Assembly: GCA_033439295.1 (NCBI GenBank)
Contig: JAVTLE010000021.1
Coordinates: 310,009-374,008, forward strand
Direction of reading: 5' to 3'
Source: Deuterostichococcus epilithicus
Lineage: Eukaryota > Chlorophyta > Trebouxiophyceae > Prasiolales > Stichococcaceae
Length of the DNA: 64,000 nt
Position 1 is the stretch's first letter; each line of letters begins with the position of its first letter. Below, piece by piece: positions 1 through 64,000 of the stretch. The translations under genes were made by a program, and so were the position numbers. A model generated the notes under the pieces. The model searched no databases. It saw only the letters and a program-made list of their open reading frames with translations, and was not told the DNA's origin.

Positions 1-1067
1 GCAATGCTGTCCTGCAGCTGCCGCGGGTCTGTGCCGGCACCAATGTCAGCGCCCGAGGCGATGCGCCGCCACAAAGCAGCCTCTGTCAGGCTGCTGACGG
101 GCGCGCCCTCACCGGCGAGGCATACATTCGCCTGCAGATTGGAGACGTTGCTTCTTTGCAGTGTCCCCTGTTCTCCACTGCAGGATGTGAGCGTGCATGT
201 GAGTGATAAGAGTGCGGCGTAGCGAACAGGGCCGCAACAGATGCTCCAAGTGCGTAAATTCGGAACCTGCAATCTAAAACCTACTGAAAGTGATGCTGGG
301 GCCGTTGTGCAGCTCCACAACCTCCTCAGAACCACACTTGACCAACGCACCATGTCTTTGTAGATGCAAGTGCCGATCCAGCGCCAGAGGGCGGCACGGG
401 ACGCTTCACGGCTCGCTCATGTCAGCGCCGCACCACTGCGCCGCGTATGCCGAGCACGAATATTATGAGGGCGCCATGAAGCCGTTGCATGTATAGGGCA
501 AAATTGCAAGTGTCCGAAATCTGCAGCACGCCCGGTGCAAGTACAGACCATGTTTGTGAGCTAGCACCACTTGAAACCAGAGCTCCAACGTGCGCGATCT
601 TGCACGGGCTTGCTGTACAGTCTGAATCTGCTTTCGGAAGGCCCGTCTGGCCCCCGGCCGCAAGACGCTTCTGCGCAGACGCGGCTGGCGGGACGGACAC
701 CTACATATGCTTGCATGCCAAAAACATCATCACGCATGATGATTCGATTGGGAGCGGCAGCGCACGGAAGAGTTGAGTCGGACCCATAAGCAAATTGCCG
801 GTGACGACAGGCGGTGAGGGCGCCCGCGCCAGCTGGGCCTGCATCTTCTTGTAGGCCAGGCGTCAGTGCTGCAAGCTGATTGTGCGTGCATGATCAGACG
901 GATGGTTGCATCATACATGTGGAATGGATGACACAAGCACAGTGTCACATATTCAAATCCCCTTCGTCCAACGGACCCTCCGACAAGTGGAACGTGGAAC
1001 GGACTCGGGCTGGAGTCCAGGCGAATGCATGCAGGTTTCGAGATCGCTCCTTCACTTCTAGACCGAA
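1..1067. other. No supported gene
   Basis: Several short overlapping open frames occur on both strands, but none shows a family motif, a consistent exon phase or a convincing start context. The stretch may hold the 3' end of a gene to the left or the 5' untranslated region of the monooxygenase that begins at 1068. I see no RNA gene or repeat here. Confidence 0.5.
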
Positions 1068-3885
1068 ATGAGACTTGCAGGCGCTGTCCGCGTCCCCAGC
1101 CGGAACCGGCCCGTGGCCTGGCAGAGAGGGCCACGGGCCAGAATGCAACTTGGCACGGATGTCGTACCCAGACCGCGCGCCTGCGACGTCTTGATTGCCG
1201 GCGCGGGTCCCGGAGGACTGGCAGCCGCAATAAAGCTCGCTCAGCCCGGCCGCAAAATCTTGGTTCTCGAGGCAAGCCCCAGCGTCACGATGGCAGCTCC
1301 AGAGCGGGCCTTCAGCCTGGTGAGCCTGCCAGCACTCATTCCGGATGCAAACGAGCATGTACATGAAGCTTGGAGCCACTGTATCTACACGCTTTGAAAC
1401 AACGCGTGACAGCTGACGCTGTTTCGTGGGCCGCAGCTGACGCAGCAGCGTGCCTCAAAAGCACTCGGCTTCAAGCTGCGCGACCCCACTGAGGCAACCT
1501 TCGAGGGGAATTGGATTGAAGTGAGACATTTTAGAGTTCGGAAGCGTTAATGAAAACCTTACCAGAGCTTCCATGTCGATGCATGCCAAGCGCCACTCCC
1601 AGCATGCAAGCGCATGTTGTTCAAGCCACTCCACGCGGCCTACATCGTTTGCATCTCCGTCCATGCGCGTCATCGGGAGGTGTGTTGGCAGCGGGACCTC
1701 ATAAATCTGGGCATTCATGCTGGTCTGAACCTTCGCTGAGTTTGCAGGACCCGCGGCCTTGGGCGCCTATGGGACAGGAGGTTTGTGTCATGCCGGCCAT
1801 GGAGCACAACGTCCTGTGGACGGGGCGACACACGCTCTGCGCAGCGCTGCTGCAGTACATGGCACCCCAGCTCGCTGCCGGTGACATCGAAATCTGGTAC
1901 GGTGCCGGCATCAACGCTGGCGCCGTCGACCTGGCCGGCCGCTCGGTGACGGTGTCGACCAGAATCGGCGAGAACAAGGGCGCGGGCGGCGAGCGGCATA
2001 CTGTTCAGTATGGCCTGCTCGTGGGCGCCGACGGCAGGAACAGCCAAGTGCGGCAGGCCATGGCCGAGCAGGTCAGCAGCGCATTTGCAGCAAAGTCATG
2101 TCCTGTACCGATTGTGATCCTGGCTCTCAGTGCTGCGGCCAGCCGGTCACCATTCCGCCAGGCGTTCCACTGCGGATGATGGCGCCGCGCCGTCACCTCA
2201 ACTTCGTCTGTGACAGCGCAACACTCCTGCTTTCGGTTCTAACTATCCCCAATGTATGGCATGAGCTTTGCCTGCACTTTGCCTTGTCAGCTGCCTGCGT
2301 CTCGTCTTGTTCTCTGCAGGCATCATGGAAGCCATGAAACCGAGACAGCTCGCCAGCTGCGACGTGCAGGTGCCTGGGTTCGCTCACACAAGGGTGGACG
2401 GGCCAACGCTGTGCAAGACGTTTGACGGCATTCCCAACCTGGCGGCAGGCTCACGCAGGCCGCTGCTGCCAACTTCAACGGCTGATGGCCTGAGCACGCG
2501 CATCAAGGTGTTCACTGCGCTGGGCCGTACCAACCTGGGCGGCCTGACATATGCCGCACTCCGGCGGAACGCCGACGGAACGCTGCACTGCATCGTGTCT
2601 GTCCCCACTCCAACGCTCGAAAAGCCATGGACGCGCGAATTTGACAAGTGCGCTTTCCCCAACCTGCGGCGCTGCGCTGATGCCCGCGGTGCTGATTGAA
2701 CCGATGCGTCGTGATGCCACATACAGCTGCAGGTCCGGCCAGACTATGCCATCATTATTACTGATACCTAAGCAATCTCGGAAGAGCCGTTCCTGCCGCA
2801 TCAGGACCTGTCTCATACATAAGAGTTTGCGTCTATCGCAAGGGTCGAGAGGCCTTGTTTTCGCAACCCTGCAGCCCCGACATCATGGCTCAGGCCCTGA
2901 GAGGCATTGGCCTGCACGAGGATGCCGTGCAACCAGCGCTCGCGCAGCTGCAGGCCAAACCCTGGCAGGCAGCCGGCTGCTGGATCACCTGCTCGCACAT
3001 TGGCGCCCGCTCTGCCGTATTGCTGGGAGACGCCGCGCATGCCATCACCGCCGCGTGCGTGCTTGTCATTCCAACTGCATGCATCCCTGATGATGGCATA
3101 CTTTTTCCAATCGGAAGCAGCCCGCTGCAGTATGAGCAGGATCACATGCGAACTCTTGTGCATTCTGTAACGCTGGCTTGTGCATTCTGTAACGTTCGGA
3201 GTCATATAGTTTAGGAGCAGGACTAGGCGCCTGGGGCAACATATGAGAGCACACGTTCGTCCGGAATGAACAGTGACCTGCTGCAGGCTGGGCGAGGGCG
3301 CAAACTCGTCGATCGAGGATGCTGCCGTGCTGGCGGAGGCGCTGCAGCAGGTGCTGTCACGCAACGCTGGCGGCGCATCTGACATCGCAGCGGTGGCGCC
3401 GGCTGCCGCGCAGCTGTACGATGTGCGCCGCCTGCCGGAAGCGGAGGCGCTGGTGCGCCTGGACCGCCGCATGTGGGCGAGCTGGGGCAGCTTGGGGGCC
3501 GGTTGCCCTGAGTTCTGGGACGTCCTGAACCACCGGCTGATCAGGTGCGGCCGTCTTTTGTGCGAAAATGCGGTGGTTGCACATGGTGCGCTGGCCTCTG
3601 CGTGTGTCCTATTGTCTGTACATGTCCGCTGGTGAGCAGATTGCCTTGGATACCCGCTTGGGACCATCAAGACCTTCAGCTCGTCGATGTGACCATTGTC
3701 AAACATGTTGCTTGTTTGCATGCAGCGGACTGCTGACCGTGCTGACGCTGGGGAGGCTGCCGGGGTACCGCCTGCGCCTGCTGCAGACGACAGAGTCGTA
3801 CAGCAGGATCCTGGGCCAGCTGCGGCGCGATCGATTGATCATGGCGGCGGTGGTGGCAATGGTGATCATTTTCCTGCTGGCGTAG
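1068..3885 (+). CDS. FAD-dependent aromatic-ring monooxygenase, kynurenine 3-monooxygenase-like, tail-anchored
   Basis: This is probably an NAD(P)H-dependent flavoprotein hydroxylase. Exons read: 1068-1319, 1437-1520, 1748-2071, a middle exon near 2330-2650, about 2872-3054, 3287-3544 and 3726-3885. The first exon has an Arg-rich leader and then the Rossmann FAD site VLIAGAGPGGLAAA (about residues 41-54). Exon 3 ends its domain with LLVGADGRNSQVR, the DG motif of class A flavin monooxygenases. The exon near 2.9-3.05 kb carries LLGDAAHAITAA (GD motif), and the next begins LGEGANSSIEDA, where kynurenine monooxygenase has GQGMN..ED; the 3054/3287 junction keeps phase. The last exon ends in a hydrophobic helix (LIMAAVVAMVIIFLLA) right before TAG, which suggests anchoring in an outer organelle or ER membrane. 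The 2.07-2.33 kb junction is unresolved. The substrate is not provable; a related salicylate or phenol hydroxylase is possible. Confidence 0.75.
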
Positions 3886-4294
3886 CCGATGCGTCCGGGT
3901 GCATCAAAGGAGAAGATTGTGAGGCGGGTGCTCGACAGGGTTTCACCAACTCTCTGCAACAATGAACACAATATGCAAAACGCATGCAAAGCGAGCTGAA
4001 TACTCTGAGCTGGGATTGGGGCTTGACGGGACGAGGGATGACGACAGCGGCACCACTAATCTGCCACTAATTGATAGCTCGCCAAAGTTGCGGTTTGCAA
4101 CCTGCACGACTGACGTGCACCCACAAGATGTGCAAGCTCGATGAAGCGGGAACAGGCCGAGCCGTTGAAATAAACGCCATTAACGGTTGCATGAGGAGGC
4201 TGATCGGGTGGGCGCCCGAGTTGATCCGCCAGCCCGCACTTGTGCACTGCGGTACCTTGCCGCATCTCTGCGGCTCATCCGTGTATCACTTGCT
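3886..4294. other. Convergent intergenic region
   Basis: This separates the 3' ends of the plus-strand monooxygenase and the minus-strand F-box/LRR gene. I see no coding signal or repeat in it; it should hold both 3' untranslated regions. Confidence 0.5.
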
Positions 4295-7200
4295 TCACAC
4301 GTGGTGCACGTCAAGTCGCATGAAAGGGTGGGCGAAGTCCCGAGCCCCCGGCCAGCGCTGCCGGCTACGGTCAGTGAGCTTCAGCTGCCGCAGCAGCGGC
4401 ATGGCGCGCAGCGCATCCACGCCCCTGCAAGGCCAGCCCACCAGTGGGCGTCAGTGAGTGCCAGGATTTCTGGTGCGAGAGCATCAGTTAGCGGCAGGAG
4501 CCCAGAGACGGCATTGGAGGTACGAGTGAAGCACAGCTGGCATCACCTTGGCGTGGCGCCGGCGCAGTGTAGGAGATCCAGGACCATCAGTCTTGACAGC
4601 CGTGCGAGTTCTGCGAACCCCGTGTCGTTGGCGAGGTTGCAGGAGCGTAGGGTCAGCTCGGTGAGGTGCTGCAGGCCGCCTATTGCCCGCATGACCGCTA
4701 GCGGCAGCGGGCTGTGGTTATATATTCGGTCCAGGTGTAGCACCGCCAGGTGAGGCAGTCTGTACAGCGCCTGGAGACCCTCCGCAACACCCTGCAGTAT
4801 CCGGTGCAGACATGGAAGGAGAGGTGGGCCTGCCAGCCAAGGACATGTCACCGCGCCGGCCCGATCCGCAGACTTGTGGTCATCAGCGCTTCCTGCCACC
4901 CTCATGCAGCATCTCCTGACACAGGGGACAAGCACCAGATAGGAGGCCAAAGACGACAGCATGGAGTCCCCTCCACCTCGTATGCATCGTCGTCGTGGTC
5001 CCAGCACTTCAGTGCCAGGTTTGTCAGTTGCATCGCGGCCGCCACCTGCAGCAGATTGCCTGGGCGGCTGTATGCGAGGCGCCACTCCTGCAGCTCCGGC
5101 AGTGAGGCAAGGCAGCCGACGCCGGCGTCAGTAATTTCGCCCCATCCCAGATCGGCCGATGACATGTAGAGACGGCGCAGCCCCGTCAGGCAGCGCCGCA
5201 TCTCCTCGCAGGTCCTACGAAGTCATAAAGGCAAGTTAGACCCCTCTAGTTGGTGGAACTCCCGTCTGCGCCGCTGCGCACTGGCATCATCGGCTTCATT
5301 GGCATGCATGCCGGCAGTAACAACATGGTTTGGACTAAGCACGGCTCCATCAACACAACCAGGACAATTCAGAACTGGGTGACCCCTTCCACGCATGTAG
5401 GCATGTTCGGGATCAGGGGCTCTCCTCTGCAGCATGCCGCGCCCATGCAAGGTGCCCATCAAGCACGCACCTGCGGGTCGTGACCTCATGCGCCGAGTAA
5501 ATGTCCAGGCAGGTGAGTGAAGCGCCAAAGCGATGGCAGATGTCCCAGACGACATCTGATGACATGCGCATGGTGTCAGGCAGGTGCAGCTCCCTCAGGC
5601 ACGGCGACCACCCTCCTGTGATCCATTGCAGGTCGTCCATCCGGTCGTCCTGCACACATCAGGTCACCTCCTCAGCTCGGAGCACACAATGAAGTCACCT
5701 AATCAGTTCATCCATCTACTGAGCACAGATGAGCGTAAAGACCCGAGCACATGCAGCTGACAATGGCAGCCGCCATCCTCAGGCTGGGCAGTCACGGCTC
5801 ACAGCCTCCCCATGGCACGATATGCGCCGAAAGCATGGAAAGGTCTGCGAGCGAGGTGGTCAGCACAATGCCGGACAAAGAGCATGGTGGATGTCGTGTC
5901 GAACGCCACATCATCAAGGTTCGCACCTCGTCAGGGTGCTTGAGTGTCAATGCCGTCACATGCTTGTGGCCTGCAAATCCCGACATCCAGGCTGCGCCCC
6001 ACTTCCCCACTTCCCCAGTCACAGTGAGGTCCTCTAGACTCTTTAAGGCGCGCACTGCAGAGGCACCTGCTGCGGAAGTCAAGCAGCGTGGATCAGATAT
6101 GCTCCGGCCAACACAGAAACAGTAGCTGACCACAACAGTCAAGACGACCATCCTCAGCTGCCGAACGGAGCCAGTAGCAAGCCAGCCCAGCTATAAGCTG
6201 CACAGCAGAGAGAGGTATACCCCACCTCCGTCTTCGTCAGGAAGGTGCGAGGAGTCGAGCGCCAGTATCCTGAGCCCTGACAGGCCCGCCAGCGCCTGCT
6301 CAAATGCTTCCGGACCGAGCATAGGAATGTCTTCCAGCTGCAGTCTCGTCAGAGCTGCAAGGCCGCCAATGCCGGCGCCCCCCAGCTGCCAGCAGTGCGA
6401 GAGCTGCAGCTCGGCCAGCGCTGTGCAGGCACGCCCAATGTGATGCAAATCTGCGACGGAAGTGCCCAGTCTCTGAGCATGCCGCCTCTCATATGACATC
6501 GCCCTGTGCACCCGGCAGACTGTACGGGCAGGAGCAGTCGCCGGGCTGACATGACAAGTGATGCAGCTGCCGGTTTCTCTGCGGGGGTTATGCAGCAGCA
6601 GCTGCAACATCCGGCTGCTATGCGCGGGGAATCCTCAGAAGATTTCAGGCACCGGGCTGATCACACCCTGCAGCCCATCCCGAATGGCTGACCAGGCTGA
6701 CCAGGTAGGGAGTGCGCAAGATCGCAGGAGTGCACACCTGCATCCAGCACTGTCATGGTGTCCAGACCCAGGCGACGCAGGCCGGTGAGTGCACCCAGCT
6801 GCCCCAGAATTCCCCGGGCCGACAGCCGGACGCCGCAGAGTGACAGTGAGGTGAGGCGCGTGAGCCGCGCCACCCGCTCTACGTATGCCTCCTCGAGCTC
6901 AGGCACGGGCTGCCAGTGGACGGACGACAGGTGGAAGGGCGTTCCCAAGGTGAGGTCCTGTGCAGCATGATCATGGTCAGCAAATTTGCACCAAGGTCTC
7001 CATTCCAGTGAGCATACTTCAGCCCGGGCTACACCCTGAGGCGGGCAGCTGCCGTGCTGGGCATGTGTTCATGCCCGCCACTTGGCAGTCGGGTTTTCAC
7101 AGCTTACAGGCGTGCAGCAGACCCCTGCACGAGCTGGCGGTTGCTGAAACAATGCGCTGGTGTCGGTTACACATTGCAGATGCAGGCCGCCGCAACTGCC

Positions 7201-7919
7201 AGGTTCACCTGCAGCGCCGTCAGGTGAGTGAAGGCCAGCGCAGCTTGCGGCTCTCGCAGCCTGTGCAGCGCACCCATACTGGCGGGTCAAACCTTCCGAA
7301 AAGAAAGATGTGCATGCTCACTTTGCAGCAGCTGCACGCTGGCTGCATCTCCTTCGCTAGTGGCATACATGCCCGCATCTTCAACTGCCATGCAAGCAAC
7401 GGGAGCAGCAGCCGCAGCGGCAGGCTTCACGGCACATGACCCACCTCGAGAACTGCAGGTGCAGCCGCCGCAGCGGCATGTAGTTGATCACTTGCTGTAC
7501 CGCCTGAAGCGGTTCCTGGACCCCGGTCAACATCAGCGCAGAGCAGGCGCCAAACGCAGTGCAGGGCTCCGCGTTCTGAAGGGCGTGCAGCTCGAGGGGT
7601 CCTGTGAAAACATCCGCAAAGCTGCGGCGCCAGGCGCGGCAAGTCAGGCGGATGGCGGACAGCGCCACCGGATCGGAGTGCGCATCCCTGCAGATTAAGC
7701 GTGCACCGTTTTTATCAGTGTGATACTGTATGCGAGACGCTTTGGCTGAGTCCAACCAAATGTGGAAGTGCAGAGGCGAAAATGCAGGTGACCTCTCTGC
7801 GGGTAGAGTTGTGCGTTCTCACCTCAAGACCAGCTCGAGGATGAACACTAGCAGATCCTGCGGCAAGCTCTTGAAGCATGCATGCTCAGGGCTGCGGGCG
7901 CGCGCTGCAGCTGCAGTGC
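4295..7919 (-). CDS. F-box / leucine-rich-repeat protein
   Basis: A likely substrate receptor of an SCF ubiquitin ligase. The F-box is split by an intron: the exon ending at 7823 reads FKSLPQDLLVFILELVL, and the next exon (7445-7687) continues in phase with RDAHSDPVALSAIRLTCRAW, giving the usual LP..L...IL......L..LR..CR.W pattern. Later minus-strand exons, roughly one or two leucine-rich repeats each, lie near 6700-6945 (LTSLSLCGVRL, LRRLGLDTMTVLD), 6230-6480 (LAELQLSHCWQLGGAGI), 5800-6110 (ALKSLEDLTVTG), 5520-5655 (LRELHLPDTMRMSSD), 4960-5215 (LRRLYMSSADLGW), 4560-4880 (LTELTLRSCNL) and 4295-4440 (LLRQLKLTD). The last ends in TGA at 4297-4295. The repeats are the Cys/amphipathic, GALA-like type of algal and plant F-box proteins. 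The first exon with the start codon, upstream of about 7919, was not resolved, nor were all internal junctions. The target is unknown. Confidence 0.72.
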
Positions 7920-9837
7920 CTGCAGATCGCGTCAGCATGACTTCCGGCTTACAGTGGCCGGCTTGGGGTTTGCTGAATTTGTGGAGTCACACTGTGGGCT
8001 GCAGACGTATAATCGAGCTGAAGTTAGAAACTTATCGCGCTTGACCCTTGCCAATAAGGAACTGTTTGCTCACGTGCGTGCTGTGCCAAAGCACGAGGTA
8101 GGGTTTTAGGAGTCTGCCCCAGACAAGGGACAAAGCGGGGACCTTCAGACCTTGTGTGAGCCACTTGTGTGAGCGGGTGGCGAGGTGCCACCGGCAGAAT
8201 TTGCTGCCGCTGTGGGCAGCAGCCCGCCGGTGCATGCAGCTGCCGCCGCCGCAGACAGCATATGCACAGCAGACACTGCACCACCTCTCCACCTGGACCG
8301 GCCATGAGCCCGCGGCAATATCCTTCTCGCCGGGCTGGCGGTGTGCACAGCCACAGCCATGCAGCTCCTCGAGCTGGAAGCCGACCACCTTCTCAGCTCT
8401 CCTTCACGCCACGAATGGGGTGCTGCCCCTTGCCGCGGCGCCGGCGGCGGTCGCCGTGCGTGCGGAAGCTGCTGGCTGGCCCTGTGGCGCAAACTCAACG
8501 TCGCAAACAACCTCAAGCAATTCTGCTGTTGGCGCCTCGTTCTGGACTAGCTGCCGACGGCAGAGCGCCGGCACACAGCGGCGGCAACCCAGCGGAAAGC
8601 AAGTGGCGCCGGTACGCAGCAGCATGCTCCCGTCTTGCCTTGGGAACTGACCAACCCGGCACACGGCGGCGCTCAGCCATCCGTGGCTGCAGCGCCGCTA
8701 GCGATGCGCCGCAGCATGGCAGCGACGCAGCTACGTCTGTCGCACCACAGCAGCAGCAAACTTCTGCCCGCACGCACGTGCGCGTCGGGCGCCGCGGAAC
8801 ACGACGGGCGCCGGCGCCCTGCCGGCGGCAGCTGCAGCCCTGCCAGTGGCAACGTCCCAGCATGGCGGCGGTGCTGCTGCGGCGGCCGCCGCACTGCCCA
8901 GCAGCTGTCATCAGCCGCACGACGGTGCGCCCACGGCAGAAGCCGGCGGGCGGCGTCATGCAGTTACTGTCAATGCTGCCGGCAGTCGCCCTACCACCCG
9001 ATCGGGCCCGCCCGTGCTCGGCGAGCTGCATGCTTGCGGCGAGCTGAGGAGCCCAGGCTGCGTGCACCAATATGGGGCAGTGCATAATTGCCCTGCGCGG
9101 CGCAGTGGTCTGCTCCGCCTTCGAGGCCGAGCTGTGGGCGACCGTAGCAGCTGCCGCCGCAGCAGCAGCACTACTACTAGCTGCTGTTTCCACAGCGGCG
9201 GCGGCGGCGACAGAGCAGCAGCAGCAGCAGCAGCGGCAGCAGCGGCAGCGACTCTTCATTCTGAAGAGCAACTGGCACTCGAGACAAGCTGGAGTACAAG
9301 TCGTGTGCGGTGAACATTAGGCAGATCTGGCCTGCATGTGACTCTGATGAGAGATCTATGCGGCTTATATCACCTTTGACCATGGCAACATGGCGGCCGG
9401 CCCCGCCGACGGCCAAGCAGGCATCACGCACGGAGTGCTGCGGCTCACGAGCTCCATTGGCCTTGTCTTAAAGCTGTGTTCTGTTATGTTGTGCAGTACA
9501 GTCACATCTTGTCAGATAACATTACATTTTGCCAGCACACATGGAGTAGCCTCACACGCCTGGAACGGCTCAGTCGGAAGTTCTTTTGAAAGGGGAGCCA
9601 GCGTTCAACCGGCTCCCCGTTCAAAGGTGACGAGGGTGACCGTGTAATGCTGCCAGCCCCTCACAACATCACCCTTGTGTCAAGTTCATGCTGTGCCCTG
9701 GCGTGGAAGCACACTCGCGGCGTTCAGGCACTCGTGAACACTCAGCACAATCCTCTGCTCGCTCTGGAACACCAGCTGACATTCGGAAGCGCTTTGGCAA
9801 GCTTCGACGAGAACTGGGGACCACAGGAGCCGCCAGC
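7920..9837. other. Low-complexity region without a supported gene
   Basis: This lies between the F-box/LRR gene and eIF2-beta. From 8150 to 9320 it is very GC-rich, so open frames of 150-290 codons exist in several frames on both strands at once. They are made of Ala, Arg, Ser, Cys and Gln runs. I found no domain motif and no exon chain. The first exon of the F-box gene may lie in its left part. From 9320 to 9837 there is only ordinary sequence; the eIF2-beta promoter should be here. Confidence 0.5.
9214..9250. repeat. Imperfect CAG trinucleotide repeat
   Basis: About a dozen CAG/CGG triplets in a row. In the plus direction they would encode a Gln/Arg run and in the minus direction Cys/Leu/Ala runs. 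They sit in the low-complexity region with no supported gene. Confidence 0.8.
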
Positions 9838-12800
9838 ATGTCGGTGAGAAGCGCTGTTTCAGCGCGGCAGCAGGCTTTGCCAGGCCATTCGCACGTATTT
9901 GCAGCCTTCCAGCGTTGTTCGTAACCTCTGCGTATACCTTTTCTGTTCGACCATCGGGATGAAGATCCCCCCGGTTGTGAGTGGTGGATCTTTGAACCGA
10001 CTCCGAGCTGCAAAATCCTGACGTGCGTGGCTTGAACGCACACCTTGACAATGGTGCGCAGGGCGACGAGGCGGCGCCCAGCATCGCTGAGAAGCTGGAG
10101 GAGCTGAAGGGTGTGCAGACTGCAACTTACCTGACTCGCAGCTGCCCGCATACATGCTCTGGTCGGCCTGACGCAAGTTCTCATTGCTGTATCATTGACT
10201 GTGGATTGGATTCAGCACGCGCTTGCTGTGGTCCTCAACTCCAGTCACGTCACCTGCCGCAGTCGATGACACAGAGCTCAATCTGGGCGAGAAAAAGAAG
10301 AAGAAGAAAAAGAAGGTCGTCCTCGACGATGCGGTCAGTGCCACTTGCGGAGCGCCCTTTCTCCTGAATATACAAGGCATGTGTTATCCGCGCAGCCGCA
10401 ACAATCACGCACCAGCGCCCACACATTGCAGCTGCTTTCAAGCAGCTGCACTGACAAGAATTTGCAAACTTTGAAAATCTTTGCAAACTGCTGGTGGTGC
10501 AGGAGGGCATGCTCGGGGGGGAGGAGGGTGCGGGGGATGCTGCGGCGGCGGACGGCGCGACCGACCTGGACCTAGGCCTGACGAAAAAGAAGAAGAAGAA
10601 GAAGCCCAAGGTGTGGATCCGTGACTGCCGCTGCCAGTCCGTGGGCATTTAAGGTGTATGTACCGAGACCGCAATTTTGCCTATAGAGAGACTGCGAGTC
10701 ATGCGGTATTCCTTTTGCTGGAGCCAGTTGCAGTGACCATTGATGGCGAGAAGAGCATGCTACAGCGGGGTTACACAGCATTAGGCAGCTGAGAAGTTGA
10801 TGGCAGCCCGACGCCCGCGGCAAGAGGTTTTAAGGCTGCGGGGATGCGCAGCAGCCAGGGCTGGAGCCGGCGGTGCATGTCAGAGCCTTTGCCGGGCTCG
10901 CCCACACACGCCCGGCGCCGAAGCTGAGGCTGGAGCCCACTGATGCTCAGAGTCATGGCTGAGGCCCCCCACATGTCCCCACCCTGCAGCCAGCTAACGC
11001 AGCTTCTGGCGACGCGCTGGACTGTGGGACGGAGGGCGCCGGAAATGACAACACCGCTCAGGATCTCCTCTTTTACACAGCTGTTGCCTCGCAGCTTCAC
11101 ACCTCCTTTTCCCCAACCCTGCAGCGTGACGATGCGGAGTTTGGCGACGTTGTGGATGAGGAGGCGGAGGGCGGCGAGGGCGACGCCAAGGACAAGGCCG
11201 CTGCGGGGGGGTCGGGCCTGCCGTGGGAGGGCGACGACAAGCGCGACTACAAGTACGAGGAGCTGCTGGGTGAGCCTTTCCTAAAAGCTAAACCCTTTAC
11301 CCGCACTGTGTCACAACAAGGTGTCGCAAGCTGTCGCAGGCAGAGGAGCGACTTGCTGAAGAAAAGGGCGTTTGTACGAAACGGCTGCTCAGGCGCTGTG
11401 CGGCTGTTTCCAGCACACCCTGGTTGGACACACAAGACTTCATCCGCTGTCATGAGCTGCATTTTTTCTGTCCCTGGTTTCTGAACGTCTGCCTGGCGGC
11501 AGTGATGACCAAACGTATCATCAAATCCTGAGCGTGGGTCTAACTAGCCTGCACAAACTCGTGCTGAACCTTCATTGTTCTATCTCTGAGCCGCCAGCTC
11601 CTCTGATCCTCCCAGCGCGTGCTTGACCCACCCACCACAGCACCTCACTGTTGACTGATGTCTCGCTGCACGCGCAGACCGGGTGTTCGGCATCCTGCGG
11701 CAGCAGAACCCCAGCCTGACAGGCCGCGCCAGCCGCACACTGCTCAAGCCGCCACAGGTGAACTGGGCATGCCGTGCACAAGACGCCGACCCCCTGGCGG
11801 CTGTGCTCCGCAGCGCTTTCACTCATGATGAGCGTGTGTTTGCAGCTGCCCCTGCTCGTTCTCGGCACCGCCTGCTCGTTCTCGACACCAGCACCCGCAA
11901 GCCTGCGCAGCGCTGCAGGGCCGTGCAGGATGGCGGTGCAGCTCAGCTAGAATGTCCCACTTTGCGCAGGTGGCCCGGGAAGGCACGAAGAAGACGGTGT
12001 TCACCAACTTCCCGGAGCTGTGCCGCGCCATGAACCGCAGCCAGGAGCACTGCATGGCATTCCTGCTGGCGGTGCGCCCCAAAACCCTTATCCCTCACCT
12101 AGGCAGCCTGCCGGCCAAGCGCCCCCGCAGCACTGCTCTGGCGGCCAGGCCGCCTGCCTGCACGGCGGCGCTGCTCAGTTGCCTCTGTGCGTCCGGTCGC
12201 AACAGCGCATCATGGCTCCGCACAGGAGCTGGGCACAAGCGGAAACCTGGACGGGCAGCAGCGGCTGATCGTGAAGGGGCGCTTCCTGCCCAAGGGCTTC
12301 GAGAACGTCATCCGGCGGTACATGAACGAGTACGTGCTGTGCGCCAGCTGCAAGAGCCCCGACACGCTGCTCGACCGTGACGCAGGTCAGTTGGGACAGT
12401 CAGGACAGCCCCGTGTGAAGCATCGCTCCACCCCACGGCCCATGACGCCTGCCCGACTTGCATGCCCTGCTCTATGTCACGCCCTGGAAGGTTGCACGCC
12501 TCGACAGCATGATCATCGACAGCATGACCATCGCCAGCGCGGCCTGCGGTGCCTCCCGCAGGCAGCGGCATTATCACATGTGTTTCCTGCCACGCTGCAA
12601 CTTATGCAGCATGTCGGCGCTCACGGTCAGGCGCACTGACCACCTTTGGCCGTCTGCTGCAGGCACGCGCATCATGTTCCTACGCTGCCAGCAGTGCGGC
12701 GCCTCCCGCACAGTCGCGCCCATCAAGGTGACCATATGTTTGGCTAGCATCGCAATCTCCAGCTTACCAGACTGGCTTTATAGTCGGCACTGCTGGCAGC

Positions 12801-12914
12801 ATGCGAACTCTGTTCTGAGGTGTGCGCAGATGCACCGTGCGCCGAGCTGATCATGTGACATCTGCCTCGCAGGCTGGTTTCGTGGCAAGAACAACGCGCA
12901 GGCCGAAGACGTAG
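9838..12914 (+). CDS. EIF2S2: Translation initiation factor eIF2 subunit beta
   Basis: This is the beta subunit of the eIF2 ternary complex that brings initiator Met-tRNA to the 40S ribosome; it binds eIF5 and eIF2B. Ten exons close in phase: 9838-9843, 10062-10110, 10263-10333, 10503-10610, 11125-11269, 11678-11757, 11970-12071, 12226-12385, 12663-12727 and 12873-12914 (TAG), giving 275 residues, close to the plant length. The first exon codes only Met-Ser; splicing gives MSGDEAAPS, like the animal N-terminus. Two lysine blocks follow ([12 protein letters not shown] and [11 protein letters not shown]), which bind eIF5/eIF2B-epsilon. The conserved core includes [23 protein letters not shown] and [11 protein letters not shown]. 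The C-terminal zinc ribbon has CASC (exon 8) and CQQC (exon 9). Only two lysine blocks are visible, where animal proteins have three. Confidence 0.95.
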
Positions 12915-13397
12915 ACACGTGTGGCGGGACCCAATGTGTGTTCTCGTTCAAAAAGCGTGCGCACAATACAGTTTGTGGCATGCATTCTTATGTACACATA
13001 CCGGTTTCCATTGAGAGTGCCCCACTTCGCATGTTTTGACAGAAGAACCTTGAAAGCACAACAGAGACGGCTGAAGCGCAGCTGGCAATTCTGTATACTC
13101 AGTCCGGATCCAAGCCTCCCTCGGTCCTTTCACAGCGTGACTTTTTGCTTGCATACATTTCCTCCCGTCTACCAAGTGTTGACATGATAACTCAACTGTC
13201 CCACTCCTTCATCCCGCCGTTTTGGGCACGTCTGTTTTCTGGAGACTTTGCCTTGGCATCACCTACTCTCATACCAAAACATGAGACCTTCAGGTTGCCA
13301 GGCTGCCATTCGTCCGCAGGTTGGGACTGCGCACGTCCTTTGCCGCCGTGCCGCCGTATGGCAGTAGCTTGATCTGTGTGCACCATGACGCAGCACA
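12915..13397. other. Convergent intergenic region
   Basis: 3' flank of eIF2-beta and of the FMO gene. No coding signal was recognised. A short stretch near 13270-13350 resembles 18630-18715, so the tandem duplication that gave the FMO copy reaches into this flank. Confidence 0.5.
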
Positions 13398-16300
13398 TCA
13401 GTAAACACGGTGAGAGCACACACACAAGCAGCTTGTGCGGCAAACAGCTCGATAGCACACGGCGCTGTGCAAACCTCCTAACGTTGCTAAATAGGGCAAG
13501 CGAGCTGCCCGCTCAACCTTTTCAGGACCGTCGCCCTTGTGATGGTCCGCAGCATGCACCCTGGTGATTTTCATGGGGCGCGGCAGCGGCGGCTCGGCCT
13601 TGCCCTGGGGGGCAGGTGGCACAGCATCACTGATGTGCATTGAAGGGAGGAAACCGATCCTCTCGATCCAGCATTCTAGGGAGCAGGCATCGGCTTGTGA
13701 AGCAGAAAAAAATACTAGCGCCCTGATGCACAGCTCGTGAGGGTGCGGCTTGTTTTCAGTGTCACGCTGGCTGATGACTCCCTCTTGCAAACGGTACCAG
13801 GTGAGCGAAAGCGCTGCTAGGATGGCTCGCTGGGGACGCCCTCATCCTGGGTCAATCATTAGGCACAGCAGTATGAGGGCCCCTTGGTTCCCCGCACTCA
13901 CTTGTTGCTCCAGGGCCGAGGCCTCGAACACGGCGCGGTAGCACGCCGGGTACAGCGGGCACAACAGCTCTTTCAGGATGTTGTGGCCCTGCACAGAGGT
14001 GCAACAAGTCAGGATCAATTGCGATTGCGATGGTTCCGCGGTTGAAGATGCTCTTCCAAGACAGCTGCTGCACTGCGCGCTAGGTTCACATTGCTGCAGC
14101 ACGATGGCGGTGGCACCCACAGGAACCATTGCGACGTTCGGACACCACTTGCAGCTTCAGCAGCACCGACATAAATTCGCAAAAAGGCGGGCTCAAGCAG
14201 CTGACGGTAAGTGCGCCCCGCACCCGGCGGCGGGTGGGTAGCCCCATGTCGGTAATGAGCTGGTCGTTATACGCCGCGATGTGCACCTGCGCAGCGCAGA
14301 GGCTAATTCTGCAACATCAGGGCATCATGGTTGCTGTATTAGAATGTGCCCAAGCGTCTCGCTCCACAGCTGACAGTGCAGTGCAGACTGCTCCCTAGAA
14401 GCTGGCCTGGAACTTTGGAAAGCGGTTTGTAGAAAGATTTTGAAAAACGGCTACTAGCATGCACGCGAATGGTAGCCGCACCATGAGGCTGGCTGCGCGC
14501 TTGCCACTGAACGGTGCAAAGGAGCGCCGCCAGGCTTTGACCGCCTTGATGTCTGCTTCCTGGTCGTCTGCGCTTGGCAGCGGCACCTTGCCCTGTGCTG
14601 GCGGCCGCGAATGCCCTTGCCCTGAGTGTGCACTTGCGACACCGGATGCGCCAGAATGCAGGGAACAGCATGTGCCGCCAGGGGCGTGAAAAGAGGCAGC
14701 AACCTTGCAGCCTAGCAACGTGAACCTGTGCAGGCCATGAAAATGGTGTAGCGCACCGCTAGCGCACGAGCCAGCCACTCCGACTGGCAGCCTGGTCGCC
14801 AGACACAGTTGTCAGCGTCAGACTCAAAAACCAGGTGCCGCGCCCATGGTCGGAGGCACGGTGCATGACGTGAGCATTGATTACCATATCGAGGACTCAC
14901 CAGATGTAACCCAGTCGGAGAATGACACCGACTCTGAGCCGATAAACGCCAGACCCTGTGCACGTAGACACGCACCGTCACATGCAGCGGCGGACATGCA
15001 TGCTCACGTGCAGCAGTCCCTGAAACCATCAACATATCGTTTACTGCTGCTTTTGCCGTACAACATGCCGTGCATGTGGCGGCGGCAGCATCGGCCGTGC
15101 AGGCATCGAAGCGTCAGGTCAAAATCGGTGTATTCGAGATAAACTTCAGCAGGGAATCAAGGCCAAGCGGCCAGGATGTGCAGAGTGTGCAGAAGATGAC
15201 AATCTACCGGCACGTGCGCCGGCAGCACGCCGCGGAACAGCCAGTTGCCGTCCGCCTCCACGCCGAGCGCCTCCTGCTCTGCCGGCGGCAGGAAGGAGTA
15301 GGTCTTTGCGTATCCCGTGGCGGCGACGATGGTGTCAAAGCCCTCCAGGGTGGCACCGTCCTTGGTGACGACGCCGTCTGGCGTGAAGTGGTCCACGTCA
15401 CCTGGCGGAGGGAACCGATGTGCGCTTGGCTTCAAGACTTTGGGCATAAAGTGCACAGATGACTGCAGTGGAAGGTGCGCACAGGCCATGCAGCGTACTA
15501 TGCTATGCACTTGCTACCATCAAGGTGGACGGCTTGCCTCGGCTGCATAGCAGCATTGCTCAGCCAGGGGCCTGCTGTGCACTGTGCCACACCCCGACCG
15601 CCAGGCGACGAACCGGAGCGCATCCCCACCGGCCTGCTGCGCCATTACCTTTGACGACATGGATACGCCGCGAGCGCGCCATGTCGTAGAAGCGGCGGCT
15701 GCCCACCACGGCGCTGCTGCCATACAGGTCCGCCAGGATCTCCTGATGCGCCTCTGGCAGTAGCGCCCCCTCCATCCTGTGGGAGATTAAGGTGTAGGGT
15801 AGTGCTAATGCATGACGGCTATAGACCGGAAACTTCGTGCAGCTGCCTGCATGACATGATGGCTCGGCTGTGAGGGCAGCGCCGCCGCCGACGCCATGCC
15901 AGCAGGCGGACAAATCCGTCTGGGCCGGCGGCAGAGCTTCCATTATGACATGTTGCAGCGGAGCTGCAGGCAGGAGCGGGGATGCTGATGGGGTGGACTT
16001 CACCCCAGGGTGATCTTGCAGCCCCACGCCGCAAAGGCCCAGTATGCCTTGGTCAGCCCCCGCTTCACACTCTCAAGGCCCCATGGCAGCTCCACCTGCA
16101 TTTAAAACATAGGAATGTCGACCCGAATGTCCCGTGGTCTCAACAGCCTCAATCAGTACATTTTCGACAAAGAGAGGACGTCAGGAAGCAGCGGCACCAG
16201 CAGCCTCGGGGCATGCTCCATCGGACGAGTCGAAGCCATGTTATCACAAATCTCTTCTTTCACCAGGCCCCGTTCACTCACCTGAGAGTACCATCTCGGC

Positions 16301-18284
16301 AGGAAGAAGGCCGCAGCACGGCTGTTGGCGATCCACACATATGGCAGCACCCCGAAGAGACGTTCGGGCACCGCCCAATGCGCCTGTGCAGCCAGCGCAC
16401 GAAGGGATCTCGGCAGGCAAAGGGCATTAAAACCGGTCAGCTTGCCCGCAGGATGCGCTGCGTACATGCAAATGCTAGTGACTGATGAAGGTCATTAGTT
16501 GGCGGCTTGCGGAGCCCTGCCAACCCCAGCACGCACAGTCGAACAAGTAAGCACTCGGTCGTGTGTGACTGTTGCTGTGGTTGGCGGCGGCAGGCTGCTA
16601 ATCAGGGGAACATGGGGAACATGCGGAGCACAGGAGCAGCCAGATATGGCAGGACGAACCCGGCGCAGCAGGTTGACCACCTTGCTCGCCCCGTTGTCCA
16701 CAGCCACCTTTGAGATATCCTGCCTGCACCGCTGCACAGATGCTCTCAGCAGCCCTGACGGGTTGTGATCCCTAACATGGCATCAAGCAGCGCGGCCGTG
16801 AGCTGCACAACAGAACAGCAGTGAGTTCCAGAGCTGGAGCTGCGCAAGTGAGCACTGCGCTGGCTATGCGTGGAAGACGAGAAGCCGAGGAGCACGGAAG
16901 TCCAGTCGTCATACATGGCAGAGGTATGGACGCGCACGAGCTCTTGCCGCCGCCCAGCACCAGGACCCGCTGCCCTGCCAGCACCGAGCCGTCGGTCAAC
17001 GCCCTCGCCGGGATGATTTTGCCCTTGAAACGCTCCATATCCTGTTTGGCAACATGCCAAGCTGTGTAACTAGTCTGCAGCTTATTTCTTAAAGCAGGTT
17101 TGCATTCTCTTTGTTGATAAAATCTCCATAATTCAACTATTTAAGTATATTATTTTATATTTATTTGTTCCAATAAACATGCCTTGTAGTGGGCTGGTAT
17201 TGAAGGTGAGGAGAAATTGCCCGACGCCATGATCACAAAGTCTGCGGCTTCCTCGTGCGCTGCTTGCGGATCATCGCCGCCAGCAGTCGCCACCCAGTGC
17301 ACCCTCCATCCTGCAAGACATGCATGGTGTTGCCTTGCAGATGCATGTGCGCAACATGGAATTGTCTCAGCTTTGCAGGGCTACGCTGCCGTCAAGCGAT
17401 TTGAGTACTGCTGCATTGCTCGTGGCATGGTGTTGGCTCCCGCCGACAGGCTGACTGTCGCACGCACCTACAGCAGTATCATGCTGAAGCAATTGCTGTA
17501 GCTATCATGCATGTAGGCTGTCACACACGCCAGTCATCTGGCCAGCTCATGGTCACCTGTTGCAGATGTGCTGCCGTTTTCCTTGGGCCGCTCCAGGCGA
17601 ACCAGACGGCTGTTAAAGCGGATATGGCGGCGCAGGTCAAAGTGATCCGCCAGCGCCACCAGGTAAGCGTGCAATGCTGCAGAGAGAACATGAGTGCGTA
17701 GGTCTGAGCCGCAGAACCAAGCCGAGACGACAGTGCTGGGCATATTTGTACTCGCTCATCATCTGCTGGACACAGATGCAAATAGGGCGTGCGTCGGAGC
17801 CTGCTGCATCAAGTATCTGCAGCTGATATGCTGGTAGTGATATGATGGCAAGGAGCTGCTTCGAGAAAGCCAGAAAGCTTGCCTGGTCCCGAGGGGTATT
17901 CGTAGGAAGTGAAGGAGGCCTGCTCGGGCCAGTCAAACTCCGGGTGCTGCAATATGAACCACGGTCCTGCACGCACGTGCAGACACGGTGTACGACGAGG
18001 TTCAGTGTGTCCTTCTCTTCACACATGCGGATGGCAGAGCAACTTGGGATGGCCTGTGTCCTGTCAAAGCAGCAACCTTGGGCTTTGTAGCCGGCGTAGT
18101 TGGAGCGCCACAGGCCGCCGACATCCTGCTGAGCTTCAAGGATTGTAAAGCTGATGCCACTTTTCTGCAGCGCCCTCGCTGCACTCAGACCGGCGATACC
18201 TGCGCCTACAACCACCACATGACTGCAAATGGATCCAGAGTGCGAGGTTGTCCCAGACCGCACGCCCTTCGCTTGCTCATCCAT
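13398..18284 (-). CDS. Flavin-containing monooxygenase (FMO), apparently intact copy
   Basis: An NADPH/FAD-dependent oxygenase that would hydroxylate soft nucleophiles in small molecules; the substrate is not inferable. The ATG at 18284 is followed by the FAD site VVVVGAGIAGLSAARAL and GGLWRSNYAGY. Minus-strand exons then read: EFDWPEQASFTSYEYPSGPG (~17.95 kb); ADHFDLRRHIRFNSRLVRL (~17.6 kb); DFVIMASGNFS (~17.25 kb); FKGKIIPARAL then VLVLGGGKSS, the NADPH Rossmann site (~17.0 kb); KVAVDNGASKVVNLLRRVRP (~16.7 kb); RLFGVLPYVWIANSRA (~16.35 kb); WGLESVKRGLTKAYWAFAAW (~16.05 kb); 15.65-15.78 kb; GFDTIVAATGYAKTYSFLP (~15.3 kb); LAFIGSESVSFSDWVTSG (~14.9 kb); CQSEWLARALA (~14.75 kb); AWRRSFAPFSGKRAASLMV (~14.5 kb); AAYNDQLITDMGLPTR (~14.25 kb); and LYPACYRAVFEASALEQQ (13.91-13.99 kb). 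A final exon starting with a Pro-rich tail probably lies at 13.4-13.62 kb; the exact stop is uncertain. Confidence 0.85.
17085..17190. other. AT-rich island inside an FMO intron
   Basis: About 100 bases made mostly of A and T (runs such as tattattttatatttatttg) in a GC-rich locus. It lies in the intron between the DFVIMASGNF exon and the FKGKII exon. It is not coding. Its composition fits organelle-derived DNA or the remains of an inserted element better than its surroundings. Confidence 0.7.
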
Positions 18285-18719
18285 AACGCCGTACGAGTGA
18301 TGGCTGACTTTGCAGTCGGTTTCCAGGCGGGGAGTTATAAATGAGACCGGCGCAGCTGTTAATTTGCTCTTTGAGTGCATCAATTGCTGTAACACGACTT
18401 TCTGGGATCTCACGGAGGAGGGGACGATTAAGAGATCGCAGGTTGCATGTGCACGTGTTGCATCACGTGCAGAAAGCAAGACTGGATTCGTGTTCCCCTC
18501 GCCCCGTGTACACCCTTCCTCACGTCAATTCTCGGTTCACTTTCTTCCCGAGTCTTACACGATGCCGCAATTTCCCCTGTGCTTCATCCGGTGTTAGGGG
18601 ACGTCCGCGCTCGGGCACCTCCCCTCATCCCAAGACATAGATGCAAAGTTCTCAGGTTGCGAGGCTGCCATTAGTCTGCATGTTGTGACTGCGCACATCA
18701 TTTGCCGCCCGTGCCAGGT

Positions 18720-19064
18720 GAGCGAGATGGGTGCCAAGATAGCTCGATGGGGACGCCCTTATTCATAGTCGGTTACGAGGCACAGCAACCGAAGGGTCCT
18801 TGGTTCCCCGCACTCACCTGCTGCTCCAGGGCTGAGGCCTCGAACACGGCGCAGTAGCACTCGGGGTACAGCGGGCACACCAGCTCCTTCAGAATGTTGT
18901 TGGCCTGCACAGAGGTGCAACAAGTGCGGACCAGCTGCAATGGCGGTCGGTTGAAACTGCTCGCGTAAGGCGGCAGGTGTGACGGCGTGCTAAGCTCACA
19001 TTGTCGATTGCATGGTGGCGGCTCCTCTCAACAAAGCCATTGAGCAACTCTCACACCGCTTGTT

Positions 19065-19115
<51 letters not shown>

Positions 19116-20799
19116 CAGCAGCAGCAGCAGCAGCATACGTAACATCGAGACAGGGGACCACCGTCAGTGTGTTCACGGTACCTACAACCCTAAGCGCAGC
19201 CCGCACCCGGCGTCAGGTGGGCAGGCCCATGTCGGAGATGAGCTGGTCGTTGTACGCCGCCATGTGCACCTGCGCAGTTCGGGGTGTAGGGCAGTGCATT
19301 GGCAGACCCGCGCCATCAGTGCATCTGATGGCTGCTGTGTCAGAAGGTGCCCAAGCGTCTCGTTCCACAGCCCCTTCCAGAAAGCGCATCGCAGACTTCG
19401 AGCAATTAGCCGGCCTGCACTGGAAAGCGGCTGCTAGCATGCACGCGGGCGCCGGCGGCCTGACCGCACCATGAGGCTCGTGGCGCGTCTGCCGCTGAAC
19501 GGTGCAAAGGAGCGCCGCCATGCCTCGACCGCCTCAATGTCCGCTTCCTGCTCCTCGACGCTCGGCAGCGGCATCTTGCCCTGTGCCGGCAGCCCCGAAC
19601 AGCCCCCGAGTGGGCACATGTGACGCTGAATCCGCTGGGGTAACGCAAAATGGCAGCACCATGTGCTGCCGCCGCCAGGGGCTTGGGGGAGGCGGCAACT
19701 TTGCAGCCTGGCAATGTGAGTCTGTGCAGGCGATCAAAACTGGTTCATCAGCGCACCGCCAGCGCACGAGCTGACCACTCCGACTGGCAGCCTGGTCAAG
19801 ACGCAGTGGTCAGCGTCAGACTCGGACACCAGCTGCTGCGCTCATGGTCGGAGGCACTACAGTGCATGAGCGTTGACAATATGCATCTGTAGGCTGTTTA
19901 TGCGTGTAGCGCAGCAGCAGTGCCTCAGCGGTGAAGGGCCACGCCGCCATCGAGTGGTTGTGAGAACTATACAATTATGCAGGCTGCCACACTCGTCATT
20001 ACGGCTGCCCATCAATGCATGGTCACTTGTTTCAGAGTTGCCGTTCTCCTCCGGCCGCGTCAGGCGGACAAGGCGACTGTTGAAGCAGATGTGCTGCCGC
20101 AGGTTGAAGTGATCCGCCAGCGCCACCATGTACGCGTGCATTGCTGCAGCGATTGGCACTCTGTCTGTCTGAGCCACGAAAATAAGCAAGGGTACCACAC
20201 CCTGCTGTCGTCTCGGCAATGCTGGGCCGTGCGTGTTGATTGCAGCTTACCTCCTTGACACAGGTGCTATTATAGGGCAGGCGCCGCAGCCTGCAGATGC
20301 CATCAACATACTGATACGCTGGCAGTGATGGCAAGCGAGGAGCTGCTCCGAAACAGTCAGTCGCTTGCCTGGGCCCGAAGGATACTCGTAGGAGTGCATG
20401 ATGCCTTCTGAGGCCAGTCAAACTCTGGTGCTGCATCACGAACCATGGTCCTGCATCACACGGTATAATAATAAGACGAAGGGTGTATCACTCCATCCAT
20501 CAGTAAGTGCCAATAAGCACGCGATGCGGATAGAGCAACTCGAGAAAAGTTGAGATGGCCTGTCCATCTCTGTGTCCTGTCCATTCAAAGCACCAAGCTT
20601 GGGCTTTGTAGCCGGCGTAGTTCGAGCGCCACAGGCCACCGACCTCGTCCTGAGCCTCCAGAATGATGAAGCTGATGCAATTTTTCTGCAGCGCCCTCCC
20701 TACACTTAGGCCGGCGATGCCTGCGCCTACGATCACTACATGATTGCAGCGGTGCGAGTTTGTCTCAGACCGCGCAATTCCCTTCGCCAGCTCATCCAT
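18720..20799 (-). pseudogene. Decayed tandem copy of the FMO gene
   Basis: The start (ATG at 20799-20797), the FAD site VVIVGAGIAGLSVGRAL and GGLWRSNYAGY closely match the intact copy at 18284. The ADHFNLRQHICFNSRLVRL exon (~20.07 kb) and the C-terminal exons (AWRRSFAPFSGRRATSLMV ~19.5 kb, AAYNDQLISDMGLPTR ~19.25 kb, the ASALEQQ-type exon ~18.85 kb) are also kept. Between about 19880 and 20010, everything corresponding to 14890-17530 of the intact copy is missing, including the NADPH-binding site and the LAFIG exon. The EFDWP exon has lost one base relative to the intact copy (20413-20432 against 17930-17950), which shifts the frame. The first donor is changed from AAG|GTTG to AAGCTTG, and the last exon at 13.4-13.6 kb has no counterpart. 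It cannot encode a working FMO. Confidence 0.88.
19066..19134. repeat. (CAG)n microsatellite
   Basis: Two blocks of CAG, about 16 units and then 7 units, separated by a CG interruption. The tract lies in a former intron of the FMO pseudogene and is absent from the matching place in the intact copy (around 14.1 kb), so it expanded after the duplication. Confidence 0.9.
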
Positions 20800-21342
20800 A
20801 ATGCCGTGGCTGACTTTGCCGTCGATATTTCAGGCGGCGGGACCAGACAGACTGGCACGGCTATTGTTGCACTCCTGCCACCGTTTCCTATGTGTGCGAT
20901 TGACACGATGTGCTGGACCTCTCGGAGGACACCTCCAACAGGATCTTGAGGATACGACTGCCATCTGGCGGCAGAGGCACATTTACACCCTGTCGTGATC
21001 TGGGCCGAGAAGAGAGCCGAGCTCCGTCACGTTTGCGCATTGCAACGACACCACCTTTCTGACTCAAGTCTGAAGGTTTGCTGCGGCGTGATGGAGCTGC
21101 TATTAAAAGATATGTTCAGCGCAACCAGCAGAAAACAACGAACAACCTGAACAACCTGGCGCAACAACGGAAACATAAAACTTGGCTGCAGCACCCTTCA
21201 CGCCGTCCTATCCCGCATCGATATGCCGTTGCTGCGACCGTTCCAGCTATGGCGCACGATCCGCTGCCATGCGGCAGGTTGCAGCCCATCGCCCGCAGCC
21301 CTCCCATCCCCCTGTCGACTAGCCCATCGAAGCTCAGGCTCT
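20800..21342. other. Intergenic region, FMO pseudogene to transporter
   Basis: No coding signal recognised. It would hold the former FMO-copy promoter and the 3' untranslated region of the transporter. Confidence 0.45.
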
Positions 21343-24300
21343 TCACTCGGAAAGCTGCTCCTGGCTTTTGAGGTTGATGGTAGGCAGCAGCAGCGCGACA
21401 ACGATTGCGCAGGATGCGAGGAGAGTCACAAAGTATGCATTCCAGCCCCTCTGCTGCACGATCAGAGCAATGGGGACGCCCGCAGCCGAGGCGCCCAAGT
21501 ACGAGATCCACCTGCGCGGAGGAAGGAGCACTAGTGGGATCAGGGTTGGCCAGCGAAGATGCGGTGTCCTGAGACAGCGATGTCTGTCGGGGCAGCAGTC
21601 GGAAGTCACGACATGGCTCCTGATGGCCGAGGTTTGTCACACCGTCTTCAGACCTTTATAAGGACTGGGACGCTCCGGGCATTGCAGGTGCGGAACCCAC
21701 AACAGGCACGATGCAACCAGAAACGCTGGACAAAGGGGCGAAACGCGCACCCCAGGAAGCCCTGCGCGGCGGACACCGCGGTCCGGGACACCGCCTCCGC
21801 GCCGCACAGCCCGATGAGCATCTGCGGGCCATACAGAGCGGCACCAACGGACGCCACCGACAGCCACTGCACCCACGCGATGTTGGGCGTCGCCCAAAAG
21901 CCCGCGATCGCGGCCGCGAGCGCGATCGTGTAGGCGATCACCACCTGCAGGGTTTTGCAGGAGGAGTGCAGGTGTCAGCTAGAGTGAGATGAGAAGGGGC
22001 CGTCGCACGATTGGCGCACATGGTTCACGCTTGCAATGAATTGGTTGCCAGGCCATGCTCAGAGCAGTGGCTGCTGTCGTTACTGCAAGCATGCGGCGGT
22101 TTTCATCTTCTTCTCGCTTCAAACTCAGACATACAGAGCATCGTTAGACAATCGCCTGAGCAGTTGTCTCACCTTGACACGCAGGCCGACATTGCCGACG
22201 TCGGGGTTGTTGTTGCCGCGGATGAGCCTGTCGCTGATGGCGCCGGCGGACAACGAGCCGAGGAGGCCGCCCAGCTCCAGGCCCGAGATGCGGAACGCCG
22301 CGTCCGCGCCCTGGATGCCCTGCACCAAGCTCGCACTGTCCTCCATCAGCCCAGCACCAGAACATGGCTAGGAAGGAGGAAGCTGTTTCCATGCACGCCT
22401 TGCCTCAGGCACAATGCACAGCGCTGCACGGCGCCGCACGGTGCTGTGTAGCATGGCTGGTGTATATGCGGGCTTCAATCAATGTCAGGAAGGCCGCCAG
22501 CGGGCAGGACCCGATGGATTCTGAACAGTCAGCACACCCGGTCACGAATGAGGTTGAAGATGAACCTGCACAAGGTCGCGCCATGCCGTCAGGGTGGGCA
22601 TGTCGATTGCGGCATGCAACAGCCTCGACCTGACTCAAATCAAGACCAAGCAGCGCCGCCCTGCATTTCCGTCAGCATCAATGCACATATAATCCATGCG
22701 CATATCATAAGCTCACCACGAGGTGACGCCTTGACGAACGACATAGACGCTGCGTCGCAGGGGAGGAAAGCACGTCAATAACACGGCATCAGGAGTGTGC
22801 GCAATCAAGTGCGCATGCACACTCAGGCGAAGCAGAAACCTGTAGGGGTGCAGCAATGCAGATGCAGGGTCCGAGCTACCGCAGCAGGCAGGGTTCTAGG
22901 GAGCAGGGCGAAGGCCTTCGAGGCAAGGGACGCTCACAAGAAGTAGGAGATGGCGAACAGCCACACGGCGCGCGACTTGAGGCACTCCTCCACCAGGATC
23001 TTCACGAGGCCACGCTCGTCCTTCACCTTCGGCTTGGCCGCGGCGCCCACTGCAGGGGGGCACGCAGCTAGTAGGCGTCAGCTGCGGGGGCCTGTAGGAG
23101 TTCAAGGCAGGCAGAGCGAGGGGGCTGCCAGGGCCCCGTCTGGGAGCCCTCTGCCGAGTTTCGGGGTAGTTGGTGGCCCAAGTATGAGGCAGTGGCATTT
23201 GGAATTGTCGATGGCATGCAGGGGGGGTATGACATGGATGTCGCAAGATCTAAGGATAGAACTTGTGCTCACGGAGCAGCTGAGGCTCTCGATCAGCTGG
23301 TGGGCAGGCGTCCGTGCTGAGCCCGCCGGCACCAGCATGGGCCCACAGCTTTGTGGCTTCTGTGGTGGGTGAGGGGGCCTCACCCTTGGTCGGCTCGTCG
23401 ATGGCCTTGAAGCCAGCGGTCTCAGGGTCGTCCTTGATGGCGAACAGCAGCAGCAAACCGATGACCAGGCCGATGATGCCGGGCGTCCACATGCCCCACC
23501 TGTTTCATCAGGCGGCAGAAGCGTTGCATGCGTCTGACCAGTACCATAGCGACAAGCCCCGACCAGACCATGCTCAAATCGTTTCGAGACTCGGCACGAG
23601 GCACCCTGGCGGCTGTGGACGGACTCCGCTTCTCAGGTTGAAGAAGACGAGCAGACAAGACAGGTGCAGCACCTCCAGCCGAAGTGGTTGGCGGCGCCGC
23701 CGGCCACGAGCGGCGCCGCGAAGCCGCCAATGTTGTTGCTAGCGGTCCAGAAGCCCCACCAGGTGCCGCGCTCCTTGGTGGGGAACCAGGCCGTCAGGAT
23801 CCTGTTGCAGGAGCGGTGCTTGCTGCTCAGCTGTGCCAGTAGGGTAGCGCCATCCAATTGACACACCAGCGTGATGCAATCGGATCGTGAGGTGTCATTG
23901 ACCCAGACCTCAGATCAAGGTGCATGGGGATCGGGTGCACTTCGTGGCTTCAGGAGACAAGGCAGCAGGGTAATGACACTTGCGAAGCAGCCCACCTAGC
24001 GCAGGCAGGCGCGCCGAGACCCTGCAAGCCACACACATCACAAGAGTCAAGACTCATCAGGCGGGCGCTGCATGCCTCGCACGCGGGCAAGCTCACGCAC
24101 CTGGAAACCGTGAGTACAGCAGGCGGATAGCGCTGCTGCTGCTGCTGCTGCTGGTGGTGGTGGCGCCTAAAACCCTACTTTGCAGGTCCGCAGGATGCCC
24201 TGCTGCTCCTGGCAGGCATTGAAGAGCCGCAACCACGCAAGGCGCCAGAGCCTGAGACGAAGTCCGGAACTAGCTGGCTGATGATGCAAGACGTGTTGCT

Positions 24301-25167
24301 GGAGGCATTGGAGCACCACCCACCTGCAGCAGCCCGTTGGCGCCCCAGCAGACCAGGAACCAGGCGTAGGAGGCGCCAAAGCCGAATGCCAGATTGACGA
24401 GTGCCGTGGCCATCAGGCCGCCCGCCAGCACCACACGTGGGCTGGCCTTGGCGCCCGCCACGCCGCTCAGGAACTTGGAGAAGCCTGTTTGAATGCAGCA
24501 GGAAAGGTTGTCGGTGTAGTGGCGGCTGCCGTGCTGTGGCCAGAGAGACGTGTCAAGGGAGCCTGTCGATGCACGACACTGGCACTGTTGTATGCGCTCT
24601 CATCGCGTCATGACCTTCGCCGTCACGGCTCGTCGACGACCTTGTATTGCGACTGGCCTGCGTGCTATGAGGCGACTGCGCACCGTAGCACACGGGCAGG
24701 ATGGAGGTCAGGCCGCCGATCTGCGTCATGGTCAGCCCAATGAGCTTGTCATTCAGCAGCGTCGGCGCCACGTAGCTCAGGCTGTTCCGCGTCAGATAGT
24801 AGGAACCATACCTGCGGCACAGAAGGCGTGCTTAGGTAGCCAATACTGGACTGTCATGGCAGTAACCAACAACTAGAAAGCTGCCACCGTTAACACGAAC
24901 CCATGTTCAGACACACGAATTGACAAGAAAGTACGAGGGGCTGCACCCGATGAACATTGCAGCAAAGGTGATGAGCCGCGTCCGGTAGAAGTCCTTGCTG
25001 AATTGCTGGCCCGCATTGTCGCCGTCGCTGGGCGATGCCGCCGCTGCCGCTGCCGCTGTCGTCACCTGCCGCTGCCCCCGGCATGCTGCGGCAGCACCAA
25101 TATGCGAGCATGAGCTCCTAGGGACCAGAAGCGTGAAAAACGGATGGCGAAGCCAGCAGGCGCACAT
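21343..25167 (-). CDS. MFS organophosphate/sugar-phosphate antiporter, GlpT/UhpT/SLC37 type
   Basis: A 12-helix major facilitator that would exchange glycerol-3-phosphate or a hexose phosphate for inorganic phosphate. Minus-strand exons follow the family order: DFYRTRLITFAAMFIG (24.95-25.08 kb), YGSYYLTRNSLSYVAP and LTMTQIGGLTSILPVCYG (24.70-24.81 kb), GAKASPRVVLAGGLMATALV (24.3-24.49 kb), RILTAWFPTKERGTWWGFW with ASNNIGGFAAPLVAGG (23.65-23.82 kb), WGMWTPGIIGLVIGLLLLFA (23.39-23.5 kb), ERGLVKILVEECLKSRAVWL (22.93-23.05 kb), DAAFRISGLELGGLLGSLS (22.1-22.35 kb), YGPQMLIGLCGAEAVSRTAV (21.66-21.95 kb) and RWISYLGASAAGVPIALIVQ (21.35-21.51 kb), ending in TGA at 21345-21343. The start at 25167 is the first in-frame ATG; a Ser/Ala/Arg-rich presequence exon farther upstream (25.1-25.45 kb) is possible and would send it to the plastid. 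The substrate is inferred from the family only. Confidence 0.85.
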
Positions 25168-26834
25168 ATGAGGCTGGAAAGCTCACCAGCGCTGGGCAAC
25201 CTGTGCCGCGGCCGCAGCTGCTGGACGCCACTCCGCTCAGGGCGGAGCAGCTGCTTCGCCCTGAGCAGGGCCGTCCTCGGGGCGGCGCTCGAGGCATGGC
25301 CCCTACAGAAGCACACGCCGAGAGGTCGTGTCGATAGTCCATGCTGCTAGGCCACGAAATGCCAACATGGCGGCGCTGCCAGGCTGTGCAGGATGTCGAG
25401 GAGGACATTCCTACCGCCACAGTGTGCGACGATGTAGCACATGGCAATGTATGAGCCTTCTACAACCGACACCCACAGACGTCTGGGCAGTCTTACAGCG
25501 CGCAGTTTCTGCTGCATGTGCAGTCTGGATCATCGCACGGGCTCGTTTCAATCACCAGCGGCTGGCCCGGGGGTGCCCACTAGCAACAGCGCGGAACCCT
25601 TTTTGGTATAGAAACTGAACTTGGAACGTTGAGATAGAGCGTGCGGCTCATGCACGATTTGAAAGCAGTCTGCGTCCGATACGCGTTCAAATATCCCGTA
25701 TGGATCTCCGGAAGGCGGATCCTTGCTCGTGAATGCGCAAGGAATCACTCACCGCACTGGAAGAGACGGCTGCAACGCAGTGCCCGCGGCGACCCGCTGC
25801 CGCAGGGCAGGCCGCGACAGCATGGTGCTGCGCCTGTCCGGATGGGATGGACAGGGGTTTACCAAGTGAGATCTGCACACTCTGCTGCGGCGCAAGGCTG
25901 TTCTGAACTCGGGTTCTGCTCTGCAAACTACGGATCTTCTCTTCTTTCTTGCTGCGACTAATGCATTATGCAGTTCTTCACAAAGTTGGGAGTCCAGCCA
26001 CAACAGCCAGTGCAGAGTCCGTCCGAAAAAGTAAGATCACGTGCGCGATCGAAGAACGCATTCGAGTTCTTCCTTCCACTGCCGTGCAGTGTGTAAAAGG
26101 TGTGCATCGTTCACATTCTCGCCGCCGGGTGACAGCGTCGGTGGTGCGTGCCCCCGCACGGTGTTCAAGCACACTCGGTTTACTGCAGCGGGCTGTTGCA
26201 GGCGGCGTGTGCAGGTCACGCAGCGGTGGCAATCAATCAAGTTGCGCATTATCGTTGAACATACAACTTTTCCCACAGCTGAGGCATGTGGACAGCGGGT
26301 GGTGTCGATTGTCCTGCTCTGCCTCATTCTGTGGCGAGACCTTGGCTCCGACAGCACTCGGCAGCGCTCCTGCCGCGTAGGTGCGCAACGCGTGAGAAGT
26401 CCTTGCGTTTCGCAGCCGTTGATCAAACGTGTCGAACGCACGCCTCTCTCTGGCCGAAGCAGGTTGCTTTTGCGGCGTGAGCGGCCCGACTGGCACTAGG
26501 TGTGTCACTGCGTCGTGCACATGCTGCGCAGGCGACATGGACATCTCGCGAGGCGCGACGCTACACAATCGCAATCGCAACCGCACTTACATCGGCGACC
26601 GGCGCTGCAGCGGCACCAGCGGGGGCAGCACTGCAGCGCCGCCATTCAGCAGGACAGAGCTGTTCAGGCAGACACCGAGCCAGGTTAACACCTTGCTTTC
26701 TTAGCCTTTGTCAGAGATACTGCTTGCCACATGGCAACGCCTGTCACCTCTGCCGTCCCAAGGTCATTGCTGCCTGAACAGTCAAGGCATGTCACATTTG
26801 GCGTGGTCCACACGGAGTTCTGCTTTTGGCGCAG
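25168..26834. other. Intergenic, with possible 5' exons of both flanking genes
   Basis: This lies between two divergent genes. The minus frame at 25.1-25.45 kb is Ser/Arg/Ala-rich and could be a presequence of the transporter. The plus strand at 26.5-26.7 kb could hold the first exon of the DUF1997 gene. Neither start was resolved. Nothing else is recognised at 25.45-26.5 kb. Confidence 0.4.
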
Positions 26835-28595
26835 CACTGCCAGACGAGACGGCAGCCCTCGAGCGGCAGATGCAGGCCGCACTCGCAGCCCAGAACGAGG
26901 CCGCGGCTGGCGCCACCGAAGCTGACGGGAGCCGCAATGGCGGCGGGGCGGCGGCCGCCGAGCCGGAGGCCGCAGACCAGGCAGCGCAATTCGCCGGCCG
27001 CCGCGTGGCAGTGCTGCAGGCCTCGAAGACCGACGTGGTCAACGTCACCGAGCGCGACCGGTCGCTGGGTGAGTGACGGACTGCGAGGGTCGGGTGCAGG
27101 ATCACCGCTTCTCATGTCTGCATACGTCTGGACGTGCCCACAGGGGCGTTGACATGTATGGACCGCCTGAATGTGCAGGCGACTACATGACGCTGCCAGC
27201 CAGTCAGTACTCGGTGCTGGACGCAAAACGCATCGAGCGGATTGACGATGATACCTTCCGCTGCTATGTCGGCGGCATCTCCTTCCTCAACTTCAAGGTG
27301 CTTTCCGCTGCTGCGTTGGCCATGCATCCCGAACGAGAACAGGTTGTTGTTTCGTCAGCCACGCCCACATTCTGCAACCGCGCCCTCATACTTGCGCAGG
27401 TGGAGCCTGTTCTCACTGTGTCTGTGGTCGTCGGCGAGCTGGGGCCCACAGTGTCACTGCTGGAGACAGAGGTGAGTACGAGGCTCCGCTTCCCTCACAT
27501 ATGCTCCCGCAGCTGCCATCACCTACCCTCGGGCGCTCGCGTGTGACGTCATGTCAGGGTATGGCTTGCATCGCTCTCAACCTCGCCTTGCAGACGCGCA
27601 GCACTGCATGCTGCACAGGGATGTGCAGCCCTACTGATGCGTTTCTTTTTCCTTGTGCGACACAGCTGGAGGGCTCGAGGGCAGTTCGCAATATCAACGA
27701 CCGGTTTACGGCAACGATGACAAACCGTGTACGGTGGCGCGACGCTGCTGACGCCGCTGAGGACGGCCCGGCGGCCGACAGCGCAGCAGCCCCCAGCGGC
27801 AGCGGCGCCTCGGCAGCGCCACAGGCAGACAGCGGCGGCGGCAGTGGCAGCGCCTCAGCGGCGGCCGTCAACCCGGACAGCGGGCGCCAGCGGCAGATTA
27901 CCAGTGACACGGAAATCAAGGTGAGTCAGTGCACCAGGGCGACATGCCCCAGGACAACTCATTACAAGAAGGCTTCTGCTCTAATATTGTGTACCCAATC
28001 TGCACTTGCTGGATCTATCAGCTTGCTGGAAGGCGAAATCCTCAACAGGAGTCACATGGTGTGCGCACAGGTCACCCTGGAGATTCCGGGCTGGCTCAAG
28101 TTTGTGTCCGAAGGCGCCATCAGCTCCACAGGCAGCAAGGTGGGCCCTGTGCCACAGTCGCCACAGCACCTTGAAGCTTTAGCTGTGTGAAACTGCACCA
28201 GTCAGCAGACACCCTTTGGGCCGTATAACCAACAGCAAAACGTGAGTGCCGCTGTGGGCTGGGACAACTGGGGCATTCCTCTTGGTGCATTCTGTCCTGA
28301 TCGTCATGTCGAACGTCGGATGTGCAGGCTGCGTTACCGAAAACACGCAGCGAGTCTTGCCCCTAATGCTGTGCTCTTGAGTCAGGCTGTTGTTGCCTTG
28401 CATTTCGTTGGAGCAGCCCGGAGCATGCCTCCCTTGTGTAGCGCTCCCGGCTGACGACCTTCCGCCGTTGCACAGGTGATGCAGAAGGTGCTGAACACGA
28501 TGGTGCCGCGCTTCCTGGCGCAGCTGGCCGCGGATTACGATCTGTGGGCCGCTGGCGACGAGTCACGCAAGCCCATCGGCACGGGGCAGCTGTAA
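26835..28595 (+). CDS. DUF1997 family protein, plastid/cyanobacterial type (5' end unresolved)
   Basis: A member of the DUF1997 family found in cyanobacteria and plant plastids; its function is unknown. The first supported exon follows an acceptor at 26834 and reads DETAALERQMQAALAAQNE, then an Ala-rich spacer and RRVAVLQASKTDVVNVTERD. Next come DYMTLPASQYSVLDAKRIE with DDTFRCYVGGISFLNFKV (27.18-27.3 kb), VEPVLTVSVVVGELGPTVSL (27.4-27.47 kb), LEGSRAVRNINDRFTATM plus a Ser/Gly/Ala-rich low-complexity insertion (27.66-27.92 kb), VTLEIPGWLKFVSEGAI (28.07-28.14 kb), and the last exon VMQKVLNTMVPRFLAQLAAD (28.48-28.595 kb), which ends in TAA. The LPASQYSVLD motif, the LNF segment and the RFL.QL..DY..W ending are the family signature. 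The insertion before the P.W..F strand is larger than usual. The N-terminal exon with the transit peptide is missing from this model. Confidence 0.78.
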
Positions 28596-29168
28596 CAAAC
28601 GATGCACGGGCGGCACGGCCATGCGGGCAGCTGGCAGAGTGGATCGTCTGGGGACACCCTGAGCGCCATCTGTGGCAGGCCGCTTCTGGGTTTTGCAGCA
28701 GGAACAACCAGGCACGCTGAATCAAGATTGCCTGAGCGTAAAGTTCGAGCTCAATGCCGCAATCTGAGATTCCCGGGGGCATTTCCTGTCGAGAACATGT
28801 AATCGGCTAGGTAGTAGGTAGTCTAGCCGGGCCGCTCGCTAGTAATTGGTAGGTGAGATATAAGCACTGCTAGCAATGCAATTCCTCTCCTCAATGCAGT
28901 TGGCGTCTGAACGCAAAGCTTGTGTGGATGCTCCACAGCCAGAAATCTGCACTTGCAGTCATCGAGTTGCTGGCATGGTGCTGTGGCTGCACAGCCGCAT
29001 CTGCTCATAAACGCATTTCGTTTGCCATGTTGGCGTGGACGAATGCAATGGAATAACATTGCTCTGCCAGGTCATCGAGCCTCGTCGTCCTCTCGCAAAG
29101 CTGCGCGAAGCACTCGCTGCATTCCTGGAGTCCGACCTGTCGATCATGGGTGATCTGCGCCATCAGCC
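28596..29168. other. Intergenic region, DUF1997 gene to ICMT
   Basis: Holds the 3' flank of the DUF1997 gene and the promoter of the methyltransferase. A TGTAA, the usual green-algal polyadenylation signal, lies at 28798-28802, about 200 bases after the stop; another overlaps the stop codon itself. No other coding signal. Confidence 0.45.
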
Positions 29169-30286
29169 ATGCCGGTGATTTGGGTATTTGCGGCCCTCCT
29201 CGCGCTCTTCCACAGCTCCGAGTTCGTCCTGGCGTTCGTCTTTCAGCGGCAGGACCTTTCTCTCAGCTGTGCGCTGCTGAGCCTCCTGCACCCTGAATTT
29301 CAACATGCATTTATGCTGTGAGTTTTCGTGTTCGATGCATCCTCTCGTGTTTGTACCGGTGGCGAATTGTGTGCGAGAACCCCGCACATTGTAGAGAGCA
29401 CCCTCGTAATTGTGCTGCAGCGACGCTCCTGAGCCGGGAGTATGTTGCAGCAATGGCGGCAGCGGTTGCAGAGCACCTGCTCGAGCAGCGTCTGCTGCCC
29501 GGGCTGCAGTCGTCAAACCTTTCAAAAGTGAGGAGCTCTGCAAAAGACATAACTAGCTTTGATGCATGGCTGCTCAAGCGCCGCGAGGCAAAGCATCCAT
29601 CATTTGCTGGCCGCAGGTAGTGAGCGGTGCTGGGTTGGCGCTGGCCCTAGCGGGCGAGGCACTGCGCAAGGCCGCCATCCTAACAGCGCGTGGCAACTTC
29701 ACGCACCTGGTGCGCCGTGACTGGGCCCGACCCTTCTGCAGCACGCTCTGCACGTGACCCTGTGAAGCAACTCTGCCACCGCCCTCGCCCGAAAGGGCAC
29801 CAGACAGATGAACTCTCGGAAGGGCCTGCACAGCAACACGGCACTTCCGCTGGTGCATGCGCCCTGGAGGAGGTAATCTGCATCCGCCGCACACGCAGGT
29901 GCGCTTCGAGCGTCACGACCAGCACGTGCTCGTGCGGCATGGCGTGTACGCCTGGGTGCGGCACCCGGGGTATCTGGGCTTCCTGCTATGGGCAGCCGGC
30001 ACACAGCTGCTGCTGTCCAACCCGGTCTGCCTCGCGCTGTTTGTCGCCGTGGTGCGTCCTCGGCACACTGTGCAACATGAGTCATCATCCAGGGGCGTGC
30101 GCCCCGGCCGGCAGACTGCATGTGGTATGTGGAGGAGCCCACAACCGCAGTCAATGATCCCTGCAGGTGTGGAGATTCTTCAGACGGCGCGTCCCGGTGG
30201 AGGAGCAGCAGCTGTTGAGCTTTTTTGGACCTGCATACAGGGTGTACAGGACGCAGGTGCCGTCAGGGCTGCCTTTCATCTGTTGA
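29169..30286 (+). CDS. ICMT: Protein-S-isoprenylcysteine O-methyltransferase
   Basis: An ER membrane enzyme that methylates the C-terminal prenylcysteine of CaaX proteins (Ras/Rho-like GTPases, G-gamma) with S-adenosylmethionine. Five exons close in phase: 29169-29268, 29421-29527, 29617-29709, 29899-30051 and 30167-30286 (TGA), giving 190 residues against about 197 in Arabidopsis. It starts MPVIWVFAALLALFHSSEFV; the exon 1/2 join gives LSSTLLSREYVAAM, where the plant enzyme has LSSLLISKHYALAM. Conserved parts are EALRKAAILTARGNFTHLV, the SAM/prenyl site HGVYAWVRHPGYLGFLLWA, VWRFFRRRVPVEEQQLLSFF and the end YRTQVPSGLPFI. Exon 1 uses a GTGCGC donor at 29269; reading on to the next donor would break the phase, which decides this model. 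The last exon keeps the EE..L..FFG..Y..Y signature. Confidence 0.95.
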
Positions 30287-30734
30287 AATCGTCTTGGTTT
30301 GGGAAACTTTATTCTTAGTGGGATGAAAGCATGAATGAAGTTGCGTGGGAGGGCAGGCAGGCTGTCATCAAAACAACGGATATTGAAAGGCTAGTCATTA
30401 CATCCGAAAGAAGGACTGAAGGCCGTCGACCAAGCAAATGCGCCATCTGAACTCTGTGTGTGTGACCGAGCAAATGTGTACAGCAAGTCCGTGACTGGGA
30501 ATACTGTTTGTGACACCTTTTCTAGAGCCCTGTGTGACCGTATGATGGGCTTGCACAGTCAGGCAACTGTTGTGTTCGAGAATGTCCCGGCAGTCTGTGC
30601 CGTGCGCCAAATGCCCAGCGGCAGCTGCCAGCTCCTCCCGCCAAAAGCTCCTCTCGCCTAACCCTTTCCCCACCAAGGCTGCTGTCCATACCCACGCATG
30701 CCCTTGCCCCAGGGTCTGCTGCGCCCGTATCGCT
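30287..30734. other. Convergent intergenic region
   Basis: 3' ends of ICMT (plus) and the DEAD-box helicase (minus) face each other here. No coding signal recognised. Confidence 0.5.
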
Positions 30735-36371
<5,637 letters not shown>

Positions 36372-37072
36372 CTGCAAAGCAAGAAGGAAATAGCACTGTC
36401 AGAAGTGAGCCGTGGTGAGGCAATCAGTTGTGAGTTGCACAGTTTTCCATCGACCACATGTTCAGGGGAGAGCCTTCTTCACATGTCAGCCAACGAGAGC
36501 AGCAGACTCGGCGGTGTTTCAGTAATTCCTCAGGCGGGACGCGAGCAGCAGCCGCACGCGCACCATTGCAGCTGTTGGCTGTTGGCTCAGCAGTCCTTGA
36601 ATGAAAGGCGTGCAGGGTCTCCTTGCCGAGGGGTGGCAGAGGAAGGCGCTTGCGCCGGCAGCTCCTGCACACTGATTATGGGACGTTTCTTGACGCTTGG
36701 CGCTGTGTTCGACTGTCGCAGTGGCTGGGCAGTTCGCAGAAGTGCCGTCGGCCGCTCGATTGAGCCTAGCTAGTTTCCCTCTGCTGGGAAGCTCAGAACG
36801 ATGACTAATTCATCGTGGAATGAGGGTTTTGAGCCACGCGGCATGTGCTGATTTGCGGTTGCTGAGCTGTGTACCCATTTCTTCTTGGTGCTGGGCTGGT
36901 GGGTGGCTGAGTGCTGACGTCGCTGATCAGCTTGAGCTCATATTCGCCCGTGACAGCAGACTACGCAATCCCAGTATCTGCGCAAGCGCATCAGCCAGGG
37001 CTGTCAGGCCTGTGCTCTGCGGTACATCCTTTTAGCGATATTTGGCAGGACCGGCGTCGTGATCTCGACAAC
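36372..37072. promoter_or_regulatory. Head-to-head intergenic region between two WW-domain genes
   Basis: 700 bases between the first supported helicase exon (minus) and the ATG of the secretory WW protein (plus). The helicase start exon must lie here or just beyond, so the true promoter interval is shorter and may be bidirectional. No TATA box or clear operator was picked out. Confidence 0.4.
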
Positions 37073-38859
37073 ATGCGCAGGACTGCCTTGATTCTTGTAC
37101 TCGCCCTTGCTGTGGCACCGGAGTGGGTGCGTACAGAGGGCGAGGACATCCCTGAACCCAAGGGACCGCCCAAACAGCAGCTCAGCGAATCCGATCTTCC
37201 GCCATATCCGGAGAAGGCGCCGGCCAGACCATCAGGCGATGCCTACGCGCATCAGGACTACTTCTGGTGCGCTCGGCGGCTGCTGCTGGATTGCATGTCA
37301 GCGTCCTGCTGGTGATGGTAATCCTGATCTGGCAAGTGCGTGATGGTTCTCCGTGACACGCTAGTAGATGGATCAGCATCACACAGCATCGACTCGCAGG
37401 TTCAATGAAAATGACGGAAAGCAACAGTGGGAGGACCCAGCGCTGGTGCTGACAGATGGTGCGAGGCTGGCGCAGCATGCGTTGCGTTGCTGGCATACAT
37501 GTGCAGCTCCTGAATGCCACGGGCGGTCCCTGGAGGTCTCGAGCATAGCTTACACAGCACACCTGCACCCATTCAATGATGCAGAGGAAGGCAGGGAGTC
37601 GTACATCGACCCAGCGACAGGAAAGATCACGGATGTCCGGCCGGTAGAGGCGGCATGGTCGAGTCTGTGGAGCGAGACACATGAGCAGGAGTACTTCTAT
37701 AACGAAATTTCGAAGGCGAGAGAAGTTGTGTTTCCTGGTCTGCACCGGTTTCAGCAGCTCGAAACGCTGCATGTCGTGCTCACAGCTGCTGGCCGCGACT
37801 GCACCAAAGTCATTGCACGTGCCGCCATCGCCCTCCCTGCGTAATGACTGCGGCGAGGTGGCGCCAGCGACGACAGCTGGCCGGCGCCTGCAGGAGACGA
37901 CGTGGGACGTGCCGAACCTGTTTGCCTGGCACAAGGTGTACATCGACGAAGATGGCACGGTGGTGGCGCCGCCCGCTGAGGAGGAGGGCGAGGAGTTTGA
38001 GGGCGAAGGTGCGCAGTACTTTACACCTCAATCTGCCTGGGCCCCGTCGGCGCTCTTGCGAGAACAGAAGCATGGCTGTGTCGCAGCATCCCATTGAAGA
38101 GTCGACTGCGAGCTTCAATCCTTTCTGCGTGTCGTCCACACCGCTTGCCTTGGCTCGCCACACCACCCGCGCACAGCTGTCGCTGCGCCTAGAGGTCGCG
38201 GCGTCCACCAGGGCACCAGGACATGCCCACCCCATGCAAGATCGGTCAGAACTCTATCTGTGCATGTCACAGGCCAGATTTGCGATATTTTCCAGGCTCC
38301 CCCTCTAATGACCTGCAGCCTTTGCCGCATGGCGAAGGGAAGTGGTATGAACCGAGTTGCGGCTGTTGCGCACTGCCCCTCATCCACTCTCCAGGTGTTG
38401 TCTATGGCTGCAGAGGCTTGCACAGGACGCAGCTGCGGGTCAGGCATGCAAGCCATCGCCGCCGTCGCCGTCAGTCATTCCCTCATTCCACCATCGGCCG
38501 CGCTGCCTGCTTGCAGGCGACTGGCCAGAGGACGCCGGCGAGGCCGTCGGCGGCTGGGCGCCGGCGGAGTACGCGTACGACGACACGCACGAGGGCCACG
38601 GCCATGAGGGCCATGTGCACGAGGGCGAGCAGCAGGAGCCACTTGAGGAGGACCTTGCGGAGGAGGCGGTCCTACGGCAAGGTCGGCACCCTACACCCGA
38701 AATCCTCCCAGGCCTCTGGTGGCGTCCCTTGATGCATGAGCTTCGTGCGGACAAGCGGGTGTTTCTCCCCCCGCGCGCCATGCTCTGCCGTGCCCAGGGG
38801 TGAGAGGCGGCGCGCGGCTGGCGGCGGTGGCGGATGTGCTGGAGAGGCGGCTGTGTTGA
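37073..38859 (+). CDS. Predicted secretory-pathway WW-domain protein with acidic, His-rich tail
   Basis: I do not recognise a named family. Six exons close in phase: 37073-37266, 37400-37458, 37585-37724, 37894-38008, 38517-38681 and 38798-38859 (TGA), giving 244 residues. The N-terminus MRRTALILVLALAVAPEW is a short basic plus hydrophobic stretch, like a signal peptide. Residues about 60-80 form a partial WW unit across an intron, DYFWFNENDGKQQWEDPAL, with the aromatic pair and the W..P end but no clear first Trp. A fuller WW domain follows: W at LWSETHEQEYFYNEIS, joined to ETTWDVP by the exon 3/4 splice. The rest is acidic (EEEGEEFEGE) with the repeat HEGHGHEGHVHEGEQ. WW domains bind proline motifs and are normally cytosolic or nuclear, so the leader is odd. 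The last junction (38681 to 38798) is the weakest; reading through would stop at 38803. Confidence 0.7.
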
Positions 38860-39375
38860 TGATCTTTGCCGACAGACGTTGTTACCCAGTTCAGCCCCCA
38901 CAGAGGTGGGGTGTAGGTACTCGTGGGCTGAGAGGACGTGCAACTTTTCATCATCACTTTCTTTTGGCAACCTCAGGCGCGGCAGGCAAACCGAGAGTCT
39001 TTCATGTGGCCGTGCAGAAGCAGCCGGCGGCGGCGAGACAAGCACTGGGGAGCTCTAGACTTGAGACTTGCCTTGCCAAGTCAGGACAGAACAACAGGGC
39101 GACCCGCCCTGCAATAGGTAGACGGGCTGCACTCCCATCGGGTGTGGCTTGAATCAGACTGAACCAACGAGAAATATGTTGTGTTGTGCTTTAAAGCCAA
39201 TGAGATTGACGTGCCATAGGTCATCATTGCAATTTCCGGCAACAGTCAATGTCCTGCAACGGCCTTCGTCTGAGGGTCAGCACACCTGCAACAAGTTGCC
39301 TCACCACTTTCACTTTCAAGCTCCACTTCAGCCGTTCTAGACTCGATAGCTGCCGCTGAGCGCTGGTGGCGTCCA
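38860..39375. other. Convergent intergenic region
   Basis: 3' flanks of the WW-protein gene (plus) and COQ9 (minus). No coding signal recognised. Confidence 0.5.
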
Positions 39376-41833
39376 TCATGAGCCAAGACCGAGCGACTGA
39401 TTGATAGACAGCATCTCCTTCAGCCGCCTGTCCAGATAGTCCCACGTGTCCGCAAACTCCGCCGAATAGTCTGCAGGACAGACATGCAAGCAGTTAGGAG
39501 GATGTTTTCTCGAAACGAGGATGACAATGTAGGCCATGTTCGAGCATCGGCAGCGTGTTTAACTCTGGCGGCAATGCAAAGCGGCAGGAGATGTGGTGGG
39601 GAGGCGCGATGACGCAGTGATGGCAGCTACGTTGGAGCGCTGCAGGCAGATGAAATCTGCTGAGATGGGGTGTGTGGCACACCTGTAAGCATGTAGAGCT
39701 CTGTCGCGGAGTAGACACCCGCCAGTCCTGCACGCTTGGCATACCTGCAGCATGACCCGTCCCCCGGCTCAGCTCAGCAGGACTTCTCACATGATCTGTT
39801 GAGCTCCTGCCCGGCTGCATGCGTTTGTGCTTCCTCGTACACTGGCGGTGCTCTTACTCGCTCTGCTCACCTAAGCCAGCGAGAGCCTGAGGAGGCCATT
39901 GAAAAGGCAGATTGCTGCACTCGGCCACAGAGATTGCTTCCCAAGAACGGGTACACAACGTGCACCAAGCTCTGTGACAAACACTCTACATCAAACTGAA
40001 TTCTACCAGCTCAGGTCCGCGGAACGGTCGCCAGCGGCGAGCCAAGCCTCGTCCACCAGCTCGTTGAGCAGTGCCAGCGCCGCGGGCGCGGCCTGCGGCG
40101 ACGCCAGCAGCGCCAGTCCCTGCGGCCAGGTCTCTGTACGGACAGCATGGCGAAGACGTCAGAGTGCCAAACACCTTGCGGCAGCGGCAACGGCAGCGGC
40201 TGCCGGCTGAACCGGTGGCGGTGTTAGGCAATCAGCATATCGGCTCGTCCACTGACAAGAATTGGTCGGGAGGGGAAAACACATTACAGCAACTTCAGGC
40301 TGCAAGCACACGCCCGCCGAGCATGGCAGGGTTGCATAAGCAGAGAGTAGCTTGCCCACCTATGTATGGCTTGACCATCTCCAGGCGCCAGCGCAGCAGC
40401 GTGTGCAGCTGCTGCTGCGTCGACAGCGCCGCCAGCGAGGCCGCCTCCTCGGCCGCCCGCTCCCGCAGCGCTGCATTGCTCTGCCGCACAAAGAACTGCG
40501 GGCGCACGAAATAGTATGCCGAGGTCTAGGCGGACAACTATACGAGCTGTCACCGCGATTCAAAAACAAACGGATGTCTGCAGGGACAGGCACTGGTGCT
40601 GAAGAGGAGACTACTCGGTAGTCCAGATTCGGGCAGCTTGCCATCGGAGCAAAGGTCCCGTGATATGTTGCTCAACAAGCGACTGAGTGGCGACAAGCAA
40701 GCGAAGCATCACTATTGCATCGCTGCCAGACTCGACCAAGCGGCATGTGACGTCAGCGACGCTGCTGACCGCATTCATCTGATGGTGCCCAGCGTTATGG
40801 CAGGTGTTCTGGCTGATGGCCCGGCGAAGCACAGCCACCGTCAGGGTTTCTGACTGTCACCGCTGCAGTACCGTTTCCGAGACTGCCCACCTGCACGAGG
40901 TCTGCGCCGCCCTTGTCGAGGGCACCCGCGATGGCTGGTGACACGCCGACGTCCCGCGCTCCTGCCACCAGCGCCGCGTGCGTCCACCCCAGCTGCTTCT
41001 GTATCCACAGCAAATGGCGAGTGTTGCTTCGTGAAACCCGTGAGACCATTCACCTGGCAGGCCTTGCGCCATAACTGCAGAAGCGCTTCGACAACGGCTG
41101 GAATGCTTGTGCGGTCGCTTGAGCTAGCTTGTGCTGGCATGGTGGGCGGCATGCAAGTCCTGAAGCTGCACCAGTATTAGCGCCAAAATGCAACAGAGTG
41201 GCACGCGGCCGTCATGGCTGACGTGTGCAGCAGCGGCGCCAAATTGCTGAAACCGCGCACCACGTGGGTGAGTGCAGCCTCCTGGACCTGCTCCAGGGTA
41301 TCCTCCACACTGCCACCCCAGCTGCCGTCGCCGCCGTCATCACCGAACGCCTGCGAGCCAGCGCCGCCGCTGGCGCTCATGTCCGGCCCAGCAGTGAATG
41401 CAGGCCCCGAGCCGCCGCCAGCAGTGAATTCCGGGGCGTGAGTCCCTGAGCTGGCGCCGCTGCGGGTGGACGCCGCAGGGTCAGGCCCCGCCGTGAATGA
41501 TGGCGGCAAACCGCCAGCGGCGGTGAACTCCGGGGTTTGACTGTACGTGCGCATGGTTCCCAACACAGCCGTTGCGGGCGCTGGCTTCGCGCCTGCCTTA
41601 TGGCGTGCTGCCACGGGTGTCAAGCCATCATGCAGCACCGGCGCTGACGTGAACGCGGCGGATGCCCTGAACGCCGACAGGCCGCTGAGCTCGGCCAAGG
41701 GTGTCTCAATGGAGCCCTGTACATGAGATAGCCCCGCAGCTGACCGACACAGCCTCTGTGCCAGCTGTTTGAGCATCATGTCAAAGGGAGCCAGGACAGT
41801 GATCAGTGGATCGACTTCGGCGGGGCGGTCAGT
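39376..41833 (-). CDS. COQ9: Ubiquinone biosynthesis protein COQ9
   Basis: A mitochondrial lipid-binding protein that presents ubiquinone intermediates to COQ7 in the CoQ synthome. Exons in transcription order: 41833-41261, 40998-40891, 40495-40360, 40133-40007, 39744-39683 and 39470-39376 (TGA); all junctions keep phase. The fold starts at EDTLEQVQEAALTHV, continues KQLGWTHAALVAGARDVGVS with GGADLVQFFVRQSN, then RWRLEMVKPYIETWPQGLAL, LLNELVDEAWLAAGDRSADL, the signature WYAKRAGLAGVYSATELYML, and TWDYLDRRLKEML. Before the conserved part the first exon adds about 140 residues rich in Ala, Gly, Pro and Ser with two imperfect copies of EFTAGGG..P.FTAGPD. A further N-terminal exon is expected because 41833 follows an acceptor; a candidate mitochondrial leader starting MMAAASALSAEKFRSFAHA lies on the minus strand near 42.0 kb, but its junction phase was not resolved. 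Confidence 0.9.
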
Positions 41834-42097
41834 CTGCAGGGGCACAACCGAGACGTCTCAGCGGATGTTCAGCAGACGTGAGTGGCAAATTGACTTGCCG
41901 TGCGCCGATCGTGCATACGTCAGCGAATGCATGCTCGAGAGTCCCCAGCATGCATGTGCGAAAGACCGAAACTTCTCGGCTGACAAAGCGCTAGCAGCAG
42001 CCATCATATTGGCTTCAAATTATCAGACACCTGGCCGAGCTCATTGAGGCTGAGTCGGCAGATCAAAAGGCATCGATTCGGTGTCGGAGTTTGCTGC
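41834..42097. promoter_or_regulatory. Head-to-head region COQ9 / TrmA
   Basis: Only about 260 bases separate the first supported COQ9 exon (minus) from the first in-frame ATG of TrmA (plus), and the likely COQ9 leader exon lies inside. A shared bidirectional promoter is probable; both products may act in mitochondria. No specific motif was identified. Confidence 0.4.
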
Positions 42098-45000
42098 ATG
42101 AGCCTGGGTCTGAGGATCGGCCACAGCCGGCACATCGTTCGACCCTTTCAGACCGTCCTTTCACTCGTGTACAGCCGCCAGACCAGCTGCATCAGCATTT
42201 TCGGGCTCCCGCCACGGTGGCGGCTGCCGCAGCCCCTGAGCTGCCGGCAGGTGGCAAACAGCCAGCTCGGCGCTTTCGCTCGAACCCGCAGCGCTGCAAC
42301 CGCAACGTCGCAACCCCCACCAACGCCCCGGCCGCACAACCAGCCTGCCGGTAGATCACGCGGGACCTTGCCCTTGCATGCGGCGACGGCCATGACGGAG
42401 CAGACGCCCGTAGCGGAACTGGCGGCGGCGACGCCCGCGGCCGCGGAGCCGCCAGCGGCAGCGACGCCTGCGGCCGCGGAGCCGCCAGCGGCAGCGACAG
42501 GTGGTGATGCCTACGAAGCGCAGTTGGCGGGCAAGGTGGAGCGAGTGCGGCAGCTGTTCTCGGACTTCCAGCTGCCAGAGATTGAGGTCTTCCGCTCAGC
42601 GCCCGATCACTACCGGCTGAGGTGCAGTCTTTCCAACGTCAGCCCTCGCGTTCAGAACTTCGGTTGCAAGTTGACCAGGGGCCCTCTCCTTGACCCCTAT
42701 TTTGGCTAACCGTCAGGTCCGGCACACGTCGAGGTGTGTGCAAGGGCTTGCTCTTTCTGGTGCAGGGCGGAATTCCGCGTGTGGCACCAGGGCGATGACA
42801 CCTACTACATCATGTTTCAGAAGGTGGGCATCTGCGACGCGGCGGCGCAACGGTCCGCAGTCCTACGGGCGCACCTCTGACACATCCAACACTGGTCCTT
42901 CGCAAACGCTTTTGCCCAGCGGGCAGGCCGGCATGGCGGCAGAGCGTGCCATCAAGACCCCAGGTTGGACGTTGAACTTGAACTAAACCCTATCGCGCAA
43001 GCGCACCTGTGCAGGAGGAGGGTCGGCCCAAGCCGCGGCAGGTGCGTGTGGACGCCTTCCCCCGCGGCAGCCTGCTCATGAACGAGCTCATGGGGCTGCT
43101 CATGGAGCGGGTCGCTGCGGTCGAGGCGCTGCGCACCAAGCTGTACCAGGCCAACTTCCACACCACGCTCAGCGGGCAGGCCATGGTGCGGCCTGGACAC
43201 TTCCCTCTGCGCACCCTCCTTAGGAGTGGGATTTGCCCTCTCTGGGAGTTTTTCTCTCGGAGGCCCTCTTCTTTGGGAGCCCCCTCTTCTCGAATTTCTT
43301 TCTCTGCAATGCTGTCAGGCCGCGCGTTGGCATCATGGGTTGGTCGCCTGTTGCACAGGCTCTAAATTCTAGCGTCCCAGCGCATCATGAGCAAGAGTGT
43401 CCAAATGATGCCTCGATGATCATCTCTCGATGTATGCTACGGCATGATGAACTGGCATGCATGAGTTGTAACATGGCCATGCCAAGCAATCAAGAACTAT
43501 CTCATGATGTAGAGCAGGCAGGTCATGTTTCCCCTATGTAAGAGTTCGCTGAAGATTGTTTAAGCACGCCAATCTGCCACATGCACGGTCGTATATGCGA
43601 GCTGGGGGATCAGCGGCGCTGATGTTGCCAATCAGCTGCCGCTTCCTGCACCTCTTGACGTGTCTCTCTGGGGGATGCCTGGCCTGGCTGGGTGATCGTC
43701 TTAGTGCCCGCTCGTTGAACTGCTGATCTGGCAGTTTGTTGCTGTCAGGTCACGCTGGTGTACCACCGGCCGATTGACGCCGCCTGGGAGGAGGCTGCCA
43801 AGGACCTACGGACCTACCTTGCCAAGGTGAGCAGTTGAGGTGTTTGATGCACAATGCGGCTGGCTGCTACTGTACCGCAAAGACCACTCATGAGCCTGCT
43901 GCATAGGCTTGCCTGTCGCAAGTGCTTTGGCGGTGGCGTGGGGTGGCGGCGGTCGATCATGGCAGCTACAATTACTGTAGCAGCGGGGTGCCGCTGCACA
44001 GGCAGTACCGCCAGCTTCGCGCACGGAGTCAAATTGTTGCAGCCCTGAGCCAGTGCGTCACGCATCGGCGATCGCCGCCTCTGGCCAGCCCCATGGTTTT
44101 CGTCTGGTTTGGAAAGAGACAGCAACAGCCATTCCTCAGCCGCGCAGGCACCGTCGTGTCAGCAGCAGGAGGTCACGGTCATTGGGCGCAGCCGCAAGCG
44201 CAAGCTGGAACTGGACTGCAGCCACGTGACGGAGCAGCTGACTGTCGACGGCAAACAGTACACCTTCCGGCAGGTAGGGTTTGAGGATGGCGGCAAGGTA
44301 CTGTAGTGTTATGGCACCACAGTCAGGCCAGTGGGACTGACACTCGGGATCGTCATCAGTGCTGTGAAGCGGGGCAACTCCCGTTGCAAGTGTCCCTTCC
44401 AGGATGGCGCAGCATCACGGCCAGTCAACTACCATCACGAAACACCGGCACAAACCCTATGAGCATCTATTGCTGTACACGTCAACGTTGTCGAACACTC
44501 AATGCAGGTAGAGGGCGCATTCTCGCAGCCCAACGGCGTCATGTGCCAGCACATGCTGGCCTGGGCGCAGGCCGCGACGGCCGGCAGCGGCGCGGCGGAC
44601 CTCCTGGAACTATACTGCGGCAACGCTAACTTCACCATCCCGCTTGCGGGCAACTTCAGGTGCGCCGACACCTGCGCTGCACCCTTGTTGTTGGGGTATC
44701 CTTGTTGATAGGCCACACCCTTGTGCTACAACCAGCTTTATGCGGCCAGGCAACCTTTGGTCCGCCCCAGACATTGTGCCCTTCCAGCGCGAGGCCTGGC
44801 AGGGCGATGCACAATGGACTGCCGTGCGGTGGTCGCACGAAGTGGGCTTTGAGCACCTGCCGAGGCCTGGCATGCATGGCCGCTGCAGGCGCGTCATAGC
44901 CACGGAGGTGTCCAAAGCTTCAGTGGAGACCGCACACCACAACCTGAAGGTGCGTCCTCGCCTTCTCAGGGAAACTGGCCACAATCCTGTGTTTCGCCCA

Positions 45001-46229
45001 CCTGCAGTTGAAGCGTAGTGAATGCTCTCATAAGGAAGCCGCCACCGTATCCCTGGACTCCCTGCCCGCCATCACACAGACCTGGCTCGGGTGCGAGCCA
45101 CACTGCCCCGACGAGCAGCCCGCACTGCCCTTGCAGATCAACGGCGTGGAGAATGTGCTCGTGGCGCGCATGTCGTCTGAGGACTTCACGGCTGCGTGGC
45201 ACGAGAAGCGCAACATGCGACGGCTTCCTGGTACGCAGAAAGACAAGCTGACACAGGAAGACGGGCCTTCTTGGCGTGTAGGGTGATGTCACCTTGACCT
45301 CTTTTTCCCCGCATGCGTGCAAGCTGGGGTGTCGGCGGGAGTGAAAGTGCTGCCGGCCTGCCCCGCAGATCTGGACTGGGAGGCGGTGGACCTGCAGACC
45401 ATCCTCGTGGACCCCCCCAGGTGCTGGATTCCCCCCGGAGTGCCGAGGATGCGACGTCCCCTGCTGGTGGATGCCAGAGTGTTGATGCAGTGTCTGACGC
45501 CACCCGTCCCGGAGACCAGACCAGGTCCCTTAAGCAATAAATGCAGCTGTGTGAGGGGATGACTCTTGCAGTGTGGCCGCTACGGGTCAACCTTGGTGCG
45601 ACGCTCAGAGTTGCGCAAGGAATGGGTGCGAGCTGCATTCGATGGTTTGAGACCTGACCCAATCTGGAGTGCAGGGCGGGCCTGGACGGTGAAACGGTGC
45701 AGCTGCTGCAGGAGTTTCCGACGGTGGTATACGTCAGCTGCAACCCCATCACGCTGGCGGCCAACCTGGGAGAGATCAAGGACACGCACGTCATCAGAAA
45801 GTGCGCCCGCTTGCACAGTGACACGCTGCTGGTGGGACCGGCTGGCGGGCCGGACACAGAGGCTGCGCTTGGCTCGCTCAACTGCTGGTGTCACCGGTGT
45901 CACCCAGGGCTTGTGTGTTGCTCCACGGCGCGCCCACTGCGATCGTATCTGACCTCTGCAGGTTCGCGATCTTCGACCAGTTCCCTGGCACGGAGCACAT
46001 CGAGTGCGGCGCCTTCCTGCAGCAACGGCCCAGCTCCGCGCAAGCGGGCGTTGGCGCGGCGGCGTCCAGCGCATACGCGCCGGCAGCTGACGAAGCGGCG
46101 GCAGCGGCGCCCGCAGTGGCAGCCGCAGCAGAGTCCAGCAGCCCAGGGAAGGCTCCGATGTCGGCTGGTCAGGCAGCAGCCGCAGCAAGGGCGCCTGAGG
46201 CAGCAGCAGCATTGCCAGGCGAAGCCTAG
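42098..46229 (+). CDS. TRMA: tRNA (uracil-5-)-methyltransferase, TrmA type
   Basis: A SAM-dependent enzyme making 5-methyluridine at position 54 of the tRNA T-loop. Exons: 42098-42621, 42766-42823, 43015-43185, 43749-43826, 44169-44273, 44508-44659, 44889-44949, 45137-45230, 45369-45420, 45675-45800 and 45962-46229 (TAG); all phases close. Motifs: [20 protein letters not shown]; the SAM site [54 protein letters not shown]; the nucleophile Cys in VVYVSCNP; and the catalytic Glu in [10 protein letters not shown]. From the ATG at 42098 the protein has 562 residues; from 42392 ([10 protein letters not shown]) 464. The extra 98 residues are rich in Arg, Ser, Leu and Pro with few acidic residues, like an organelle presequence, so I chose 42098 as the outer limit. 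The bacterial enzyme has about 366. The last exon adds an Ala-rich tail of about 70 residues. Confidence 0.92.
42428..42493 (+). repeat. 33-base tandem duplication in TrmA exon 1
   Basis: Two adjacent 33-base units differing at one base, coding [11 protein letters not shown] twice in the linker before the catalytic core. A third unit begins and breaks off at 42494. It adds a disordered Ala/Pro linker and looks like recent slippage. Confidence 0.9.
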
Positions 46230-46707
46230 CAGTTCAGACCTTTTGACGCATTGCTTAATGCATTGTTCGACACTGCACCGCTGAGCTCAGTCAGGTAGGT
46301 AGGTAGTCGGGAGACTGCCGATTTATGCCGTCCACGACAGGACGGCAAAGACGACTGGTCGGGTCACGTCGCATCCTTCAGTGACTCTTATGCACGTGAG
46401 AATTTGAACAGATTGAGGATCTGGGATGATGATGATTAAGCCGGTAGGTTGGTTCCATGAACACAACCCAGTATGTTGGTACCCCTAGTCTTATGCAAGC
46501 TCAGCTGCGCCGGCACTTTCTTCATCCAGTTTGCAGGCCTGGCAACAAGTGCGATGTCTAGGTCTTGCAAGATACATGTGTGTGATACACAGAAGCTGCA
46601 CCGCCACTGGCAATTTCTTTAACAATCCGAATCGCACCTTCCTGCAACAAAATGGCTCAGGCGACAGCGCATCGCACTATCTCGACGAACCTAGCAGTAC
46701 TCAGATG
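46230..46707. other. Convergent intergenic region
   Basis: 3' flanks of TrmA (plus) and STAY-GREEN (minus). No coding signal recognised. Confidence 0.5.
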
Positions 46708-49050
46708 TCATTGCTGCCGGTCTGGTCCCGCCCACTGCTGCTCATAGGATGCGGTGCAGCATGCAGCATCCTGCTTCGGCAATGGAGGCCAGAAGTGCCG
46801 CTGCTGCAGCTGCACCCTGTGAGCATTTCTGCCGCCGAGCTCGTCTTCCCGTATGCTGCCGCTACTTCGCCTGCCGGACCCCCGCTGTGGGCGCTGGTCG
46901 TCATCGCTGCTGGACGTCACGCCCGCGCTCGCTGCCGCGGCGCTCGCTCCGCCGGCCGTCTCAGAAGCCAGCGGGCTGCTGCTCGCTGCCTGGCTGACAG
47001 CAGCCAGCTCTCGAGGCTCGTCGAGCTGATGAACTGCCGCGTGCTGGCTGCTGGGCGTGCTCCCATTGGGGTGCACACCCGATGACAGTGTAGCAGCCTG
47101 GCTGCCGGCTGCACCCTCGGCTGCACGGCTGGAGCCAGCATCGCCCACCGCATGAGTCGGCGCGCCGAGCTGACCGCTGTTGCCAGCGGCTGCCTGCCTG
47201 ATGGCAGCGTTTGCGGCCCTGAGCTGGGGCGTCGCAGCTTCAAGAGCATCCGCCGCCAGGATGTCCCGTTCTGCCGTCGCCATTGGGCCTGACGACCGCG
47301 CAGCACCTGCCACTTCCCGTTGGTCTGCCACCAGTGCCTCTGCATCTGCCGCCGCGGCCGCAAAGTCTGCCGCTGCCGCTGCCGTGTCTGTCTCTGCTGG
47401 CAGGCCGGCCGCTGCCAATGGGCTGGCCGCCGCCACGACCTTGACGGCCACCGCCGCTTCAATGCTGGGAGGTGCCCGGACGTCCATGGCCGCCATCGCG
47501 ATGTCGTCCTCGTCGACGCTGTCGTCCAAGCGCCAGCGCCCGCGCTGTAATGCGCCGCCGCCGCCGCCTGTGCCGACGCCACCGAGGAGCGGCTGTCCCG
47601 GCCGCCACGCCAGCAGCAGGCGCTGCAGGATGGAGGTGGGCACCCGGCGCCAGGTGTCTCGGAAGCCGAGACGTCCCCACTCCACCGTGCAGTGCAGGTC
47701 CTGCGTTTCGGGATGCACAGCGGCTTAATGGCCATGGTCAAAGCCCCAATAGCTTGGGCGACAACGCTGTACAGCTGTGATGTGCTGAGCACCGAGCTTC
47801 AGTCGGTTGCCCCAGACTGTAAGCTCCCGACCTGTGAACAGCCTGTGCTTCCAGATGTGCACGCACGTCCATATGCTGCCCCCCACCCCCACCCCCCCTT
47901 TTCCGGCCGCCACATCNANTCNCGCCCCACCCGAGCTTAGGCAAGTGCAACAGCACACCTGACAGCAACGGCAGTCAGGGATAGGTCCGCACCTGAAGGC
48001 TGGAATTGAAGTGCACGAACACGCGTGCATCGGCATATTCAGGGTACTCTGACAGCAGCCGCCGCTCCGCCCACGCCAGCGTATTCAATACCTGCACAGC
48101 ATGGGGCATGCAATGGCTGAGCGCCACCCACGGGCTCGCAGGCTGCAGCATCCACGGCCCAAAGCTGAGCCGAGCAAGTGCGAGTCACTGTGCAACCAGT
48201 AGGAGCCCCTGCAGCAGGCTGGTTGATGTTGGCAGAACATCGAACCTGCCCGGTGATGACAGGTCCATCGCAGCCTCAGCAGCCGCAGAAGTGAGGATGA
48301 CACAAAAGCATCCATGTGGCTTTGTGCTTTGTGCATCAGGACGCAACTTTCATTACTCATCAGTCGACTGCAGAGGCTGGCAGGAGAGCGAGGCCGCCGG
48401 TGGACGTGACATCGGCGCTGCTGCAGTCAGCTGCACGTAGTGGCACGCACCAGTGGCATCTCCCGCTTGAAGATGTAGTTTCGCAGCTGCGGCGGCGCGA
48501 GCCACCGCTCCTGGCCGCTGACATGGCAGTAGACGTGCAGCACCGGGGCACCGCCCTCCAGGGCCCACTCCGCCAACACCTCGTCCCGCAGCAGCCGGAT
48601 GTACCAGCCTGAAGGTACAGGCCGATGCTAAGGAAAGGCCCACCACAACTATCACCACTTGGCGACAGCGGCAGGTCCAATGGCAAGGGCGGGTCTAGCA
48701 CCTTGGAAGTCATGCTGCCCTCGGATGGATGTGGACTGCACTCTTCCTTGCGTTCGTTTGAGATGCAGTTGGCCGGCATTGCCGCTGTCTCTAAATCGCA
48801 TGGGCACTGCATTCAGCGCAGCGGAGACACACTCAGATACGCGAAGTGTCAGCAGCACCATACCTGACAGCTGCGGACGGTTGAATTGGCGACCGATGGT
48901 CAGCTGCAGCGCTCCCGTCAGGTCGTTGTGCGTCAGCGTGTAGCGCCGGGCCCCCAGCGGCGGCGGCGCGAGTTGCGCAAACCCTGGCTCATACGCCACC
49001 GAGAGCTTTGCGGGATTAAACGCCGGCGGGTCAAACGGCGTGCCGCATAC
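46708..49050 (-). CDS. SGR: STAY-GREEN magnesium dechelatase (5' exon unresolved)
   Basis: It removes Mg from chlorophyll a to give pheophytin a, the first committed step of chlorophyll breakdown, at the thylakoid surface. Minus exons with closed phases: 49050-48864, 48608-48451, 48091-47993 and 47700-46708 (TGA). Conserved segments: FDPPAFNPAKLSVAYEP, RRYTLTHNDLTGALQLTIG (plants have PRTYTLTHSDITAKLTLAI), FNRPQLSGWYIRLLRDEVLA, LHVYCHVSGQERWLAPPQLR, NYIFKREMPL, RRLLSEYPEYADARVFVHFN, then VEWGRLGFRDTWRRVPTS. The last exon runs on for about 330 residues; after the first 45 it is Ala/Ser-rich low complexity, far longer than in plants, and the plant Cys-rich C-terminal motif is not evident, so an unseen intron or a lineage-specific tail is possible. 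The 49050 boundary is an acceptor, so a transit-peptide exon should lie in 49.1-49.9 kb. Chlorophyllase begins about 1 kb away on the other strand. Confidence 0.92.
47917..47922. other. Ambiguous bases (N) in the assembly
   Basis: Three N bases at 47917, 47919 and 47922, next to a poly-C stretch (47870-47900) in a STAY-GREEN intron. They mark low sequencing quality and do not affect the exons. Confidence 0.95.
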
Positions 49051-50057
49051 CTGAGTGGCAATGGACCACACGTGAAATCGTTGTTGCTGTCATTCAACCT
49101 GTCATCGAGTGGCAGAGCGCCAGCGAGACACTGGGCATGCTGCCATGCAGCAGCGCGCCCATTGACATCTGATTTTGCTGCTGCTGCAGGGCTGCAGGGT
49201 CATCGTTGCCAACTGCCCAGGAGAGGCAGCTGCTGGATGACCTGCCGCAGCAAACAAAATCAGCGAATGCAGGAAGACCAATCATGCAAGCCTCACCGTC
49301 AGCCTGTGCGCCTGGCCGATGTGGGCAGCATGCGGTCTGGCTAATTGCAATCGCCCACGGTGCAGCTGACGCAGCTGCGATTGCGGCTGCTGCAGCCGAT
49401 GCACCGATGCACGCATGGCCGCAGGGCCAGTGCCTTTCTCAAACAACCATCGTGAACGACGTGGCACTGGTCGAAGGTCTGGCTGCAAATTAGCTGATCT
49501 GACCGGCTGGAAGTCAGCTTCAACGTCTCTGCATCTGCACTACTGTTGGACAATCGGGGCTGGGCGCAGGTTGCAGCTATGTGCGCTGGAGGATTAGCAG
49601 ATACGTCACGAAGCGCTGTCGACCTGTAGCAAACCCTTGCGGCAGGCCTGCTGATGGCACTACAAAGCTAATCCGATACCTTTCGCAACGCCTGGAAAGT
49701 GGCCAGGTGCAGATACTGTGTGCTCCGGCATGCATCTTTTGGCGCAAGACCCTCCTCTGGATACGCCCTGCCAGCACACCTCATCTTGAGTGCAGCGGAA
49801 TGCATTCTTGCGACCCTGTGTCATTCGTTTCGTTTGCTTGAAAGCAAGCTTCCTACAGTGCTGTTGAGGGTGTGTTTTTTGCAGCAGCAGAGGCAGGTTC
49901 GTTCGGATAGCAGCACTTCCGCAGGTGTAATAGTGCAAGAAATCGTTGCGCCAACGTAGCAGGAGCCCTGTGGCAACAGCGATACTGTGAGACCGACGTT
50001 ACCATTGCTGACAGCATTGCCGCGTGTAAGATTAGCAGTTAGCCTTGGAGCAACATC
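49051..50057. promoter_or_regulatory. Divergent promoter region of STAY-GREEN and chlorophyllase
   Basis: About 1 kb between the first supported STAY-GREEN exon (minus) and the chlorophyllase ATG (plus). The missing STAY-GREEN transit-peptide exon should be inside, so the shared promoter may be only a few hundred bases. One candidate leader is the minus frame around 49.58-49.75 kb (MHAGAHSICTWPLSRRCERY...), not proven by a splice phase. I could not pick out a specific transcription factor site. Confidence 0.5.
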
Positions 50058-53000
50058 ATGCTTGCGGCACGGCAGCTCACCAACCTGCGCGACTGGCATG
50101 GCGGTGTGTCGCGGTCAGCGCACTCCCCCATCAGACAAAATGAATCCAGTTATCGCCATGCAGCACGCCAGATCGCCTGCCAGGTGCAGCGACGGGAGGC
50201 GCAGCGGCGGGAGCTGCTGACAGCCGGGCTGCTGCTCGGCGGCGCGCTGTGCAGCCCTCTCCAGGTCAGTGTTCCGTAAACTCTCCAGCACGCATCGTCG
50301 GCTGGATTAGCGCGTCACCCAATGACAGGCGGACGACGTTGCGCTGTCACACTGCAGGCCTGGGCCGACGAAACGGCAGGCGAGCAGCAGGCCGCCAGCC
50401 TGCCGGACTACACAAAGCCCGGGCCCTTTGTACCCATGCGGTGCATTCCCCATCTTTTCTGTCGTGCATCTGCTGTGTAACGCCAAAGACACTCGCTGGA
50501 GCCGCCTACTTGATCGCCGTAGTCACACCATTCTCTTGGGTGTGCACCCGCGCCGTAAGTGCACACTTTCGCTTGATTATCTGTCCCTCCTAGCAAGCAG
50601 CAGCTGCTCGATGTGCAGGCTGCCCAAGCTTGAGCACACAGCTAGCAGTGCTTTCCCAGCATGCTTAGGCAACCAGTGCCTGCTGCGCGTGACAGCTCTG
50701 TACCCAAAGGCAGCCGGCTCAGGCAAGTCCGCCACCCTTGTACCGCAGCACGTGTTTTACCAGTTTCAGCCGATGTTTTCGGCACGTCACGTGGCCAAGC
50801 TATCGCACTCTGCATACATTGTGCAAGCTTGAGCATGGTACCTGCGAAGTGCTCTGCCAAGCACCATCATATCACACATGACACGGTTGATTGGAGCATC
50901 CATACTCCTAGTAAACTGGGTGCTATCCCTCCGCCACCGCACAGCATTTGGCACCATGCAAGCAGGTGCCAAGCCGCCGTACCCGCTGGCAATCTTCTCA
51001 GGCGGGTTTCTGGTGCCAGCTGCCAAATACCTGAGCTATGCAGAGCGTCTTGCCAGCTGGGGCTACGTGGTGCTGCTATACGACAAAGTCGAGGTTCGAA
51101 TACTTGAGCCTGTGTGATCATGCCTACAGCAGCCCTATGCAGGGCGCTGCTGTCCACAAGAGACAAGCTCAGCAGCAGCTTTCTGAACCTTCGTCCTCGA
51201 CTCATATGAATGGTCGAGTAACCCGGAGAACTCCTTTGCACATGCAACTGTTTACTTACCACGCCAGCACTCATAGTGCACCTGCAGTTATCGAGATGCA
51301 GGGTGGGGGCCTGAACACGACAGTTTACAGCAACGGGGTGCTCCTGGTTCTGGACGCAGCCGCAACGATCCCATGCAGCCTTCGAGCTGAGCAGCATCAC
51401 CGCAATGCAGGCTGGCGGCCTGGAGCTGAATTTTCTGAGCGACGTGGTGTCGGTTGCCTTCCTGCGCGACCTCATCACCTGGACCACGACAGACGCGGTG
51501 CTGTCGCAACTCACCAGCCCCGACCAGGGCGTCTACCTCTGCGGTGCGTCTGCTGTTGACTACAAGCACAGTCAATGTGCAAGGCGACAGTCCAAGACGA
51601 AAGTAGCTCACGAACCCCGACCAGGGCATCTGTCCGTGCAGTGCGTGCGCCGTTTGCCATGTGTTGCATGAGCATGCGGTCTGGCATCAGTGAGACGCTT
51701 TTGGTCAGCGGCAAGCTCAAATTGCGTGGGGGCCAAAGTGGCGGCCACAGTCAGATTCGCTGCCGCAGCGGCTTGTGCGCCCTGCCCAGCTGCTTGTGCG
51801 GGGTCGGGCCCCGGCACCAGCGAGGGGGCAGGGGTCCCATCGCTCTGTCGCCTGTTGCTGCAGCCTGCTGCGCTGCGCAGTCCATGGAGCTCGGCTGACG
51901 CGGCCGCGCTGCTGCGCCCAGGCCACTCACGGGGCGGCAAGGTCAGCGTGCTGACGGCGGCGCTGGACGAGCGGGTGACGGCGCTGTGCCTGCTGGACCC
52001 TGTCGACAACACCAAGTACGCGCCGCTGTCCGTGGACTTCCCCTCCGCCGTGGACGCCCTCAAGCGGCTGGCCATGCAGGTGCGACACCCCTAAACCCTG
52101 GACCCTAAAACCTGAACCGCTGTCCGTGGGCTTCCCCTCCGCCGTGGACGCCCTCAAGCGGCTGGCCATGCAGGTGCGATACCGGTGACTATTTGGTTGT
52201 GGTTTCAAATGTACATTCTGGGATGGGTCGTCAGTGCATGTGCCGCCTGGCCTAAATCTTTTTCCTTCCTGTGGGTGCCCTCATGCGCCTGGCCAAGCAC
52301 GTTTGGCCGAAGTTCAACTCGGAAGCCTGAACAGGCTCCGACATTGCCTGTTTGTTGGCTGTCAGAGGTGTGCTTCAGCATGTTCTTGAGGTACAGCTCT
52401 GCAGAGGCTGTTGGGGCTCATGCAATCGGGAATTGTTCTTAGCCTCCTTTCTTACTCTTGGACCCCTCTCAAATTGTCTGCAGGACCAGCCGCAGTGGGC
52501 GGTGTCATTGGCAGCGGTCAACCCTGCAAGTGGTCTGAATTCCTATGGAAGACCACTCGCGGCAAGGGCCGGTGCAGATGGCGATCGTCGACTGTGCTTC
52601 GATCAGAATACTGACCATCTCTACCTCTCTGCAGGACCAACCGCGGCGGACGGCGGTGCCAATGGCGGTGGTCGGGGGGGCGCTGTCCGCCGACTGCGCG
52701 CCGCGGGACGCCAACTATGGCCTCTTCTATGACGCCACCTCCGCACCAGCCTGGAAGGTGCCGTATGTGCTCCTTCGGCACCGCACCGCGAAGGCATACG
52801 CATTGCCGTCCGGCAGCAACACTGAGCTGCGCTGCCTTGCCGGACCAGCTGCACGTCGTGCCCAGGCGAGCATTGGCTGGCTGACGTGCCGTACGAGGCG
52901 CGGCAGCGCCAGCGCGCTCAATTTAGGAAGGCCACTTAAAGCGAGGCGCTCTGCGAGCCAGGACAGGAGAATCTGTGCTGGTGCTTGTGTCAGGAGAGTA

Positions 53001-53543
53001 CTGTGCAAGTCGATGCTGCACAGCTGACACGCCCGTCTCGATGGTGGGCAGGTGGTGCTGCCAGACACAGGCCACTTCCAATTCCTCGACGAGCAATCCA
53101 GTCTGGACCGTGCCGTGTGCGCATACGGCAGGGTTCCAGATGCCACTGTGCGCGCTTTCAGTCAGGTGAGGGCACCGCTCAATTTTCAGTTGTATTCCCG
53201 CTCCTCAGGCACGCGTGTGCCTGGGCTAGGCTTGCGCTGGGGGCCCGCATGGCATTGCAGACCCTGTGCATGCGACATTCACAGCCCAAGGTAAGCCAAG
53301 ATGCGATTTTGTCACCGGCAGGTCTAGGCGACGTGCGGCAAGTGCGCCCAGCAAGGCAGCCGGTCATAGTCGATGCTCATTATCGGCGTGCTGCAGGCGG
53401 CAGTGGTGTCCTGGGCGGAGATCATGGTCAGGCGGAGGAACGATGCTGCCGGCAGGGAGGCGCTACTGAGGGCAGCTGGCGAGCAGCTTCGGGCGGTGCT
53501 GCCGCCGGTTGTCTGCGATTTCAAGAACCTGACAGTGCTGTGA
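50058..53543 (+). CDS. CLH: Chlorophyllase with twin-arginine-like presequence
   Basis: Hydrolyses the phytol ester of chlorophyll or pheophytin; an alpha/beta hydrolase. Exons: 50058-50264, 50358-50440, one ending after YDKVE near 51091, 51411-51543, 51922-52079, 52635-52757, 53052-53165 and 53397-53543 (TGA). Lipase motif GHSRGGK holds the nucleophile Ser; Asp lies in [10 protein letters not shown]; His in [10 protein letters not shown]. Other matches are [28 protein letters not shown] and [16 protein letters not shown]. The first 72 residues form a leader: a basic, Ser-containing part, then Arg50-Arg51, the hydrophobic [12 protein letters not shown] and AWA at the exon 1/2 join, as in thylakoid-lumen Tat presequences. 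The 50440-50960 junction is not resolved; a short exon may be missing there. The introns hold partial copies of two exons (52.1 and 52.48 kb). Confidence 0.92.
52088..52185 (+). repeat. Partial exon copy preceded by telomere-like filler
   Basis: Bases from about 52122 to 52184 repeat 52024-52085, the end of chlorophyllase exon 5 including its GTGCGA donor, with a single difference in the exon part (GAC to GGC, Asp to Gly). The 30 bases between the copies read ccctaaaccctggaccctaaaacctgaacc, close to the plant/alga telomere repeat CCCTAAA. The copy also keeps a working-looking donor. Confidence 0.9.
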
Positions 53544-53686
53544 CGTCGAAGGGTTTTCTGAAGCAGTTGCCTATTGTGGCTCCTTCGCGCACGCAAAATG
53601 TACGGGCAATGACTAGGGTGGCTAAATGTTGTGACTGCGGACCAATGCTGATGTACCACAGGTATAAATAAAGGAAACATGCAATA

Positions 53687-53691
53687 TGTAA
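53687..53691 (+). terminator. Putative polyadenylation signal TGTAA
   Basis: TGTAA, the common green-algal poly(A) signal, about 145 bases after the chlorophyllase stop. An AATAAA-like ataaataaa lies just before it. Confidence 0.4.
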
Positions 53692-54881
53692 GCTTGCGGT
53701 ACGTTGACGATAGGTGTCGGGCACCGACTCTGCCTGCCTGCGCACCAAATTGCCAGAACCTCTTAGTCAATATGTCGCGGAGCGATGGCGCCGGCGCCGG
53801 CGCCGGCTCCGCCAGAACCAGCATGGTTCACTGTCGCCAGCCAACAGACCAACTTGACTTCGAAGTTGCTAATGATTGCAGTCACCAGCAGCTGCTGGAA
53901 AAGTCATGCACATCTCGAAATCCTCAAGCACAGGGTTGATCGACAGAGCTAGGCATCGATGGAAAGCATTCCCGCCGTTCGTGCTGGCGCCACGGCAGGC
54001 AAGACCGCATGTCAGCCAGCGCATATCATACTTGCGAATGCATCGCCCACCAGCAGCGACTGGGCACGGGCGGAGCTCATGACACTGTTGGAGGTCCTAT
54101 CAGCTGAGGACTCGGATCTTCCCGCGCCCACGCAGCCCCTGATACGATCAGCCGCAACAGCGTGGGAATGACGAGGAGGACCAGCGGCAGTGCTCGCGAA
54201 TAGTTTCAGTATGCAGCCGCAGCACTCCTGAAGGCCACACCATTGATGTCGGGTATGACACCAGCGAGAAAGCATCGAGATGCCTTTGTTCATTAGCGGT
54301 TTCTTCAGCAGACAGCACTGCAGAGCGGCGGCACGGTTATTGAGTAACCTTGCTAGGCGGACTCAATATGGTTTGCAGGAAATTCTGAGGGGGGAAGTGC
54401 ATTTTCTAGGAGGCCTGAGTGGACAAATGAGTGTGGGATTCTTCGGCCGTGCACTGATGGAGTCATATTTTTGGTGCCGCGCCAGCAGCTGCAGCAATGT
54501 GGCGGCGTCAGGGATAGGGCAGTATTGAAAGCGCACTCTTGCAATGCATTGTTGGTCAAGTGCATCCGTTCAGTAAACCTCTGGGAAATGTTCGCTGGGT
54601 TCGTTATGGGCTTGCTAGTGTCAACCTATTTGGCAGCCGCTCCGGCGCGTGCACTGCAACAGATGATGGCAGCGTGATGAGCAGGTGTTTCTTGCGCGTT
54701 ATGTAAACGGGTTCCACTGAGCTATCAACATTGGACAATGGACAAGCGATGGTGCCATTTTCAAATGCCCATGCTGTCCAGATATCGAGATATGCCCCGC
54801 TTCAGTGCATTCACCCGCTTGCATCGTCGGAGACACTCTCTGTCGTTGCGAGGACATTGTCTGCTGGGAACTCTGAAGACG

Positions 54882-54930
54882 TTGTCTGTCCAGATATGCG
54901 GGGACAGTAACATTGTCTGTCCAGATATGC
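54882..54930. repeat. Direct repeat of 18 bases
   Basis: ttgtctgtccagatatgc occurs at 54882-54899 and again at 54913-54930. A related tgtccagatatcgagatatgc lies near 54776. The same block spacing and shared flanks suggest a decayed minisatellite or clustered binding sites. Confidence 0.75.
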
Positions 54931-55441
54931 CGGCTGTTATATTTCTGGCGGTTTCCTGCCACCTTGCTTCCCCTTCAGTAGGTTGTGACGTCAGCGGCAC
55001 CTGCAAGTGCAAGAGCCACAAACACTTCCGCACTTGTTGAAACAAGGGTGCATTTGCTTTATGCATATACTGCAACCCGTTCTCCAGGATGGCGTACTCA
55101 TTGGCTGGTGTGCGGACCTTGCCACCGACCTGGCATAAATGACACGAAGCTTGAACAGCACGTTTGCGCCGCTGCAGAGCTTAATCTTGAAGCCCAATCA
55201 AAATTTCGGCGTGACCCATTTGGTGCTGTCAGCCAGAGCGATGTCGCCGTGTGCGAGAAGACCTCTCGGGTGCCGTCAAGGCTTGGTCTGGCCTTGCAGC
55301 AGTGCAGCAATCAGGTCGCGTAACACGCATGCACGACGTAGCGCTGCACATGTAGAGCCAGCTCACCGACACAGATCATGCGGGTGCGCCTTGCAAAGAG
55401 CTTGGCATGCCAGTTGCGCATGTGGAGAATGCGGTCGCTTG

Positions 55442-58400
55442 ATGCGATGGCCCTTCGTGGCGAACATGCCAAGCACGCCATGCAGGTCCTCGCGCCTGTC
55501 AGCATCGCGAGTCGAGGCGGCACGGCAGCCACGGATCGCTGCGGCAGTGTGCGGTGCTACAGCATCGGCGGCGGAGGCGCCGGCGGCAGTCGTCTCCTGG
55601 CAGGACGATATCGCGGAGGACGATCACATGGGGCCGGCCTTCAGGGCCACTCTGGCTATGCTGGAGTGGCCGCGGCTGTGCGAGCAGGTTGCGGCCTTTG
55701 CGTCGACGTCTATTGGCAAGGCGGCCGTCAAGGTGGGCTATGCGGGCGATTGCAGCAGAAAATGGCTGGGCGATTGCAGAAGCAACCGGCTGGATTAGTT
55801 GGTGTGCGCCGTCTTGCGGCACACATGAGCGGAAGGCGCCGAGAACTGGCAGCCGCTGCTGCATTGCCGATGGCTGACATGGCGGCTTTAGAGGTTGGGA
55901 CAGAGAAGCGCAGCCAGCTACTGTTGCGCCAGAGCAGTCAGAATGAATTGGCTGTGGCACTCTGATCAGCACCTTGCGGTTCGCTCAGAGCTATGCTCCG
56001 TCATTGCACAGATTCGTCTACTTCTCCCCAATTGCTCTCTGGCACTGTACAGGACAGAGCTCGTTGGAGTTGCAACAGAGCTGCAGAGTTTGGAACTGCA
56101 ACAGAGCTGCAGAGAATCTAATACGCAGGCGCTGACCATACCCGCGACGCAAGAAGGGAGCGAGGACCTTGTCGCGGAGACGGCGGCGATGCTGACGCTG
56201 GAGGGGGAGTATGCTGCCGGACTGGACTTCGGCGGCATCAACACATCTGTGGTGCCTGTTCCAAGACGCTTGTCTGGATTCCGTTGGACTGCTTGTGTAC
56301 CAAAGCACATGTCTGCCTGGAACTGCCTGCGCCACTGCACCTCACCCGTTCTGGCGCTCTCCAGGCGTTGGACATCGCAGCCCGCAGGCCTCAACTCTTT
56401 GCCACTACTGCATGCCTGGCTGGGTCCCGCACATGCTGCATAACGGCGTGCAGGGAGCTGCAGCATGGCTTTCTATACAACCTCAACAGTGCCGAACCCT
56501 GCACCCTGCACCGCGCAGGCTCAGACGGCAGTCAGGCGCGCGGCGCGGGGCGGCCTGCTGAGCGGGCAGCAGCTGGTGGCGGTGTCGTCGGTGCTGCGCG
56601 GCGGCGGCAAACTGCGGGCTGCCATCAGCAGCGTCGTAGGTCAGGCGACGCGGGAGGGGCGGGCGCCGGAAGTGCTGGGGCCTCTGGCGGCCGCCGTCAA
56701 GGTGGGGATCTGCCGGCGACATCCATCGGATCGCATGTGGTATCCTTGTTGCATGGAGCATCCAGTGTGCTGGTCGGTCGCACCGAGTTTGCATCGCGGC
56801 TGGGACTGGCGGCTGACGAAGCTGCCGAGGCGTTTGCACTGCCGTGAAGCTGAGTTTGCTAATGGACTCACCACCTCGCATTGAAGCAGCACTGCGAGGT
56901 AATGCGCGCGCACCAGCACCTGAGGGCATGCAAGTACGCAAAATTGCCTTCCTGTTGATCCGTCGCCCTGCACCCTCGCCCGTGTCAACTGCATCCCACC
57001 TGGTGCCACAGGGTGTGACGGTGGACAAGGCGGTGGCGGGCGCCATCGACGGCGGCCTGAAGGAGGACGGCGCTGTGCGGGAGTCGGCCAGCGAGGACGT
57101 GCGGCGCACGCGGGGGCGGGTGTCGACGCTGAAGGGCCGCCTGCGGGCGCTGCTGTCCAACCAGCCGGGCGAGGTCACCGAGCAGGTATGCAAAACATTT
57201 ATTGCCTCGAAATGCCAGCGACAGAGCTGCCCTGCAGGCATGCGTGCCGCGTGTCGGCGCGCAGCAGGGGCGCTTGTGCGGGACGGAGCTCATCATCGAG
57301 GGCGGTGTGCCGGATCTTGTCCCAAGATCTTTTCCTACAAGGCGGCGACGCCAGACGCTGGGGAGCAGGACTCGCAAACTTTCCCTGCCGCAGGGTGGGC
57401 GCATGTGCGTGGCGGTGCCAGTCAGCGAGGCCTCGCCGCCGCGCGGCATCCTGCTGGGCGGCGGCGCCGGCGTGCAGTACATCGAGCCGCCAGCCGCAGT
57501 GGCAGGCAACAATGACCTGGCGGCAGCGCGCGGCGAGGTGTTCACTCTCTCCCCGACTCGACAGCCTCTGCTGTCTGTGAGGCGCACAACTTACAGACAA
57601 ACCTGTGACGCGTGAGCAGCAGCGCACGTCCTGCACATCATGTCGCCCGCGGTGGCAGGCAACAACGGCCAGTGACTGCGCACGGTGATGTGCGACCAGA
57701 ACAGCAGGGATGCCAGCGCACCCGTCCGCAACAAACACCGAGGGGGAAGGGGCCGGTGTTGATCTTGGCACAGGCAGCCGACAAAACCCCCTGGTGGCTG
57801 TTTATGTCCGAATTCGATGCAAGGAACACATCAGGGGACGCGCTGGAAGACTTGGCGACACGCTTGGCACACACCGGCCTGCAGGCAGCGGCAGCAGAGG
57901 AGGCGGTGCTGTGGGACCTGACGACGCAGGTCATTGACGCGGTGTACAACATCGAGGCCGTGCTGGCCATGGTGCGACTTTCGCCAGCAGACTCCTAACC
58001 CATCCAGTGGTTTTACGCACAGCTCGCAGCTGGCCTGCAGGCGGCAGTGCTGTGCATTGCTGGCTCGGGGTGCCTGAATGGCATCAGACAGGGCGCGCAG
58101 CAGTCAGTCTGCGAAATAGCTCATGCGTTGCACCCGGCCTGATGCATAGGCCAAGCCGGCCCTGTCAATGTGTGTTTGAGGTTGCTTTGGTGGAAACCGC
58201 TGCAGATCGTGCAGCTGGACGTAGGGGCGGCACGGGCACGGTACAGCACCTGGATCGGCGGCAACCTGCCGGTCTTCGTGCCTTTTTCGCGCATGGCGCG
58301 GGGCCGCAAGGTTGCCAAGAAAGCTGGCGGCGGTGCCGAGAATGGCAGCGGAAGCGGGAAGCGGCAGCAGGGCGGCGGCGCGGCGGCGGAGCAGGACGAG

Positions 58401-61400
58401 GACCTACTCGTGCGGCTGCGGCGCCTGAGGTGCGAATGGCTTCACTTCCTAGTGTCTTGATCCCCAGTGTCTCAAACTACCGCACCATTTGTTGCAAGAG
58501 GCGTGACTGGGCGGTCAGGGCCTGCTGACGGTCGGGCCGAAGCGGCGCTCCTTTGGTAAATGGCAACCTGTGACGCTGAACGCGCATGGTGCGACTTCCA
58601 GCTGCTGGCCTTGCCTCGTGCTGATGCTGCCGCCTGCAGGCGGTTGAGCGAAAACCATATAGACCCGTCTGTTGCACTGATGTCTGTGCTGGCGGTGACT
58701 CCCCAGGCACCCGCTGCTGCTGGGGGACTATCTGCTGCAGAAGGACGGGCAGCAGGCGGAAGGGCGTGCGGCGGCGCGCGGCGGCGGCAGCCGCCGCGCT
58801 CGGCGCCTGTCCAATCGCAAGGACGACGCCGACTTGGCCTCCGGCAGTGACACGGACTCGGACGACGAGCAGGCGGCACAGCGCGCCAGGGAGCCGGTGT
58901 GCCTTCAATCGAGTGATCCGGTTCTGAATGCGTGGCGATGCATGGGGATCCCTCCCCACCAGCTCTGACAGCCCCGACACAGATGCAGGAGCTGCTTTCC
59001 TCCGGAGTGTCCCTGGTCGGTAGCGTGGCCTGCACCCATGCATCAGGAACCGCAACCGAGCGGCCCCTCGGTGTCTGCCGGCTGGCGCCTCCAGTGCCGA
59101 ACCCTCTGCGACACCTCTGACTGTCCAGCCTGGCAGTCCGTGTCCAGCGATTCGTGCGACGGCGCATGTGGCATGCCATGACATGCATGACGCCCGAGCC
59201 GCTCCTCGCGCGCAAGGTGCCGGTGGACATCTGCGTGCGGCCGGAGACGCGGGCGGTCATCATCACAGGCCCCAACACGGGCGGCAAGACCGCCGCGCTG
59301 AAGGTGCGCAGTGCCGCTTGCTGGGACTCGCCATCACAACCAGAATGCCGCCCCCTGAGGTTGTGCTGCCAGGAGCAGCAACCTCAGCAGGTCCCCTCCT
59401 GTCCTAAGACCAGTCAGCAGCTGCTAAGGCAGCTGCTGCTCCTTCGATCCGTGGCGGCTTGCTCCAGCGCCCCCCTCCTCGTCGCTGTCTCCATGCCCAA
59501 GCTCGCTGATATTGCGCCCCATGCGTGCAGGCGCTGGGGTTGGCGGTGCTGATGGCGAGGGCGGGGGTGGCCTGTCCAGCGGGCGCGCCCGTGCGGCTGC
59601 CGCCCTTCCCGCAGGTCCCCTTCTGTTGGCCCCTCATCGTGTACCCGACGGATGCTGCTGCCCCATTGCTCCTGCACGTCGTGAGAGCCGGAACTCTCAC
59701 GATTTTGTGCAATGCCGAGCAAGTCGAGCGAGCCTTGACTTGCAGAAGGTGTTTGGCAACCCCTTGCTCCGCAGGTGCTGGCCGACCTGGGCGACGAGCA
59801 GTCCCTGTCTGCCAGCCTGTCCACCTTTAGCGGCCACCTGAAGCGAATCCAGGTGCAGAGCCGGGCGGCTGTCCGAACGTCGTGTCCGAACGTTGATGCT
59901 TTTGTTTGGAGATATCGACGAGTGAAACTGTATTTGGGAGCCTGTCCGCCTGCAGCGGCCCGCCCGCGCCACATTTAGGTGCGCTTGGGCCGTGGTTCTA
60001 GGAGGAAATGTATTCTCTTTCAATCGCATGACACTGGGGATCAGGTGCTCTCGCAGCTGATCACCACTTTTGTCATCCAGACTCTCGACGTCAACATCTG
60101 CTCCTGTCAAAGGCTGCTGTCGTCCTGACCAGGCGCTGCGGGCGGAGGCGCACGGCAAGTCGCTGGTGCTGCTGGACGAGGTGGGAACGGGCACGGAGCC
60201 GGTGGAGGGCGCCGCACTGGGCATCGCGCTGCTGCGCGCGCTGGCGCGCGGCGGCGTCGGCGGCGCCGCCCTCACCTTCGCTACCACGCACCACAGGTGG
60301 CTGCAACGATGCCTTGTTCCCATGCGCCCACACGCCATGCCGTCCGGAGGGCAGCCGGCAGCAGGGAGGCACTGTGGCGCTCTGCTATGTGCACCTCGTC
60401 GCTGAGCCGTGCGCCTTGCTGGCGGAGCGGCGTCTGGCTGGTTTGTCGATCCTTATCAGCATGCGACGCTTTGGTGGGCATGCACCCCTGCAGCGCCAAA
60501 GCTGGCGGCAGGGCACGAGCTCCAATCTCATTCTCACACCAGCGAGCTGCAACCCCATGTGACCAGCACACCGGGCTCTGTCCACCTGCACAGCCGATGC
60601 ACAGGTATGTATTCAATTTGTTTGCTGTGTCCCTGCAGCGCGCTGACGTCGCTCAAGTACGAGGACGAGCGCTTTGAGAATGTCAGCATGGAGTTCGACG
60701 AGGTGGCGCTGCAGCCGACGTACCGGCTGCTGTGGGGCATCCCGGGACGCTCGAACGCGCTCAACATCGCGCAGCGGCTGGGGCTGGACGCCGATGTGGT
60801 GGCCGCTGCGCGGGCGCGGCTCGGCGCGGCCGAGGTACGCATTGCCCCTGTCCGCGAATTGGCACCAGCACTGAATTAAGTGGACTAGCGGAAGAGCTCT
60901 GCACCAACCACGGGGCTGAACCAACCTCGGGGCTGTATGTGAGGCGGCTGTCTGCCAGAGTGCATCGGGTCGGCCTGCGGCGCATGGAGCTGGCGGCAGA
61001 GCGCAGCCCGCTTGCAAAGCTGTAGCCACAGTTGCAGGCCCGAGCGTTGTGTAATCATCTTGTGACTAGCGCCAGCCCGGAATGAATAGCAGGTCAAGGC
61101 TGCGTGAGGGAGGAGCTGGGCAGTTTCTTTACTCAGGAACCAGGATGGAGGTTGCAGAGGGGCCGTCCACGCAGTCAACCACCCGTGTTGCACGCCGCTG
61201 TTCGCCTTCTTTCTGCGGCACGCCGTGACAACTAAGTTGTGGACCTCGAATGGCCGTCGCGCGCCGACTGTGCAGATTGTCATGCTGACGGACGCACAAA
61301 ATTACTCCTGCTCCTGCGAATGGACCGCAACGTACTGAGGTGCTGCAAGTTCGGCCCGCACAGGCAGTGAACGACGTGATCGTGGACCTGGAGGGGCTGC

Positions 61401-61489
61401 GGCGGTCGTCCGAGGCGGATGAGGATGCTGCGGCTGCGGGGCTCAGTGAGACTGCGCGTCTGCGAGCCTCCATCGCGCAGGGCCGGTAA
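55442..61489 (+). CDS. MUTS2: MutS2 family ATPase, plastid-type, without Smr domain
   Basis: A homodimeric ATPase related to mismatch-repair MutS; MutS2 proteins suppress recombination or rescue collided ribosomes. Fourteen exons close in phase: 55442-55732, 56129-56248, 56519-56701, 57012-57185, 57394-57537, 57885-57971, 58206-58429, 58707-58896, 59148-59303, 59531-59614, 59775-59852, 60133-60296, 60639-60834 and 61364-61489; 738 residues. The Arg/Ser/Ala-rich leader from the ATG at 55442 looks like a transit peptide. Family markers: LDFGGINTS, IDGGLKEDGAVRESASEDVR, the RHPLLLGDYLL start of the ATPase part, Walker A IITGPNTGGKTAALK, LADLGDEQSLSASLSTFSGH, Walker B LVLLDEVGTGTEPVEGAAL, FATTHH and LLWGIPGRSNALNIAQRLGL. 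Acidic or basic insertions sit in exons 7 and 8. The frame ends at TAA 61487-61489, about 40 residues past the ATPase, so no KOW or Smr domain is seen; that TAA overlaps a perfect GTAAGT donor. Confidence 0.92.
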
Positions 61490-61838
61490 GTGGAGAGAGG
61501 ATAGTCTTGGTTAGGAGAGGAGAGTCGGCACAGCTCAGTGCTACCGGTGTTGGTCGGGTGGCGAACCAGGAGAGGGGACCCCAAGCTTCAGCAGCAGCGG
61601 GCAGCGGTGGGGGCGGCGGTGGCGGCAGCACGGGAAAGGGAAGTGGTGGGCAGCTGGGAAGCTGTGCGTGGCCTTCAGGCAATCTGACAGCAGTCTGGCG
61701 TCAGGCGCAGCGGTCAGCAGCATGACAGCAACGCAGCACGAAGGGGGTCCTAAACCCTGACAGCTGCCAGCCAAGAAGGAGGCGGATTCGAGCGCCAGCT
61801 GACAGACAGCGGCCAGCCAGAAGAGACGTGCTTGGCGG
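61490..61838. other. Short intergenic region, MutS2 to glycosyltransferase-like gene
   Basis: About 350 bases between the MutS2 TAA and the next ATG on the same strand. One plus frame (61507-61725) is Gly/Ser/Gln-rich without a family match; it is either untranslated or a tail exon of MutS2 if the GTAAGT at 61486 is used. Confidence 0.4.
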
Positions 61839-63977
61839 ATGACACCGTCGGGAGCCCGCCAGCGCTCATGGTCGAGTGATCACGAGCTCTGCGGCGCCGA
61901 CATGCTGCCCACAAGCGCCAGCGCCGGCAGCCTCAAGTCGCTGCGCAGACGCCCAGCCCGGAAGTCACGATGGCTGCGGCCAGACACCCTGGGACTGCTC
62001 CTGCTATTCGCCGCGGCTCTCATCGCACTCTGGGTGTTCTACGGCATCCACGCCTCCAGCCAGCTGCCGGGATTCGGCGGGGCCGATGCTGCTGGAGGTG
62101 GCTCGCTGCGCCGATCGTCCCGGCTGCTGGCCAGGAGTGATCGGGCCGACCTGCGCACGCTGGTAATATACGTCTACAGTGGCACGGACCCGGAATACGA
62201 GGAGAACCTGCGCTTCTTCCTGCGTGAAGGCGTCAAGGTGGGGCCGCTGTCTCGTTGATCCTTGTAAGCACCTTGAACTTCAATGGATCGGCGGTGCCTC
62301 CAGGGCGTCTCGCGGGCCCTCGGACGGGCCGGCGATGTACAGTATGGGTGGCTGGATACAGTGCACCCGTCCTGGGCTGCTCACGATCGGCATGCGCCGT
62401 CGGCCAGCGTCGCTGTTAATACAAGTTCTTGCCTGAGGCCCCTCCATGCCAGGAATTCTTCGGGATACCTTTGCAAGTACATAGGCAGCCACATCCGATG
62501 CAGCGCAGACCACAGTGCTGCGGCAGCGACAAACTTGCACTCTCGTGTCACAGCATGCCGACAGTTTGCCAGTTCCATTGGCAGTCCCTGTGCTCCTGCC
62601 TTCTCTGCTGCAACCGAACGCTGTCGATTGCTGAGCATCTCGCCGGTGTCGGATCACAAGGCAGGCATGGTGCTGTGCTCTGAGGATGCTCAGGCCTTGC
62701 GGCGCCGCCGCCCATGCCCCGCAGATGTGGCCCGTGACAGTTGAGCCGGCAGCGCATCCAGCACTGCGAGCCGCCCCTGCCGGTTGTGAGCTCGTGAAGG
62801 TGCATGCCATATGGAGGGCTGTGACCGCCCATGAAGCGCTGAGCCGTCGCGCCAACCACTCCGACCGCTCTTGTCTGGCGCACATGCAGGAGGGCGATGG
62901 CGTGACATACATCATCGCGCTGCAGCACGGCAGCGGGCTGCACGATCTGGACTCGCTCCCGGCGCTGCCGCCCAACGCACGCTTCGTGAACCACCCCAAC
63001 CACTGCTTTGACATTGGCACCGTGGCCTGGGTGCTGGACAACCATGTGCCCGATGCTAGGTGGGCGCCTCTTCTCCGAGAATACACTGCTTCGCAGTCTG
63101 CTTTACTGGCTGCGAGGTCCGCCACACGTTCGCAGGGCCTCGTGGGCTGCCGATAGTGAGCAGCTGGCTGCATGGAGTGTTGGGTTTTGGGCCCACGGAC
63201 TGGCTTCTAGTCGATGAGGCTTTCAGACGCGTAGCTTCTTTCACGCCCTGTCCAGGCCTTGCTTGGATGGCACACCACCACACACACCAGCTTTTAGATA
63301 GTTTTACCTTCTGAGAGAGTTAGGTTCTCCTCTCTTTCCTTTCAGGGCGTTCAAATACTTTGTTTGGCTCAATTCGAGCGTGCGGGGCCCCTTCCTGCCG
63401 GCGTACCTCCCGCCGGATGTGCACTGGACGCGCGCCTTTGCCCGCAAGCTGACGGGGGACGTCAAGCTGGTGGGTGCCACCATCAACTGCGGCGGCGCCT
63501 ACGCGCTGTCGGCGCAGCAGCCGCACGTCCAGTCGTACGCGGTCGCCATGGACCAGGTGCAGGTTTTATAATGCCCTGTCGCGATAAGGGCTGTAGAGGT
63601 GTGCGGCCATAGCCCTCATTCCAGCAGCCCTGGGTCGGCACCAGCCGTCCATGGGGGCAGCCGGGCTGACATGCATGTCTGGCCGCAGAATATGGGCGCC
63701 GCCGTGCCAGTCTCGCCATCTAGCGCTTGGCGCTTTGTTTGCCGCTGCTGGACTGGCGCAGCCCCAGGCAGACATGACGCTGTCACTAAGGTCGGGACCC
63801 AAAACCCTCACCAAGGTCTCACCCGCGCAGGTGGGGCTGGATGTGATCCGGCGGAAGGGCTCGGTGCTGCAGTGCCACAAGGACATGAGCGAGATGGTGA
63901 CGCTGTCCGAGATCGGCATGTCCGCCGCGATTCTGGAGGCGGGGTACAACCTGGACTGCCTCATGCTGCGCTACCAG
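61839..63977 (+). CDS. Type II membrane glycosyltransferase-like protein (3' end outside window)
   Basis: I do not recognise the exact family. Exons 61839-62237, 62890-63059, 63346-63556 and 63831-63977 keep phase, and the last stops at a GTGCCT donor, so the gene continues past the window. The N-terminus is a cytosolic Arg-rich stretch (RRRPARKSRWLRPDTLG), then a signal anchor LLLLFAAALIALWVFYGI (about residues 48-65) and a Gly/Ser stem, the layout of Golgi type II enzymes. The luminal part has TLVIYVYSGTDPEYEENLRF, VTYIIALQHGSGLHDLDSL, ARFVNHPNHCFDIGTVAW, YFVWLNSSVRGPFLPAYLPP, VGATINCGGAYALSAQQPHV, SYAVAMDQ and ILEAGYNLDCLMLRYQ. The FVWLNSSVRGPF block is typical of a group of uncharacterised glycosyltransferase-like proteins in algae and bacteria. 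It could act in cell-wall or glycoprotein glycan synthesis; that is inference. Confidence 0.75.
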
Positions 63978-64000
63978 GTGCCTGGCCGCTTCTTCTGACT

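Follow-up and report, generated by a model that had tools for sequence, protein, structure and literature searches.

Two genes for enzymes acting on chlorophyll, a STAY-GREEN Mg-dechelatase homologue (SGR) on the minus strand and a chlorophyllase by family (CLH) on the plus strand, are divergent neighbours in the window (the whole stretch of 64,000 nucleotides analysed here), which probably comes from a green alga; 641 bp separate one modelled start codon from the other, and no further gene of either kind has been found in the genome. With moderate confidence, we regard them as ordinary nuclear genes for chloroplast enzymes, whose adjacency would have arisen by ordinary rearrangement in the lineage and whose separate promoters would sit at the edges of the gap; their closeness may be no more than an accident of neighbourhood. 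STAY-GREEN enzymes remove Mg from chlorophyll a, yielding pheophytin a, and chlorophyllases hydrolyse the ester bond to phytol in chlorophyll or pheophytin. If conserved, the linkage would be a genetic hint that both act in one process in such algae. The role of chlorophyllase in vivo is still termed a puzzle in the title of a published article (PMC8702186), and a lumen-directed chlorophyllase, if true, would be a direct, testable statement on the site of phytol removal.

Table 1. Modelled exons of SGR and CLH and the gap between them (positions in the window).
Feature	Position	Strand	Remarks
SGR exon 5	46708..47700	-	Final domain residues, then long Ala-rich tail up to stop codon
SGR exon 4	47993..48091	-	Staygreen domain (YPEYADARVFVHF); basis includes Pfam and PDB matches
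SGR exon 3	48451..48608	-	Staygreen domain, RDEVLAEW
SGR exon 2	48864..49050	-	Start of Staygreen domain, YTLTHND
SGR exon 1 (modelled), 40-aa leader	49297..49416	-	ATG at 49416 first in frame after stop; GT donor; without homology
Gap between modelled start codons, candidate two-way promoter	49417..50057	.	641 bp, GC 54%
CLH exon 1 (modelled), transit region with twin arginine and hydrophobic core	50058..50264	+	First ATG 5 codons past in-frame stop; GT donor; without homology
CLH exon 2 (modelled), starts AWADE, putative cleavage AWA|D	50358..50440	+	Motif reading only
CLH exon 3 (modelled), GC-AG intron after	50619..50722	+	Frame kept on both sides
CLH exon 4, first strand of alpha/beta hydrolase core	50966..51093	+	Within PF07224 match
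CLH exon 5	51411..51543	+	Within PF07224 match
CLH exon 6, nucleophile motif GHSRGGK and DPVD	51922..52079	+	8fjd alignment
CLH exon 7	52635..52757	+	8fjd alignment
CLH exon 8, catalytic His motif TGHFQFLD	53052..53165	+	8fjd alignment
CLH exon 9 and stop codon	53397..53543	+	Exon model

The STAY-GREEN Gene

The spliced SGR model comprises five exons, separated by four GT-AG introns, and encodes 518 aa. It matches Pfam Staygreen PF12638 (E = 1.6e-39, 135.5 bits against a cut-off of 27) at profile positions 2-144 of 147 and the Staygreen-domain protein of PDB 7y5y (E = 9.2e-29), and its domain is nearly complete, a feature shared with known STAY-GREEN Mg-dechelatases. Both aspartates whose change is reported to cost soluble AbSGR-h its activity, D34 and D62 in AbSGR-h numbering, are present in the aligned columns (PMC8531759); the numbering has been transferred via chain 7y5y, the letters of which agree with that article at 12 of the 12 residues checked. 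Likewise, R26, Y28, T29, T31, H32, D34, T36, R61, D62, E63 and R95 of this bacterial protein all recur in the algal one, whereas its D114 is replaced by Glu. The domain match and the two aspartates back the earlier note, in which the minus-strand gene was read as a STAY-GREEN Mg-dechelatase, and the protein would be predicted to act as one.

The domain stops near residue 199, and the ∼300-residue Ala-rich C-terminal tail sets the protein apart from CrSGR, Arabidopsis SGR1/SGRL and AbSGR-h. Exon 5 has the top codon score among the ORFs of the window, the score having been trained on 369 codons from the other SGR and CLH exons. Judged by eye, the cysteine-rich motif of land-plant SGR1/2 (P-X3-C-X3-C-X-C2-F-P-X5-P) is absent from the model, whose tail holds one Cys pair; this four-cysteine motif is reported to be missing from Chlamydomonas SGR too and marks the land-plant branch rather than the family (PMC7511501).

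The homology-backed exons all lie inside the originally proposed span of 46708-49050, which omits the leader exon. Such a leader had been expected upstream, and a plausible candidate has been modelled there, joined to exon 2 by a GT-AG intron of 246 bp; it is probably a chloroplast transit peptide.

The Chlorophyllase Gene

The proposed CLH span of 50058-53543 fits a nine-exon model encoding 398 aa, in which seven of the eight introns are GT-AG and one (50723-50965) is GC-AG. The spliced protein matches Pfam Chlorophyllase PF07224 (E = 7e-16, 58.3 bits, cut-off 26) over residues 136-362, corresponding to exons 4-9, a score 32 bits over the cut-off, and seven other families listed remain below theirs. 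The chlorophyllase of PDB 8fjd is matched at E = 2.9e-8, with GHSRGG, DPV, CAP.D.N and GH..LD aligned, and like it the protein has an alpha/beta hydrolase core with GHSRGG and with Asp and His where the family has them, which we take to be the catalytic triad (nucleophile motif, Asp, His). The earlier identification as chlorophyllase has thus been upheld at the level of the family, and the corresponding activity may be expected. A general alpha/beta hydrolase would fit the modest 8fjd match, which two chains named Lipase nearly equal (1.1e-6), and the failure of the exon-by-exon genome search with PF07224 to find the gene, but is very unlikely in view of the PF07224 score of the spliced protein, with the other listed families below their cut-offs, and the motifs shared with 8fjd.

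Exons 1-3 have been placed by frame and splice sites rather than by homology. Direct splicing of exon 2 to exon 4 does not work, and numerous candidate middle exons flanked by AG and GT keep the frame, none of which we judged to be family-like; an exon with a GC donor has been taken, which presumably resembles algal chlorophyllases. Its addition has left the Pfam match unchanged at 7e-16 and moved the 8fjd E-value from 1.1e-8 to 2.9e-8, which is no gain, and exon 3 is therefore a candidate exon, not a proved one.

Around the joint of exons 1 and 2, the modelled N-terminus reads as RR, a hydrophobic core (peak at residues 52-69) and AWA|D. In proteins imported into the thylakoid lumen by the Tat route, a transit peptide is followed by RR, a hydrophobic core and an AxA cleavage site, and the motif reading of CLH is suggestive of such import; the Pfam and NCBIfam matches to the protein at E ≤ 1 include no signal model. 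The layout modelled here differs from those of some plant chlorophyllases, which are reported to carry an ER-type signal or an atypical plastid one, or for which no signal is predicted (PMC8702186). If real, the lumen signal would mean that the thylakoid membrane separates SGR from CLH.

Head-to-Head Arrangement and Chance

As the earlier note had it, the two genes face apart across a short gap. One published definition of head-to-head pairs asks for transcription starts within 1000 bp (PMC2648788); the present genes likewise lie on opposite strands, and their distance of 641 bp is that between modelled start codons and not transcription starts. The gap could accommodate a two-way promoter. 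Its repeats are two-copy and imperfect, and none is symmetrical enough to be proposed as a control element. The suggestion that no SGR-CLH pair had been described agrees with our searches of the literature, in which no such pair has appeared in titles or the beginnings of abstracts, the nearest published arrangement being two clustered SGR paralogues in pitaya (PMC13116868); nor did titles or beginnings of abstracts point to any other arrangement of SGR or CLH genes in algae.

In simulations with random order and orientation of 7,000-10,000 genes (assumed numbers), 0.0012-0.015 head-to-head neighbour pairs are expected among 8-20 pathway genes, the pathway set having been picked post hoc; chance alone is therefore an uneasy explanation, short of taking many pathways into account. 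The coincidence is sharpened by the action of both enzymes on the same pigment and by the lack of matches to either gene elsewhere.

Other Copies and Neighbouring Genes

Throughout the 46.8-Mb genome, Staygreen matches have been obtained only for two exons of this SGR gene, and the CLH protein has yielded seven matches, all in the CLH span, including one to a duplicated fragment of an exon inside intron 6. Since both searches took the best candidates one exon at a time, single copies are not proved. A whole-genome search with PF07224 (E ≤ 0.001) has returned no match, although the spliced CLH is a clear member, probably because the exons are short. Genome searches for RCC reductase, which has no match in the control genomes either, and for PF04432, which we take to be the HCAR family, were likewise without match; both results are weak, because short exons can hide members as they did with PF07224. 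Five PaO-family matches are distributed over contigs C4, C6, C9 and C17, with none on C18. A possible chlorophyllase paralogue on contig C1 (PF12740 match) has been rejected, as the CLH protein search at E ≤ 0.01 gives no match; by its GHSFGG and flanking exons, inspected by eye, it is presumably of the PAF-acetylhydrolase type.

For the neighbourhood, 1003 six-frame ORFs of at least 45 aa were ranked by codon score, and 30 chosen from the best 70 were compared with Pfam; five gave matches and 25 none. Two plus-strand ORFs of tRNA uracil-5-methyltransferase lie left of SGR, with an eIF-5/eIF-2B ORF and an FMO-like ORF (the latter below cut-off) further left; to the right, beyond CLH, is an ORF matching MutS domain V (below cut-off). 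A larger chlorophyll cluster has been rejected, none of the five matched ORFs among these 30 of the best 70 being related to chlorophyll. Unrelated recognised neighbours, PaO-family matches on other contigs and imperfect gap repeats lend support to an accidental adjacency.

Functional Interpretation

On the favoured reading of two ordinary neighbours, rearrangement in the lineage most likely brought SGR and CLH together, and each would answer to a promoter at its own end of the gap, control being shared in part at most. A selected pair, in which stress, for instance nitrogen starvation, induces removal of Mg and phytol jointly through a shared divergent promoter, is possible but tentative. The short divergent gap, the lack of further SGR or CLH matches in the genome, reactions on one pigment and the low a priori chance for the named gene set (0.0012-0.015) argue for it, and catabolites of heterotrophic Scenedesmus have been read as fitting a chlorophyllase route over pheophytinase (PMC6943719). 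Against this stands the report that Chlamydomonas SGR serves PSII formation and not degradation (PMC7511501), for which reason pigment breakdown in nitrogen starvation should not be taken as the starting assumption. In addition, Arabidopsis CLHs are reported to be dispensable for senescence breakdown, and CrCLH1-GFP has been located outside the chloroplast (PMC8702186). Of the chlorophyll-breakdown pair first suggested, both identities and the divergence have held, while the functional story has weakened (PMC7511501, PMC8702186).

The same Chlamydomonas report (PMC7511501) fits a pair for photosystem maintenance, in which SGR would supply pheophytin a to PSII, CLH would recycle chlorophyll in PSII repair, and linkage would help to fit pigment handling to thylakoid turnover, an idea that overlaps with the stress-induced pair in invoking selection. 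Arabidopsis CLH1 is described as protecting young leaves through chlorophyll turnover (PMC8702186), and VPL9, a Chlamydomonas protein annotated as chlorophyllase, belongs to the VIPP1 proximity set (PMC10602608). We nevertheless consider maintenance doubtful, since these facts all come from other species and VPL9 is a putative counterpart only. Distinctly improbable is a co-controlled module with SGR on the stroma side and CLH imported into the lumen, which would dismantle chlorophyll at both thylakoid faces and be expressed from one divergent promoter of 641 bp.

Prokaryotic and Viral Relatives

No CLH-like ORF has been detected in the flanks (up to 8 kb on each side) of 79 prokaryotic SGR loci, where ORFs of at least 60 aa were compared with CLH by phmmer at E ≤ 1 and 81 SGR ORFs were recovered as the positive control. 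There is thus nothing to suggest that the linkage arrived with SGR; the control is without bearing on linkage formed inside algae. A scan of these flanks for G[HF]S.GG-like motifs has picked up two ORFs, 689 and 676 aa long (L083, L088), unmatched to CLH. In the viral contigs scanned, no relative of SGR or CLH has been confirmed, and a plasmid search with CLH has returned four actinomycete records with ∼31% identity across 43-45% of the CLH protein.

Gene Models and Family Assignments

The two genes observed in the earlier note, a STAY-GREEN Mg-dechelatase homologue (SGR) and a chlorophyllase (CLH), have been confirmed and sharpened by family matches and exon models, with 641 bp lying between their modelled start codons. 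On its sequence, the minus-strand gene is an SGR gene, as the Pfam Staygreen profile is matched at 1.6e-39 over positions 2-144 of 147, and a match at 9.2e-29 has been obtained to 7y5y, a Staygreen-domain protein of solved structure. Mutation of D34 and D62 is reported to abolish the activity of a soluble bacterial homologue (PMC8531759). Both residues are kept in the aligned SGR, together with R26, Y28, T29, T31, H32, T36, R61, E63 and R95 in the numbering of that homologue; at D114, SGR has Glu. The leader exon expected in the earlier note has been modelled, with homology support for it being absent.

The plus-strand gene is, by family assignment, a chlorophyllase. Its residues 136-362, encoded by exons 4-9, match the Pfam Chlorophyllase profile with 58.3 bits (32 above cut-off), the seven other families listed each remain below their own cut-off, and alignment with the solved chlorophyllase 8fjd has been obtained at GHSRGG, DPV and GH..LD. 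Exons 1-3 have been based on the open frame and splice sites. Exon 2 and exon 4 are not joined directly and several candidate middle exons preserve the frame, among which exon 3 has been chosen because of the apparent likeness of its peptide to algal chlorophyllases; its inclusion leaves the Pfam score the same and the 8fjd E-value slightly worse.

Modelled features of the SGR and CLH genes and their surroundings
Feature	Position	Strand	Remarks
tRNA (uracil-5-)-methyltransferase ORFs, two	41984-46281	+	left of SGR
SGR	49416-46708	-	five modelled exons, four GT-AG introns, 518 residues
SGR leader exon	49416-49297	-	modelled; 40 basic residues; joined to next exon by 246-bp intron
SGR C-terminal tail	46708-47600		Ala-rich, low complexity; ~300 residues past domain
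CLH	50058-53543	+	nine modelled exons, 398 residues
CLH lumen-signal-like stretch	50205-50366	+	exons 1-2, read by motif
CLH exon 3 (modelled)	50619-50722	+	frame-keeping candidate
CLH intron 3 (modelled)	50723-50965	+	GC-AG, donor CAG/GCAAGT
CLH exon 6 end and donor	52023-52089
Copy of exon 6 end and donor	52117-52183
CLH exon 7 acceptor and start	52615-52653
Recurrence of exon 7 acceptor and start	52464-52502

Linkage and Genomic Surroundings

The window belongs to contig C18 of a 46.8-Mb genome of 21 contigs, probably that of a green alga judging by its genes and by the earlier note, in which the Staygreen matches comprise two exons, both of this SGR gene, and the seven CLH-protein matches all fall inside the CLH gene span; a diverged paralogue of either could escape, because these searches were exon-wise on best candidates. 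The two methyltransferase ORFs are probably one gene converging on SGR; further left lie an eIF-5/eIF-2B ORF and an FMO-like ORF below cut-off, and right of CLH a MutS domain V ORF scoring just below cut-off. As these neighbours are unrelated and all five matches to the PaO family lie on other contigs, no larger chlorophyll cluster has been seen among the 30 of 1003 window ORFs scanned.

In a simulation of 8-20 pathway genes among 7,000-10,000, with gene numbers and random order assumed, 0.0012-0.015 head-to-head neighbour pairs have been expected by chance, and 0.005-0.055 of any orientation. For one named pathway the chance expectation is small; with hundreds of pathways open to notice, one such pair would be expected somewhere per genome. 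As a check on whether the linkage descended with SGR, 79 prokaryotic SGR-homologue loci (drawn from 205 confirmed places, of which the best 80 were used) have been scanned with flanks up to 8 kb per side, incomplete where loci are short contigs, as many are; 81 SGR ORFs were recovered and a CLH-matching ORF (phmmer, E<=1) in 0 of the 79.

None of the open-licence papers listed for this subject describes the pair by title or abstract start, which is weak evidence of novelty; among them, the closest arrangement is that of pitaya, where two SGR paralogues lie clustered (PMC13116868).

Proposed Function

By family membership, SGR would take Mg out of chlorophyll a, and CLH would cut phytol from chlorophyll or pheophytin. 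The breakdown switch under a shared promoter, as proposed in the earlier note, does not follow from these family functions. One review assigns Chlamydomonas SGR a role in PSII formation (PMC7511501), and another states that senescence breakdown in Arabidopsis proceeds without need for CLHs, that Arabidopsis CLH1 shields young leaves through chlorophyll turnover, and that Chlamydomonas CLH1-GFP is located outside the chloroplast (PMC8702186). The Chlamydomonas chlorophyllase VPL9, predicted to be plastidial, has been placed within the VIPP1 set by proximity labelling (PMC10602608). A point in favour of a catabolic role is given by catabolites of heterotrophic Scenedesmus, which were read as fitting the chlorophyllase route (PMC6943719). 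The proposal that the two genes are switched on together for catabolism is reasonable but purely hypothetical.

The modelled CLH N-terminus reads by motif as an apparent plastid transit region followed by a twin arginine, a hydrophobic core (peak at residues 52-69) and an AxA site. The latter three form the layout of Tat-dependent thylakoid-lumen proteins, and the stretch thus looks like a putative twin-arginine lumen signal, which would place SGR and CLH on opposite membrane faces. Counting against this reading, signal models are absent from the CLH matches in Pfam and NCBIfam at E<=1, and the stretch straddles a modelled splice joint. A lumenal chlorophyllase is likewise absent, by title or abstract start, from the open-licence papers listed, again weakly indicating novelty.

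Within CLH intron 6, the end of exon 6 with its donor site has a second copy 94 bp downstream. This copy, 97% identical over 67 bp, is a recent duplication of part of the exon and could act as decoy or alternative exon. The exon 7 acceptor and start recur 151 bp upstream (77% over 39 bp), perhaps as an older, second partial duplication.
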